Assembly: GCF_001182825.2 (NCBI RefSeq)
Contig: NZ_LFYO02000002.1
Coordinates: forward strand, 310,001-374,000
Reading direction: 5' to 3'
DNA length: 64,000 bases
Origin: Streptococcus sp. X13SY08
GTDB taxonomy: Bacteria; Bacillota; Bacilli; Lactobacillales; Streptococcaceae
Of the stretch, positions 1-64,000 are shown piece after piece (position 1 is the first letter of the stretch; every line of letters starts with the position of its first letter). The notes under the pieces were generated by a model that was not told where the DNA came from, did not search any database, and saw only the letters and a program-made list of their open reading frames with translations. The position numbers were made by a program, and so were the translations under genes.

Positions 1-2
1 TC

Positions 3-572
3 CCAATTTTAATTCCCGTAGTTATTGTGGCTATATTAGCCATGATTGGTATTGGTCAGTACAATGGCTTAGTTGATTCTCACTCGCAAGTTGAAAATGC
101 ACAAGCAGATGTGAATACGCAATTGCAGCGTCGATATGATTTGGTTCCGAATGTTGTATCTGCCGTTCGTGAAGCAATGGCGCATGAAGAAGAAGTCTTC
201 ACGGCTATTGCGGATGCGCGTGCTAAAATCGGCTCAAGTGCTAAAAGATCAGAAGCTTATCAAGAGGGTCAATCTCAGTTAGATGCAGCAGTTTCTCGTC
301 TATTGGTGTTGACAGAAAATTACCCACAGCTTAATTCCAACCAACAAGTTTCAGAATTGATTACTGAGTTGGAAGGAACGGAAAATCGTATTTTGGTTGC
401 CCGAAAGGACTATAACGCTGTCGCAACCACTTACAACCGTAAAATCCGTCGCTTCCCTGCCTCTATCTTTGCAGGCATGTTTGGTTTTGAAAAAGCTGAG
501 CTCTTCAAAGCAACAGAAACAGCTGCAACAACCGTCCCAAGTGTCGATTTGGAAAATAAAGGTAGTGAATAA
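3..572 (+). CDS. lemA: LemA family membrane protein, 5' end cut by window edge
   Basis: The reading frame is open from the first bases of the window, so a GTG at 27 is an internal codon and only a few N-terminal residues are missing. What remains is the end of a hydrophobic N-terminal membrane segment (PVVIVAILAMIGIGQYNGL), then the helical LemA domain with the family signatures YNGLVDSHSQVE, QLQRRYDLVPNVV and ARKDYNAVATTYNRKIRRFP. LemA proteins are membrane-anchored with a long extracytoplasmic or cytoplasmic helical part; their exact role is unknown and in streptococci they usually pair with the protease HtpX. HtpX is not seen here; a terminator follows directly. Confidence 0.9.
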   Translation, partial: PILIPVVIVAILAMIGIGQYNGLVDSHSQVENAQADVNTQLQRRYDLVPNVVSAVREAMAHEEEVFTAIADARAKIGSSAKRSEAYQEGQSQLDAAVSRLLVLTENYPQLNSNQQVSELITELEGTENRILVARKDYNAVATTYNRKIRRFPASIFAGMFGFEKAELFKATETAATTVPSVDLENKGSE

Positions 573-574
573 GA

Positions 575-607
575 AAAAGGTTCTTGCTTGGAGCAGGAAC
601 CTTTTTT
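575..607 (+). terminator. Rho-independent terminator of lemA
   Basis: Stem GGTTCTTGC / GCAGGAACC (one G-T pair) with a short loop, followed by a run of six T, three bases after the lemA stop. Confidence 0.85.
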
Positions 608-714
608 GATATTTGATGTACTAAAACGAAGAGAATTTATCTAAAAAAATAGTTATATGATAGAAAATGATACAATATATTAAAAATATAAATTCGAATT
701 TACGAGGGAAGATC

Positions 715-1278
715 ATGAATCACAAAGGGACTAAAAAACTAGAAACAAATAGACTTATATTAAGGAAATATGAATCAAAAGATGTAGAGGACATGTTTCA
801 TAATTGGGTTAACGATTCTGAGGTGATGAAATATCTAACTTGGAAAGCTCACGGATCAATAGAGGTAACACGTGAAATAAATTTGTTGGATATTTCCAAA
901 TATGATTGTTTGGACTATTACAAATGGGTTATTATCCTAAAATCATCAAAGGAGGCTATTGGAGGCATTAATGTGGCTAAGGTTGATGAAAGTTGCAGTA
1001 GCGTCGAAGTTGCCTATAGATTAGGGAAAGCTTGGTGGAATAAAGGCATAGCAAGTGAAGCACTTTCTAGAGTTATCGAATTCTTATTTGAGGAGGTTGG
1101 AGTAAACCGTATAGCTGCTATGCATGATACAAATAATGCGAGTAGTGGATTAGTTATGAAGAAATGCGGTATGAGCTATGAAGGAACATTACGCCAAGCT
1201 GGTTTAAACAATCAAGGGATATACGATATTGCTTGCTATTCCATTCTTTATGATGAGTATATAAAAATGTTATCCTAA
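715..1278 (+). CDS. GNAT acetyltransferase, RimJ/RimL type
   Basis: This is a 187-residue GNAT N-acetyltransferase. It begins KKLETNRLILRKYESKDVEDMF, as RimJ/RimL-type enzymes do, and carries the acetyl-CoA loop region around AYRLGKAWWNKGIASEA and the family C-terminal NASSGLVMKKCGMSYEGTLRQ. It should transfer acetyl from acetyl-CoA to a protein N-terminus or small amine; the substrate cannot be read from sequence. I chose ATG 715 because GAGGGAAG lies just upstream; an in-frame ATG at 667 has no ribosome site. A -10-like TGATACAAT lies at 668-676. The next gene starts with its SD inside a tight 26-base gap, so the two are probably cotranscribed. Confidence 0.85.
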   Translation: MNHKGTKKLETNRLILRKYESKDVEDMFHNWVNDSEVMKYLTWKAHGSIEVTREINLLDISKYDCLDYYKWVIILKSSKEAIGGINVAKVDESCSSVEVAYRLGKAWWNKGIASEALSRVIEFLFEEVGVNRIAAMHDTNNASSGLVMKKCGMSYEGTLRQAGLNNQGIYDIACYSILYDEYIKMLS

Positions 1279-1304
1279 TGGTAGGAAAAGGAGAATCTCT
1301 AAAA

Positions 1305-2066
1305 ATGAATGACTATGTAACATTAAACCAAGAAAGATGGAATAGAGTACATAATGATTATACTGAACCATATACGCATGAAGAATTGATGAATTTAAAA
1401 GATCAACCAATAAGTGTAAGTTTGACTGTTGGTAAACTTGTTCCAGAATCATGGTTTGAAAAGACAGAGGGCAAAAGGGTGCTTGGGTTGGCCTGCGGTG
1501 GAGGTCAGCAAGGACCAATTTTTGCTTTACATGATTATGATGTGACAATTATGGATTTTTCTAAATCTCAACTTGAAAAAGATGAAATGGTTGCAAGTAG
1601 GGATAACCTTAAAATTAAAACTATTTTAGGTGATATGACCAAACCATTTCCATTTGAAGATGAAACTTTTGATATTGTATTTAACCCTGTTTCAAATGTT
1701 TATATTGAAGACTTAGAGAATATGTATCGCGAGGCATCCAGAGTTCTAAAACAGGGCGGATTTTTGATGGTTGGTTTTATGAATCCGTGGATTTATATGT
1801 ACGATGCTGATGTAGTATGGGATAGGCCAGCTGAAGAACTTCTTTTAAAATATTCTCTTCCTTTTAATTCTCGTAAATTAGAAGAAGGAAAAATTAAAAT
1901 TAATCCTGAGTACGGTTATGAATTTAGTCATACACTAGAATCATAAATTAGAAGTCAACTTAAAAATGGATTGGCTATGATTGGTTTCTATGAGTCTTGT
2001 GATAAGAGAAATAGACTGACTGAGTTTGGAAATGATTATATCGCTACGCTATCTTTCAAGTTATAA
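1305..2066 (+). pseudogene. SAM-dependent methyltransferase, nonsense mutation near the C-terminus
   Basis: A class I methyltransferase with the SAM loop VLGLACGGGQQGP (the usual G-x-G reads ACGGG), then DYDVTIMDFSKSQL and GDMTKPFPFEDETFDIVFNPVS. The frame is stopped by TAA at 1944-1946 after HTLES, but continues open in the same frame (IRSQLKNGLAMIGFYESCDK...) to a second TAA at 2064-2066. A CAA to TAA change would explain this. The residual product of about 213 residues keeps the whole SAM-binding fold and lacks about 40 C-terminal residues, so partial function cannot be excluded. ATG 1305 follows AAAAGGAG; ATG 1278 overlaps the upstream stop but has no SD. Confidence 0.8.
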
Positions 2067-2104
2067 AATAATTTTTTAAGGAATCATTTGGTTTCACCCG
2101 AAAA

Positions 2105-2136
2105 GCAAAAAAGGATTGGAAAACCAATCCTTTTCT
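2105..2136. terminator. Bidirectional terminator between the methyltransferase and mnmE
   Basis: Stem AAAAGGATTGG / CCAATCCTTTT with an AAAA loop and A/T tracts on both sides, so it can end transcripts arriving from either direction. The mnmE stop codon is immediately adjacent. Confidence 0.85.
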
Positions 2137-3509
2137 TATTTACCCAAACAAAACTGGCTGAAGAGCTGAGTAATGAGTTCATCTGGTGCAGCGTCACCTG
2201 TAATTTCGCCGAGGATTTCCCAGCAGCGGGTCATATCCACCTGAAGCAGGTCAACAGGCATGCCCATTTCAAGACCACTATTGACAGCCTCCAAAGATTG
2301 GACAGCTTGCTCGATGAGGGAAATATGGCGTGAGTTTGAAAGGTAGGTCGCATCATGTTCCACCAACCCAGCATTTTCAAAGAAGAGCTGGTTGATTTTT
2401 TCTTCAATCTGGTTAATATTTTGATTTTCAAGAACAGAAATACGAATAACATCCTCGGGTAATTCAATGGCTTCGATTTTCTCTTCCAAATCCGTCTTAT
2501 TGAGCAAAACAATGCGATTTGTCATTTGAGAAATGGCAAGCAGATTGCGGTCTTGATCGGTCAATGGCTCCGCCGCGTTGAGAACGAGTAAGACTAAATC
2601 TGCCTCAGCCAAGGCTTGACGTGACCGTTCCACACCGATTTTTTCCACAATATCATCTGTCTCACGAATACCAGCAGTGTCAATCAATTTGAGGGGCACG
2701 CCCTTGATATTGACATATTCTTCGATGACATCGCGTGTCGTACCAGCAATATCAGTGACAATGGCCTTGTCTTCTCGTAGAAGATTATTGAGAAGGCTGG
2801 ATTTACCGACATTGGGACGCCCGATGATAGCAGTTGAAATTCCTTCGCGAAGAATTTTTCCTCGGCGAGCGGTACGAAGCAAGTCTTCTAATAATTTTTG
2901 GAATTCTAGCGTTTTTTCACGAATCAATCCGGTCGTCGCTTCTTCAACATCGTCGTATTCTGGGTAGTCAATATTGACTTCGACTTGGGCTAGCGTATGG
3001 AGGATTTCTTGCCGCGTATCATCAATGAGGCGTTTGAGCGAGCCATCCAATTGCTTGACTGCATTGTGCATGGCTTTGTCTGTCTTAGCACGGATAACAT
3101 CCATGACGGCTTCAGCCTGTGTCAAGTCCACACGACTATTCAAAAAGGCACGCTTAGTAAACTCTCCTGGCTCTGCCATTCGTGCGCCTTGGCGCAGGAG
3201 TAGTTGAAGGATTTCATTGGTCACAGCAATGCCACCATGCGTATTGATTTCGATGACGTCTTCGCGAGTGAAGGTCTTTGGTGCTCGCATGACAGTCACC
3301 ATCACTTCGTCCAAAATCTCATCCAATCGTGGATCTATAATATGGCCATAATTGATGGTATGGCTATCAACCCTTTGCAGATTTTTTCCTTTAAAAACGC
3401 TTTGTGCAATCTCAACAGCTTGACTCCCCGATAAACGGACAATCCCAATAGCCCCTTCTCCCAGAGGAGTCGAGATAGCAGCAATGGTATCAAATTCTTT
3501 GGTTATCAT
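2136..3509 (-). CDS. mnmE: tRNA modification GTPase MnmE
   Basis: MnmE, with MnmG, installs the carboxymethylaminomethyl group on U34 of tRNAs in the cytoplasm. The 457-residue length is normal. In order: the N-terminal formyl-THF-binding domain ([20 protein letters not shown]), a helical domain, an inserted G domain with the P-loop [12 protein letters not shown] near residue 225, DTAGIR, and NKTD, and the C-terminal helical part ending in CLGK, the variant of the conserved C-x-G-K motif whose Cys is needed for catalysis. The start is preceded by TATAGGAAAT. It is transcribed away from rpiA and stands alone. Confidence 0.97.
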
Positions 3510-3633
3510 AATATTTCCTATAATTTTACTTATTAACGCTACTATTCTATCATGTTCTTTAAAAATTGTCTTTGCTGGATTATCTGAAATGATTGTAACC
3601 GTTTAAATTTTTGTGGAAATAGCAGAGCGAAGA

Positions 3634-3642
3634 TGGTATAAT
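3634..3642 (+). promoter_or_regulatory. Extended -10 promoter for rpiA
   Basis: TGGTATAAT is an exact extended -10 element (TGn followed by TATAAT), 42 bases before the rpiA start; no convincing -35 at the standard spacing, which extended -10 promoters do not need. Confidence 0.6.
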
Positions 3643-3684
3643 ATTTTTTGTAATCGTTTTTATGTAAAAAGGAGTGTGCAATCT

Positions 3685-4359
3685 ATGTCAAATTTGAAAC
3701 AGCAGGTTGGTATCAAGGCTGCTGAGTTTGTGACAGACGGTATGGTCGTTGGTCTGGGAACGGGATCAACAGCTTACTATTTTGTAGAAGAAATTGGACG
3801 ACGAGTGAAAGAGGAAGGGTTGCAGATTGTGGGGGTAACAACCTCTCATGCGACAACAGCTCAAGCTGAAAGCTTAGGTATTCCTCTCAAATCGATTGAC
3901 CAAGTGGACTATGTGGATTTGACAGTAGATGGAGCTGATGAAGTGGATGGCAATTTTGATGGCATCAAAGGTGGTGGAGCAGCGCTTTTAATGGAAAAAA
4001 TTGTGGCGGTCAACAGCAGAGATTGTATTTGGATTGTCGACCAATCAAAAGTTGTAGATCAATTGGGAGCCTTCAAATTACCTGTTGAGGTTGTCCAATA
4101 CGGTTCCGAAAATCTTTTTAGAAAATTTGAGGAAAAAGGTTATCGCCCATCTTTTCGTATGGATGGGGAAAGTCGGAAAATAACCGATATGAAAAACTAT
4201 ATCATTGACTTGGATTTGCAAGCGATTGAGGATGCAAAAGCATTAGCAGATGAACTTGATCGTACGGTGGGAGTGGTAGAGCATGGTCTTTTCATCCACC
4301 TCATTTCTAAAGTCCTTGTGGGCTATCCTGACGGACCAAAAATCCTCGAGGTAAATTAA
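3685..4359 (+). CDS. rpiA: Ribose-5-phosphate isomerase A
   Basis: RpiA interconverts ribose 5-phosphate and ribulose 5-phosphate in the pentose phosphate pathway. Length is 224 residues from ATG 3685, matching the family; this start has AAAAAGGAG ten bases upstream, whereas the upstream in-frame ATG at 3613 would add unrelated sequence. Conserved blocks: [34 protein letters not shown] (catalytic Asp region), and [12 protein letters not shown] with the active-site Lys. It leads the salvage run: ribose 5-phosphate is what DeoB produces from nucleoside cleavage products, so the gene order fits the pathway. Confidence 0.97.
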
Positions 4360-4398
4360 TTTTGAGCCTTTCTGGTATAGCTGGGAGGGCTTTCTTTG

Positions 4399-4407
4399 TG
4401 GTATAAT
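4399..4407 (+). promoter_or_regulatory. Extended -10 promoter for deoB
   Basis: TGGTATAAT in the 89-base rpiA-deoB gap, preceded by a G-T-rich imperfect stem (GAGCCTTTC...GGGAGGGC) that could be a weak rpiA terminator. deoB can therefore be transcribed independently of rpiA. Confidence 0.6.
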
Positions 4408-4448
4408 AATATTATAGAACGTCTCTTAGGACGAAAAGGAGAAATAAG

Positions 4449-5660
4449 ATGACAACATTCAATCGTATTCATCTAGTTGTGCTAGATTCTGTCGGAATTG
4501 GTGCTGCACCAGACGCTAACAACTTTGTTAATGCGAGTGTTCCGGATGGAGCTTCAGATACCTTGGGTCATATCTCAAAAACGGTAGGTCTCAATGTGCC
4601 AAATATGGCTAAAGTTGGTTTGGGAAATATTCCTCGCGAGACGCCACTTAAGACTGTTCCGGTTGAATCAAATCCAACGGGATATGTGACAAAATTGGAA
4701 GAAGTATCCCTTGGTAAAGATACCATGACTGGCCACTGGGAAATCATGGGTCTCAATATTACAGAACCATTTGATACATTTTGGAATGGTTTTCCTGAAG
4801 AAATTCTGACAAAAATTGAAGAATTTTCAGGTCGTAAAATTATTCGTGAAGCCAACAAACCATATTCTGGCACAGCAGTCATCGATGATTTTGGACCACG
4901 CCAAATGGGAACTGGAGAATTGATTGTTTATACGTCAGCTGACCCAGTTCTTCAAATCGCAGCTCATGAAGACATTATTCCGCTTGAAGAATTGTACAAG
5001 ATTTGTGAATATGCTCGTTCGATTACGTTAGAACGTCCAGCACTTCTAGGTCGTATTATTGCCCGCCCATATGTTGGGGAACCTGGCAACTTTACACGTA
5101 CTGCTAACCGTCACGATTACGCTGTATCACCTTTTGAAGATACTGTTTTGAACAAATTGGCTGATGCAGGTATTCCTACTTATTCAGTGGGTAAGATTAG
5201 TGATATCTTTAATGGTTCAGGTATTACAAACGATATGGGACACAACAAATCCAATAATCACGGCGTGGATACTCTCATTAAGGCTCTGCAACTACCTGAG
5301 TTTACAAAAGGATTCTCCTTCACTAACTTGGTAGATTTCGATGCCATGTATGGTCACCGTCGTGATGCACATGGTTATCGTGATTGCTTGCATGAATTCG
5401 ATGAACGTTTACCAGAAATCATTGAGCACATGAAAGAAGATGATTTGCTTCTGATTACAGCTGACCACGGAAACGATCCGACTTATGTGGGTACAGACCA
5501 TACACGTGAATATATCCCACTTTTAGCTTACAGCCCATCTTTCAAAGGAAATGGTGTGATTCCACAAGGACACTTTGCTGATATCTCAGCGACTATTGCT
5601 GAAAACTTTGGAGTTGATTCAGCCATGATTGGTGAAAGTTTCTTGAATACATTAGTATAA
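4449..5660 (+). CDS. deoB: Phosphopentomutase
   Basis: DeoB converts (deoxy)ribose 1-phosphate, released by the nucleoside phosphorylases encoded downstream, to the 5-phosphate. The 403-residue protein has the alkaline-phosphatase-superfamily layout: an N-terminal metal site ([14 protein letters not shown]), the nucleophile region [11 protein letters not shown] with its Thr, and the C-terminal metal ligands [23 protein letters not shown]. The start follows AAAAGGAGAAATAAG. Its stop codon overlaps a possible ATG of the next gene by one base (TAATG), so translation of the next gene may be coupled. Confidence 0.97.
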
Positions 5661-5674
5661 TGGGGGCAGCAACG

Positions 5675-6028
5675 ATGGAAGAAATAACCATGTATTACCA
5701 CATCGATTGTGGTACATCCAATCAAGTTTTAGAACTAATTAGACAAAAGGGATTTGAACCAAAGTTGATTGATTATGTACAGAATCCCATCGGTGCAGAA
5801 AAATTGCAAGATTTATTAGATTTACTTGGATTAACTCCACGAGAATTGTTAAAGACGAGTATCCCTCTTTATAAGGAGCTAGATTTGGAGGATCCAGATT
5901 TATCTCAGGAATACATTTTTAAACAAATAGTAGATCATCCTATTTTGATGAATCGTCCTATAGTGATTACTTCTAAAGGTGCAAAGCTATGCAGACCAGC
6001 AGAGCTTGTCTTGGATCTCTTACCCTAA
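5675..6028 (+). CDS. ArsC-family thioredoxin-fold protein
   Basis: A 117-residue member of the ArsC/YffB reductase family: YHIDCGTSNQVLELIRQKGFEP holds the catalytic Cys, followed by LLDLLGLTPRELLKT, PLYKELDLEDP, HPILMNRPIVITSKGAKLCRPAE. The two Arg residues that bind the oxyanion in ArsC (in NRP and LCRP) are kept, but the usual C-x-x-S-R after the nucleophile reads C-G-T-S-N. It could be a glutathione- or thioredoxin-type reductase; arsenate need not be the substrate, and no other ars gene is near. ATG 5675 is preferred because GGGGG lies at 5661-5665; ATG 5660 and ATG 5690 are alternatives. It sits between deoB and punA in one transcript. Confidence 0.85.
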   Translation: MEEITMYYHIDCGTSNQVLELIRQKGFEPKLIDYVQNPIGAEKLQDLLDLLGLTPRELLKTSIPLYKELDLEDPDLSQEYIFKQIVDHPILMNRPIVITSKGAKLCRPAELVLDLLP

Positions 6029-6057
6029 GGATATAAAGGTAAAATAGAAAGGAAATT

Positions 6058-6867
6058 ATGTTGTTATTTGATAAAATTAAAGAAACAAGTGCTTTTTTGA
6101 AAGAAAAAGGCTTAGCAGCGCCTGAATTTGGTCTTATTTTAGGTTCAGGTTTGGGAGAATTGGCAGAAGAAGTAGAAAATGCCATTGTATTGGACTATGC
6201 AGACATTCCAAACTGGGGTCAGTCAACAGTTGTTGGCCATGCTGGAAAACTGGTTTACGGTGATTTAGCCGGACGTAAAGTTTTGGCACTTCAGGGGCGT
6301 TTCCATTTTTACGAAGGAAATCCACTTGAGGTGGTGACTTTCCCTGTTCGTGTCATGAAAGCACTCGGATGTGAGGGTGTTATCGTGACCAATGCAGCTG
6401 GAGGTATCGGCTATGGTCCAGGTACCTTGATGGCGATTAACGATCACATCAACTTGACTGGTCAAAATCCGTTGATTGGCGAAAATTTGGAAGAATTTGG
6501 TCCACGTTTCCCTGATATGTCTGATGCCTATACAGCAGCTTACCGTCAAAAAGCGCATGCCATTGCTGAGAAATTGGATATCCAATTGGAAGAAGGTGTC
6601 TATATCGGTGTGACAGGTCCTACTTATGAAACCCCTGCTGAAATTTGTGCCTTTAAAACTATGGGTGCTGACGCAGTTGGTATGTCTACAGTTCCTGAAG
6701 TTATCGTTGCAGCTCATTCTGGTATGAAAGTACTTGGAATTTCTGCTATTACAAATTTTGCGGCTGGCTTCCAATCTGAACTCAACCATGAAGAAGTGGT
6801 CGAAGTCACCCAACAAATCAAAGGCAACTTCAAAAACTTTATCAAGGAAGTGTTGAAGGAGTTGTAA
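6058..6867 (+). CDS. punA: Purine nucleoside phosphorylase, trimeric (inosine/guanosine) type
   Basis: This 269-residue enzyme cleaves purine nucleosides with phosphate to free base and ribose 1-phosphate. It is the trimeric PNP class: GLILGSGLGELAEEV phosphate loop, VVGHAGKLVYG, LQGRFHFYEGN, NAAGGIGYGPGTLMAINDHIN, and GPTYETPAEI with the AVGMSTVPEVI base-binding region. The hexameric DeoD lies downstream, so the operon covers two purine specificities. SD GAAAGGAAATT precedes the start. Confidence 0.96.
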   Translation: MLLFDKIKETSAFLKEKGLAAPEFGLILGSGLGELAEEVENAIVLDYADIPNWGQSTVVGHAGKLVYGDLAGRKVLALQGRFHFYEGNPLEVVTFPVRVMKALGCEGVIVTNAAGGIGYGPGTLMAINDHINLTGQNPLIGENLEEFGPRFPDMSDAYTAAYRQKAHAIAEKLDIQLEEGVYIGVTGPTYETPAEICAFKTMGADAVGMSTVPEVIVAAHSGMKVLGISAITNFAAGFQSELNHEEVVEVTQQIKGNFKNFIKEVLKEL

Positions 6868-6868
6868 G

Positions 6869-7027
6869 ATGAATACAAAAAAACTTTTTCTTATTTGTGG
6901 TTTAGTGCAGATTTTCGTTGGACTTTTCCTCCTATTCAAAAACGACAATAGAACCTTAGGTATTATCTTCATGGGTTCGGGAGTTACCTTTACCGCCTTA
7001 GCTGCTCAAGAAGATAAGAAAAAATAA
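6869..7027 (+). CDS. Small membrane protein, 52 residues
   Basis: Not recognised. It starts one base after the punA stop, with AAGGAG inside the punA end seven bases upstream, so it is almost certainly translated from the punA message. The protein has two hydrophobic stretches (KLFLICGLVQIFVGLFLLF and TLGIIFMGSGVTFTALAA) separated by KNDNRT, and a charged tail QEDKKK, fitting a two-helix hairpin in the membrane. It is too short for automatic ORF cut-offs and may be missed by annotation. Its position inside a nucleoside-salvage operon suggests, without proving, a link to transport or to the phosphorylases. Confidence 0.7.
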   Translation: MNTKKLFLICGLVQIFVGLFLLFKNDNRTLGIIFMGSGVTFTALAAQEDKKK

Positions 7028-7050
7028 ATATTATACTAGAAATAAAACTA

Positions 7051-7388
7051 AAAGGAAAGAGAGCGAGTTCTGCTCGATAGGAATTCGACCTCTGCCCTTT
7101 CTATATTCAATTAAACATTACGAAAAGAATGGACGCCGAATTTTGAAATTGAATTCGGACAGCCGTTCTATCTTTAACCAATAACGTAATAAAACGAAAG
7201 GAAGAGAGTCGGTTCTTTCTGATTTGAACTCGATCTCTAGCTTTTCTTATTCATATAAACAATGAAAGGAAAGGGTTTATATTCAGTTTAAATTGAATAC
7301 GGGCGGAAAGCTCGGAAATTAGATGAACTAACTTGTGTGTTCGCATACTGCGTTAGTTCCCTAAATTTCAGTCGCTTTCTGTTCGCCC
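7051..7388 (+). repeat. Tandem array of four imperfect hairpins between punA operon and deoD
   Basis: This 371-base gap holds four consecutive long imperfect palindromes: about 7051-7102, 7125-7170, 7195-7248 and 7301-7388. The first and third are copies of one module: both are introduced by AATAAAAC-AAAGGAA, run GAGAG-CG-GTTC up the stem and return GAA-TCGA-CTCT, and are followed by TATTCA-ATAAACA. The fourth is the longest, closing GGGCG with CGCCC and containing GAACTAAC / GTTAGTTC. None has a T-tract, so they are not ordinary terminators. Possible readings are a decayed BOX- or RUP-like streptococcal repeat cluster, or a structured leader controlling deoD. No ORF of note lies within. Confidence 0.7.
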
Positions 7389-7398
7389 TTAATATCTT

Positions 7399-8109
7399 AT
7401 GAGTATCCATATTTCCGCCGCTAAAGGCGATATCGCTGATAAAATTTTGCTTCCTGGTGACCCGCTTCGTGCGAAGTTCATCGCTGAGAATTTCTTAGAA
7501 GATGCGGTTTGCTTCAATGAAGTCCGCAATATGTTTGGTTACACTGGTACTTACAAGGGACATCGTGTTTCTGTTATGGGTACAGGGATGGGAATGCCAT
7601 CCATTTCCATCTACGCGCGTGAACTCATTGTTGACTACGGCGTAAAAAAACTTATCCGTGTTGGGACTGCTGGTTCTATTGATCCTAATGTGCACGTTCG
7701 TGAATTGGTCTTGGCGCAAGCGGCAGCAACTAATTCAAATATTATTCGTAATGATTTCCCAGAATTTGATTTCCCACAAATCGCAGACTTTGATCTTCTT
7801 GACAAGGCTTATCATATTGCTAAAGGTTTAGGTATGACAACTCATGTCGGCAATGTTCTATCCTCTGATGTTTTCTATTCAAATATGCCAGAGCGTAATA
7901 TGAAATTGGGTGAGCTTGGGGTCAAAGCTATCGAAATGGAAGCTGCAGCCCTCTATTATCTTGCTGCGCAACACCATGTTCAAGCGCTTGGAATTATGAC
8001 TATTTCTGATAGTTTAGTCAACCTCGATGAAGACACAACAGCTGAAGAACGTCAAAATACTTTCACAGACATGATGAAAGTGGGGCTTGAAACCCTGATT
8101 GCAGAATAA
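7399..8109 (+). CDS. deoD: Purine nucleoside phosphorylase DeoD, hexameric type
   Basis: The 236-residue hexameric PNP acts on adenosine, inosine and guanosine and their deoxy forms. Signatures: [61 protein letters not shown] with the phosphate Arg, and [10 protein letters not shown]; the catalytic Asp is in ISDSLVN. Family alignment fixes the start at ATG 7399. Oddly, no Shine-Dalgarno is present: the ten bases before the ATG are TAATATCTT and the base of a large hairpin ends at 7388. The stop codon overlaps the next ATG (TAATG). Confidence 0.96.
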
Positions 8110-8876
8110 TGACTGATTCGCGTCAATCTATTGGTATTCTCTTGGATATCTACGCCTACGGTCCTGCTTTGAAAATAGCAGAGCGAGAAGCTAAGTTGTC
8201 TTCAACAGCACTTTATCTCCTTGAGATGGTCAAGGAGCGCCGCGAACTCAACGTTGCTTTTCTCTACACTCATGAGGAGAAAAATAAGGCTATCGAGGAG
8301 CAATATGGCTTGCAACTCTATCATAACGAGGAGCAGGAAGAGCAAATCGCCAACTATATTATGGATTTGGAAGCCAAGGTCAAAAATGCCGAAATCATTG
8401 ACTTTGTACGTTCAGTGTCGCCGATTTTGTATCGACTATTCTTCCGCTTAGCTAAGCAGACTTTACCTGAGTTGGAATCGGTCATTCTGAATGCAAAGAA
8501 TGATCAATATGATACTTGGAAATTCCATGAAATGGCGCAGCTCAAGAATCCTGTTTTTCAGGCATATATTAGTGAACGTCGTACTCGAAATGTGACGACA
8601 TCCAGCCTCCTAGAGCTGCTGGAATTGTCTAATTTGCCGAAGGATACCGTGCAGCTCATGCAGGATTTGCGCCAGTTTGAAAAATCAGTCCGCAATCCCT
8701 TGGCGCATCTCATAAAACCATTCGACGAAGCAGAGCTTCATCGGACGACCAAATTTTCATCGAAGATTTTCTTAGAAAAAATTATTTTATTGGCGCAAAA
8801 AGCGGGTATTCATTACCAGCGCCAGCCATTTTACTTTAATCAAATCAACGATATTATCAAAAAAGAATGGACCTAA
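8109..8876 (+). CDS. HEPN-domain protein, candidate RNase related to the Csm6 HEPN family
   Basis: The 255-residue all-helical protein contains SVRNPLAHLIKPF, in which R195-N196-P-L-A-H200 fits the R-x4-6-H motif of HEPN ribonucleases; the resemblance to the C-terminal HEPN part of Csm6/Csx1 proteins is my reading of the motif and the helical context. There is no recognisable CARF or other sensor domain of Rossmann type at the N-terminus, which runs [27 protein letters not shown]. It overlaps the deoD stop by one base, so it is translationally coupled to deoD. No CRISPR type III genes are in the window. A role in nucleotide-linked RNA cleavage or toxin-like control is conjecture. Confidence 0.7.
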   Translation: MTDSRQSIGILLDIYAYGPALKIAEREAKLSSTALYLLEMVKERRELNVAFLYTHEEKNKAIEEQYGLQLYHNEEQEEQIANYIMDLEAKVKNAEIIDFVRSVSPILYRLFFRLAKQTLPELESVILNAKNDQYDTWKFHEMAQLKNPVFQAYISERRTRNVTTSSLLELLELSNLPKDTVQLMQDLRQFEKSVRNPLAHLIKPFDEAELHRTTKFSSKIFLEKIILLAQKAGIHYQRQPFYFNQINDIIKKEWT

Positions 8877-8881
8877 TATGT

Positions 8882-8912
8882 AAAAACAGCTAGCTGATGC
8901 TAGCTGTTTTTT
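8882..8912 (+). terminator. Terminator of the rpiA-to-HEPN run
   Basis: Perfect stem AAAAACAGCTAGC / GCTAGCTGTTTTT with a TGAT loop and T tract, six bases after the HEPN gene. Confidence 0.9.
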
Positions 8913-8913
8913 G

Positions 8914-9088
8914 ATTAAATATTTATTTTAAAAAAATAGAAATGAATGGATTCTTTGCGCTGGGATAAAGAGTTAGTTGGTGAAAACGGTGGGTAAGAAC
9001 TTAATGGCTATTTAGGAGATGTGATAAAACAATACTATTGAAATATCTGATATTTGGATAAATAAAAAGGTCCAGTGGACCTTTTTAT
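8914..9088 (+). other. Gene remnant plus strong terminator
   Basis: Between two terminators lies a frame reading MDSLRWDKELVGENGG, stop, ELNGYLGDVIKQYY, stop (8944-9042), which looks like the eroded tail of a gene I cannot name. It is followed by a perfect terminator AAAAAGGTCC-AGT-GGACCTTTTT at 9064-9086. A terminator with no intact gene before it supports the idea of a lost gene. Confidence 0.4.
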
Positions 9089-9174
9089 TTTGTTTTGACG
9101 ATGAGGCAATTTAGTAAAATTTTTTGAAGAAACAGCATGTCTATTGTTTCTATCTATCTCATTAAACAAAGCAT

Positions 9175-10614
9175 TTACAAATGGGAGCCGATGGCACGTT
9201 CAGCTATTTTTTGGATTTTAATGATAGAATTATTTTGGTAGATGACCCCATTGATGAGAGTGCCATGGGCGCGGAGCGTAGGCAGAAGGCCGTAGCGTGG
9301 TGAAATAACTTGGGCTGTTTGAGGCAGCACGGTGAGCCCACCTTGATGATCAACCTGAGCCAAGCGTTGGTTCAATAAACTTCTTAGCAGAGAATTAGCT
9401 TTGTCATAGTTACTTGGTCGGAGGTGATAGCCTATAGCATTAATGACATGGTTAACAACAAGCTTTGCTTTCTCTTGGCTACAAATGACAAAACCTTTCT
9501 CTGATGCTGAAATATCTGATACTTGATTTAAGATATTCAATCGTCCTTGCTCAGCTGCTTCTAGAATACTTTTTGCAGAGTCTTCTGGCATGGGATTACG
9601 GAGGTTGATAATGGCTTTACCATACATATCTTGGTAGTTTTTTCTATCTGAATTAGTCATGAGTGGCCAAAGATCCGTAAACCAATCAGCCACGCGAGAT
9701 GCTAATTGTTGTAGGAGATAGAGCTGACTTGGATACTTCTTAGCTAGCTGAATGCCTTTGATATCTGGTGCCAAATAGGTATTGAGGGTGGAATTCCAGT
9801 CTCTAAAACCAAGTTCCTGTAATTGCTTTTCAAAGAGATGATTAAAAGTTTGAAATGAAAAGCTTTCTTGCTGGCGCAAGTCTTCAAATATGGCATCTGA
9901 CATGATAGACCAATTGATGTCAGGACCATCCAAAACCCGTACAGTAGGAAAGTAATTGGAGCGGGAAAAAGCATTTACAGACACTTTAGTTTGAGTAACT
10001 AACCACTTGATTACATCAACAGCGGCGAGTCCTGTTCCAACGACGGCGGCTGGTTCAGATGTCCAGTTCATACGACCGAGCTCTTTGATGGGATAAGGGG
10101 CCGCAATGTAATGAGGGCTACTTTCGAGTGAATAAGGATCCATAACCGGCAAATCTCCACAGCACAGATGAAGTTCATCAAAGATTGTTTCATACTTTTC
10201 AATCTTGAGACTAATTTTCCATTGTTGTGTTTTAGGTAAATAGATCAAGTCCTCGACTCGATTTTTTATCACTTTTGCATGTAACGTTTTAAGTAGGGAT
10301 TGACCTTTTTCATACATGTATTGACCATAAAGAGGGCGCCCCACCTAGTTTTGATCTGTCGAGTAGCCATGTTCTTCCAGCCAGGTCATAAAGTCTCCCA
10401 TATCGTGGTAATCAAAGGAAATATCATAGATAGGTGAATTGATAAGAGCTAGATTCATATCTTCTTGAAAAGGAATTCCACGACCAAAATGTTCCTGATC
10501 ATCAAAATAGATGATGTCAAACTGCTCCAGCTTTTCTTTTCCTAAGTGAGAGAGGGCGAGTAGAACTGCAAAACCGCTAACTCCCATACCTACAATACCA
10601 ATACTTTTTTTCAT
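9175..10614 (-). pseudogene. FAD/NAD(P)-binding protein, split by an in-frame TAG
   Basis: The N-terminal piece begins MKKSIGIVGMGVSGFAVLLAL with the dinucleotide-binding GxGxxG loop, followed by FDDQEHFGRGIPFQEDMNLALINSP, typical of the NAD_binding_9 FAD-dependent family. It stops at a TAG (positions 10345-10347, minus strand) after STDQN. The same frame continues at once with VGRPLYGQYMYEKG and about 385 more residues, including AAVVGTGLAAVDVIKWL (second dinucleotide fold) and VINAIGYHLRPS. A single nonsense substitution explains the break. The start at 10614 has AGGAG eight bases before it. Flanking genes give no clue to substrate. Confidence 0.8.
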
Positions 10615-10803
10615 AGACTGTTCTCCTATGTTTATCATAGCATAAAATGTAGAACCTGTGAGTGAAATAGTAGAACTGTTCACTCATTTTAATGGAAAAT
10701 ATAGTAATGTGAGAAAGGAAGATGGGGATTCGGTCAGTGCAAGAATAGTAGGTCAGGAAAGAATTCTGTTGTCTGCAGCTATAGAAGGTTTGGGAATCGT
10801 CGT

Positions 10804-10832
10804 TTGGTCTCTTGTCCGAGCTGTGTTATAAT
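10804..10832 (+). promoter_or_regulatory. hemW promoter predicting a leaderless transcript
   Basis: TTGGTC (10804-10809), 17-base spacer, then TGTTATAAT, a perfect extended -10 with TATAAT at 10827-10832. A start site seven bases downstream would be A10839, which is the A of the hemW ATG. Confidence 0.65.
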
Positions 10833-10838
10833 AAGAAC

Positions 10839-12683
10839 ATGCAAAAACGACCAACATCCGCCTACATTCACATTCCATTTTGTCCGCAAATTTGTTACTA
10901 CTGTGATTTTTCTAAGGTTTTTATCAAAAATCAACCTGTTGATGAGTATTTGGCAGCCCTCATGGAAGAAGTAAAATACTATGACCTTCCTGCTTTGCGG
11001 ACGCTTTATATCGGTGGTGGAACGCCATCGGCTTTGTCAGCGGAACAACTGGACTATCTCCTGACCAACTTAGAAACGCTACTGGACTTGTCTCAGATTG
11101 AAGAATTTACGATTGAAGCCAACCCTGGGGATTTGACACCTGATAAAATTGCTGTACTGGCAAAGTCCAAATGTAACCGCGTATCATCGGGGGTTCAAAC
11201 CTTCGATGACCGCATGCTCAAGAAAATTGGTAGAAGCCATAATCAAGAACAAATCTATGAAACGATTGCAGCCCTCAAAGCGGCAGATTTTCATAATATT
11301 TCCATTGATTTGATCTATGCTCTTTCTGGTCAGACCATGGAGCAGGTGGAAGGCAATGTAGCCAGAGCACTTGCCTTGGATATTCCTCATATGAGTCTTT
11401 ATAGCTTAATTTTGGAAAATCATACTGTTTTTATGAATCGTCAGCGTCGGGGCAACCTCCATTTACCAAATGAAGATGTGGAGTCCGATATGTTTGACTA
11501 CATCTTGCAGGAGTTGGAGAAGAATGGTTTTGAACACTACGAGATTTCTAATTTTACCAAGCCAGGATTTGAAAGTCGCCACAATCTCATGTATTGGGAT
11601 AACAGTGAGTATTATGGTCTCGGAGCGGGAGCTTCTGGCTATCTGACTGGCATGCGCTATCGCAATCGTGGTCCCATTCAGCATTATCTCAAGTCTGTTA
11701 GAGAAAAAGGTCATGCTCGTTTGCATGAAGAAATGCTATCACTAAAAGAGCAGATGGAGGAAGAAATGTTCCTAGGTCTGCGTAAAAAAACAGGAATTTC
11801 AAAAGCGCGATTTAAGGAAAAGTTCGGTCTGACTTTTGACGAGCGCTATGGACAAATTGTAAGTGATTTGAAAACTGAAGGTTTATTACAAGAAGAAGGC
11901 GATGTTGTTCGGATGACAAAAAAGGTCTCTTTTTTGGGCTTACGTTATAAGGAAACAGTGATTATTCCTTTTGATATGGTGGATATGACACACCAGATTA
12001 AGTTATCTAATTTTATCTCGTATTGCCTAGTAGTATCGGGACGTCAGTCAGCTTCTCTTGGCCGCAGTGATATAGAGATTTTTGAGGCTTATGGTGTAGT
12101 TTGGGTGGTAACAGATTACGAATTGAACATCAACCGATTGCCGCTCTATAATGAGAGAGTCACTATTGAGACGGAAGCACTCTCCTACAATAAATTTTTC
12201 TGTTATCGTAAATTTTTCATCTATGACGAAAGTGGCGATTTGCTTCTTGATATCTTGTGCTATTTTGTGTTGATTGATTTTGAAACACGCCAGCTGGTGC
12301 CAGTGCCGGATGATTTGGTGGCACCCTATCAGTCTGAAAAAATTAAAAAAGTGCATCGGGCCCCAAAACTAGCTACGCTTAATGAGCCCAATGTGCAAGA
12401 ATACCATGTGCGTTATTTTGACATTGATATGAATGGTCATGTCAATAATGGTAAGTATTTCGAGTGGATGTATGATGTACTGGATGTGGAATTTCTGACC
12501 CATCATGTTCCGACTAAAATTGCGCTTAAGTACGTCAAGGAAGTTTCACCAGGTGGCACGATTGAATCTCAGCATTTCTTGGACATGGCGGAGCTGGTTA
12601 GTCATCATGCCATAGTAGCCGAAGGACAAGTCCGTGCTCAAGCTCGTATGGAATGGAGAAAAGAAAATGGTAGAAACGGATGA
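10839..12683 (+). CDS. hemW: HemW-like radical SAM protein fused in frame to an acyl-ACP thioesterase
   Basis: Residues 1 to about 365 are HemW (once annotated coproporphyrinogen oxidase HemN; now a heme chaperone family): SAYIHIPFCPQICYYCDF carries the C-x3-C-x2-C cluster motif, then IGGGTPSAL and EANPGDLT. Residues from about 370 (LGLRYKETVIIPFDMVDMTHQIKL) to the end are an acyl-ACP thioesterase of two hotdog domains (VRYFDIDMNGHVNNGKYFEW). In streptococci these are normally two adjacent genes. Here HemW stops matching after RMTKK and runs straight into the thioesterase, which lacks its own start. Shifting one base at the A6 tract (11918-11923) gives KKGLF, the expected HemW tail, then TAA at 11948. 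So the fusion is probably an indel or deletion, not a natural bifunctional enzyme. No SD precedes the ATG. Confidence 0.8.
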   Translation: MQKRPTSAYIHIPFCPQICYYCDFSKVFIKNQPVDEYLAALMEEVKYYDLPALRTLYIGGGTPSALSAEQLDYLLTNLETLLDLSQIEEFTIEANPGDLTPDKIAVLAKSKCNRVSSGVQTFDDRMLKKIGRSHNQEQIYETIAALKAADFHNISIDLIYALSGQTMEQVEGNVARALALDIPHMSLYSLILENHTVFMNRQRRGNLHLPNEDVESDMFDYILQELEKNGFEHYEISNFTKPGFESRHNLMYWDNSEYYGLGAGASGYLTGMRYRNRGPIQHYLKSVREKGHARLHEEMLSLKEQMEEEMFLGLRKKTGISKARFKEKFGLTFDERYGQIVSDLKTEGLLQEEGDVVRMTKKVSFLGLRYKETVIIPFDMVDMTHQIKLSNFISYCLVVSGRQSASLGRSDIEIFEAYGVVWVVTDYELNINRLPLYNERVTIETEALSYNKFFCYRKFFIYDESGDLLLDILCYFVLIDFETRQLVPVPDDLVAPYQSEKIKKVHRAPKLATLNEPNVQEYHVRYFDIDMNGHVNNGKYFEWMYDVLDVEFLTHHVPTKIALKYVKEVSPGGTIESQHFLDMAELVSHHAIVAEGQVRAQARMEWRKENGRNG

Positions 12684-13290
12684 AAAATGGCTAGATTGGG
12701 CGATGCGCTTGCAAAGTTTGGCACAAAATGGGTTGGCGTACACAACAAATACCTTTGACAAGGAACGATTTGAAGAAATTCGGCAAATTGCGGCGGAAAT
12801 GTTGGTCACTCCATCAGGAATGCACCTTGAAAAGGTAGAAGAATTATTTTGCAACGAAACGGGTTATCAAACACCAAAACTAGATACCCGCGCAGCCATT
12901 TTCCAAGAGAATCAAATTCTCTTAGTCCAAGAAAATGATGGTTTATGGGCACTTCCTGGAGGATGGTGTGATGTAGACCAGTCCATTATGGACAATACTA
13001 TCAAAGAAGTGGAGGAAGAGGCGGGGCTGACTGTGACTGCCGAGCGCTTAATTGCTGTATTGGATAAGCATAAGAGTCAGCCTAGCCGAAGTGTCCACCA
13101 TGTGACAAAGTGTTTTGTCTTATGTCAGCGCGTGAGTGGGGAATTTGTGGTCAACTCTGAAACCATTGCGAGTGCCTATTTTACTTTGGACAGCTTACCA
13201 GAATTGTCTCTAGGAAAAACGACACCAGAGCAGATTGCGCTTTGCTTTGAAGCTAATCAGGCAGAACATTGGGAAACGGTTTTTAATTAA
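12667..13290 (+). CDS. NUDIX hydrolase with N-terminal helical domain
   Basis: A 207-residue NUDIX pyrophosphohydrolase of the group carrying a NUDIX_N domain (WLDWAMRLQSLAQNGLAYT...). The catalytic box runs GGWCDVDQSIMDN, TIKEVEEEAGL: the REuxEE core is KEVEEEAGL, and the usual first Glu is Gln. ADP-ribose or a nucleoside diphosphate derivative is the likely substrate class. I chose ATG 12667, inside the end of the upstream thioesterase, because GGAGAAAAG precedes it; the upstream ATG 12634 has no SD. It is part of the hemW-thioesterase-NUDIX-HAD run. Confidence 0.85.
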   Translation: MVETDEKWLDWAMRLQSLAQNGLAYTTNTFDKERFEEIRQIAAEMLVTPSGMHLEKVEELFCNETGYQTPKLDTRAAIFQENQILLVQENDGLWALPGGWCDVDQSIMDNTIKEVEEEAGLTVTAERLIAVLDKHKSQPSRSVHHVTKCFVLCQRVSGEFVVNSETIASAYFTLDSLPELSLGKTTPEQIALCFEANQAEHWETVFN

Positions 13291-13307
13291 AGTGAGGAAG
13301 GAGAACT

Positions 13308-14081
13308 ATGGCTTATCAGGGATATTTGATTGATTTAGATGGCACGATTTATATGGGGAAGGACCGTATTCCCGCTGGAGAGAGATTTGTCGCTCAATTA
13401 CAAGAACGGAAGTTACCGCATTTATTTGTGACCAACAATACGACACGCACACCTGAGCAGACTCAGCACATGCTGTCTAGTCAATTTGGCGTTGTGACCC
13501 CCCTTTCAACTATTTACACAGCTACTATGGCAACCATTGACTTCATGAAGGATTTGGACAAGGGGAACACAGTGTATGTTATCGGAGAAGAGGGGCTCAA
13601 AACAGCTATTGCGGACGCAGGTTACCAGATTGATGAAGAAAATCCAGCCTACGTAGTGGTTGGGTTGGACTGGAATGTGACTTATGAGAAATTAGCAACC
13701 GCAACCTTAGCGATTGAGCGCGGAGCGACTTTTATTGGGACTAACCCAGACCTCAATATTCCGACAGAAAGAGGTCTATTACCAGGGGCAGGTTCCTTAC
13801 TGGCACTCTTAGAGGCAGCGACTCGAGTGAAACCTTTGATTATGGGCAAACCCGAAGCGACCATCATGAACAAGGCTTTGGAGCACCTTGCGACAGAGCG
13901 TCACAAGACACTCATGGTAGGCGATAATTACCTGACAGATATTCGTGCAGGGATTGATAATGGTTTTCCTACCTTGTTGGTACTGACGGGGTTCACAAAA
14001 AAAGAAGAAGTAGTTCATTTACCCATCGCGCCGACCTATGTGCTAGATTCTTTAGATGAATGGAGTTTCAATGAAACATAA
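13308..14081 (+). CDS. NagD/AraL-type HAD phosphatase
   Basis: A 257-residue HAD hydrolase of the NagD type (TIGR01457 group). Motif I is [13 protein letters not shown] with both Asp, motif [14 protein letters not shown], motif III the Lys in [14 protein letters not shown], and motif [19 protein letters not shown]. Substrates of this group are small sugar or nucleotide phosphates. SD AGGAAGGAGAAC lies just upstream, and its stop overlaps the next gene, so the four genes from hemW form an operon. Confidence 0.93.
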
Positions 14082-14697
14082 ATTTCAAGCGAGTTTTAGC
14101 CTTTTAAATGTACTTGCCTTTGCTATTTTAGCAACCATTTATTTAGCTTGGGTATTTTACCCACTAGAAATCAAGTGGCTTGGTTTGGAAAATATTGTTT
14201 ATATGAAGGCTGCCGATATTTCTTACAATTTTAATACTCTCATGCATTATTTGACGAATCCTTTTCAACAGGTTTTGTCCATGCCCAATTTTTCATCATC
14301 TGATGCTGGTTTGCATCATTTCCATCAAGTGAAAATTCTCTTTCACCTTGCTCAGGTCATTTTCCTTCTTACCTTACCTGCGCTGATTTTATTCATTAAA
14401 AATGTGATCTTAAAAGGTTATGGACATCTCTTTCAAAGAAAATTTGTGATAGCAGCTATCTTGCCCATTGTGATTGGCTTTCTAGCATTTTTGATTGGAT
14501 TTGATACGTTCTTTGTCCTCTTTCACAAACTTCTTTTTCCGGGTGACTCGACATGGCTTTTTGATCCCAATCAAGATCCAGTTATCTACATTTTGCCGCA
14601 AGATTTCTTCATGCACTGCTTTATTTTATTCTTTTTCTTGTATGAATTTCTTATGTGCGCCATGATTTTCCTTTGCTGTAAGAAAAAAGTAGTGTAA
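14071..14697 (+). CDS. Integral membrane protein of the TIGR01906 family
   Basis: A 208-residue protein with four strongly hydrophobic segments (about 10-32, 90-110, 125-148 and 180-205) joined by hydrophilic loops, matching the TIGR01906 streptococcal family commonly found right after the NagD-like phosphatase. Function unknown. ATG 14071 is preferred to 14056 because GGAG precedes it by a few bases; both lie inside the end of the upstream gene, implying coupled translation. Confidence 0.8.
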
Positions 14698-14700
14698 GTG

Positions 14701-14729
14701 TTGACAACTAGCGTTTTCCAGTGTATAAT
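14701..14729 (+). promoter_or_regulatory. Consensus sigma-70 type promoter of rpsU
   Basis: Perfect TTGACA, 17-base spacer, perfect TATAAT (14724-14729): one of the strongest promoters visible here, fitting a ribosomal protein gene. Confidence 0.85.
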
Positions 14730-14756
14730 GTTAACGACTTTGAAATTGAGGGGAGC

Positions 14757-14876
14757 AAACGTGCGGTTACCAAAGCTGGTACTCTTCAAGAAACACGTAA
14801 ACGTGAATTCTACGAAAAACCATCTGTAAAACGTAAACGCAAATCAGAAGCAGCTCGTAAGCGTAAAAAATTCTAA
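14757..14876 (+). pseudogene. rpsU: Ribosomal protein S21, start and first ~20 codons missing
   Basis: The frame [39 protein letters not shown], stop, is the C-terminal two thirds of S21 (58 residues in streptococci). Upstream the promoter and the SD (GAGGGGAG, 14748-14755) are intact, but the SD is joined directly to codon 20: the spacer, ATG and codons 2-19 are absent and no in-frame start exists. From the known N-terminus (MSKTVVRKNESLDDALRRF) the gap is about 56 coding bases plus a normal spacer of about 8, close to 64. This agrees with the gaps in galE, rpoD, dnaE and rexB and is more likely an assembly dropout than a real loss. Confidence 0.85.
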
Positions 14877-14885
14877 TAAATGATG

Positions 14886-14909
14886 AAAAACAGCTGCTTG
14901 CTGTTTTTT
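14886..14909 (+). terminator. rpsU terminator
   Basis: AAAAACAGC-TGCTT-GCTGTTTTTT, ten bases after the rpsU stop. Confidence 0.9.
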
Positions 14910-14942
14910 ATTTTACTAGTTTGATTTAAAAAAGGAGACCCT

Positions 14943-15895
14943 ATGTCTATTCTCGTTACTGGTGGTGCTGGATATATCGGCAGTCACACTGTTGTGGAAT
15001 TATTAGAACTTGGTAAAGAGGTCGTTATTATAGATGACTTGTCTAATGCCAGTAGCAAGGTGATTGACCGCATCGAAAATATTACAGGCAAACGACCTGC
15101 TTTTTATCAGTTGGATGTCAAGGACAAGAATGCCCTGCGTACAGTCTTTGAAAAAGAGGATATTGAGTCAGCCATTCATTTTGCCGCCTTCAAAGCTGTC
15201 GGAGAATCTGTTCAAAAACCAGGACTATATTATGAGAATAATCTCATGGGTATTTTGGCCTTAGTGGAAGTTATGTTAGAGTTTGATGTGAAGAAAATCG
15301 TCTTCTCATCCAGCGCGACAGTTTATGGTTCTTTCAACCCATCTCCGTATAAGGAAGATATGCCAGTTGGTGTGCCAACAAGTCCATATGGACAAACAAA
15401 GGTTATGTGTGAGCAAATCTTGCGTGATATCTATGTAGCTGACAACAACTGGTCTATTTCGCTCTTGCGCTATTTCAATCCAATCGGAGCGCATGAGTCA
15501 GGATTGATTGGGGAAGATCCATCTGGCATTCCAAATAACCTCATGCCATTTATCGCTCAAGTCGCTGTTGGAAAGCGTGAGTTTCTCAATATCTTTGGGG
15601 ACGACTACGATACGGAAGACGGGACTTGTGTTCGTGATTACATACACGTGGTGGATTTGGCAAGAGGGCATGTCAAAGCCTTGGGAAAATTAGAGTTAAC
15701 ACATTTGTCCAAGTTACAGGTGTAGAAGTCCCCTACAAAATTGCACCACGTCGTGCGGGAGACCTACCAGTATTTTATGCCAATGCGGATAAAGCACTAG
15801 CTGAACTCAATTGGACAACTGAAAAATCGATTGAAGACATGTGCCGTGATACATGGAACTGGCAATCTAAAAATCCAAACGGATACCAAGGTTAA
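14943..15895 (+). pseudogene. galE: UDP-glucose 4-epimerase, internal deletion and frameshift
   Basis: GalE interconverts UDP-glucose and UDP-galactose. The N-terminus is intact: MSILVTGGAGYIGSHTVVELL with the NAD loop, SSSATVYG, and the catalytic SPYGQTK (Y-x3-K), to HVKALGKLE. At 15695-15698 the frame jumps: after GAG two bases TT precede a second frame NTFVQVTGVEVPYKIAPRRAGDLP that runs to the normal C-terminus (NPNGYQG, stop 15895). Compared with streptococcal GalE, 22 codons holding the conserved YNLGTG motif are missing, leaving 2 bases: a loss of 64 nt. SD AAAGGAGACC precedes the start. Confidence 0.85.
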
Positions 15896-15898
15896 TAC

Positions 15899-15924
15899 AA
15901 AAAAGAAGCTTTCGAGCTTCTTTT
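15899..15924 (+). terminator. galE terminator
   Basis: AAAAGAAGCT-TTCG-AGCTTCTTTT, a perfect stem with a stable TTCG tetraloop. Confidence 0.9.
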
Positions 15925-15934
15925 GCATTTTAAG

Positions 15935-15962
15935 ATAAAAAACAGACCGAAGCCCGTTTTTC
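15935..15962 (-). terminator. mscL terminator
   Basis: On the minus strand ACGGGC-TTCG-GTCTGT (two G-T pairs, TTCG loop) is followed by TTTTTT; it faces the galE terminator. Confidence 0.75.
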
Positions 15963-15967
15963 TAAAA

Positions 15968-16336
15968 TTATTTATTAGCCAACAAATCACGAATTTGGAT
16001 AAGTAATTCTTCTTGAGTTGGACCAGCCACAACCTCTTCTTCAACCTTCTTAGGCATTGCTTTTTCAGCAGCTTTAACGATGAAGAAAAGAACGGTACCA
16101 ATAATCAAGAAGTTGATGATTGCGCTGAGGAAGTTGCCGTAAGCAACACCATTCCATTTAAGTTGTGAAATATTTTCAGCATCAACAGCTTTCAAAGCTG
16201 GATTCAAGAGAAGTGGTGTAATGACATCTGCTACCAAAGAATCGATGATTGCCTTGAATGCAGCCCCGATGATAACCGCTACAGCAAGGTCAAGAACGTT
16301 GCCGCGGAATAAAAATGCTTTTAAATCTTTTAACAT
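15968..16336 (-). CDS. mscL: Large-conductance mechanosensitive channel MscL
   Basis: MscL is a pentameric membrane channel that opens under hypo-osmotic shock. The 122-residue protein has the classic order: N-terminal amphipathic helix (MLKDLKAFLFRGN), TM1 VLDLAVAVIIGAAFKAIIDS, a periplasmic loop, TM2 NFLIIGTVLFFIVKA, and a cytoplasmic helix ending EELLIQIRDLLANK. It is convergent with galE and divergent from dnaG. Confidence 0.97.
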   Translation of the reverse strand: MLKDLKAFLFRGNVLDLAVAVIIGAAFKAIIDSLVADVITPLLLNPALKAVDAENISQLKWNGVAYGNFLSAIINFLIIGTVLFFIVKAAEKAMPKKVEEEVVAGPTQEELLIQIRDLLANK

Positions 16337-16438
16337 ATCCTAAATATGTCCTTTCATAATATATTTTAACTACTATTATAGATAATTTAATTTATTTTAC
16401 AAGCATGGAATCGCTTGTGATTTGGAAAAGGAGGAGCT

Positions 16439-18226
16439 ATGATTTCAAAAGATACGATTAATGAAATTAAGGCAGCCGTCAACATTGTCGATGTGATTGG
16501 CGAAACGGTAGCTCTGACAAAGGCTGGACGCAATTATTTAGGACTTTGTCCATTTCACGGCGAGAAAACACCCTCTTTCAATGTGGTTGAAGACAAGCAG
16601 TTTTACCATTGTTTTGGATGTGGTAAATCAGGAGACGTTTTTAAATTTATTGAGGAGACACAAGGGATTTCCTTTGCGGACAGTGTGCAGTTAGTAGCTG
16701 AAAAGGCTGGTTTCCAGATGGATATTGCTGCGCGTCAGCCACACACGCATCAGGAACGCCATCCGAATCAAGTTCTCTATGATATTCATAAGGAAGCGAC
16801 CAAGTTTTATCATGCATTGTTAATGACCACTAAAATGGGAGAGGAAGCGCGTCTCTATTTGCATGATCGTGGTTTGTCGGATGAAGTGATTTCCTATTTT
16901 CGGATTGGTCTAGCGCCGAGTGAGCAGAATCTACTCTTTCGTAGTTTATCCCATAAGTTTTCGGAAAAAGATTTGCTTCATTCAGGTCTCTTCAATGCGG
17001 CTGATCATAATTTGATTTACGATGCTTTTCAGGGAAGAATTATGTTTCCTCTGACAGATGAATATGGTCGGGTGGTGGCATTTTCAGGACGGATTTGGAC
17101 ACAGGCTGATTTGGCAAATAAGCAGTTGGCTAAGTACAAAAACAGTCGTAGTACTGCTATTTTCAATAAAAGCTATGAACTCTATCATCTGGACAAGGCT
17201 AAGGCTGCTATCAAAAAGCAACGGGAAGTCTACTTGATGGAGGGCTTCATGGATGTCATTGCAACCTATCGCAGTGGGATTGAGAATGCGGTAGCTTCCA
17301 TGGGAACGGCTCTGACGCCTGAGCACGTGAATCATTTGGGCAAGCATTGTAAGAGAATCGTCTTAACCTATGATGGAGATAAGGCAGGACAGTCAGCAAC
17401 GGCAAAGGTTTTGGAAGAGTTACAGAACTTTGAAGTGGAGATTGTTTCCTTGCCGGATGGAATGGATCCAGATGAATTTGTTCAAAAACATTCGGAAGAA
17501 GCGCTTCATCAGGTGTTAACGAAATCCCGTATCAGTGATGTAGAATTTTTGATTTCTTATCTTAAACCTGAAAATCCTGATAATTTGCAGATGCAGATTG
17601 AGTTTGTAGATAAGATGGCACCGATTATTGCTAGGACCAAGTCCATCACGGCTCAGAATTCTTATATTTATAAGGTAGCAGATCTCTTACCTGATTTTGA
17701 CTATCAGCAAGTGGAGATGGCTGTCAATAATCTTCGACTAGCACAGCGCAGTCAGATTAGTCAGCAATCGCAACAGAGACAAGCAACGCAGCCTGTGGCG
17801 CAGATGCCTATGCAGACCAAGATCTCCAGTCTCCTGAGGACGGAAAACCATCTCTTTTATCGGATGCTAGAACATCCCTATATTCTCAATGATTATCGAC
17901 TGAGGGAAGATTTTCACTTTGCAACTCCAGAGTTGCAAGTTTTGTTTGAATTACTTTCTGAAAATGGAGAAATTACGTCTTATGACTTGGCACAGCAGGA
18001 AGATACAGTTCAGCATGCTTGGTATCGGGTTTTAGAAGAAAAATTACCTCAAGAAGTTGGTTCAAATGAGTTAGAAGAACTGGAATTGGCACGTAATCGC
18101 GAATTGATAAAGAGAGACAATCGATTGAAGTCGCGTAGCATTCGCGAACAATCACATGTTGGAAACAATGATGCTGCTCTCGATGAGCTAGCACAGCTTA
18201 TTTTACAAAAAAGAAAAATGGAGTAA
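16439..18226 (+). CDS. dnaG: DNA primase
   Basis: DnaG synthesises RNA primers at the fork. The 595-residue protein starts with the CHC2 zinc finger ([11 protein letters not shown] ... [12 protein letters not shown]), followed by the RNA-polymerase core with Toprim motifs [12 protein letters not shown] and LTYDGDKAG, and a C-terminal helicase-interaction domain from about residue 450. SD AAAAGGAGGAG. It precedes rpoD by two bases, the usual macromolecular-synthesis pairing in Firmicutes. Confidence 0.97.
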
Positions 18227-18228
18227 AT

Positions 18229-19286
18229 ATGGCGACTAAAAAACCAGAAAAGAAAACAGAAGTAACGACTTTTGATGTGCAAGTTGCAGAGTTTATCCGC
18301 AACCACAAAAAACAAGGAACAGCCGTAGACGATGAAATCAATGACACGCTGGTCATTCCTTTCACTCTTGCTGCAGACGGTATGGATGATTTGCTCCAAC
18401 GAATCCAAGATGCAGGAATTTCAATCGTGGATAAGGGTGGAAATCCAAGTTCACGTGTCATGCAGACAGAAGAAGAGCCTGAATTGTCAGATGAAGAATT
18501 GCTGGGAAGCAACTCTGCTAAAGTCAATGACCCTGTTCGTATGTACTTAAAAGAAATCGGTGTAGTGCCGCTCTTGACCAATGAAGAAGAGCAAGAGTTA
18601 GCCTTGGCGGTTGAAGCAGGTGATGTGGAAGCTAAACAACGTTTGGCAGAAGCCAACTTGCGTTTGGTGGTCTCTATCGCAAAACGTTATGTGGGACGTG
18701 GCATGCAGTTCTTGGACTTGATTCAAGAAGGCAACATGGGTCTTGGATTCGTCAGGCTATCACTCGTGCTATCGCGGATCAAGCTCGTACTATCCGTATT
18801 CCTGTGCACATGGTGGAAACCATCAATAAATTGGTTCGCGAGCGGCGCAATCTCTTGCAAGAATTGGGACAAGATCCAACACCAGAGCAAATCGCTGAGC
18901 GTATGGATATGACACCTGATAAAGTCCGTGAAATCCTCAAAATTGCTCAAGAGCCAGTTTCTCTTGAAACACCAATCGGTGAGGAAGACGATAGCCATCT
19001 GGGTGATTTCATCAAAGACGAAGTGATTGAGAATCCAGTAGATTATACAACGCGTGTTGTTCTTCGAGAACAATTAGATGAAGTATTAGATACATTGACG
19101 GACCGTGAAGAAAATGTTTTGCGTCTTCGTTTTGGTCTTGACGATGGTAAAATGCGCACTTTGGAAGATGTTGGTAAAGTCTTCAATGTTACGCGTGAGC
19201 GTATCCGCCAAATCGAAGCTAAAGCCCTTCGTAAACTCCGCCATCCATCCCGCAGCAAACCACTCCGCGACTTTATGGAGGATTAA
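18229..19286 (+). pseudogene. rpoD: Primary sigma factor RpoD (SigA), 64-nt gap in region 2
   Basis: The housekeeping sigma factor, essential in every bacterium. The frame is normal through LIQEGNMGL (CTT at 18742-18744); then two bases GG lead into another frame at 18747, [29 protein letters not shown], continuing to the end ([15 protein letters not shown]). The family has 22 codons between these points (MKAVDKFDYS ... YATWW), so exactly 64 nt are missing, removing the aromatic residues of region 2.3 that melt the -10 element. A cell could not live with this, so the gap is almost surely not real. Regions 3 and 4, including the C-terminal helix-turn-helix, are intact. Confidence 0.9.
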
Positions 19287-19403
19287 AGAGGTTCCCCGAA
19301 CTTTTTTAACCGCTCGCAAAAAAGAAAAATAGAGCATAATCTGTAAAAAATGGAGTAATCTCAATTAATCCACTGCTTACCTGCTAAGAAAGAAAGTGTG
19401 ATC

Positions 19404-19724
19404 ATGTATACAGAAGAACAAGTAAAAGAGATTCAAGAGCGCATTTTTCTAGCGCTAGAAGAAGTGATTGACCCTGAATTAGGGATTGATATTATCAATT
19501 TAGGTCTTATCTATGAAATTCGTTTTAAAGAGGGAAAAACTGAGATTGACATGACTTTGACAACGATGGGATGTCCTTTGGCAGATTTGATTACGGACCA
19601 GATTCATGACGTCCTAAAGAGCGTTCCAGAAGTGACAGAAGTAGACGTGCGTCTAGTTTGGTCACCTGCTTGGACAGTCAATAAAATGAGTCGCTACGCT
19701 CGTATTGCTCTTGGAATTCGATAA
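19404..19724 (+). CDS. MIP18/SufT-like metal-sulfur cluster assembly protein
   Basis: A 106-residue DUF59 protein of the MIP18/PaaD/SufT class, associated with iron-sulfur cluster assembly. Seen: VIDPELGIDIINLGLIYEI, the conserved TTMGCPLADLI with the single reactive Cys, and VRLVWSPAWTVNKMS. The start at ATG 19404 follows AAGAAAG; GTG 19398 is in frame but less likely. It is a separate unit after rpoD, convergent with the histidine-triad gene. Confidence 0.9.
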   Translation: MYTEEQVKEIQERIFLALEEVIDPELGIDIINLGLIYEIRFKEGKTEIDMTLTTMGCPLADLITDQIHDVLKSVPEVTEVDVRLVWSPAWTVNKMSRYARIALGIR

Positions 19725-19758
19725 AAAATAAGCATCTTGGATAGATGCTTATTTTTTT
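19725..19758. terminator. Bidirectional terminator
   Basis: AAAAATAAGCATCT-TGGAT-AGATGCTTATTTTT, perfect stem serving both convergent genes. Confidence 0.9.
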
Positions 19759-19759
19759 A

Positions 19760-22409
19760 TTATGGTAAGAGATCATCACTTTCTTCAACATATAAAGGAG
19801 AGGTTGTTGGATCGGATGAGTCATTCGTATCTTTGGCAGGAATAGTTGCTTCATCTTGCGCTTCATCACCTAAATAAACTTTTTCTGATGGTATTTCTTT
19901 TTTAGGTTTTGACGTTTCTTCTTCAGTTGATGAAGGTTGAGTAGGAAGGAGTGTTCCTTCTGTGGGAAGATTATCATCAGGAGCTAATAATTCGTCATCA
20001 CTAATCCAATTTGGTTCAGTTGAATCTTTATCAGTCTGAGGTTTTTGACTCTCTCCAGTCGAAGTTCCCAATAATTCATCATCGTTAATCCAGCCATCTT
20101 GGTCAGTAGCTTGTTTTGAAGAATCTGGATTTGGATTTGCCGCATCAGCAGCAACGACATTTTCTTGGTAGATACCTTCTTTGATTTCTTCAGACATGTT
20201 TGACAGTGCGATGTGGTGGCCACGTGCGACATAGCCCTCCTCTGGTAAGATTTGTACTCCAGCCATAATACCAGCAAACGTATCCCGCTTGGTTCTCTTA
20301 CGAACAACAAAGGCAAATTGACGGTTATTTTGTCCATTATAACGAAGGTGTGCATGCGGACCTGCATCAATCACAATAGTGATATATTTATTTTTATCAT
20401 AGGGTGCAGTCACGCTGTTTGTATGTGGTCGATTTGTATCGCTGCTATCCAATGGTTTCTCGCTATTACTTGGCACATAGGCACCTATGATGGGACGTTT
20501 TAAACCAAATTTTGCTAAGAAAATACCTGTGGATACTTTTTGATTCAATACTTGGCCAGTTGGATAGTCAAGAGATCCAGTCCAATGAATGAATTCAATT
20601 TGATCATTATCTGGAAATGATGTTGGGAAGCTGAATCCTTTTGCAAGAGCTTCCTTCCAAGCCAAGTCATTTCGGACATGAACGTGGAAACCAGCCTGTT
20701 TCATATTGTTATATTCTAATTTACCAAAGTTAAAGGTAGTAAATTTTATGAGTGCGTAGTCGCCAGAATGCACGTTTTGTGTGCTCAAATCTCCAGTAAG
20801 AACAGCAGGTGTATCACGATGTTTTTCATGACGGAAAGCAGCAGTTACTGTTAAGTTTTGCTTTAGTACACCGTCTTCTGGTAAGTTGGTTAACCATTTC
20901 TTAAAGAAATAAGATGGGCTTGCAACTAATTCTGGTGCTTTGATGCCTAATTGATGAAGATTGGTCCCCTTCTTCACAAGATAAGTAACTGTTTTTCCAG
21001 TTTGCTGTCCCACTTTCAATAGACCAGCATCTTTGGCGTAGCCTAAATCTGCATCCCCATCTTGAGCCACAAAGCTTAAAAGATAATAGCTGTTAATATC
21101 GTGAATATGATTCATGATTTCTGGGTGATTCATAAGGACTTGTTTTTTTGATAGTTTAGAACGATCAACGGTCTCTGTAATATATGGGCCAAACATATCA
21201 ACTGTTTCTAATTCGGGCTTACCTGGAAGATCATACTCAACAAAATCATAAATGGCGTTTCCATCTCCAAATGGCTTAGTAGCATCAATCGGCTCCATAT
21301 GATGATGGTCGTCATGAGGATAGGTAAAGACATTGTGCTCAACATCAAGAATTTCTTCTTCGGAGTGTGAGGGATTTGTTCGAATGGCGCGGTCGATTTT
21401 TTCGGCTATTAGTTTTCCAATAGCTGGAGGAAATTGATTTGGGTTTTTACAAAATCTGTACCACTAATAACATTTTTTGTCTTTGGTTGCTCGAATTCGT
21501 TTGCTTGATAAGTCTTTTTTGCTTCCTCAAGATATTTTGATGGAATAAAATGTTCCCACTTTGTATTCACTAATTGTGAATACGGAATCACATGGATATC
21601 ATCTTGATTTCCATTGTGAGCTACCATTAATCCCAAATCAGATGTTTTGATAACATGTTTTCCATCGAATAGGAAACCATCATCTGTCTTATAATGCACG
21701 CCAGGAAATTGTTGTTTCCCATCCTTATCACGTTTCGTAGCATCACTTGCTTTATTAGTGTTAGTAGGGTTGGTTCCTGTAGGTTTTTGAACTTTATGTG
21801 GTTTATTGGGGTGATGATTTGTATTTGGAGAAGAAGTTGAAGCTCCATGTTGATGATTTTGAGGAGCGACAACTGAAGCTCCGTTCGTTACTAAATCTTT
21901 TTTCCAAATATAATGATAATGATCACCGTGGCGAACCATATAACCGTTTGCATCTTCGGAAACGATATCATCCGGATTAAATACGTAGCCATCTCCACCA
22001 TGATTAGCAGAGTTGTGTCCTGGCTCTGTAGATTTAGCAGCAGTATTTGCCTGAGTTTTTTTATCGGCAGGGATTAAGTATTCCCATTTAGTACCTTTTA
22101 AGTCATTATAAAAGAAGAAGTGGCTATGACCGTCATGTTCTACTACAATACCGTCTTCAATTTTACTTTGAATTTGACTTTCGTTGGTTAATAAAAAGCC
22201 ATCATCAGTCGGTTTATCAATTCCCGGAACAGAACTTCTTTGTTTTTCGCCTTTTTCTTTCGTTTCTTTTATATTTTTTTGGCCTGTTTTTGCTCTTTTT
22301 TAGGCTCTTGAGAAGAGGAGTTTTTTGCATTGGTTTGACAGGCTGCTAAACTAAGTTGGCAAGTTAAAAGGATACCCGTTAGATAGAGTATACGTGTACG
22401 TTTTTTCAT
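19760..22409 (-). pseudogene. Histidine-triad (Pht-type) lipoprotein, two homopolymer frameshifts
   Basis: Pht proteins are zinc-scavenging surface lipoproteins that also bind complement factors. The start MKKRTRILYLTGILLTCQLS then LAAC-QTN is a lipoprotein signal with Cys24. Histidine triads visible: EHDGHSHFFF, RHGDHYHYIW and YPHDDHHHMEP. The frame slips by -1 twice: in an A7 run near 22270 (expected A8, giving KKNIKETKEK) and in an A5 run near 21455 (expected A6, giving FVKNPNQFPPAIGKLIAEK). The C-terminal half (21298 down) is a beta-rich Pht domain with a tail containing two copies of W-I-x-D-D-E-L-L. Both slips sit in A runs, so sequencing error and real phase variation or decay are both possible. 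The gene is about 880 codons. Confidence 0.8.
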
Positions 22410-22424
22410 TTTTTTAAATTATCC

Positions 22425-22451
22425 TTATCCAGTTAATTATTTACCGATTAA
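22425..22451 (-). promoter_or_regulatory. Two tandem AdcR-like zinc operators upstream of the Pht gene
   Basis: On the minus strand TTAACTGGATAA (22425-22436) matches the streptococcal AdcR consensus TTAACYRGTTAA at 11 of 12 positions; TTAATCGGTAAA (22440-22451) matches at 10 of 12. They lie between the promoter and the start codon, so AdcR with zinc would block transcription, giving induction under zinc starvation. Confidence 0.7.
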
Positions 22452-22479
22452 TTATAACACGAGATCGGATGAGAAGCAA
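22451..22479 (-). promoter_or_regulatory. Promoter of the Pht gene
   Basis: Minus strand TTGCTT (22474-22479), 17-base spacer, TATAAT (22451-22456), abutting the upstream AdcR-like box. Confidence 0.65.
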
Positions 22480-22538
22480 GATGAGTTAGGAAAATATAAA
22501 AAATCCTATTACCATTGACAGTTATAGGATATTTAAGC

Positions 22539-23141
22539 TTATTTATGTAGGAAATTTTTCAAGATATCAACACCGTAAATCCAGAAGAAACTGTAAGTTA
22601 GAATGGAAATGGGACGGCAGAGCAGAGTAATAGTGATAAATTTACGATAGCTCATACTAGTAAGTCCTGTGATCATCACAACGATATCGGCTGGTGTGAA
22701 AGGAGCTACCATACAGAAGATGAAAAATAGTTCATAGCCACGTTTATCATCAATCTTACTTTCATATTTGTAAAAGGTCTCATCACTCATAAAGAGAAGG
22801 CAAAATTTCTTACCATATCGGCGCGCTAACCAAAAGAGGATAAGAGAACCAATGCAAATGCCAATATAGTTGACCACAAATCCCCACCAGTGTCCAAAGA
22901 CTAAGAAGCCAACAACAGTAGTGACTCCTCCTGGAATCACTGGGAAGACAACTTGAATAATTTGAATGAGAATATAGGTTAAACTTCCCCAAGCACCTTG
23001 GCTTTCAATAGTATGTTTGAGAACATTTTGGTCGTTCAAAATACCGATTTTATAAAGCCAGATGAGGAGGAAGAAAGTCGCAATCAGTACTAGGACGCTG
23101 AGGACTTTTATCGTTTTTTGCCAGAATTTATACATAGTCAT
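22539..23141 (-). CDS. TVP38/TMEM64 (DedA-like) membrane protein
   Basis: A roughly 200-residue integral membrane protein of the SNARE-associated/DedA superfamily: several hydrophobic helices, the re-entrant region VVFPVIPGGVTTVVGFLVFGHWWGF, and FIFCMVAPFTPADIVVMITGLTSMSYRKF with the conserved F-x-P. Members act in lipid scrambling or membrane homeostasis; substrate unknown. No SD is visible before ATG 23141 or ATG 23135. On the minus strand TGGTACAAT, an extended -10, ends directly before ATG 23141, which would put the start site at or near ATG 23135. Confidence 0.85.
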   Translation of the reverse strand: MTMYKFWQKTIKVLSVLVLIATFFLLIWLYKIGILNDQNVLKHTIESQGAWGSLTYILIQIIQVVFPVIPGGVTTVVGFLVFGHWWGFVVNYIGICIGSLILFWLARRYGKKFCLLFMSDETFYKYESKIDDKRGYELFFIFCMVAPFTPADIVVMITGLTSMSYRKFITITLLCRPISILTYSFFWIYGVDILKNFLHK

Positions 23142-23195
23142 ATTGTACCATAAAGAAGTTAAAGTGTAGTGGAATATCTGAGGAATGAAATTGTT

Positions 23196-23224
23196 TTGCA
23201 ATTTCATTTTAAATTTGTTATACT
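23196..23224 (+). promoter_or_regulatory. Promoter of ssrA
   Basis: TTGCAA (23196-23201), 17-base spacer, TATACT (23219-23224), about 20 bases before the mature tmRNA 5' end. It overlaps a small palindrome (ATGAAATTG...CAATTTCAT). Confidence 0.6.
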
Positions 23225-23244
23225 ATTAAGCGTATCGTCGTAAC

Positions 23245-23591
23245 GGGGTCGTTACGGATTCGACAGGCATTATGAGGCTTGTTATGCAACTCATCGGCAG
23301 ATGTAAAATTGCCAGTTAAATATAACTGCAAAAAATACAAACTCTTACGCATTAGCAGCCTAAACACCTGCGTGCGTGACCTGACATAGATTGCTTGTGT
23401 TTGTCGTTAGGTCTTAAAATAACAAGCTACGTTGGTTTATTGTCTAGCTAAATCAAAAGAGATTCATAGACTCGCTGACTGAAGAGTTGAGTTATGTCTC
23501 GTCAGTTCAGTTAAAGGAAATGCATAACCTATAGTTGTAGACGAATAAGTTAGCAGGTGTTTGGACGTGGGTTCGACTCCCACCGGCTCCA
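23245..23591 (+). ncRNA. ssrA: Transfer-messenger RNA
   Basis: tmRNA rescues stalled ribosomes. The 5' end GGGGTCGTTACGGATTCGAC and the 3' end GTGGGTTCGACTCCCACCGG followed by CTCCA form the tRNA-like domain with encoded CCA. The tag frame begins GCA at 23328 and reads AKNTNSYALAA, stop at 23361-23363, a streptococcal tag. Pseudoknot regions follow. Confidence 0.97.
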
Positions 23592-23595
23592 TGAT

Positions 23596-23683
23596 GGAAG
23601 ATTACTCAAGAGGCTTAAGAGGCCGTGTTGGAAACGCGGTAGGCGTGTTAAAGCGTGCGTGGGTTCGAATCCCATGTCTTCCG
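23596..23683 (+). tRNA. tRNA-Ser (anticodon GGA)
   Basis: Type II tRNA with long variable arm. Acceptor GGAAGAT pairs with GTCTTCC; anticodon loop TTGGAAA gives GGA at 23630-23632 between stem CCGTG/CGCGG; T arm GTGGGTTCGAATCCCAT. CCA is not encoded. It follows ssrA by four bases and probably shares its transcript. Confidence 0.95.
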
Positions 23684-23687
23684 TCCC

Positions 23688-23715
23688 AAAGCATTGCAGT
23701 AGCAGTGCTTTTTTA
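23688..23715 (+). terminator. Terminator of ssrA-tRNA-Ser
   Basis: AAAGCATTGC-AGTA-GCAGTGCTTT with a T tract; one G-T pair. Confidence 0.85.
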
Positions 23716-23762
23716 TTTGTATTTTTTATGAAAAGAAAGTGGTCAAGTGACCACTTTCAGTA

Positions 23763-24572
23763 TTAAAGATTGATTTTTTTAGTCATGATGTAATGCGTTC
23801 CAAAGTAGAAGCCGATAGCAAGCAGAATATCAATGACTGTCATAATTGGATAAACGGTAAAGAAATCAAGTGGGTTAGATAAATCTTCCATATTGCTTAA
23901 AAGAGAAACGTTGATAATAGATTCAATAATTCCCAAAGCGGTTGTCATGCCAAAGTAGAAGACCACTGCAAGTAGGATACGATGATCTCTAAAGAGTTGA
24001 CCGAGAGAGATGGCGAAGTACATAAGAAGAATGCTGCTGACTGTGCTCACGCTAGCGTAGCCCAATACACGTAAAATGGTGCCAAAATCAGCGACTCGTC
24101 CAAGTTCAGAGAAAGCAGCAGACCAATCCATTTCATGCCATCCAGAGATAGTAGCGAGTCCAATGATAATGGCAAAACTTACAAAGCCCATAAGGAGAGC
24201 GAGTACTTGCCAGATAATAGCAGCAACTAACTTACTAAGAAGGATTTGATGGCTGGTGACAGGAAGTGTTATCGTGAGGTAACCTTGACGGCTATAAATA
24301 TTTTTGTAAAAACGTCGAAGGATTAAAAGCCAAGTTGAAATCATCAAACCGCCAATAATCAAGGTAAAAATGATGATTGTCAGCATAAAGAGCTAACCTT
24401 CGGTATCCATAGTTGCACTATTGATAGAGTTGCTGATGTCTTCACGACTGCGAAGAACCAAAGTTTGTATCCATAATCCTAGGACGACGGATAGAATGGC
24501 GATGATACCGTACAGTCCCAGATACCATTTGCCAGCTGATTTAAATTCGTATTTTAACAATTTTCCAAACAT
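23763..24572 (-). pseudogene. ABC transporter permease, nonsense mutation
   Basis: An ABC-2 type permease with about six membrane helices, starting MFGKLLKYEFKSAGKWYLGL after AAAGGAGAGC. TAG at 24393-24395 stops it after SATMDTEG; the same frame continues LFMLTIIIFTLIIGGLMISTW to the normal end at 23763. CAG to TAG would do this. It is the membrane partner of the adjacent ATPase and GntR regulator, the layout of YtrA-type export operons in Firmicutes that respond to cell-wall antibiotics. The ATPase is broken too. Confidence 0.8.
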
Positions 24573-24586
24573 CTTGCTCTCCTTTC

Positions 24587-25286
24587 TTAAGCCTTGAAAT
24601 CACGGCGGAAGAGTTCATCGATGGATTCTCCGCTTTCGATTCGTAAGTCATCTACATTGCCATGACGAACGACACTTCCTTATTGAAGGAAAATCACTTC
24701 GTCAAGGATTTGTTCCACATCTGAAATCAAGTGAGTTGAAATGATGACAGAAGAAGTAGGAGAGTAATTGTTGATGATGGTGCGAAGGATGTAGTCGCGA
24801 GCAGCAGGGTCCACGCCTCCGATTGGTTCATCGAGAATGTAGAGTTGAGCTTGGCGGCTCATCACTAAAATCAATTGAATTTTTTCCTTGTTTCCTTTTG
24901 AAAGGTGTTTCATTCGACTTTGCACACCGATGTTAAGGTCCTGCAGAAGGTGGAGGGCGCGTTCCATATCAAAATCGCTATAAAAATCTTGAAAGAATTC
25001 AACAGCTTCCATGACTTTCATCCAAATAAGTCGTATCTGGTAGATAAGAAACAATTTTCTTAGTTTCAGGCGAAGGTCGATGTCCGTTGATGAGGATTTG
25101 TCCATAATTTGGTTGGAGCAAGCCATTCAAGAGCTTGATGAGCGTTGTTTTACCAGAACCGTTTGGCCCTAAAAGTCCAATGATTTTACCTGCTGATAAT
25201 TTCAAATTGACATTGTTGAGGGCGAACATACTGCCGTAGGATTTGGAAACTTGTTGCAATTCTACGAGGGTCAATTGTCTGTCCAT
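24587..25286 (-). pseudogene. ABC transporter ATPase, 8-nt deletion plus nonsense codon
   Basis: Starts [19 protein letters not shown] with Walker [15 protein letters not shown]; the second part has HLSKGNKEKIQL (signature), LYILDEPIGGVDPAARD (Walker B) and STHL (H-loop). The frame breaks at 25014-25021. One copy of ATGAAAGT is there; two tandem copies would restore [15 protein letters not shown], so an 8-base repeat unit was lost. A TAA at 24680-24682 after VIFLQ then cuts the last 30 residues, which remain open in frame to 24587. Two independent lesions argue for true decay. Confidence 0.8.
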
Positions 25287-25287
25287 A

Positions 25288-25653
25288 TTATTCTCCTTTC
25301 AAGTAGCGATCTACTTGTTTTGCTAATTCTTCTTTTTCAAAACCTAGTTTTAACATGTTATCTACGAAGTTTTTCAATTCATCTTGCGCTAATTGCACAC
25401 GTGTTTGACGAATCAGTTCGTGGTTGTCGGTGACGAAGCGTCCTGTTGTGCGCATCGAGTAGACAAAACCTTCTGTCTCTAAGTCAGAAAGTGCACGTTG
25501 AACGGTATTGGGGTTGACGCCGGCCGTTTCGGCCAAATCCCTGACTGTTGGCAGTTTATCGCCAGACTTGAGCTGGTTAGTCACAATTTGCAGTTTAATG
25601 ATGTTGCTGATTTGCATATAAATCGGAAGTTTGTTATCGAATTTCCAAGCCAT
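25288..25653 (-). CDS. GntR-family regulator, YtrA subfamily
   Basis: A 121-residue regulator with an N-terminal winged helix ([49 protein letters not shown]) and only a short C-terminal helical tail, as in YtrA-type GntR proteins that autoregulate an ABC operon. ATG 25653 follows AAAGGAGATTCTT. A promoter TTGCAT-17-TATTAT lies upstream on the minus strand. It stays intact while its two partner genes are broken. Confidence 0.88.
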
Positions 25654-25780
25654 AAGAATCTCCTTTCTGTATTTTTGTGTTAAATCTATAATACAATTTT
25701 TCCTATTAAAATGCAAGTATTATCTTCTATTTTTTTGTATAATAATGTAATAAGAAAGATTTTCAAGAAAAGGAGTAGCC

Positions 25781-28700
25781 ATGCTAGCACAAATAGATAC
25801 CAAAACCGTTTATATTTTCATGGATAGCATGGTGACGCTAGAACAATATGTGGCGCGTGCGAAAGACTTGGGGTATCAAGCTTTAGGCGTGATGGATGTG
25901 GACAATCTGTATGCCGCATATAGTTTTATGGAGGCTTGTTATAAGGTTGAGATTCAGCCCATTATTGGTTGTCAAATGGATCTGGAAGTTGGAGAAGAAG
26001 GAAGTGGTCGAGAGCTAACATTTCAACTGATTGCCTTATCGACAGAAGGCTATCGTCATCTTCTCAAAATTTCCACTGCGAAAATGATGGGCAAACACCA
26101 CCTATCTGATATAGTACAATATCTTCCAGATGTGCAAGTTATCTTGCCAATTCAAGAAGGAATAGAGGATGTAGATTTACCAGTTGATTATTGGTTGGGG
26201 CTTTATCCGGATAGTCCGCTACCTGAAACTGATCGTCAGATTATTGCCCTTCATACAGTCCGATATTTTGAGGAAAATTCGACCAGCATCGAGACTTTAC
26301 AAACCTTACACGCCATTCGTGACAATACCACCTTACAACAGGTGCAAGATGTGCCTAGTCATCAGGCATTGCTGAGTCCGGAGCAATTGGCTCAACTATT
26401 TTTGCATGCTCCAGAAGCGCTTGAAAATCTGGAAAAATTAGTCACACAGATTTCTTATCATTTAGACCAAGAGTTGAAATTGCCTCGCTTCAATCGCGAG
26501 CGGGTGGCAGTGGAAGAATTAGCTGAAAGGGCACAAGCTGGTCTTCTAGCGAAAGGGCTGACTGGCTCAGATTACCAAGAGCGATTGGCTAAGGAATTAG
26601 CTATTATCCACGAAATGGGCTTTGATGATTATTTCTTAATTGTCTGGGATTTATTGCGTTTTGGTCGGAGTCAGGGCTACTATATGGGAATGGGACGTGG
26701 TTCGGTGGTCGGTAGTTTGGTAGCATATGCACTAGAAATCACAGGCATCGACCCTGTGAAGCATAATCTCCTTTTTGAACGTTTCCTTAATAGGGAACGG
26801 TACAGTATGCCCGATATTGATATTGATATTCCAGATATTTATCGGGGTGAATTCATCCGTTATGTGCGGGACCGTTATGGTAGTATGCGTACAGCGCAAA
26901 TTGTGACCTATTCAACCTTTGGCGCCAAGCAAGTTATTCGAGATGTCCTAAAACGTTTTGGCGTTCCTGAATATGAGCTCAACAATGTCACCAAGAAGAT
27001 TTCCTTTAGAGATAGTTTGGCAAGTGCCTATGAGCGCAATGCAGCTTTTCGTCAGGTTATCAATAGTAAAATAGAATATCAGCGCGCATTTGAGATTGCC
27101 AAACAAATCGAAGGACAACCACGTCAGACCTCTATCCATGCGGCGGGTGTGGTTGTGAGTGATGAGGAGTTGACGGATACTATTCCACTCAAGCAGGGGG
27201 ATGATATGCTGATTACTCAGTACGATGCTCATGCTGTTGAGGCAAATGGCCTTTTAAAAATGGACTTTCTGGGTTTGCGCAATTTGACTTTCGTTCAAAA
27301 AATGCAAGAAATTGTTGCTGAAAAATACAATACAGTGATTGATGCAGCACAAATTGATTTAGAAGATGTAGAAACCCTGAAATTATTTGCGGCCGGTCAG
27401 ACAAAAGGGATTTTTCAATTTGAACAACCAGGAGCTATCAACTTACTAAAGCGTGTGAAACCGAGTCGCTTTGAAGATATTGTAGCCACTACCAGTCTTA
27501 ATCGCCCAGGAGCCAGCGATTACCTAGAAAATTTTATCAAGCGTAAATATGGACATGAAGAAATCAATTTGTTGGATCCGTCCATCGCAGAGATACTGCA
27601 GCCGACTTACGGGATTATGCTCTATCAAGAGCAGGTCATGCAAATTGCCCAGCGCTACGCGGGCTTTACTCTTGGGAAAGCTGATCTGCTGCGTCGCGCT
27701 ATGTCCAAAAAAAATGCGGCAGAAATGCAGTTGATGGAAGCTGATTTTTTGGCTGGTGCTATTGCAAATGGTCATGAGGAAGCAGCGGCTAAGAGTATTT
27801 TCGCCATCATGGCGAAATTTGCAGGTTACGGATTTAACCGTAGTCACGCTTATGCCTATTCGGCACTCGCTTTCCAGTTGGCTTATTTCAAGACTCATTA
27901 TCCAGATGTCTTCTTTGATGTTATGCTTAATTATTCAAGCGCTGACTACATCACGGACGCACTGCAATTTGGCTTTCAAGTAGCAAAGTTGTCCGTCAAC
28001 AATATTCCCTATCATGATAAATTTTTAGATCAAAAGATTTATATGGGACTCAAGAATATCAAGGGATTGCCTCGGGATTTAGCTTTTTGGATGATAGAGA
28101 ATCGTCCCTTCAAGAGTGTGGAAGATTTCGTTCTCAAATTACCAGAAAAATTCAAGAAAAAAGACATCCTAACACCTCTTATTCAGCTAGGTCTCTTTGA
28201 TGAATTTGAGTCCAATCGACAAAAAACCATTGTCAACCTTGATAATCTATTTGTCTTTGTGGATGCCTTTGGAACTTTTTTTGCTGAGGAATCCTATGCT
28301 TGGACAGATTCTGAGGACTATAGTGACAGCGAAAAATACGATTTAGAACAGAGTGTTTTAGGGGTTGGTATTAGTCCGCATCCCTTAGTTGCATTGCAAA
28401 AAGCTGCACATCAACCCTTTCAGGCATTGGTGGATTTGACAGTCGGACAAAAGGCTCTTATTCTTGTTCAAGTCCAACACATTCGCGTCATTCGCACCAT
28501 TTGTTTCCAGAAGTCTATAAACGCTATCAATCCTTGCTTACAGAAGGTAGTATGTTCTACCTGACAGGAAAGATACAGGAGCGTGATGGCAATCTGCAAA
28601 TGGTACTGGAAAAGCTTGAATTGCCCAATGCTGAAAAATGCTGGATTTTGCTGGAAAATCATCAACATGACCAAGAAATCGCACATATTTTAGAAGCCTA

Positions 28701-28836
28701 TCAAGGAACGATTCCTGTGGTCTTACATTATCAAGATAGTAATCGAACCATTCAGGTTGAGCAGTTTTTGGTTGAAAAATCAGTCGAATTGGAAGAAGCT
28801 TTAAAGGAATACGCTTTGAAAACGGTTTTTCATTAA
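25781..28836 (+). pseudogene. dnaE: DNA polymerase III alpha subunit DnaE, 64-nt gap near the C-terminus
   Basis: DnaE is a replicative polymerase, essential in Firmicutes beside PolC. The start MLAQIDTKTVYIFMDS (PHP domain) follows AAAAGGAG. The catalytic acidic motif MPDIDIDIPD and the GRGSVVGSLVAY region are intact. After QVQHIRVIRT (ACC at 28496-28498) two bases AT precede another frame at 28501, LFPEVYKRYQSLLTEG, running to the normal end. Streptococcal DnaE has 22 codons there (the OB fold KxxGQQMAF...), so 64 nt are missing. The gene cannot be truly dead; an assembly gap is the likely cause. Confidence 0.88.
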
Positions 28837-28908
28837 AAAAGACCGAGAAAGGCTGGGCAAGCCAATAGCAAATGTGATATAATAGTAAAGTTGAAATGAT
28901 ATTTATAA

Positions 28909-29934
<1,026 letters not shown>

Positions 29935-29963
29935 TCATAATCAAAAATAGGAGACAATATCAA

Positions 29964-31469
29964 ATGAACAAACGTGTTAAAATCGTTGCAACCCTTGGAC
30001 CTGCTGTGGAAACACGCGGTGGAAAAAAATTCGGTGAAGATGGTTACTGGGGTGAGCCTCTTGATGTAGAAACATCAGCAGCTACCATTGCTGAATTGAT
30101 TAAAGCTGGTGCCAATGTTTTTCGTTTCAACTTTTCACATGGTGATCACGAAGAGCAAGGTGCGCGTATGGCGACTGTTCGTTTAGCTGAGGAATTGGCT
30201 GGACAAAAAGTTGGATTCCTTTTGGATACAAAAGGTCCTGAAATTCGTACAGAATTGTTTGAAGGTGACGCTAAAGAATATAGCTATGTAACTGGTGAAA
30301 CAATCCGCGTTGCTACTAAACAAGGTATCAAATCAACACGCGATGTGATTGCTTTGAACGTTGCTGGTAGCCTTGACGTCTACGATGATGTTGAAGTTGG
30401 TAAACAAGTTCTTGTTGATGATGGTAAATTGGGTCTCCGTGTGATTTCTAAAGATGATGAAGCACGTGAATTCATCGTTGCTGTTGAAAACGATGGCGTA
30501 ATCGCTAAACAAAAAGGTGTAAATATTCCTTACACTAAAATTCCTTTCCCATCACTTGCAGAACGTGATGATGCGGATATCCGTTTTGGTCTTGAAAATG
30601 GCTTGAACTACATTGCTATTTCATTCGTACGTTCAGCAAAAGATGTGGAAGCAGTTCGTGCTATCTGTGAAGAAACTGGTAACAGTCATGTTCGTCTCTT
30701 CTCTAAGATTGAAAATCAACAAGGTATTGATAACTTGGATGAAATCATCGAAGCGTCAGATGGTATCATGATTGCGCGTGGTGACATGGGGATTGAAGTA
30801 CCATTTGAAATGGTTCCAGTCTACCAAAAAATGATCATCACTAAAGTCAACGCAGCTGGTAAAGCAGTGATTACTGCAACAAACATGCTTGAAACAATGA
30901 CTGACAAACCTCGTGCAACTCGTTCAGAAGTGTCTGACGTCTTCAATGCAGTTATCGATGGGACAGACGCTACAATGCTTTCAGGTGAATCTGCAAACGG
31001 TAAATACCCACTTGAGTCAGTTCGTACAATGGCAACAATTGCTATGAATGCACAAACTCTTCTTGGTGAGTACGGTCGTTTGTCATCTGATAAATTTGAT
31101 CGTGCTTCTAAGACAGAAGTTATTGCATCTGCAGTTAAAGACGCATGTAGCTCAATGGATATCAAATTAGTGGTTACTGTAACTGAAACTGGTTACTCTG
31201 CACGTTCCGTTTCTAAATACCGTCCAAATGCTGATATCTTGGCTATCACATTTACAGAAAACGTACAAAAATCACTTATGTTGAACTGGGGAGTCATTCC
31301 AGTTGTCACTGACAAACCAGAATCTACGGATGATATGTTTGAATTGGCTGAAAAAGTTGCCCTTGAACAAGGTCTTGTAGAATCAGGTGATAACATTGTT
31401 ATTGTTGCTGGCGTACCGGTTGGCGTATCAGGTTCAACAAACACAATGCGTGTTCGTACAGTATTGTAA
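29964..31469 (+). CDS. pyk: Pyruvate kinase
   Basis: Converts phosphoenolpyruvate and ADP to pyruvate and ATP. At 501 residues it is normal for streptococci. Motifs: KIVATLGPA, FRFNFSHGDHEE, LLDTKGPEIRT, the catalytic Lys in LFSKIENQQG, IMIARGDMGIEVP, and TDATMLSGESANGKYP. SD AATAGGAGACAA. Cotranscribed with pfkA. Confidence 0.98.
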   Translation: MNKRVKIVATLGPAVETRGGKKFGEDGYWGEPLDVETSAATIAELIKAGANVFRFNFSHGDHEEQGARMATVRLAEELAGQKVGFLLDTKGPEIRTELFEGDAKEYSYVTGETIRVATKQGIKSTRDVIALNVAGSLDVYDDVEVGKQVLVDDGKLGLRVISKDDEAREFIVAVENDGVIAKQKGVNIPYTKIPFPSLAERDDADIRFGLENGLNYIAISFVRSAKDVEAVRAICEETGNSHVRLFSKIENQQGIDNLDEIIEASDGIMIARGDMGIEVPFEMVPVYQKMIITKVNAAGKAVITATNMLETMTDKPRATRSEVSDVFNAVIDGTDATMLSGESANGKYPLESVRTMATIAMNAQTLLGEYGRLSSDKFDRASKTEVIASAVKDACSSMDIKLVVTVTETGYSARSVSKYRPNADILAITFTENVQKSLMLNWGVIPVVTDKPESTDDMFELAEKVALEQGLVESGDNIVIVAGVPVGVSGSTNTMRVRTVL

Positions 31470-31473
31470 TAGA

Positions 31474-31502
31474 CTCGGAGTCTCTCTCTGGAGAGGCTTT
31501 TT
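31474..31502 (+). terminator. pfkA-pyk terminator
   Basis: GAGTCTCTCTC-TGG-GAGAGGCT with one G-T pair, then TTTTTG, right after the pyk stop. Confidence 0.75.
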
Positions 31503-31600
31503 GCTTGCTCTTCTAGTCGAATTTAAGCTGAATTTTTGATATAATAGTAGGGATTTACAGTATGTACAATGAGTTGACATCATAGAAAGAGAAATTAAAA

Positions 31601-33825
31601 ATGAATCCTTTATTGAATGGTATGAATGAAAGACAGGCGGAGGCCGTACAGACGACGGAAGGACCACTGCTAATTATGGCAGGAGCTGGTTCGGGAAAAA
31701 CGCGCGTCTTGACCCATCGTATTGCTTATTTAATTGATGAAAAGATGGTCAATCCATGGAATATCTTGGCTATCACTTTTACCAATAAAGCAGCGCGGGA
31801 AATGAAAGAGCGTGCTTTTGCTCTTAATCCTGCCACTCAGGATAGTTTGATTGCAACTTTTCACTCTATGTGTGTGCGGATTTTGCGTCGGGATGCGGAT
31901 CATATTGGCTACAATCGCAATTTTACCATTGTAGATCCTGGTGAACAGCGGACACTCATGAAACGGATTTTGAAAAATCTCAATTTAGATCCTAAAAAAT
32001 GGAGTGAGCGCTCTATCTTAGGGGCCATTTCAAATGCAAAAAATGATCTGATTGATGAGGTGGCTTATGAAGGTCAGGCAGGGGATCTATATACGCAAAT
32101 TGTTGCTAAATGCTACACGGCTTATCAAAAAGAGTTGCGCCAGTCAGAAGCGGTAGATTTTGATGATTTGATCATGTTGACTTTGCGTCTTTTTGATAAA
32201 AAACCTGATGTTTTGACTTATTATCAGCAATACTATCAATATATCCATGTAGATGAGTACCAAGATACCAACCATGCCCAATACCAATTGATTAAACTCT
32301 TGGCTTTACGCTTTAAAAATATCTGTGTTGTTGGGGATGCGGACCAGTCTATTTATGGTTGGCGTGGTGCGGACATGCAGAATATCCTAGACTTTGAAAA
32401 GGATTATCCAACTGCTAAGGTCGTTCTGTTAGAGGAAAATTACCGCTCTACCAAGGCTATCTTGCAGGCGGCTAATGATGTCATCGAACGAAATAAAAAT
32501 CGTCGTCCTAAGAAATTGTGGACACAAAATGTTGACGGGGAAAACATCATTTATTATCGTGCAACGGATGAGCAAGAAGAATCAGTCTTTATCGCTCAGC
32601 GCATTGCACAGCTCAATCGTGAAGGGAAAAATTATAAAGACTTTGCGGTTCTCTACCGCACCAATGCTCAATCACGTACAATTGAAGAGGCGCTTCTCAA
32701 ATCTAATATTCCTTACACTATGGTGGGTGGGACAAAGTTCTATAGCCGTAAGGAAATTCGGGATGTCATTTCCTATTTAAATGTCATTGCAAACCCTGCG
32801 GATAATATTTCTTTTGAGCGGATTGTCAATGAGCCAAAGAGAGGCGTTGGTCCAGGTACGGTTGATAAAATTCGCGATTTCGCCAATTTGCATCATTTGT
32901 CGCTCTTGGAGGCTTGCCAGCAGATTATGCTTTCTGAAATTAAAGCGAAAGCAGCGCAGGCTGTTTGGGATTTGTCCAATACACTTTACCAACTCCGCGA
33001 TCAGCTAGATGAGTTAACAATTACAGAATTGGTCGAGCGAGTATTAGATCAGACTGGATATATGAACAGTTTAGTGGTGCAAGGGACACTGGAAGCCAAC
33101 GCTCGGATTGAAAATATTCAGGAATTTCTATCTGTCACCAAAAACTTTGATGAGAAGGACATTGAGGTGGAAGAATCTGGTCTAGATACTCTCAGCCGTT
33201 TCCTCAATGATTTGGCGCTGATTGCGGATACTGATGATGGGGATTTGGAAACAGCAGAAGTAACCTTGATGACGCTGCACGCGGCCAAGGGATTGGAATT
33301 CCCCGTTGTTTTCCTCATCGGGATGGAAGAAAATGTCTTCCCCCTCGGTCGTGCGGCAGAGGACGAGTCAGAATTAGAAGAAGAACGTCGCTTAGCCTAT
33401 GTAGGGATTACACGTGCTGAAAAAACACTCTTTGTCGATTTATTCGTGAGATTTCCAGCGATCTCTTGGATTACCAAGGATTAGCTCGTCCAGCAAATAC
33501 AAGCTATAAGGCTTCTTATGTCAATGGGAAAACGAGTCAATTTGGCCAGAGAATGAGTTTGTCTCAAGCCCTTCAAACACGTAAGGCTGCTGCCCAACCT
33601 AGACAGACAACTATTGGCGGAGCTCTGCCATTTGGCAAAAGTACAAGTAGTACGAGTACCACAAGTTGGTCCGTCGGAGATACCGCCCTTCATAAAAAAT
33701 GGGGAGAGGGCACTGTTCTGGAAGTGTCTGGATCAGGGGCAAATCTGGAGCTCAAAATTAATTTTCCTAGGATGGGACTTAAGAAATTGCTAGCTAGTGT
33801 GGCGCCGATTACCAAGAAAGACTAG
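31601..33825 (+). pseudogene. pcrA: UvrD/PcrA-type DNA helicase, short internal gap
   Basis: A 3'-5' SF1A helicase for repair and rolling-circle replication, essential in many Firmicutes. Motif [17 protein letters not shown], motif [21 protein letters not shown], motif [16 protein letters not shown] and [10 protein letters not shown] are present. After TTT at 33431-33433 two bases lead to another frame, [23 protein letters not shown], to the end. Relatives have about 19 residues between these points (the ANSRLLFGRT region), so I estimate a loss of about 55 nt; my recall of this stretch is less exact than for rpoD. Motif VI itself precedes the break. A TATAAT lies about 60 bases upstream. Confidence 0.82.
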
Positions 33826-33835
33826 AGGAGAGGCT

Positions 33836-34612
33836 ATGGCAAACTATGAAAGTAAAGTGATGGGCGATAAGCTCTACCATGCACAATCAGAGGGTTATGG
33901 GGCATCCGTTGAGCTTTTTGGTGCGATGGAAAACGGGGAGACTCCTATGAGCCTGCTCAATATAGCTTTAGCAGGCTGCGTGACCATGTGCGTACAAGGT
34001 TATTTCAAGCGACAGTATGGTATTTTGCAGATGCCCATTGAAGTCCATTCCACTTACAATCAAACTGAAAATTGTTTCGCTGTGGGAATTGATTTGGAAG
34101 AAGGATTATCCGCAGAGGAAAAGGTTGCAGTGCTAGATTATGTGAATCAACAATGCCGTCTCAAAAAAATGTTACGGACAGATTTGACCTATGATATGAC
34201 CTTTGGGACGCTCCACTCCATGGTAAATGAGCGCTTAAAAGCCTACCAGAAGAAGTGGGCCTATGAAAAATACTTGGTCATGGCTCATTCTCAACAGCAC
34301 TACAATGCTCTTCGTCAACTCTTCAAAGGGAATATCTGGATTCCTGAGAAAGAAAGCGAATTTCACAGACTTGTTCAAAAAGCGCTAGCTATTTCTCCGA
34401 CGACAAAGACGATTCGGACTGCTTATCAGCATGTCTGGGGCTATTTCAAGAAGGTGGCGACAACTGAGGAATTAGAGACATACAAAGATTTGGAAGCCTC
34501 ATTAGAGGCAAAAGGCCAAGAAATGCACGATTTTCTACGGGATATGACCGCCAAGTATCAGCCGTCTTATTTGCTTGGTTGTCACTTGATGGAGCTTAAA
34601 AGGTTATTATAA
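33836..34612 (+). CDS. OsmC-like domain joined to a DUF1722 (YbgA-like) domain
   Basis: Residues 1 to about 125 are OsmC-like (MANYESKVMGDKLYHAQSE, LLNIALAGCVTMCVQGYFKR with the peroxidatic-type Cys, CRLKKMLRTDLTYDMTF). Residues from about 129, MVNERLKAYQKKWAYEKYLVMAHSQQHYNALR to PSYLLGCHL, are a DUF1722 domain, elsewhere usually a separate protein. The join TFGTLHSMVNER has no SD before the internal ATG 34220 and no linker. So either this is a natural fusion or a stretch with the OsmC stop and the next SD has been lost in frame. Start ATG 33836 has AGAGGAGAGG. OsmC proteins reduce organic peroxides; DUF1722 has no known function. Confidence 0.7.
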   Translation: MANYESKVMGDKLYHAQSEGYGASVELFGAMENGETPMSLLNIALAGCVTMCVQGYFKRQYGILQMPIEVHSTYNQTENCFAVGIDLEEGLSAEEKVAVLDYVNQQCRLKKMLRTDLTYDMTFGTLHSMVNERLKAYQKKWAYEKYLVMAHSQQHYNALRQLFKGNIWIPEKESEFHRLVQKALAISPTTKTIRTAYQHVWGYFKKVATTEELETYKDLEASLEAKGQEMHDFLRDMTAKYQPSYLLGCHLMELKRLL

Positions 34613-37600
34613 AACTGCTTGCCTAGGCGATACAGATATTGAAGAGAATTTGCCGGCACACCTAGCTGATTTAGCAGCTGAGTACGCCAAGCTTGGTCAC
34701 CGAGTTTTTTACATTGCTCCTAACTCCCTTTCTTTTGAAAAAGAGCGGAGCGTTTTAGAGCGTCTGGAAGGGCAGGCCTCGTTTGATGTGATGGTGACGC
34801 GTTTTGGTCAGCTGGCGCGCTATTTTATTCTCAATGAGCCATTGCAAATGCAAGCCATGGATGATAGGGGGATATCCATGCTCTTTTTCCGAGTCCTGTC
34901 ACAAATGGAGGATCAAGACTTACAAGTCTATGGCAAACTTAAGCAAGACATGAATTTCATCGAGCAACTCGTTGCCCTCTATAAAGAAATGCAAGTAGCG
35001 CGAATTAGTTTAGATGACTTAGATGCACTTCATTCAGAGGAAAAAGCTGCAGATTTACGATTGATATTTTCACAATTTGCCCAATTAATCCAGTTAGAAG
35101 GCTACAGTTCAGAAACTAAAATCGCTCAATTTACGCGGTTAATGGAAACAGGACAGCTCGATGCGGGGCTGAGTCAGGTTGTCGTTATTGTAGATGGTTA
35201 TACGCGATTTTCTGCGGAAGAAGAAGGTCTTCTTCAAGCGCTCAATGGTCGCGTATCAGATATTGTCATTGGAACCTATGCTAGCCGAAAAGCCTATGCA
35301 GCCAACTATATTGCTGGTAATCTCTATCAGGCTGGTGTCGAATTTTTACGCCATTTGGCGCAGCTATTTGCCACTAAACCTCTCTATATTGAGACTGAAG
35401 AAAAAGCTTTGGCATCAGGAAAAATGACCAAATGGTTGGAAAGTCATTATGATTTTTCAGAAGAAAAGACAGAGTTGACGCAAGAGGATTTGCAAACGAT
35501 TTCCATTTGGCAAGCGACCAATCAAAAAGAGGAAGTGGAAGCCCTAGCACGTGCTATTCGGCATGATTTGGCCAAAGGCAAACGTTATAAGGATATTTTG
35601 GTACTTTTAGGTGATGTAGAAGGCTATCAATTGCAGCTATCCAAGATATTTGATAAGTATGAGATTCCTTATTATTTGGGCAAGGCAGAAGCCATGAGTC
35701 ACCATCCTTTGGTACACTTTGTGGAGTCTTTGGAGCGACTCAAGCGCTATCATTTCAGAACTAAGGATATGCTCAATCTGCTCAAGTCTGGCCTTTTCAG
35801 ACATTTTTCACAGTTGCAACTGGATAAGTTTGAGCAGTATATCCTCTTTGCAGACATCAAAGGACAGGCTAAATTTGCCAAGGATTTTCAAGTCAATAGC
35901 AGAGCTAAGTATGACTTAGCGGCTCTAAACAGCATGCGTCACGACATAATGGAGCCTATCCAAGAGCTTTTTAAGGCGCAACCACAATCAGGTCGATCTT
36001 TGTTGCAAAAGCTTATGCGCTTTTTAGAAAAGATTGATTTGCCTAGAAATATGGCAGCCTTGTCTAGTGGCTACGGTCGGCTGGCGCTTGAAAAGGAAGA
36101 AGAGGTCTGGAAAGCCTTTTGGCACTTTTGCGATCAGGAATGCTAGCAAGTCAGTATCGTGTGGTTCCTGCTACGGTGGATGTGGTCAATGTGCGGTCCT
36201 ATGACTTGATTGAGCCTCATAGTAAGAAAATTGTTTATGCTATCGGAATGGGACAGTCGAATTTTCCAAAGCAAGCCAAAAATAATAGTCTCCTAACGGA
36301 AGAAGAGCGCCAGCAAATCAATGATGGCACCCCTAGTCAGGGACGATTTGACATTATTTCCCAAGAAAATACCAAGAAAAATAACTTTGTTTTCTTGTCT
36401 TTGGTTCACTCTGCCATGGAAAAACTAGTCTTATCTGCTCCGCAAATTTTCAAGGAAGCAGAAGATAGTTTGTCCCCTTATCTGAGGGTATTGATAGATA
36501 TGGGAGTAGAGGTCATTGAGAAAGGACGCAACTACAAGCTCTCTGCTGATGATATTGGTCATTACAAAGGACTTTTATCGCGTGTCATTGAGGCAAATCG
36601 CCAGCAAATTGATCAAAAGTGGCAGGAATGACTGTCTAAGGAAGAAGTTAGACAAAGAAGGCATCTCTATTCCTAGTATCTCAAGCGATTTGACGACCAA
36701 AAAATTAGAGCAAGAAACGCTGGATGTCCTTTACCCGCTGGACCAGCCCCTGCAATTATCTGCCTCCAGTCTGACCGATTTTTATCGCAATGAATATCTT
36801 TATTTTTTGCGCTATGTTTTACGTTTGGAAGAGCAGGAGAGTGTGCGACCAGATGCGCGTAGTCATGGGAATTTTCTGCATCGGATCTTTGAGCGAGTCA
36901 TGACGGATCAGGAGGGGGATTTTGACAGTAAACTCAGCCGTGCCATCATGGAAACGCGTAATGAAGAAGGATTTCAAGCTCTCTATACTAACGATGCGGA
37001 CTCTCAGTTTTCGGAAGATATGCTCCTAGACATTGCGCGTGCGACCGCCTTGGTTCTACGCTACGACAGTGTCATACGAGTCATCGAGGACGAAGCAGTT
37101 TTTGGTAAAGATAATGATAACCTTCTCATTTTGGAAAATGGCAGAGCTGTCAATATCAAAGGGAAAATTGACCGATTGGATACGATTCAGTCAGATGGCG
37201 CTCTTGGAGTTGTGGACTATAAATCTAGCAGTAAAACCTTCAAGCTGGACCAATTTTACAATGGTCTCAGCCCGCAGCTTTTGACCTACATTGCAGCTAT
37301 TAAGAATCATCCTGAGTACAGTCAGGCGGAAAAGGTTTTTGGTGCTATGTATCTCCATATGTTAGATCCGATTGTGAAATTAAAAGACACTAAAGGAGCG
37401 GATATGGCGTTGGCTGAAGCCTATAAATCCTTGGTCTACAAGGGATTATTCTTGGAAGAAGAAAGCAATCGCCTCAACCAACTTTACTATAAAACTAAGG
37501 CTAGTCTCTTTACAGAAGCAGAGCTTGCGGTCTTACTAGATTACAATCAACACCTATATGAGCAAGCGTCCAAGAAGATATTATCCGGTAGCTTTGCCAT

Positions 37601-37808
37601 TAATCCGTATACGGAGGATGGGAAATCCGTCGCTGGTCAGCAACTCAAGGCTATCACTGGATTTGAAGCTAATCTGCATATGGGGCAGGCGCGTCATCTT
37701 GTGAAAGGTGGTAAGAAGGAAGAATGGTTGGCGCGGATGAAAGACAAAGAAGTCAACCAAGAAAACCCAGAAAACTTTGATCAGAAAGGGGGCAAGTATG
37801 ACATTTGA
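34589..37808 (+). pseudogene. rexB: ATP-dependent nuclease subunit B (RexB/AddB), three breaks
   Basis: RexB with RexA forms the AddAB-type helicase-nuclease for double-strand break repair. Three defects. (1) Near 34604-34628 the expected RLLY-TDIEENLPAHLADLA is split by about 19 extra bases holding the palindrome GCCTAGGC. (2) At 36117-36119 the frame jumps from EVWKA to LALLRSGMLASQYR; streptococcal RexB has 22 residues between them and two bases remain, so 64 nt are missing. (3) At 36626-36633 it jumps from DQKWQE to CLRKKLDKEGISIP, either one inserted T or a loss of about 30 nt. The nuclease motif GVVDYKSSS is intact. Its end overlaps rexA by 11 bases. Confidence 0.82.
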
Positions 37809-40800
37809 AGCATTTTTAAATTCAGAAGCTATCAAACAATTGCAAGTACAAGAGGCAGCTTCCAGCAAAGCGCAAAAGCGTACTCCTGAGCAGATTGAAG
37901 CCATCTATACAAATGGAACCAATGTTCTCGTATCAGCCTCAGCTGGTTCGGGGAAGACCTTCGTTATGGTCGAGCGAATTCTGGATAAAATCTTGCGAGG
38001 TGTAGGCATTGACCAGCTTTTCATTTCGACCTTTACGGTCAAGGCGGCTGGCGAGCTCAAAGAGCGGATTGAGAAAAAATTAAGTGAGACCTTGTCCAAA
38101 ACGAATCATCCAGCCTTACGACAACATCTGTCTACTCAGCTTACGAATCTGGAAAATGCAGATATCGGGACCATGGATGCTTTTACGCAGAAATTAGTAA
38201 CGACCTATGGTTACACGATTGGTGTTGCGCCTAATTTTCGAATTTTGCAGGATAAAAATGAGCAAGACTTACTTAAGGATGAAGTTTTTACGGACTTATT
38301 TGCGGATTATCTGAAGAGAGCTGACCGAGATCTCTTTCTAGCTTTGGTCAAAAATTTTACAGGCAATGGCAAGGACAATCGTGCTTTTCGTAGTGTTGTC
38401 TACCAAGTTCACAGCTTTAGCCAATCCACAAGTAACCCCAAAGAATGGCTCAAAACAACACTTTTGAAAGGACATGAGAATTTTAGAAGTCTATCTGACA
38501 TACCAGACTCTATCATTGATGGGCTCCTCATCAGTGTTGAGCAGACAGCAGATGCTTTGGAAGATTTGACCTATCTACCAAATTATAAACGCAAAACCAA
38601 AACCGGCGCAGCAACAGCGACTTTTAAAAAGCATGAAGTCATTTTTATGGGCTTACGTGATCTACTTGCGACCTTTCCTGCGGACAATTTGTCAGAGAAC
38701 TTTCCAAGTCTCATTGCCCAGATTGTTGATTTGTTACCATCGGGGACAGATGTGACGGTAGCAGGAGTGAAATACCCCATTTTTAAGCAGCTACACAATC
38801 GTTTAGTGGATTTGCAGCATTTGGAAACGATTTTGACCTATCAGCCGCAGGCGTTGCCTATTTTGCGTCTCCTACAGGCTTTTGTTCTCGATTTTTCTGA
38901 CCAGTATTTGCAACGTAAAATGCAAGAAAATGCCTATGAATTTTCGGATATCAGTCATTTTGCAATTCAGATTTTAGAAGAAAATCCAGCTATTCGAGAC
39001 CATTTTTCAGCTAAGTATCATGAAGTCATGGTTGACGAGTATCAAGACAATAATCATAGCCAAGAGCGTATGTTAGACCTCTTGTCAAATGGCCACAATC
39101 GCTTTATGGTAGGTGACATTAAGCAGTCTATTTATCGTTTCCGTCAAGCTGATCCACAGATTTTCCAAGGAAAATTTGAGACTTATCAGATGCATCCTGA
39201 ACAGGGAAAACTAATTTTACTAAAAGAAAATTTCCGTAGTCAAAATGAAGTTTTGGATGCGACAAATGCTATCTTTACGCGTTTGATGGACCGTCAGGTT
39301 GGTCAAATTAAATATGACCAGACCCATACTTTGGTGGCAGGAAGCGATCGTCAGCGAATCGCCCAGCCACATCATGAAATGGAATATCTCATCTACAATA
39401 CCGATGTGACAAATGAAGAAGGAGATATAACCGCGGGTGAGGTTGAACTGGTTGCCAAGGGGATTATTCGCTTGGTCAATGAGGAGCAAGTCGCATTTTC
39501 TGATATCACCCTCCTTGTTCCGTCGCGGACGCGTAACCAAGACATTTTAGACTCTTTTGAAAAGCATGGGATTCCCCTAGTTTCCGATGGCGGTGAGGCC
39601 AATTACCTCAAGTCAGTAGAAGTTATGGTGATGCTGGATACCCTGCGCACCATCAATAACCCCCTCAACGATTATGCTCTGGTGGCTCTCCTCAAGTCAC
39701 CCATGTTTGCATTTGACGAAGACCAGCTGACTCGCATTTCTCTCCAGAGTGACCGTGCCAACCTCTATGAGAAAATTAAGCTTGTGCTGGGTCAAAAAGG
39801 TGTCCATCCACACTTGATTGGTCAGGAATTGCTCAAAAAGCTTGAGGCTTTCGACGCTAGGCTCAATAGCTGGCGCAGATACGCTAAAAACCATGCCATT
39901 CATGATTTAATCTGGAAAATTTTCAATGAAAAATTTTACTATGATTATGTCGGTGGTCTACCAAATGGTAGCAAACGTCAAGCTAATCTCTACGCTTTGG
40001 GAACGCGTGCCAATCAATTTGAAAAAACTGGATTTAAAGGCCTATCTCGTTTTATTTCCATGGTCGACAAGTTACTAGCCAGTGATAATGACTTGGCGGA
40101 TGTGGAAGTTGCTTTGCCACAAAATGCTGTCCAGCTCATGACGGTCCATAAAAGTAAAGGATTGGAATTTAAATACGTTTTCTTGCTCAATATGGACAAG
40201 AATTTCAATGCTATGGAAAGTAAAAGTCCCGTCATTCTCAGTCGAGAAAATGGAATCGGCATCCAATATGTGGCAGATTTCAAAGATCGTTTTGACACCC
40301 TGCTCCCGCATGTGCGTGTTGCCATGAATACTCTTCCTTACCAGCTCAACCAGCAGGAGCTCAAAATTGCTAATTTGTCGGAGCAAATGCGTCTTCTTTA
40401 TGTCGCGATGACACGGGCAGAACTCAAACTTTATCTAGTCGGCAAGGGAAGTCAGGAAAAATTAGCTGACAAGTATGATGGTAAACGGGATGCGGATGTT
40501 CTCCTCTCTAGTCGTCGAGAGTCCATGACCAATTTCCAAGATTGGATTTTGGCTATTGAAGAGGCATTTAAAGATGACAATCTTCATTTCAAGAAGACCT
40601 TTATCAACGATGAGGATTTGACACCTGAAAAAATTGGTGCCCTTAAGCTCAAGCCAGTTATCGATGCAGATAACCTCAAGGACAATCGTCAGTCGAAGGA
40701 TATTGTCCGTGCACTTGACCAATTGGAAACAGTTGAAAAGCTTAATCAGGAGTACCGCTCTGCCATTGAGCTGCCAAGCGTTCGAACCCCCAGCCAAATC

Positions 40801-41397
40801 AAGAAATTCTACGAATCCATTATGGAAGAAGACGGACTTGCCATTATGGAAAAACCAGCGCTAGCGCCTAGATTTGACCTGCCAGATTTTGGTAAAAACA
40901 TGAGCGTGACGGGAGCCCAAATCGGATCAGCCCTCCATGAATTGATGCAGCGTTTACCACTGGAACAAAAGATGACAAAAACACTCTTAGCAGCAACTCT
41001 TGCTCAAGTAGCAGCAGAAGATCTTGTTAAGGAAAATATTGATTTAGACAAAGTTTTAGCCTTCTTTGACACAGACTTGGGTCGAGAAATTTTACGAAAC
41101 TCTGACAAGGTTCGCCGCGAAGCAACCTTTGCAAGCTTGCAGGTGGATCCTGTCTCTAAAGAGCAATTCGTCCTCCGCGGAATCATTGATGGATTTATTC
41201 ACTATCCAGAAGAAAATCGCATGGTCCTTTTTGACTATAAAACGGATCGATACGACGATCCAGAGCAGTTGATTGCACGCTACATTGCACAGATGAATCT
41301 CTACGCAGCTGCCCTCCAGAAAGCCTATCAAGTAGATAAAATTGACAAATATCTTGTCCTCCTCGGCGGAGAGAGTATCAATGTTATCAGCATATAA
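37798..41397 (+). CDS. rexA: ATP-dependent helicase/nuclease subunit A (RexA/AddA)
   Basis: The 1199-residue helicase-nuclease subunit. Walker [10 protein letters not shown] at residues 46-54, [15 protein letters not shown] (motif Ia), [12 protein letters not shown] (motif II), [15 protein letters not shown] (motif III), [16 protein letters not shown] (motif V), and a C-terminal RecB-like nuclease with [13 protein letters not shown] and [15 protein letters not shown] 37798 follows AAAGGGGGC and overlaps the rexB stop, so the subunits are translationally coupled. Unlike rexB it is uninterrupted. Confidence 0.96.
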
Positions 41398-41401
41398 AAA
41401 G

Positions 41402-41434
41402 ACCTCCTGTTTGCTATAGACAGGAGGTTATTCT
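41402..41434 (+). terminator. rexA terminator
   Basis: ACCTCCTGT-TTGCTATAG-ACAGGAGGT followed by TTATTCTT, five bases after the rexA stop. Confidence 0.8.
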
Positions 41435-41483
41435 TGTGGTAAAACTATTTTGAAGGACAAAAGAAAGCGCTTTATCAAAAAGA

Positions 41484-41599
41484 TAAAAAAATACACTCGA
41501 ATCGGGTGCCACTTTTTCAAGTTGATTACGGACTGAGCTAAAAACTACTGCCTTATTTTAACTTGCTGTGTTGTTTCGAATGGTTCCAAGCTGTAATAG
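41484..41599 (-). ncRNA. Type II-A CRISPR tracrRNA, orphan (no cas genes in the window)
   Basis: Read on the minus strand, 41589 downwards gives GGAACCATTCGAAACAACAC, AGCAAGTTAAAATAAGGC, AGTCCGTAATCAACTTGAAA, AAGTGGCACC, then a hairpin and TTTTTTT at 41485-41491. This is the order of streptococcal tracrRNAs: anti-repeat, nexus (AAGGC...AGTCCGT), stem AACTTG-AAAA-AGTG, terminator. The anti-repeat complements the widespread type II-A repeat over about 25 bases. The nexus has the extra AGTT-TTT-AGCT hairpin seen in the Streptococcus mutans form, not the short Streptococcus pyogenes form. The terminator stem CACCCG/CGAGTG has one mismatch. A minus-strand promoter, TATAGT at 41606-41611 with TTTGTA at 41628-41633, lies upstream. 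No cas9, cas1, cas2, csn2 or repeat array is present between rexA and the LCP gene. Confidence 0.88.
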
Positions 41600-41648
41600 A
41601 AAAATACTATATCCAGCTCTGCTATTTTACAAATAAATAAAAAATAGG

Positions 41649-41678
41649 AAACCAAGGTGTGGGAATCTTGGTTTTCTT
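41649..41678 (+). terminator. Terminator-like hairpin with no gene before it
   Basis: AAACCAAG-GTGTGGGAAT-CTTGGTTTT then C, plus strand. The only upstream plus-strand gene, rexA, already has its own terminator 220 bases earlier. It may be a relic of a gene or operon lost from this gap. Confidence 0.6.
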
Positions 41679-41761
41679 ATGTTATGAATTGACAAGTTTA
41701 GTGATTTCCTATAAACTTTTAAGGTACCGTTTGTTTGATGGCACGCGGGAAAGGAATTGAC

Positions 41762-43153
41762 ATGAAGAGAAACGACAGTCACCTCAGTCATCATGAGGAA
41801 CTACGATTAGATTATTTACAAAAAAATATTTATTATTTGAATGATAAGGAAAAGCGGGAGCTGGCTTTTTTGAAATACAAGGCTCAGGGCTATGCGACGA
41901 ATGTTGCTTATCCACATCCAAATAAGATTCGTCAACCTAAGGTGAAGGCTATTCCACAAGAAGAACCTGCGTGGGTGGATGATGTGCCCTACTATGGCGA
42001 AGAAGAGGATGATTTATTTGGTGTTCCTGATTATCCAACTCAGACGCGAACAAGAAGCCGTAAATCAGCTAAAAAGCCCCGCAGACCAAAAGTAGCCACT
42101 CAACCAATCATGGTGGAGGAAAATCTAGTTTCCTCCTATAAAAAGCAGGACAATCGACCAAAGAAACCAAGAAAAAAAGGTGGATTCAAGCGTTTTATAA
42201 GAATACTTGGGCTCTTGTTAGTGGCAGTACTAGCCGGTATGATTTTTATGTTTGTTAAGGGCTTTACGGGTGGTGCTGAGGGCAATAGCAAAGCTGCCGA
42301 GGCAGAAGTTTTCCATGGTGAGAATACCCGCGATGGCGTTAATATTCTGGTCTTGGGAACAGATGGTCGTATTGGAGATTCATCCGACATGACACGGACG
42401 GATTCTATCATGGTGATCAATATCAACAACACTGATAAAAAAGTGAAGATGGTCAGCTTTATGCGTGATACACTCATCAATATTGAAGGTAATGACTATA
42501 AACTCAATGTGGCCTATACTTTTGGAGAACAAAATAATCACCAAGGTGCAGAAAATGTTCGACAAGTATTAAAAGAAAATTTTGACTTAGATATTAAACA
42601 TTATGCCTTAGTTGATTTCTCAACATTTGCGACAGCGATCGATACACTCTTCCCAGAAGGTGTGACCATGAATGCTCAGTTTTCAACCATTGGTGGCCAA
42701 GATGTGTCGGAAGTGGATGTGCCAGACGATCTCAATATGAAAGACGGCATTGTGCCCAACCAGACCATCGAAGAAGGCATTCAGCAAATGGACGGCCGGA
42801 CTCTTCTTAACTATGCACGTTTCCGTAAGGACGACGAGGGAGACTATGGTCGGACTCGTCGCCAGCAAGAAGTGATGGCAGCGGTTCTTAGCCAAATCAA
42901 GGACCCAACCAAACTCTTTACAGGGTCAGAAGCTCTAGGAAAAGTCTTCTCCTTGACATCCACTAGTGTACCCTATAGTTTCTTACTGACGAATGGGATC
43001 ACAGCAGCACTTGATGGGACCAGTGGTATCGAGACGACTACCATTCCAGAAAATAATGACTGGGCTGAGGAATACGATGTTTATGGTGGTTCAGGAATCA
43101 AGATTGATTTTGAAAAGTACAAAGCGAAACTTTCTGATATGGGATTCCGCTAA
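41762..43153 (+). CDS. LytR-CpsA-Psr (LCP) family protein
   Basis: LCP proteins attach teichoic acids or capsule polymers to peptidoglycan outside the cell. The 463-residue protein has a long charged cytoplasmic N-terminus (about 1-150, rich in Lys/Arg), one membrane helix (FIRILGLLLVAVLAGMIFMFV), then the LCP domain: GVNILVLGTDGR, SDMTRTDSIMVININ with the conserved Arg and Asp, VSFMRDTLINI, GRTLLNYARFRKDDEGDYGRTRRQQEV. ATG 41762 has AAAGGAA upstream. A TTGACA at 41689 and TATAAA at 41710 (15-base spacing) are a possible promoter. Confidence 0.93.
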   Translation: MKRNDSHLSHHEELRLDYLQKNIYYLNDKEKRELAFLKYKAQGYATNVAYPHPNKIRQPKVKAIPQEEPAWVDDVPYYGEEEDDLFGVPDYPTQTRTRSRKSAKKPRRPKVATQPIMVEENLVSSYKKQDNRPKKPRKKGGFKRFIRILGLLLVAVLAGMIFMFVKGFTGGAEGNSKAAEAEVFHGENTRDGVNILVLGTDGRIGDSSDMTRTDSIMVININNTDKKVKMVSFMRDTLINIEGNDYKLNVAYTFGEQNNHQGAENVRQVLKENFDLDIKHYALVDFSTFATAIDTLFPEGVTMNAQFSTIGGQDVSEVDVPDDLNMKDGIVPNQTIEEGIQQMDGRTLLNYARFRKDDEGDYGRTRRQQEVMAAVLSQIKDPTKLFTGSEALGKVFSLTSTSVPYSFLLTNGITAALDGTSGIETTTIPENNDWAEEYDVYGGSGIKIDFEKYKAKLSDMGFR

Positions 43154-43166
43154 ATATGCTATAATG

Positions 43167-43190
43167 GAGAGACCGAGGTCTCTCTTTTTC
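43167..43190 (+). terminator. LCP gene terminator
   Basis: AGAGACC-GA-GGTCTCT followed by TTTTTC. Confidence 0.8.
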
Positions 43191-43219
43191 TTTTGGAAAA
43201 TGGCAGAGCAGATAGGTAG

Positions 43220-44587
<1,368 letters not shown>

Positions 44588-44705
44588 AGCGACGAGGAGC
44601 AGCATTTGCTGTTGTCTGTGCGATAGCTGTCGTAGAGTGAGGAGTTTACGACGATGCCATACGGTAACTGTATTGCCTTGCTCGTAAAAGCGAGAAAAAG
44701 ATACT

Positions 44706-44732
44706 AAAAAAGCCTTGGGGACAAGGCTTTTC
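44706..44732. terminator. Bidirectional terminator
   Basis: AAAGCCTTG-GGGA-CAAGGCTTT flanked by A and T runs, between convergent rlmCD and the isochorismatase-like gene. Confidence 0.85.
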
Positions 44733-44784
44733 TAGGTGAATATTCAGTTAAAGCACTATCTAATGAAATTAGAATAATCAATGA

Positions 44785-45350
44785 TTATTTTGCTACGACA
44801 TCGTTTAAAAATTCTTCAGTTGTCATAGTTTGTCCCATGATTGGGAAGAGATGTTCGATAGGGAATTGATGCAATTCTTCTGTTTGAGCAGCCATCATGT
44901 CCGTAATAAAGTATTGATCATAGCCAAGTTGATAAGCATCTCTAGCGGTTGAATCGACACCAGCGTGGGTAGAAATTCCTCCTAAAATGATGGTATCAAT
45001 ACCTCGGCGACGCAATTGGAGATCCAAATCCGTTCCAAAAAAGGCACTAAATCCTCGTTTGTTGACAATGAAATCTTGAGGAGAAACGTTCAGCTCGTCT
45101 GCAAGATCAGCAAATTCTGGTGACATTTTTTTGCAGGGAGTTGCTTCATAGCATTTGGAGCCAATTTATCTTTTCCATCATGGAATTTAACGCGCACAAA
45201 AGTAATAAATCCGTTTTCTTTACGAAAGAGTTCAACTAGTTCCTTAGCATTTGAGACGACAGTCTCAGTAGTATGAGGGGCAGTTGGCATTTCTAAGATA
45301 CCTTTTTGCAAATCAATTAAGACAGGTGCTGTCTTATTAAAATCCAACAT
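44785..45350 (-). pseudogene. Isochorismatase-family cysteine hydrolase, one-base slip in a homopolymer
   Basis: MLDFNKTAPVLIDLQKGILEM (catalytic Asp region) starts at 45350 after AAAGGAGAATCTC. The frame runs to QLPAKK and then slips at an A7 run (T at 45126-45132 on the plus strand); one more A restores KKMSPEFADLADELNV, RGFSAFFGTDLDLQLRRRG and GGISTHAGVDSTARDAY to the end. The usual catalytic Cys position in the G-x-S-T-H-x-x-V block reads Gly, seen in some non-hydrolase members. It diverges from the MFS gene and may have been functionally tied to it. Confidence 0.75.
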
Positions 45351-45535
45351 GAGATTCTCCTTTAATATGGTATGGTATTTTATAGCCATTTCGGTATTAG
45401 GCTAGGTAAACAGAAACATTCAGCTCAAATTTTAAAAGCTAAATGACTTGATATATCACTATGTAGTGCCTTCCCGTAATAGTATTGTAATTGAAAAATA
45501 GATTATTTGCAAGAAAAAGAATTGGAGATTACGCT

Positions 45536-46910
45536 ATGTCATCAGATTTATCCATCAGTAAATTTCAGAGAAACATGACAGTGCTAACCATGATGCTGGG
45601 TGCTTTCATCGTCTTGTTGAATCAAACTTTATTAACGACAGCACTTCCAGACATTATGAAAACCTTCGAATTGTCTTTGGATAATGTTCAATGGTTGACA
45701 ACCATTTTTATGTTGGTTAATGGGATTATGATTCCTATATCCGCTTATTATACAGTTCGTTTTTCAAGTAAAAGTTTGTATCTCACCGCCGTTACTCTTT
45801 TTATTATAGGGACCATATTGTATCTTGTAGCTCCTTATTATTGGATGATACTGATTGGTAGAGTTGTTCAAGCAATCGGAGCGTGAATCATGATTCCTTT
45901 GATGCAAGTTGTCTTATTGGTGGCTTTTCCCGTAGAAGAAAGAGGAACAGCCATGGGGATATTTGGATTAGTAACTGGTTTTTCTCCAGCTATTGGTCCA
46001 ACGCTATCGGGATGGGTACTTAGTCATTATCAATGGCCAGCTATCTTTTTGTTTGTACTGATCGCTATGGTCATCAATCTACTAACAAGTATCAAAGGAG
46101 TAAAAAATTTAACAATAACTGAATCAGCTCAATTAGATATACCGTCTGTCTTACTATCAACCTATGCTTTTGGTGGTTTATTGTATGGTTTTAGTAGAGC
46201 GAGTCGTCTCGGATTTAGTAATGTTTTCATTTGGCTCATTCTGCTTACATCATTTTTTTGCACTTTTTGTCTATATCAAAAGACAAAATCATCTAGCTAC
46301 CCCTATGCTTGATATGAGCGTCTTGCGTGTCAAACGGTTTGTACATGCTTGTGTCATCATCATGGTCATGTTTATGATTTTTAATGCCCCTATGACTTTG
46401 ATGCCAATCTATATTCAAAATGTCAGAGGTTTGACTGCATTCCAAAGTGGATTGATCTTATTGCCGGGTGGTTTTCTAATGGGCTTATTAGCTCCGATTA
46501 CAGGACGTTTATTTGATAGATTTGGCGGAAAAATATTTGCTGTATCAGGTATGCTACTGATTGTTTTAAGCAGTTGGTTAATTGCTGGACTGACTTCTCG
46601 CTCTAGTGTGATTGAAATTACTGTATTATTTATGCTCTTGATGACTGGGAATGCTTTTATTTTAACACCTTTGACGACAAGTGCTATGAATGCCTTACCT
46701 ACGGAGCTTATACCTCATGGAAGTGCTATGAATAGCACGACTCGTCAATTGTTTGCTGCGATTGGGGCAGCCCTATTCGTTAGCTTAATGGGAGCAAATA
46801 CAAATTTAGGAGACGGATTTCAACTGACCTATCAAGCTATCACAGGACTTTCCATTTTAGGTCTTGTTCTAGCAACACTTTTACCAAAAGAGTTAAAGAA
46901 AGAAGTTTAA
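45536..46910 (+). pseudogene. MFS drug efflux transporter (DHA2/EmrB type), nonsense plus frameshift
   Basis: A 14-helix-type MFS exporter: FIVLLNQTLLTTALPDIM and NVQWLTTIFMLVNGIMIPISAY are the DHA2 signatures of helices 1-2. Two lesions: TGA at 45884-45886, where QAIGA-x-IMIPLMQ expects Gly (GGA to TGA), and a T7 run at 46253-46259 where T6 would keep SFFALFVYIKRQNHLATPMLDMS in frame. ATG 45536 follows TTGGAGAT. The remainder to the end is normal. A true pseudogene is likely. Confidence 0.8.
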
Positions 46911-47389
46911 CACTGTTTTCGAAATAGATTGCAAGCATTTAAAGACTATTTACATCTGACAGGATATTCAGGGCAATAAACTTTAAAAATGTTTACTACT
47001 ACAATGACCTAAACCTAAAACGGTTGTGGGCAAGAAAATGAGAAACTTGGTTTGAGTCAACCTCCTTGATTGATAAGTAGTGTGAGTCAGTGATGTTTCA
47101 ATATTCCTATAGGCGCAAGCTTATTTCTTATAGAGACAAGGCAGAGAAATCAATTTTAGATTTCTACTATCAACTGCATCAACTTTACACAAAAAGAGGC
47201 TGGAACGAAAGTTCCGCCTCTTTTTTAGTTTTAAGGAGATGACAATTTGGCGCAGTGCTAGAAGTGGAAAATCATGAGTTACAAAGCAACTCAATCCCCA
47301 TCAACATCCGCTCTGAAAAATAACTTTTATAGTTTCACTCTCTTCTGTTAAACGATTTTTATGATACAAATCTTCAAGAAAAGGTCATT
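46911..47389. other. Gene-free stretch of 479 bases
   Basis: I find no supported gene. A short frame (about 47092-47238, MFQYSYRRKLISYRDKAEKS...) runs into a terminator and has no SD, so it is probably chance or a relic. The only clear element is the terminator at 47191-47226. Confidence 0.5.
47191..47226. terminator. Strong terminator
   Basis: AAAAAGAGGC-TGGAAC-GAAA-GTTCC-GCCTCTTTTT: long stem with one bulge and a GAAA loop. Confidence 0.85.
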
Positions 47390-47935
47390 TTATCTGGAAG
47401 CATCCAGCACCATTTGAACTGCAGGATCTTGGTTCATGCTATTGATGAAGCGGGAAACGTTGGGATATTGGTCGTAGGTATCCTTGTAGACGTGATTGGT
47501 TCCCCCAATGAGCCCATCTAAATGCTGCATGACAAGGTCTACACGTAGATAGGCCGCTTCCTTTGCTTCTTGAATCACTTCTGGTTTCTTAGAAGTCGTG
47601 TAGCGTTCTGGTGTAAAAACAGGCCAGAAGGCTGGATGGAAGTCTCCACTTAAGAAATCCATGATTTCATTGAAGCGGGCGCGATCAACAGCTGTATCAT
47701 CCGCTGCTAAATCTTTTTCAGGTGCCAAGTCAGAAATGTAGTTCAAAATGGCGCCTGCCTGAGTTAGGATTTGTCCGTCACTTAATTCCAAGGCTGGTAC
47801 CATGCCAAGTGGATTGATTTTTTTGTAATCGTCAGAACGATAGTCCACCTTGATGGCTTCGTAGTCTAGCCCTGCCCATTCAAGGGCAATCCAACACGCC
47901 CGTGCACAGGTACCTGATGTATAATATAATTTCAT
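47390..47935 (-). CDS. Glutathione S-transferase family protein, probably with a short in-frame deletion
   Basis: An N-terminal thioredoxin-like GST domain (MKLYYTSGTCARACWIALEW, INPLGMVPALEL, LTQAGAILNYISD) and a C-terminal helical domain. At 181 residues it is about 20 short of relatives: GGTNHVYKD runs straight into TYDQYPNVSRFINSM, skipping the conserved block (xxxADAYxFxxLRW) that buries the GST C-terminal core. The loss keeps frame, about 60-63 nt, close in size to the gaps in core genes. ATG 47935 has GGAGGAAGACTC upstream. Confidence 0.75.
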   Translation of the reverse strand: MKLYYTSGTCARACWIALEWAGLDYEAIKVDYRSDDYKKINPLGMVPALELSDGQILTQAGAILNYISDLAPEKDLAADDTAVDRARFNEIMDFLSGDFHPAFWPVFTPERYTTSKKPEVIQEAKEAAYLRVDLVMQHLDGLIGGTNHVYKDTYDQYPNVSRFINSMNQDPAVQMVLDASR

Positions 47936-48060
47936 GAGTCTTCCTCCTTTTTTCATTTAGTATATCATAAAACCACTAAAAAGTATGAAAGCGGTTACAC
48001 CCTTAAAGGAAGGAGACTTATGATAAAATATTGTTTGAAATGATAGAGTGAGGAGTCTGT

Positions 48061-48782
48061 ATGAAACGGATAAAAAATATTGGTGGAAAGTTCTTCTAAC
48101 AGTTATTCTTGCCTTTATTGGTGTGGTGTTCTGGTACTTAACAGATGTTTATTCTGCTAAAAATCCAGCAAATGTTCTCGAGTCTAGTGATCATGTCCAA
48201 GTTGAGATAAAGGATTTTGGCTTTGCCTTTGATGGACCTGAAAGGAAGAAAGCCTTGATTTTTACCCGGGTGCTAAAGTGGATGAACTTGCCTATGCGTC
48301 ACTTCTCAAGGAAATAGCAGAGCAGGGAGTGGATACTTTTCTGGTCAAGATGCCATTTCATTTGGCAATCTTGGGTGCTGATAAAGCGAATCAGATTTTG
48401 GAGAATTATACCTACGATGAGTGGTATCTAGCTGGGCATTCTATGGGAGGTGCCATGGCAGCTTCCTATTTAGGCAGAAAATAGTGAGGATTATAGAGGC
48501 TTGGTCATGTTAGCTGCCTATTCTGTTGAAGATTTAAGTAAAACAAAGTTAAAGATTCTCTCTATATATGGTGACCAGAATAAGGTCTTGAATCGTGAAA
48601 AAGTACAAGCAGGTCATGCTTTACTGCCAACCGACTATGAAGAAGTAGTGATTTCAGGCGGCAACCATGCAGGTTTTGGTCACTATGGTCCACAAAATGG
48701 GGATGGTAAAGCTATTATTTCCTCACAAGAGCAGCATGATCAGACTATAAAGGCCATTCTAAATTTCATCGAAGCAAACTAA
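48061..48782 (+). pseudogene. Membrane-anchored alpha/beta hydrolase, three homopolymer frameshifts
   Basis: ATG 48061 follows GAGGAGTCTGT. Restoring one A in the run 48072-48077 gives MKRIKKYWWKVLLTVILAFI, a membrane anchor; one T in 48259-48263 restores ALIFYPGAKVDELAYASLL; removing one A in 48478-48481 restores YLGRNSEDYRGLVMLAAYS. The rest carries the nucleophile elbow AGHSMGGAM, the Asp in SIYGDQN and the His in GGNHAGFGHYG, so the catalytic triad is complete. Three slips, all in homopolymers, in one small gene. Either decay or a weakness of the sequencing chemistry. Confidence 0.78.
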
Positions 48783-48938
48783 AGAGAGCGGGACATAAAT
48801 CGGTCATTTTATAAAAATTTGATTTTTCAGTACTTTTTCATTTGCAGGTACTGACCTAAAACAGTCTACTCAACCCCTGCATCTTGTCATTAAAATGAAA
48901 TACAAAAGAAGCTAGGACTTTTGTCCCAGCTTCTTTTG
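48783..48938. repeat. Dispersed hairpin repeat, copy 1
   Basis: Begins GAGAGCGGGACATAAATCGG, TCATTTT and ends with AGAAGCTaGGAC-TTTT-GTCCcAGCTTCT. The same head and tail occur at 50507-50601, and a related form at 61597-61672. This copy is the longest, with about 90 bases between head and tail. The tail hairpin acts as a terminator for the convergent genes. Confidence 0.7.
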
Positions 48939-48940
48939 TA

Positions 48941-50425
48941 TTATTTACGATAAAGTTTATCTTGTTCATAGACGGGATCAAATGTGATATTGATGCCGAG
49001 TTTACGGAAGACATTTTTATCTTCTTCTGGAAGGGTTACAGTGGAATGAAGTTCACTGCCTTTGAGTTTTTCCAATTGATTCATGGCCAAGTTGGCTTCT
49101 TCATTGTTCATAGCAGTAATGGCTAGTGCAATGAGGATTTCATTGGAATGAAGTCGTGGATTTTTACTACCAAGGTGACTAATTTTCAGGTCTTGAATAG
49201 GCGTCACATATTGTGGCTCGATGAGGAGTATCTCTTTTGTAATACCCGCTAAGTTCTTGATGGCATTGATAATGACTGCTGCAGATGGTCCGAAAAGTTC
49301 AGATGTTTTACCAGTTACGATAGCTCCATTTGGTAATTCCATGGCGAGTGCTGGGTTGCCAGTCATTTCTGCTTTTTGGCGCGCGGCAATGGTCACACGA
49401 CGATCTTCTGGTGAAATACCCAAGTCGTTCATGAGAAGTTCAATCTTCTGAACAGCTGTATTAGTGACTTTCTCAGCTTTATAATCTACCAACGTTTGAT
49501 AGTAACGGCGAATAATTTCTTGCTTGGAAGCTTCGATAGCTGCATCATTGTCTACAATGGAGAATCCGACCATATTGACGCCCATATCAGTCGGAGAGGC
49601 ATGTGGAGAAGTACCAAGGATACCTTCTAGCATGCGTTTGAGAACGGGGAAAATTTCGATGTCACGGTTGTAGTTGACGGTCGTTTTTCCATAAGTTTCC
49701 AGATGGAATGGGTCAATCATGTTCACATCATCAAGGTCAGCAGTAGCTGCTTCGTAAGCTAAGTTGACAGGGTGATGGAGTGGCAAATTCCAGACGGGGA
49801 AAGTTTCAAATTTAGCGTAACCAGATTTGATGCTATTGATTTGGTCGTGATACATGTTGGACATACAAGTCGCCAACTTACCTGATCCAGGTCCAGGAGC
49901 TGTCACGACAATCAGGTTACGGCTAGTTTTGATATAATCATTTTTCCCCATACCTTCAGGTGAAATAATATGATTAATAGCTGTTGGATAGCCTTTAATA
50001 GGGTAGTGAAGATAAGAGGCAATGCCATTTTTGGTTAATTCATGACGAAAAGCATCTGCCGCAGCTTGACCTGTATACCGAGTGATGACAACAGATCCTA
50101 CAAAAATATCCAAATCTTTGAACTTATCAATGAGACGGAAAACTTCTTGGTCATAAGAAATACCTAAATCGCCACGGGCTTTTGAATGTTCAATATTGTT
50201 AGCATTGATAGCGATGACAATCTCGACTTGCTCTTTCAACTCTTGTAAGAGTTTGATTTTATTGTCAGGTTCATACCCCGGTAAGACACGGGCAGCATGG
50301 AAATCTTCCAACATCTTTCCGCCAAATTCAAGATATAATTTTCCTTCAAATTGGTTAATTCGTTCCAAAATATGGTCGCGTTGCAAATTGAGGTATTTTT
50401 CTGAGTCAAAAGCTTGTTTTTTCAT
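48941..50425 (-). CDS. DUF1846 domain protein
   Basis: A 494-residue protein matching the conserved Firmicute DUF1846 family over its whole length: [71 protein letters not shown] with a P-loop-like GPGSGK, and [17 protein letters not shown]. No biochemical role is firmly established; fold studies place it near nucleotide-binding proteins. It is monocistronic, framed by two copies of the dispersed hairpin repeat. Confidence 0.9.
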
Positions 50426-50506
50426 AACTAAGGCAAGAGCACCTTTCCAAATTTTATTGCCCTATTATAACAGAAACTATTTAGAAGGAAAAGAATTACC
50501 CGTTAA

Positions 50507-50601
50507 AAGAAAAGAGTGGGATAAAAATCGGTCATTTCAGAGAAATGTCATTTTGTCTCCAAAATAAAAAAGAGGAGGGACTTTTGTCCCAACCTCTTGT
50601 C
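50507..50601. repeat. Dispersed hairpin repeat, copy 2
   Basis: Head AAGAGTGGGATAAAAATCGG, TCATTTC; tail AGAGGaGGGAC-TTTT-GTCCCaaCCTCT. Head and tail match copy 1. It lies between divergently or tandemly placed genes and its tail can terminate transcripts. Confidence 0.7.
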
Positions 50602-50973
50602 TTACAATGACTCACGTAATTTTTCCATAAAGCTGTCTTTGTTGACGCGGACACGGGTATGGACGCCCTTGGCAATTAAAGCGCCCCCACAAAAGGCTTC
50701 CAGGCGAAAATCATATTTGTGACCTTCCTCTTTAAGCGCGATGATGGCAACAGTCACGTCTTGGCCGATAGAAGAAGGCACTAGATGTTGCAGAGCAATT
50801 TCAGACCCGACGGTCGTTTTGCTATCGTCTAAATTCTCTTGGGCGAATGTAAAAGCAGCATTCTCAATAAAAGCTGTTAGCATAGGCGTTGATAGAACAT
50901 TGAGATTTCCAGATCCAACAGCATGAGCCGAGTGCTCAGCTTTTGTTTCAAAAACTTTTGTGTAAATTGCCAT
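50602..50973 (-). CDS. FlK-like hotdog thioesterase
   Basis: A 123-residue single hotdog-fold protein resembling fluoroacetyl-CoA thioesterase FlK: SAHAVGSGNLNVLSTPMLTAFIENAAFTFAQ, TTVGSEIALQHLVPSSIGQDVTVAI, IAKGVHTRVRVNKDSFMEKL. The TVGSEIALQHL block carries the Thr/Glu/His pattern of the family active site. The natural acyl-CoA substrate is unknown; fluoroacetate is not implied. Single gene. Confidence 0.85.
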   Translation of the reverse strand: MAIYTKVFETKAEHSAHAVGSGNLNVLSTPMLTAFIENAAFTFAQENLDDSKTTVGSEIALQHLVPSSIGQDVTVAIIALKEEGHKYDFRLEAFCGGALIAKGVHTRVRVNKDSFMEKLRESL

Positions 50974-51413
50974 AATTTCTTCCAGATAATTGTTGGCTTA
51001 AGTATATCATTTTAAGCGTTTTCAGTCTCAAAAAAACTGTTGTTGTCCATAGTGATGTATCAAATATAGATGAAAGGAAAGTCCTATAAAAGCAGATTTG
51101 TTAGCTATTCAGGTGTCTATCTCAAAATAACCTCTAGAACTATGGAAATTTTGGAAAAGCCACGCAGTTTTCGCTTACTCTACCAGCAATGGCTATGTTA
51201 GGGGAGATGATAGCCTTCCAGCATTAAATCTACGTTGTAAGAAGAAATTCACAGAAATTTTCCTCACTTATGTTATAATGGTAACTGTTTTGAATGGAAC
51301 TCGGGCTACAAATGAAGAAAATAGATGGTCTGTCTATGAAATCAGGAGCTCATAGCAGCCTGATCATCCTCAGACATTTTTTGAAGCCCTTATATCTTGA
51401 TGAGGAGGACACT
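50974..51413. other. Gene-free stretch with promoter and long leader of the next gene
   Basis: No gene supported. An extended -10 promoter TGTTATAAT lies at 51271-51279, which would give the thioesterase gene a leader of about 130 bases. The leader contains an in-frame open stretch (MKKIDGLSMKSGAHS...) joined to the thioesterase, but the SD right before ATG 51414 marks the true start. I see no known riboswitch in it. Confidence 0.5.
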
Positions 51414-51812
51414 ATGGAACGCAGTTTACATGAAATTCGTGTGTTTGAAAACTATGAAATCGAAAAAATGGAAGAAGGTCATGTTATCGTGACAACAGAA
51501 GTGGTTGAGGGATCGCTTAATTATTATAGCAACGCTCACGGAGGCTATCTCTTCACGCTTTGTGACCAAATTGCTGGGCTAGTTAGTGTTTCGACAGGTG
51601 TTGAAGCAGTAACGCTGCAATCCAGCATTAATTATCTCAAAGCGGGGCATTTGGGAGATTCTTTTAGCATTGAAGGGACTTGTGTCCATAATGGTCGCAC
51701 GACGAAGGTGGTAGAAGTTCATATCATCAACCAAAACGGAGATCATGTCGTCCAAGCTACCTTTACTATGTTTGTAACGGGTAAGCGTACAGAGGAGATG
51801 AAGTTCAACTAA
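51414..51812 (+). CDS. PaaI-type hotdog thioesterase
   Basis: A 132-residue acyl-CoA thioesterase of the PaaI type: SLNYYSNAHGGYLFTLCDQIAGLVS holds the conserved HGG and Asp, then VTLQSSINYLKAGHLGDSF and NGRTTKVVEVHI. The start at ATG 51414 is set by GATGAGGAGGAC; an upstream ATG at 51294 would add an unrelated leader. Likely hydrolyses aromatic or medium acyl-CoA thioesters. Confidence 0.88.
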   Translation: MERSLHEIRVFENYEIEKMEEGHVIVTTEVVEGSLNYYSNAHGGYLFTLCDQIAGLVSVSTGVEAVTLQSSINYLKAGHLGDSFSIEGTCVHNGRTTKVVEVHIINQNGDHVVQATFTMFVTGKRTEEMKFN

Positions 51813-51853
51813 GTAGCTCTGCTATGGAACAAAAGTACACCGAACGATAGAAG

Positions 51854-51877
51854 AAAACAGGGAAACCTGTTTTTTTG
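51854..51877 (+). terminator. Terminator
   Basis: AAAACAGG-GAAA-CCTGTTTTTTT with a GNRA loop. Confidence 0.85.
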
Positions 51878-51950
51878 AAGTAGTTTGGAAAATTTTAAGG
51901 TAATTTTTTGATATACTAGTCTTATAGAAGTATGTATGAAGTGAGAGATT

Positions 51951-52451
51951 ATGACTATCGATATTGAAAAATACTATCAATTAGCCCTGCTAGCCCTGCA
52001 AAAGCAAAAGGAGCACCGTAAATTTTTGGCAGATTTGAAAAAGAAAGCCCCAAAGGATTTGGACAAAATTGTCAAAGAGCTTCATCAGGAAGTATTTCAA
52101 GAGATTGATTGCACAGAATGTGCTAATTGTTGTAAGGATTTAGGCCCAGATTTGACAGAAACAGATATCGCAAAGATTTCCAAGCTTTTCCGTATGAAAC
52201 TGTCCACTTTTGAGACAACCTACTTGCGCGTGGACGAAGACGGAGACAAGGTTTTCAAATCCATGCCTTGTCCCTTCCTTGGCGGAGACAATCTCTGTAG
52301 CATTTATGATGTTCGTCCCAAAGCCTGCGCCGCTTTTCCCCACACTGACAGAAAAAAATTTACTCAAATCAATCATCTTACCCTGAAAAATACTCTGATC
52401 TGTCCCGCAGCCTATGAGTTTGTGGAGCGATTGAGAAAGCGTATTGGGTAG
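51951..52451 (+). CDS. YkgJ-family CxxC cluster protein
   Basis: A 166-residue protein of the YkgJ (UPF0153) family, thought to chelate zinc or an iron-sulfur cluster. After a helical N-terminus comes IDCTECANCCKDLGPDLTETDIAKI (C-x2-C-x2-CC) and then MPCPFLGGDNLCSIYDVRPKACAAFPH, adding four Cys. ATG 51951 is preceded by GAAGTGAGAG and a TATACT at about 51911. Function in the cell is unknown. Confidence 0.88.
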   Translation: MTIDIEKYYQLALLALQKQKEHRKFLADLKKKAPKDLDKIVKELHQEVFQEIDCTECANCCKDLGPDLTETDIAKISKLFRMKLSTFETTYLRVDEDGDKVFKSMPCPFLGGDNLCSIYDVRPKACAAFPHTDRKKFTQINHLTLKNTLICPAAYEFVERLRKRIG

Positions 52452-52533
52452 GTAGATATTCTCTAGAGAACTAGTTAGTTACTATTTTGCTCCCTTTAGA
52501 ATTCTTGTCTCCCTAGAAAGGAACCTTACGACA

Positions 52534-53218
52534 TTGCCTTACAAATTTCTACTATTCGAGCTAGACTATACTTTATTAGATTTTGCTGCGGATGAGGAAG
52601 TAGCGCTCACACGGCTCCTAGAAGAGGCAGGCGTTGAAGATATTGATACCTACAAATCCTATTATGTTCCTATGAATAAGGCATTATGGGATGATTTGAC
52701 AGCAGGGAAAATTACCAAGTCAGAGTTGATTCGCACGCGTTTTACCATTTTGGTGTGACGGTGGATGGTTCTTACCTGGCAGATCGCTACCAATATTTTT
52801 TAAGCCAACAGGCGCATGTTTTTGATGGCGCGCGTGAACTTCTTGAACGTTTAAAAGAACAGGAATATCGTCTTTTTGCGGCAACAAACGGTGTGACTTT
52901 TATTCAAAAAGGTCGGCTTACTCAGTCTGGAATTGGAGATTATTTCGAGCAAATTTTTATTTCGGACGAGCTTGGATGCCATAAGCCTAATAAGGATTTC
53001 TTTGATAGCCTTGCAAGGAAGATTACTAATTTTTCAGCGCATCAGGCTTTAATGGTTGGAGACTCACTGGCTGCAGATATAAAAGGTGGCAATGAAGCGG
53101 GTATAGATACTGTCTTCCTCACCATATAAGAAATACCACAGATGCCCAGCCGACTTATATTTGTTCTAGTTATCAAGAATTAATAGAAATCTTGAAAGAA
53201 AACATAGCAGAGATTTGA
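52534..53218 (+). pseudogene. YjjG-type HAD hydrolase, frameshifted and with nucleophile Asp replaced
   Basis: Starts TTG PYKFLLFELDYTLLDFAADEE after GAAAGGAA. HAD motif I should read D-x-D-x-T; here the first Asp, the phosphoryl-accepting nucleophile, is Glu9. One base is missing near 52742 (RTRF-HHFGVTVDGSYLAD needs an extra C), and the frame breaks again near 53128, after which NTTDAQPTYICSSYQELIEIL continues to 53218. Motif IV MVGDSLAADIKGGNEAGIDT is intact. Loss of the nucleophile plus two frameshifts makes this a genuine pseudogene. The family acts on nucleoside monophosphates. Confidence 0.8.
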
Positions 53219-53268
53219 CAGTCATGTCAATGAGAGTAGTCTTCGTTATCATTTGAGGGATAAAGCAA

Positions 53269-53295
53269 TAAAAAACAGCCAAAGGGCTGTTTTTT
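53269..53295. terminator. Bidirectional terminator
   Basis: AAAAACAGCC-AAA-GGGCTGTTTTTT between convergent genes; overlaps the stop of the minus-strand membrane gene. Confidence 0.85.
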
Positions 53296-53702
53296 AGCTT
53301 TCCGTATGTTTATTGACCCAATTGACTAAGATTGGAGGCCAGATGGAGAAGGTCAAAAATACCACGACGACCATCTTAGGATAGTTGAAGAAGAATCCTG
53401 AGAAGGCTGCAAAGCCATGCTCAACAAAGACGGAGATCCCACCGGTGAAGAGCCCCGTGATGAGGGCAATGATCATATTTTTGACAATATAACGGATTAC
53501 CAGAGATAGGAGCAGACCACTGATCAGACCATCGTAAGACAGGTGTCATCTCTACTACAGTATAACCTGCTACGAAAGCGACGACAAAACCTTGCAAGAA
53601 AGCTTCCCAAGTGGACAATAGAGCGGTCAAAGGCATGACAATTGACAGGACAAGTCCAAGACCAATATCTATTATTAATTTTTTATGTTCTTTTTTAATC
53701 AA
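53294..53702 (-). pseudogene. Small membrane protein, frameshifted
   Basis: Unrecognised membrane protein of about 135 residues with four hydrophobic segments: LIIDIGLGLVLSIVMPLTALL, WEAFLQGFVVAFVAGYTVVE, then in the other frame GLISGLLLSLVIRYIVK, MIIALITGLFTGGISVFV and VVVVFLTFSIWPPILVNW. The frames switch at about 53535-53540, after VVEMTPV. It uses TTG at 53702 with AAGGATG upstream. The duplicated two-helix pattern resembles DUF2798-type proteins, a weak guess. Confidence 0.55.
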
Positions 53703-53870
53703 GTTACATCATCCTTTCTTAATCACTAATCAGTGGTTGTTTATACTAACTAGTATAATACTTTTTTCAAAAAAGAAAAGGAATTTATTGTAAAAAATAA
53801 TAAATGATTCAAGAGGAAAAAGACGTTAAAAAGAACCACCAGAATCGTTGTCAAAATATTCATCATTTGT

Positions 53871-53898
53871 TTGAAAATGCACTAAAATGTGTTATAAT
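53871..53898 (+). promoter_or_regulatory. Promoter of the amino-acid ABC operon
   Basis: TTGAAA (53871-53876), 16-base spacer, TGTTATAAT with TATAAT at 53893-53898, an extended -10. Confidence 0.7.
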
Positions 53899-53929
53899 GT
53901 TCTTTAAATATCTATTTGAGGTGGAGAGT

Positions 53930-54571
53930 ATGGATTATATTTTTCAAGTACTACCACGGTTGCTAGATGGGGCTATTGTTTCCCTCCAAGTTTTCTGTGT
54001 AGTACTAATTTTGTCCTTGCCTTTAGGGGCTGTTGTCAGTTTTTTGATGCAAATTAAATTCGCGCCTTTACGCTGGCTTCTCCATTTCTATATTCTGATT
54101 ATGCGTGGAACCCCCCTGCTCTTACAGCTGATTTTTGTTTATTATGTGTTGCCGACGGTGGGAGTGACCTTTGACCGAATGCCTGCCGTGATTATTGCCT
54201 TCACGCTTAATTATGCAGCTTATTTTTCAGAGATTTTCCGTGGAGGAATTGAGGCAATTCCCGCTGGTCAATACGAAGCTGCTAAGGTACTCAAGTTAAG
54301 TCAGCTACAAACTATTCGCTATATTATTTTGCCACAGGTTATTAAAGTGGTTCTACCAAGTGTTTTCAATGAAGTGGTGACATTGGTTAAGGATACTTCC
54401 TTGGTTTACATTTTGGGTGTGGGGGATCTCTTGCAGGCAAGTAAGACCGCAGCCAATCGGGATGCTAGCTTGGCTCCTATGTTTATTGCTGGTGCTATTT
54501 ACTTGATCATGATTGGTGTAGCCACTTTGGCTTCCAAGCAAATCGAGAAAAAATACAATTACTATAAATAG
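53930..54571 (+). CDS. Polar amino acid ABC transporter permease
   Basis: A 213-residue GlnP/HisM-type permease: DYIFQVLPRLLDGAIVSLQVF start, IMRGTPLLLQLIFVYY, and the cytoplasmic EAA loop YFSEIFRGGIEAIPAGQYEAAKVLKLS that docks the ATPase. Five membrane helices. ATG 53930 follows GAGGTGGAG; the upstream in-frame ATG 53804 lies before the promoter. First gene of a three-gene importer with the ATPase and lipoprotein that follow. Confidence 0.93.
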   Translation: MDYIFQVLPRLLDGAIVSLQVFCVVLILSLPLGAVVSFLMQIKFAPLRWLLHFYILIMRGTPLLLQLIFVYYVLPTVGVTFDRMPAVIIAFTLNYAAYFSEIFRGGIEAIPAGQYEAAKVLKLSQLQTIRYIILPQVIKVVLPSVFNEVVTLVKDTSLVYILGVGDLLQASKTAANRDASLAPMFIAGAIYLIMIGVATLASKQIEKKYNYYK

Positions 54572-54580
54572 GAGGAAATC

Positions 54581-55213
54581 ATGTTAGAAGTTAGAAATTT
54601 ATCCAAAACATTTGGCAACAAACAGATTTTCTCTAATTACCACTTACTGATTCCTGAGGGTCAAATTATTGCTATAGTAGGACAATCTGGTGGAGGGAAA
54701 ACGACACTTTTGCGCATTTTGGCAGGTCTGGAGACTATTGACGCAGGGGAGCTTCTATATAACGGAGAAAGCATGTCGATTGATGAGCTGGAAAAACGTA
54801 ATTTATTAGGCTTTGTATTTCAGGACTTCCAATTATTTCCTCATTTGTCTGTCTTAGAAAATTTGACCTTGTCACCTATCAAAACTATGGGAATGACCAA
54901 GGAAGCAGCGGAGAAAAAAGCTGCCGGATTATTGGAGAAGTTGGGACTTGCTAATCATGCTCATGCATATCCTTTTTCCTTATCAGGTGGGCAAAAGCAG
55001 CGTGTGGCATTGGCTCGTGCTATGATGATTGATCCTGAAATCATCGGTTACGACGAACCAACTTCAGCATTAGATCCGGAGTTGCGTAAAGAAGTGGAAC
55101 AGTTGATTTTGAAGAATCGTGAAACGGGAATCACTCAAATCGTTGTGACTCACGATATGCAATTTGCGGAAAATATTGCTGATCAAATTATCAAAATCGA
55201 GCCCAAACACTGA
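54581..55213 (+). CDS. Polar amino acid ABC transporter ATPase
   Basis: A 210-residue GlnQ-type ATPase. Walker A VGQSGGGKTTLLR near residue 33, Q-loop FVFQDFQLFPHLSVLENL, signature LSGGQKQRVALARAM, Walker B IIGYDEPTSALDPEL, switch His in VVTHDMQFA. The usual hydrophobic residue pattern before Asp-Glu is IIGY. AGGAGG just upstream, nine bases after the permease. Confidence 0.95.
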   Translation: MLEVRNLSKTFGNKQIFSNYHLLIPEGQIIAIVGQSGGGKTTLLRILAGLETIDAGELLYNGESMSIDELEKRNLLGFVFQDFQLFPHLSVLENLTLSPIKTMGMTKEAAEKKAAGLLEKLGLANHAHAYPFSLSGGQKQRVALARAMMIDPEIIGYDEPTSALDPELRKEVEQLILKNRETGITQIVVTHDMQFAENIADQIIKIEPKH

Positions 55214-55237
55214 TAGATTGATATTGGAGGAAACAGT

Positions 55238-56083
55238 ATGAGATTGAAACAATTTTTCCTAGCAGGAACTGCTTTAGTAACTTGCTTGACGCTCGCAGCT
55301 TGTAGTTCTGGTGGAAAGGGCGGAGCATCTACAAAAGAGGACAATTGGTCCACTTATGAGACTGATAAGAAGATTACCATCGGATTTGACAATACTTTTG
55401 TGCCGATGGGATTTGAAGATAAAAATGGCGACAATGTCGGCTTTGATATTGACTTAGCAACTGCCGTTTTTGATAAATATGACATTGAAGTTGAATGGCA
55501 GCCAATTGATTGGGACTTGAAAGAGACAGAGCTTAACAATGGCAATATCGATCTCATATGGAACGGCTATACTGCAACAGATGAGCGCCGTGAGAAAGTT
55601 CTCTTCACGGATAATTATATGGCAAATGAGCAAGTTTTAGTGACCAAGAAGTCATCTAAGATTATGAAAGCAGCAGATATGAAGGACAAAATCTTGGGAG
55701 CTCAAGCAGGCTCGTCTGGTTACGCTGCCTTTGAATCACAAGCGGAAGTGCTGAAAGATTTGGTCAAGGACAATGAAGCAACACAGTATTCAACCTTCAA
55801 CGAAGCCCTGATTGATTTGCAAAATGATCGTATCGATGGTCTTTTGATTGACCGTGTCTATGCAAATTATTATTTGCAACAAGAAGTCATCATCAATGAC
55901 TACAATATTATTGTGGCAGGGTATGCTAGTGAAGCTCTTGCGGTTGGAGCACGTAAAGCAGACAAGACTCTTATTGAAAACATCAATAAAGCCTTCAAGG
56001 AATTATATGCGACAGGGGAATTCCAGAAAATTTCTGATAAATGGTTCGGAGAAGACGTCGCAGCAAGTGATATTAAAAAATAA
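55238..56083 (+). CDS. Amino acid ABC transporter substrate-binding lipoprotein
   Basis: A 281-residue SBP_bac_3 lipoprotein. Signal MRLKQFFLAGTALVTCLTLA-AC with lipid-anchored Cys22, a Ser/Gly linker, then IGFDNTFVPMGFEDKNGDNVGFDIDLATAVF, IDLIWNGYTATDERREKV and DALIDGLLIDRVYANYYL-like hinge blocks (here DLQNDRIDGLLIDRVY). The pocket Arg and Asp that clamp the amino acid are in DERRE and the later D-R-V. Substrate probably a polar amino acid or cystine; not determinable here. Confidence 0.93.
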   Translation: MRLKQFFLAGTALVTCLTLAACSSGGKGGASTKEDNWSTYETDKKITIGFDNTFVPMGFEDKNGDNVGFDIDLATAVFDKYDIEVEWQPIDWDLKETELNNGNIDLIWNGYTATDERREKVLFTDNYMANEQVLVTKKSSKIMKAADMKDKILGAQAGSSGYAAFESQAEVLKDLVKDNEATQYSTFNEALIDLQNDRIDGLLIDRVYANYYLQQEVIINDYNIIVAGYASEALAVGARKADKTLIENINKAFKELYATGEFQKISDKWFGEDVAASDIKK

Positions 56084-56089
56084 GAAATC

Positions 56090-56119
56090 TACCAGCACTT
56101 ATCGGTGTTGGTTTTTTTG
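56090..56119 (+). terminator. Terminator of the ABC operon
   Basis: CCAGCAC-TTATC-GGTGTTGG (one G-T pair) followed by TTTTTTT. Confidence 0.8.
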
Positions 56120-56138
56120 TCACAAATTTTGTGACAAA
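56116..56138. promoter_or_regulatory. Perfect 23-bp palindrome upstream of the mannitol operon
   Basis: TTTGTCACAAA-T-TTTGTGACAAA, 11-base arms around one base, lying 8 bases upstream of a -35-like TTGATT. Size and symmetry fit a dimeric repressor or activator site. The protein that binds is unknown. Confidence 0.6.
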
Positions 56139-56146
56139 GTTTGAGT

Positions 56147-56203
56147 TTGATTGCACATCTATTTAAGATAGAATAGACTTATGAAAAAATGAATGCGGTT
56201 TCG
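56147..56203 (+). promoter_or_regulatory. mtl operon promoter and cre-like site
   Basis: TTGATT (56147-56152), 16-base spacer, TAGAAT (56169-56174). Downstream ATGAATGCGGTTTCG (56189-56203) matches the CcpA cre consensus WTGNAARCGNWWWCA at 13 of 15 positions, placed to block elongation, as expected for catabolite repression of a sugar PTS. Confidence 0.55.
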
Positions 56204-56234
56204 ACCGTATATCTCAAATTTAGGAGGAGAAGAA

Positions 56235-58106
56235 ATGGAAAAGGGTTCTTCTTTGAAAGTTCGGGTACAAAAACTCGGTACTACATTATCTAATATGGTG
56301 ATGCCTAACATTCCAGCATTGATTGCTTGGGGTGTGTTGACAGCCCTCTTTATCCCAGATGGCTATTTGCCAAATGCAGCGTTTGCTCTTATAGTGTCGC
56401 CAATGTTGGTATATTTAATTCCAACTTTAATTGGGTTTACTGGTGGTAAAAATGTTTATGACCATCGTGGTGGAGTCGTGGGGGCCATTGCAACCGCAAC
56501 CTTTGGTGCCATTGCAGGCACACAAGGTGGTCTCATGACTCAATCTTTAATTAGCGGCTTAGATCCTGCTAAATTATCAGCTACAGAATTTGTGGAACAA
56601 TATACTGATATTCTTGCAAATGGTAAACCAAATGTGACCATGATTATTGGTGCCATGATTATGGGACCGCTGGGTGCATGGTGTATCAAAAAATTTGATG
56701 AAGCTGTTCAGCCAAAAATCAAATCTGGCTTTGAAATGTTAGTGAATGACTTTTCAGCAGGTTTAATTGCATTTGCATTGATGCTGATTGCTTACGCGGG
56801 TGTTGGTCCAGTAGTGGCTTATTTGACTGAGATGATTGGTCAGGGAGTTCAAGCTATTGTTAATGTTCACTTATTGCCATTAGCAAGCATTCTGATTGAA
56901 CCGGCTAAAGTTCTCTTCTTGAATAATGCTCTTAATCATGGAATCTTCACACCACTAGGTACGGAACAAGTAGCTAAATTTGGACAGTCCGTTTTCTTCT
57001 TACTTGAAGCTAACTCTGGTCCCGGTCTTGGTATCTTGCTTGCCTATGCTATGTTTGGTAAAGGTTCTGCAAAATCTTCATCTTGGGGTGCTATGATTAT
57101 CCACTTCTTTGGTGGTATTCACGAAATTTACTTCCCATAAGTCATGATGAAACCTCTCATGTTCCTAGCAGCCATCGCTGGTGGTGTTTCAGGAACTCTT
57201 ACATTTGAGTTGCTCAATGCTGGTTTGAAATCACCTGCTTCACCGGGTTCTATTATTGCGATTATGTTGATGGCACCTAAAGGTGTATGGCCTCATTTGA
57301 ACGTTTTACTCGGTGTATTGATTGCAGCAGTAGTATCTTTCCTTGTGGCTGCTGTTATTTTGAAAGCAGATAAAATCAACAGAAGCCGATTTGGCAAAAG
57401 CACAAGCTGCTACAAAAGCTGCGAAAGCTCAAGCAAAAGGTCAAGTAGTAGACGCTGTAGTTTCAGAAGAAATCTCAACTGACTCTGTTAAACAAATCAT
57501 CTTTGCATGTGATGCTGGTATGGGTAGCTCTGCTATGGGCGCTTCGCTTCTTCGTGACAAGGTTAAAAAAGCTGGTCTATCATTACCCGTTACAAACAAA
57601 GCGATTTCAAATCTTGAAGATACAGATCATACATTGATTGTGATGCAAGAAGAGTTGACACCACGCGCTAAGCAACGCACTCCACGTGCTATTCATGTAT
57701 CTGTAGAGAATTTCTTGACATCTACAAAATACGATGAAATCGTCGCTCAATTGCTGCATGAAGCACCAAAAAGCGTCGCAGCAGTTCCCTCAGTCTCCAG
57801 TGAAAAACCAATCAGTTTAAATGGTGTAACACAAGTTGTCTTCCCATTTGATAAGACAGAAGGCTCTGCAACAATGGGGAAAGAAACCTTTAAAGCCATC
57901 TTGAAAAATAAGGGTATCAACTTGTCCGTTTCCACTCTTGTTTATGTTAGCTTGTCACAAGCCAATACAATACATCAGATAGCTTGCTTGTTGTGACAAA
58001 AGATCAAGAAGCACAAGTACGCAATCTAGCTCCAGAAGCACAAATTCTTGTAGTGGATAGCTTGGTAACAACCCCAGCTTACAGTCAACTAGTTACAGGA
58101 AAATAA
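56235..58106 (+). pseudogene. mtlA: Mannitol PTS EIICB, one nonsense and two frameshifts
   Basis: EIICB-Mtl imports and phosphorylates mannitol. ATG 56235 follows AGGAGGAG. The EIIC membrane domain is clear ([45 protein letters not shown]). TAA at 57138-57140 replaces Tyr in IYFPYVMMKP. One extra A near 57380 breaks [24 protein letters not shown] then reads IIFACDAGMGSSAMGASLLR with the phosphorylated Cys, and one missing base near 57970 separates it from SLLVVTKDQEAQVRNLAPEA to the stop at 58106. Three lesions, surely inactive. Confidence 0.85.
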
Positions 58107-58139
58107 GTGTATTTCCTAAAAATCTAGTATAATAGGGTT

Positions 58140-59871
58140 ATACTATTAACAAAACGTGAAGAACAATTATTAGAAGCTTTCCTCCAAGTAGGGAAGCTTT
58201 CCTTGAAGGAGATGGCAGGTATTCTGCAAGTTTCCTCGCGGACGGTTGATTTGACGACGTCCTTGTCTGCGAAGGGAATTTTCATCAAAAAAGAGGGAAA
58301 GAAGTATTTTTTATCCGGACAGCTGGATATTTTGTCCGATTTTCAGGCAACAGAGGAATACACCCCAAGTCAGCGTCAGACTCTTTTGACTTATGAGTTG
58401 TTGACCGAGGAAGAGGCTGTGACTAATGAACAAGTGAAGGAACGATTCTTGGTATCCAACGTGACTGTTATTCAGGACGTGGCAATCATTGAGAAAAGGC
58501 TGAAGGATTTCGACCTAGTTTTGTCACGACAACGTGGTTATTCTATTACAGGAAGTCTCGCCGCAAAACGTCTCTTTTTAGCCATTCTTTTGGCAAATAG
58601 CATAGCGATTCAGGAATTTTGGTCTGACGAGTATGCTCAGTTTGGGATTTTAGAGTCTACGGTGATTCATCTAGCTCGTTCTATCTTTGAAGCTCATCAA
58701 GATATTCTAGGCGACACTGACAGTAAACTAAAAGAATTTTTGATTATCTTGCTTGGTTTGGCTGATAATCGAGGCGGGTTACTAGCACCTATCAATGTAT
58801 CAAAGGGAGCCTTGGATTTTTCGCAGAAAATGTTTGCGGAGTTGGCTAAGAAAACCAAACGATTCTATAATATTCAAGAAATCATTTATTTTGCCAATAT
58901 CGTCGATGAGGTCGTCTTGAAACGGCGGGAAGTGCCTCTGTTCCGCGAGAAATTTGACAGCGAATTTTACTATAGTATCTCACAGATGATTGATACGGTG
59001 GCCCGTTTTACGAAAATCGATTTTTTCAAGTATAAACTGCTCTTTAAGTTCTTGTTTAACCACATTCGATTGAGTCTAGCAGTTCCGATTCTCTTTCCCG
59101 AAAGCGCGACTCATAATGTGGCCTATCACAACCAGTGTGTTGGTATCGAAAATCAAAAATATCGCTCCATTTGTGGAATGGATTGATGTGCAGAGTACGA
59201 CGCACTTGACAAATCTGCAATTAAAACAATACGATTATTGTTTATCGACCAAGCCACTTGCAAATCCACAGATTCATCTGATTTCTACCTTCCCCAATAC
59301 TCAGGAAATACTAGACTTGCAACATACACTTCAAGGTATTCAAGAAAATCGGACTATTTTTATTCGAGAAGAGCTTCCGCCGACTTCTAGCTATGATTTG
59401 CAGGCTTATCTGAGTGCTTCTAGTCATCTGCTTAGTCATTTTGATCTCTTGATTTTGGACAATCCTACTGACTTTGAATCAACTGTTGCCCAAATAGTTG
59501 AGCAAATAAATGTTGTTTCCGACAAATCCTATCTGACAGAAAAATTGCTAGCGCGCTTCCAAGTGAGCCCACTAGCCATTCCACATACCAATTTGGTTCT
59601 GCTTCATACCCAGTCTAGCAAGATAAAAGAAAGTCGGTTTTCGGTGGTAGAATTGGGACAAAGCGTCCCAGCCCTTTCCATGAATCATCAGGTAGAAGAT
59701 GTGCAGCGGATTTTAGTCATGTTGACAGGATTAGATGAAAAAGACGAAGTACGGGAATTGATGACGGCTATCAGCCAGTCCATCATTGAAAATAAGCTCT
59801 ACACAGAGATTTATCGAACGGGGAATCGTGACATTCTCTATCACTTGCTCAATACCATTTTTACCGATTAA
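58140..59871 (+). pseudogene. mtlR: Mannitol operon activator MtlR, start codon changed and internal deletion
   Basis: A PRD-type transcriptional activator of the mannitol operon. The frame begins ATA-LLTKREEQLLEAFLQVGK at 58140, where ATG is expected; the first usable start in frame is TTG 58203. HTH and PRD1 are normal; PRD2 runs to LFPESATHNVAY near 59120, after which another frame gives SVLVSKIKNIAPFVEWIDVQSTTHLTNLQLK (EIIB-like) and an EIIA-like end to 59871. The rest of PRD2 and the EIIB Cys motif (C-x-x-G-x-G-T-S) are missing, a loss of perhaps 200 bases or more by family comparison. Confidence 0.75.
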
Positions 59872-60278
59872 ATCAGAGCTTTGCGACTAAAGAAGAAGCC
59901 ATTCGCTACTGTGGGCGTCAGTTGGTAGAAGCAGGCTATGTCAATGAAGCATACGTGGAGGCTATGATTGAGCGCAACAATGAATTGTCTGTTTATATGG
60001 GCAATTTCATCGCTATTCCACATGGAACTGACGCTGCCAAAAAAGAAGTCTTATCATCTGGTATCACCATTGTACAGGTGCCAGCAGGAGTTAACTTTGG
60101 TACAGAAGAAAATCCACATGTGGCCACTGTTCTCTTTGGAATTGCAGGACTCGGTGATGAGCATTTAGAAATTATTCAAAAAATTTCTATCTTCTGTGCA
60201 GATGTCGATAATGTTGTTAAATTAGCTGACGCACAGTCAGAAGAAGAAATTATTGCCTTGTTGGACAGTGTAGCCTAA
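59868..60278 (+). pseudogene. mtlF: Mannitol PTS EIIA, start codon missing
   Basis: From the mtlR stop (TAA 59869-59871) the overlapping frame reads [44 protein letters not shown] with the phospho-accepting His, to LLDSVA. This is EIIA-Mtl without its start and first eight or so residues: the intergenic spacer, SD and ATG are gone and mtlR abuts codon 9 or 10. The nearest in-frame alternative start, TTG 59922, would delete 27 residues of the domain. A dropout of about 64 nt would fit but cannot be proven. Confidence 0.78.
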
Positions 60279-60305
60279 TAGGACTAGTCAAAGGAGGAAT
60301 TATTC

Positions 60306-61451
60306 ATGAAAAAAGCAGTGCATTTTGGTGCGGGAAATATTGGTCGTGGTTTTATTGGTGAAATTTTATTTGAAAATGATTTTGAAATCACCTTTGTTGA
60401 TGTCAATGAGAAAATCATAGATGCACTCAATGAACGTGGAAGCTATGAGATTGAAATTGCTGAAGATGGTCAGCGTCATATTGGTGTTTCAGGTGTTCGT
60501 GGCATTAACAACGCTAAAAATCCTGATCAAGTAGTGGCGGCGGTTGCGGAAGCAGATATCATCACAACAGCTATCGGTCCAACTATCTTGCCATTTATTG
60601 CAGGTTTGATTGCACAAGGGATTGAAGCGCGTCAAGCTGTTGGGAATACACAGCCAATTGATGTTTTGGCTTGTGGAAACATGATTGGTGGTTCAGAATA
60701 TCTCTATGAGGAAGTCAAGAAACACTTGTCTGAAGAAGGTCTTGCTTTTGCAGAAGAATACGTTGGTTTCCCAAATGCAGCGGTAGATCGCATCGTGCCA
60801 GCTCAAAGTCATGAAGATCCCCTCTTTGTTGTGGTAGAACCATTTAGTGAGTGGGTAGTGGAAACCTCTCGCATGAAAAATCCATCTTTGAAACTAGAAA
60901 AAGTACACTATGAAGAAAGCTTAGAACCCTTTATTGAATGGAAACTCTTCTCCGTCAATTCTGGTCACGCAACATCCGTTTATACGGGCGCTTACTATGG
61001 AGTAAAAACTATTCTAGAAGCTCTGCAAAATGTCACCGTAAAAAACAATGTTGAAGTTGTTTTGGCTTAAATCCGTAGTCTTTTAGTTGCCAAATGGGAG
61101 TTTGATGAAAAAGTCTTAGAAGACTATCATAAAGTCATTATCAGCCGTTTTGAAAATCCATTTATTGTGGACGAAGTAACGCGTGTGGCACGTACACCAA
61201 TCCGTAAACTTGGCTTCGACGAGCGCTTTATCCGCCCAATCCGTGAGTTGAAAGAACGAGATTTATCCTATCAATACCTCCTCCAAACAGTTGGCTATGT
61301 CTTTAGTTATAAGGACGAAACTGATGAGCAATCAGTAGAATTGCAAAAACTGTTGGCTGAAAAACTACTTGATGAAGTGGTCCGTACAGTGACAGGATTG
61401 AAAGACCAAGAATTGATTGACGAGATTATCGATGCTATAGAAGCAGCATAA
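60306..61451 (+). pseudogene. mtlD: Mannitol-1-phosphate 5-dehydrogenase, nonsense mutation
   Basis: Oxidises mannitol 1-phosphate to fructose 6-phosphate. [21 protein letters not shown] is the NAD-binding N-terminus; [13 protein letters not shown] and [14 protein letters not shown] carry the active-site Lys and His. TAA at 61068-61070 replaces a Glu (EVVLA-E-IRSLLVAKWEFDEK) and the same frame stays open for 127 more residues to 61451, giving the normal 381 codons. SD AAAGGAGGAAT. The last gene of the mannitol operon. Confidence 0.88.
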
Positions 61452-61452
61452 A

Positions 61453-61487
61453 AAACAAGAGGCAGGAAAAGCCCTGTCTCTTGTTTA
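61453..61487 (+). terminator. mtl operon terminator
   Basis: AACAAGAGgCAGG-GAAAAGC-CCTGtCTCTTGTTT right after mtlD. Confidence 0.85.
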
Positions 61488-61596
61488 GTTTTTGGGTAAT
61501 AGTCGTTCGACGCAGTGGTTGATTGAAAATTCTAATCAACATGCGGAGGTGGAGGTAAAAAGGTCTAGCATAGACTTTTTTAGATCGAACATCTAA

Positions 61597-61672
61597 AAAT
61601 AAGAAAGTGGAGATAACATCGAAATCGTCATTTTATGACGATTATCTGATTTTTGTCCCACTTTCTTTTTCT
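61597..61672. repeat. Dispersed hairpin repeat, copy 3
   Basis: Starts AAGAAAGTGGAGATAACATCG and ends GATTTTTGTCCCACTTTCTT; the outer ends pair, enclosing an inner hairpin AATCGTCATTTTATGACGATT. It is a compact variant of the elements at 48783 and 50507, and can terminate mntE. Confidence 0.65.
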
Positions 61673-62861
61673 ATGGTCTTTTTGAGATTTGATGGAAAAC
61701 AACCTTCCAATTTTCACGACGACGCCAGAGTGATGTATGGACGTAATTACCAATTTCGAAAGTGATTAGTTTTGATTTTTGGCTGATGGATATCATTTGA
61801 TAGTTTTTAAGATAGGTTGATTGTTCTTCGTGTTCTAGGAGAGTCTCTGCTTTATTGAGATAGCGTCCCTCGGCATCAATCAAGAGATAATTCTCCTCTA
61901 GTAAGTCCTCGTAACCAAGATCATGGGCTTGGATGTGTGCTTCAAAGCGGTAGAGTTTGTCATAGACACGCTCGTACATCTCATCATGAGGGACAGCAGA
62001 AGGTTCTACATGGATATCTACATCAAATACGCCATGTTTGAGTTTAAGCAACTCTTCCACATGTTCCGTGATTTCATGGCTCTCATAGACGGACAAGTCG
62101 GGATTCATTTCGAGGACGATGTCCAGATAAATATTCGCTCCATAGGTACGTCCACGTTGGGAAATGACGGAGACAATCTTAGGTATTTCAAGGATATCTG
62201 CTTCGTATTTGTGGAGCAATTCTTCATCAAAACCATCAGAAAGGGTAAAGAAACTTTCCATGAAAATCTCGTAGGCAGTTTTAAGGATGAAGAAGGTAAT
62301 GACAATGGCTGCCAATTTATCAAGGATGGGCAGTCCCAGTGCTGCTCCAAAGACAGCGATTGAGGTTCCAATAGAGGTCACTGCATCGGATAGATTATCT
62401 TTAGCAGCAGCATCTAGCGCCTTAGAGTTTACTTTTTTGGCTAGCGCTTTATTGTAGGTGTAGACGAGAAGCATGACGACAGCGGAAAAAATTCCCACGA
62501 TAGCCCCTAATTGATCAACTTCAATCGTCTCGTTGCTAATGAGTTTTTGAATAGTGGAAAAGAGAACTTGCATCCCAACACCAAACATAATGAAAGAGGT
62601 GATGAGACTAGCTAAATCCTCCATTTTCCAATGACCGAATTTATGATTGGTATCTGCAGGTTTTTGTGCCATTCTCAATCCTAAAAGGACCGCGATATTG
62701 CCAATGATATCGGAAATATTATTGAAGGCATCTGCTGTTAGTGCATCTGAGTGAAAATAAGACCCTGCAGCTAGCTTGATAGCAGATAAGACCACATAAG
62801 CTGTGATAGACAAAATAGCTCCTCGCTCTGCTAATTTTAAATTATAAACTTGTTGCTGCAT
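61671..62861 (-). CDS. mntE: Manganese efflux protein MntE, cation diffusion facilitator
   Basis: A 396-residue CDF exporter matching pneumococcal MntE over its length. Six membrane helices in the first 200 residues with metal-site segment HSDALTADAFNNISDIIGN and the second site KDNLSDAVTSIGTSIA; then the cytoplasmic CDF domain (QRGRTYGANIYLDIVLEMNPDLSVYESHEI) and an extra C-terminal domain (ISISQKSKLITFEIGNYVHTSLWRRRE) typical of the streptococcal proteins. It protects against excess manganese. It stands alone on the minus strand. Confidence 0.93.
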   Translation of the reverse strand: MQQQVYNLKLAERGAILSITAYVVLSAIKLAAGSYFHSDALTADAFNNISDIIGNIAVLLGLRMAQKPADTNHKFGHWKMEDLASLITSFIMFGVGMQVLFSTIQKLISNETIEVDQLGAIVGIFSAVVMLLVYTYNKALAKKVNSKALDAAAKDNLSDAVTSIGTSIAVFGAALGLPILDKLAAIVITFFILKTAYEIFMESFFTLSDGFDEELLHKYEADILEIPKIVSVISQRGRTYGANIYLDIVLEMNPDLSVYESHEITEHVEELLKLKHGVFDVDIHVEPSAVPHDEMYERVYDKLYRFEAHIQAHDLGYEDLLEENYLLIDAEGRYLNKAETLLEHEEQSTYLKNYQMISISQKSKLITFEIGNYVHTSLWRRRENWKVVFHQISKRP

Positions 62862-62933
62862 GGTTCCATCTCCTCTTTATTATCCACTTATTTTATCAAA
62901 AGTGAGGCAGATTTTCAAAAAATAGAGCGAGCA

Positions 62934-62958
62934 AAAAAGAGCCCGCGGGCTCTTTTTA
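62934..62958. terminator. Terminator
   Basis: AAAAAGAGCCC-GC-GGGCTCTTTTT, perfect palindrome ending the LiaX-like gene (minus) and usable from the other side. Confidence 0.88.
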
Positions 62959-64000
62959 TTTAATTGTCACAATACAATCTTGTCCGATGATTTTCACTGT
63001 TCCAATTGGATTTTCTTGCAACTTTTTGAGGTGGAGTCCCTCTCCTGTTCGTTCTACGAACATTTGTAGTTGTTCGGGAAGATAAAGAAATCCGTCTTCT
63101 ATCTCCACATCCCAATTTAAGCTTTCAAGATTGCTTTCTTTTAGGACAAGGTTACTATCTTGAATGTCTAAGTCTACAAGATTGGAAAATTGACAGTGAT
63201 TTGCTGTTAGATTGCAGTCTTCAAGCTCGATAGCAGTATCAGAAAGTGTGATGTTCTTCATAGTCCAGTTACAGTCTTGTAGCTCAATAGTTGCATTACA
63301 AAGTACTGATTGTTTGATAGTCAGATTGCTATCATCTGCGTCAATGCTGACTTTAGAGATGGATAAACCTTCCATATGAAGATTAGCATCCCCGGCACGC
63401 ACATCCATTTGCTCAAGTCTACTATCTTTTGGAACAAACAGAGTGACTTGGGCAATATCAACATCAATGTTTTCCAATGTCAGAAGGTCGTCTTCCAATG
63501 TGAAATAGAATGGAGTTTCAGGCATGTCTTTAAATACTTTATAGGTCAAGTATGGCGTTTCTTGATGGGTGGATTTGATAGCGACATTGCTATCCTCCAC
63601 ATCAATCTTGAGTCTATGAAATGGCTCTAACGCAATTGGGCCCTTTTCAATTGTATCATCAGTGTAGCTAGTAAATTTAAAGTTTTTCAAAAAATCCGAT
63701 AGGAAAGTTTCCTTGAAATGAGCCTTGAAATTCTCTGTGAAGTTCTTTTTGAATTCCTCTTTAAAATTTTTCTTGAATGTATCTTTGTCAAAGTGTTGAC
63801 GGCTATCATCGTCCATTCTTTTGTTAGACTCTTCCTCCCTAGAAAAATAGCTCTGTTTATCTGCATTATCAGTCGTGTCATCTTGTTTAGTCTTGAGATT
63901 GTGGAGAATTTCCTTTGCTGCCTTTTCTGGGGATCCCAGCTGTTCAATAGCTTCTTGATCATCATTCGTTTCTTCGAAATACTCAGCGAAATAGTCCAGA
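62956..64000 (-). CDS. LiaX-like surface/stress protein with DUF4097 beta-solenoid, N-terminus outside window
   Basis: The minus-strand frame is open through the window edge; the ATG at 63816 is internal. The visible N-terminal part (LDYFAEYFEETNDDQEAIEQ, LGSPEKAAKEIL) is the tail of the DUF1700/HAAS-type helical domain found in LiaX proteins, targets of the LiaFSR cell-envelope response. Then a Lys-rich amphipathic stretch with K-K-N-F repeats (FKKNFKEEFKKNFTENFKAHF), then DUF4097 with at least six repeats of the form x-D-S/C/A-N-x (VEDSNVAI, AGDANLHM, ADDSNLTI, LQDCNWTM, LEDCNLTA, IQDSNLVL), consistent with a beta-solenoid. Role in envelope stress is inferred from family. Confidence 0.8.
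   Translation of the reverse strand, partial: LDYFAEYFEETNDDQEAIEQLGSPEKAAKEILHNLKTKQDDTTDNADKQSYFSREEESNKRMDDDSRQHFDKDTFKKNFKEEFKKNFTENFKAHFKETFLSDFLKNFKFTSYTDDTIEKGPIALEPFHRLKIDVEDSNVAIKSTHQETPYLTYKVFKDMPETPFYFTLEDDLLTLENIDVDIAQVTLFVPKDSRLEQMDVRAGDANLHMEGLSISKVSIDADDSNLTIKQSVLCNATIELQDCNWTMKNITLSDTAIELEDCNLTANHCQFSNLVDLDIQDSNLVLKESNLESLNWDVEIEDGFLYLPEQLQMFVERTGEGLHLKKLQENPIGTVKIIGQDCIVTIK

Follow-up and report, generated by a model that had tools for sequence, protein, structure and literature searches.

How did a tracrRNA of the Cas9 type come to lie between rexA and a gene of the LytR-CpsA-Psr (LCP) family, with no CRISPR-Cas locus around it, and does it still yield an RNA? The question is raised by the window, the 64,000-nucleotide stretch of Streptococcus sp. 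X13SY08 analyzed here. The first-pass annotation had read a full type II-A tracrRNA on its minus strand, and had offered three accounts of it: a transcribed relic of a lost system, a partner of a Cas9 encoded elsewhere, or an RNA reused on its own.

A tracrRNA without a CRISPR-Cas partner

The element is a tracrRNA. A cmscan of the window returned a single tracrRNA, a match on the minus strand to the full length of the model RF02348 at 41591-41487 (73.6 bits against a gathering threshold of 70, E 6.9e-10), and all of the parts that had been described by eye were present. These included the anti-repeat, the AAGGC...CAGTCCGT nexus with a small hairpin inserted, the AACTTGAAAAAGTG stem-loop at 41510-41523 (located by sequence and aligned to the RF02348 family), and a terminator hairpin at 41494-41508 followed by a T-run. 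The single mismatch reported in the terminator stem was also found, as a C-A pair at 41505/41497. The anti-repeat block (41566-41589) is complementary to a II-A repeat: read on the plus strand, 24 of its 24 nucleotides are the same as the repeat of the intact array in the genome G013. Homology with other tracrRNAs starts at 41589, and the closest DNA match was the tracrRNA of G043, a genome with a long Cas9 (91% over 110 nt). Folding of the RNA alone gave a z of 0.41. The tracrRNA stretch is single-copy in its own genome. It had no match in the phage and plasmid collections searched, for which reason a phage or plasmid origin was dropped.

The genome that contains the window, G000, comprises 1.545 Mb in five contigs, with a completeness of 94.2% and a contamination of 1.5%. 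The first-pass annotation had noted that no cas genes or array are nearby, and neither was found in the window or in the genome. The Cas9 model TIGR01865 was searched against 284 genomes of the genus, G000 among them, and was over cut-off in 111; the 94%-complete G000 gave no match. Searches that located Cas1, Cas2, and Csn2 in all four controls (G131, G132, G133, and G139) likewise found none of the three in G000. The genome was also searched for the II-A repeat, using a 31-nt pattern with up to three mismatches, and none was found; next to the anti-repeat of the window, a leftover spacer or degenerate repeat was sought and none was seen.

Orphan tracrRNAs and the probable excision of cas operons across the genus

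In a sample of one genome per species, RF02348 was over cut-off in 93 of the 284 Streptococcus genomes. A long Cas9, assigned by hand and counting broken long-type copies, was found in 65 of these and in none of the other 28, hence a match to RF02348 does not show that a Cas9 system is at work. Four of the 28 orphans encode a short-type Cas9 (G017, G164, G244, and G265), and 24 have no Cas9 over cut-off. The tracrRNA and the Cas9 are on separate contigs in G018, G116, G133, and G167. All statistics concern matches at or above the Rfam cut-off and exclude 25 genomes whose matches were weaker (E up to 0.001); 13 of these were inspected, and with all 25 included the total is 118 genomes. Related orphans, such as G032/G049/G160/G202, G243/G244, and G033/G051, are not independent. 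Outside the genus, G078 was found to have a tracrRNA above cut-off with a TTTTGG edge and no Cas9 match.

The terminator mismatch had been taken as a sign of relaxed selection. It fits such a reading, but the orphans as a group were not significantly weaker matches (median 90.45 bits among the 28, against 94.6 bits among the 65 long-Cas9 genomes, p 0.06), and relaxed selection was set aside as a general mark of orphans.

Read on the plus strand, the anti-repeat forms direct repeats with the repeats of the array. Because they are co-oriented, their recombination would excise the whole interval from the tracrRNA promoter through the array. A CRISPR repeat was found 60 nt from the tracrRNA core, the distance of one repeat-spacer unit, in six of the 28 orphans (G225, G229, G125, G046, G319, and G140). 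This repeat is degenerate in several of the six; terminal CRISPR repeats tend to be degenerate. Any repeat within 600 nt was present in 12 of the 28 orphans and in none of the 65 long-Cas9 genomes, with the search in G116 covering 116 nt only. The outer edge of the anti-repeat also differed by group: the repeat form TTTTGG occurred in 15 orphans against 0 long-Cas9 genomes, and the native form GTTGG in two against 55 (Fisher p 5e-10 and 9e-13, respectively, relatedness being ignored), while other forms accounted for 11 and 10. A TTTTGG edge was also seen in G164 (L205), where a tracrRNA of the RF02348 type lies beside ndk and the interval from ndk to lepA contains a short-Cas9 system; a second system appears to have settled beside the scar left by an earlier one.

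Synteny with intact relatives on both sides was observed in eight genomes (G046, G319, G258, G034, G049, G202, G032, and G160). For example, about 10.3 kb present in G252, or 9.9 kb by comparison with G248, is missing from G046, whose flanks are 92-95% identical and share an overlap of about 24 nt where they join. Inside, this joint has the native sequence (GAATAGTTCC) and outside that of the repeat (CCAAAAC), which makes it a hybrid. Both sides of G319 are collinear with G113. In the comparisons of G258 with G195 and of G034 with G193, the right block runs from the anti-repeat and matches the intact terminal repeat and trailer, and the left blocks end 207 nt and 1041 nt before the joint, respectively. 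G049, G202, G032, and G160 showed the same loss relative to G195, with about 400 nt extra between the hybrid and the next repeat. The extra sequence in these four (L132, L135, L129, and L127, respectively) includes what resembles the start of a small gene and is not in the intact G195. G039 was two-sided with 1.4 kb extra and was left out of the count. One-sided matches only were obtained for G125, for G159, and for G319 against G252, and the comparisons of G154, G030, G140, and G010 with relatives gave no two-sided result and no block over 200 nt.

Spacing or synteny thus indicates excision in 12 of the 28 orphans, namely the six with a fused repeat together with G258, G034, G049, G202, G032, and G160. 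As read from these genome sequences, the pattern suggests that II-A loci often delete themselves through recombination between the tracrRNA gene and a repeat, leaving a silent scar. Taken jointly, it is likely that II-A loci come with a built-in excision site, in which direct repeats of about 24 nt flank the cas operon, and that it has been used repeatedly; the window locus would be an old and further eroded case. A single step would then remove Cas9, Cas1, Cas2, Csn2, the leader, and the tracrRNA promoter, and the 28 of 93 species without a long Cas9, many with only promoterless scars, would form a record of lost immunity. In the open-access literature, searched by titles and the beginnings of abstracts and with most subscription journals lying outside it, no description of orphan tracrRNAs as excision scars was found, and no paper used the phrase "orphan tracrRNA".

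Flanking genes and the origin of the scar

The window has the order rexA (+), tracrRNA (-), a 3' fragment of pheA, the LCP gene (+), and a RumA-like gene (+). The rexA gene (37777-41397) encodes an AddA-type helicase-nuclease with UvrD helicase and PDDEXK_1 domains, and is followed by a terminator-like hairpin at 41401-41429 on the plus strand. To the right of the tracrRNA, the site expected for its native promoter is occupied by 94 nt (41592-41685), which include a TATAGT hexamer (41611-41606) and a hairpin (41646-41677) and which gave only blastn-short matches of 14-22 nt. The pheA fragment (41686-41760, plus strand) is open to the stop codon. It is followed by the LCP gene (41735-43153; PF03816), for which the ATG at 41762 is a more likely start than the listed TTG at 41735, and by the RumA-like RNA uracil methyltransferase gene (43232-44587; PF05958 and TRAM). 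A putative promoter within the pheA fragment, TTGACA-17-TAAACT at 41689-41717, likely serves the LCP gene. Elsewhere in the window, three regions each consist of overlapping ORFs in different frames, at 34650-37808 (+), which we take to be rexB-like, at 44785-45389 (-), isochorismatase-like, and at 45491-46910 (+), MFS-like; these split ORFs reflect either gene decay or assembly indels.

The pheA fragment was identified by alignment to the pheA ends of relatives. Within 41676-41733, the alignments beat the best of 200 shuffles, which preserved base composition alone, for nine of 11 relatives (the exceptions being G132 and G133), and the translation ELTSLVISYKLLRYRLF of the fragment matches ELTSLGISYKILGYYLV; of the fragment itself, 41686-41733 is aligned. 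By eye, the sequence upstream of 29 LCP loci in other genomes resembles the 3' end of pheA. Gene calls in G139 and G131 confirmed a pheA gene before LCP; so did tblastn in G058, G131, G132, G133, G139, G164, and G265, which in all seven also showed aroK and aroA ahead of pheA. In G000, no AroK or PheA was found and AroA gave only a 26% match, MurA-like in our reading; all three were present in the four controls. Ndk was not found in G000 either, but since it is also missing from two of the four controls (G131 and G132), its absence says little. The lepA gene, whose place in G132 and G133 is between the array and aroA, is retained in G000 among other neighbors, 83 kb away.

Complete II-A systems in the same orientation adjoin each of these two flanks in other genomes. 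On the rexA side, G013 has the order rexA, tracrRNA, cas9, cas1, cas2, csn2, a HicB-like gene, array, ndk, and lepA. On the LCP side, intact II-A loci lie upstream of lepA-aroA-aroK-pheA-LCP in G132 and G133 (the tracrRNA of G133 being on another contig than its II-A locus) and upstream of aroA-aroK-pheA-LCP in G058. The window locus therefore reads as a deletion scar. The first-pass annotation had proposed looking for an intact CRISPR locus in the rexA-LCP gap of related strains, and such loci were seen beside each flank in separate genomes: the order rexA-CRISPR-pheA-LCP was in no genome examined, and LCP was near rexA in 0 of 29 other rexA loci within the 1.5 kb or so fetched beyond rexA. 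Because that order is absent, and because the nearest relatives by RexA (G139 and G131, 74-75%) have their CRISPR loci at other sites, the ancestral order is one that we infer.

Two further features of these loci were observed. Three II-A loci (L112 9223-9609, L203 7841-8224, and L206 6552-6923) have a HicB-like antitoxin in the interval from csn2 to the array, on the basis of PF15919 in G013 and of tblastn relatives in G132 and G133. Additionally, a short-type Cas9 gene begins about 120 bp after rexA in G208 (G208:C21:28230-31523), so the site downstream of rexA has been used by two kinds of Cas9 locus.

The window element is very likely a silent relic of a lost II-A locus. An ancestral II-A locus would have lain between rexA and the aro-pheA-LCP cluster. 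A deletion running from the outer border of the anti-repeat to a point close to the 3' end of pheA, which was perhaps reached in a second step, would have taken cas9, cas1, cas2, and csn2 together with the array, the promoter of the tracrRNA, and the neighboring aro genes. The recurrent route in the genus would be recombination between the anti-repeat and an array repeat, excising the cas operon in one step; in the window, such an excision would later have been eroded and extended by further deletion into pheA. Counting against a relic, the body of the tracrRNA is well preserved, and significant decay is not a general feature of the orphans.

The manner of the first step is less clear. As expected of a recombination scar, the break is at the outer edge of the anti-repeat and the native promoter is lost. 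The edge reads GCTTGG, neither the repeat nor the native form, no repeat lies within 600 nt, and the 5' edge stops at TTGG, which both forms share. The junction is too decayed to prove the recombination route, and there is about an even chance that the first step of the window was recombination between anti-repeat and repeat. A conventional deletion or rearrangement, whether illegitimate or driven by an IS, with its end at the anti-repeat edge by chance is a possible if somewhat doubtful alternative: the edge is diagnostic of neither form, the right end is within pheA and not at a repeat, and the retention of lepA elsewhere points to further rearrangement, but the break falls at the very TTGG that is used in other orphans. 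With lepA kept 83 kb away, more than one rearrangement is needed, which weakened the candidate of a single deletion from the anti-repeat to pheA.

Loss of the native promoter, and known systems

In long-Cas9 genomes, the sequence upstream of the tracrRNA typically comprises CTTG..., a TATAAT-like box, and then TTGG, with about 7 nt between box and TTGG in the Cas9-bearing G249. The promoter-like TATAGT that the first-pass annotation had considered to be in place does exist, but 16 nt separate its end from TTGG, and the scan passed no sigma-70-like site on the minus strand. By eye, it is contained in an imperfect inverted repeat (41591-41616, minus strand; AGCTG.ATATAG ... CTAT.ACAGCT). On a position matrix built from the tracrRNA upstreams of long-Cas9 genomes and tested leave-one-out, these genomes scored 8.0 to 32.1 in 65 of 65 cases and the window scored -1.6. 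A native promoter at the window tracrRNA was dropped on these two results. The 28 orphans scored -21.4 to 10.8, with 23 at 4.2 or less, and shuffled orphan upstreams had a mean of -8.6, a 95th percentile of 1.4, and a maximum of 9.2. The five higher orphans (G049 7.6, G154 9.4, G160 10.1, G032 10.2, and G030 10.8) have a common AT-rich flank, and four of them outscored the weakest Cas9-bearing genome.

With no recognizable promoter and no partner protein, the element is most likely silent, and we infer that no RNA is made from it. The idea of a transcribed relic thus holds in one half: synteny, the pheA fragment, and the failure to find cas genes in the genome speak for a lost system, but the element has lost its native promoter and the search revealed no substitute. 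Reuse as an independent regulatory RNA, transcribed from a newly acquired promoter, might draw on the TATAGT box and the well-kept body; it is improbable, as the minus strand has no promoter that passes the scan, the upstream sequence differs from group to group among Cas9-free genomes, and there is no sister genome that shows it conserved. Similarly improbable is service to a Cas9 encoded in an unassembled part of the genome, on a plasmid, or in another strain. The nearly intact body, the 24-nt match to the common II-A repeat, and a completeness of 94% leave some room for it, but G000 yielded no Cas9, Cas1, Cas2, Csn2, or repeat and the native promoter is gone, and a Cas9 acting in trans was accordingly dropped. 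An assembly artefact joining rexA and LCP contigs is very improbable, for although there is a single assembly and several nearby genes look frameshifted, the joint lies within a 975-kb contig and a misjoin would not leave a decayed pheA end.

A silent relic of this kind bears on how loss of CRISPR immunity is recognized, which is usually inferred from absence alone. A tracrRNA scar shows that a locus existed, where it was, and in favorable cases the crossover itself; if the excision reading is true, past losses of immunity can be read from orphan tracrRNAs. The question of rate also becomes testable, namely whether the anti-repeat sets the frequency of II-A self-deletion. For annotators, a tracrRNA match even above the Rfam cut-off does not imply a working Cas9.

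The element shares its anti-repeat, nexus, stem-loop, and terminator with the streptococcal II-A tracrRNAs of RF02348, and differs from them in having no recognizable native promoter, no Cas9, and no array and in the one mismatch of its terminator stem. The long tracrRNA of S. pyogenes, which acts as a natural single guide, is likewise a tracrRNA body with extra 5' sequence, but in the window the genome has no Cas9 that could be found and the upstream sequence is not native. Among loci with missing components, the CRISPR2 locus of Enterococcus faecalis is described, in the excerpted text of its source, as an orphan array with degenerate terminal repeats (PMC5491264). As in the window, one component has been kept after, or without, the cas genes; unlike CRISPR2, the window keeps the tracrRNA and its array is gone. 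Similarly, the second CRISPR locus of Spiroplasma syrphidicola EA1 is an array with a predicted tracrRNA and no cas genes, for which the source, as excerpted, gives no mechanism (PMC6882279). The window differs from this locus in having no array, and it is the array-fused orphans G046, G319, and G225 that the EA1 tracrRNA without cas genes resembles.
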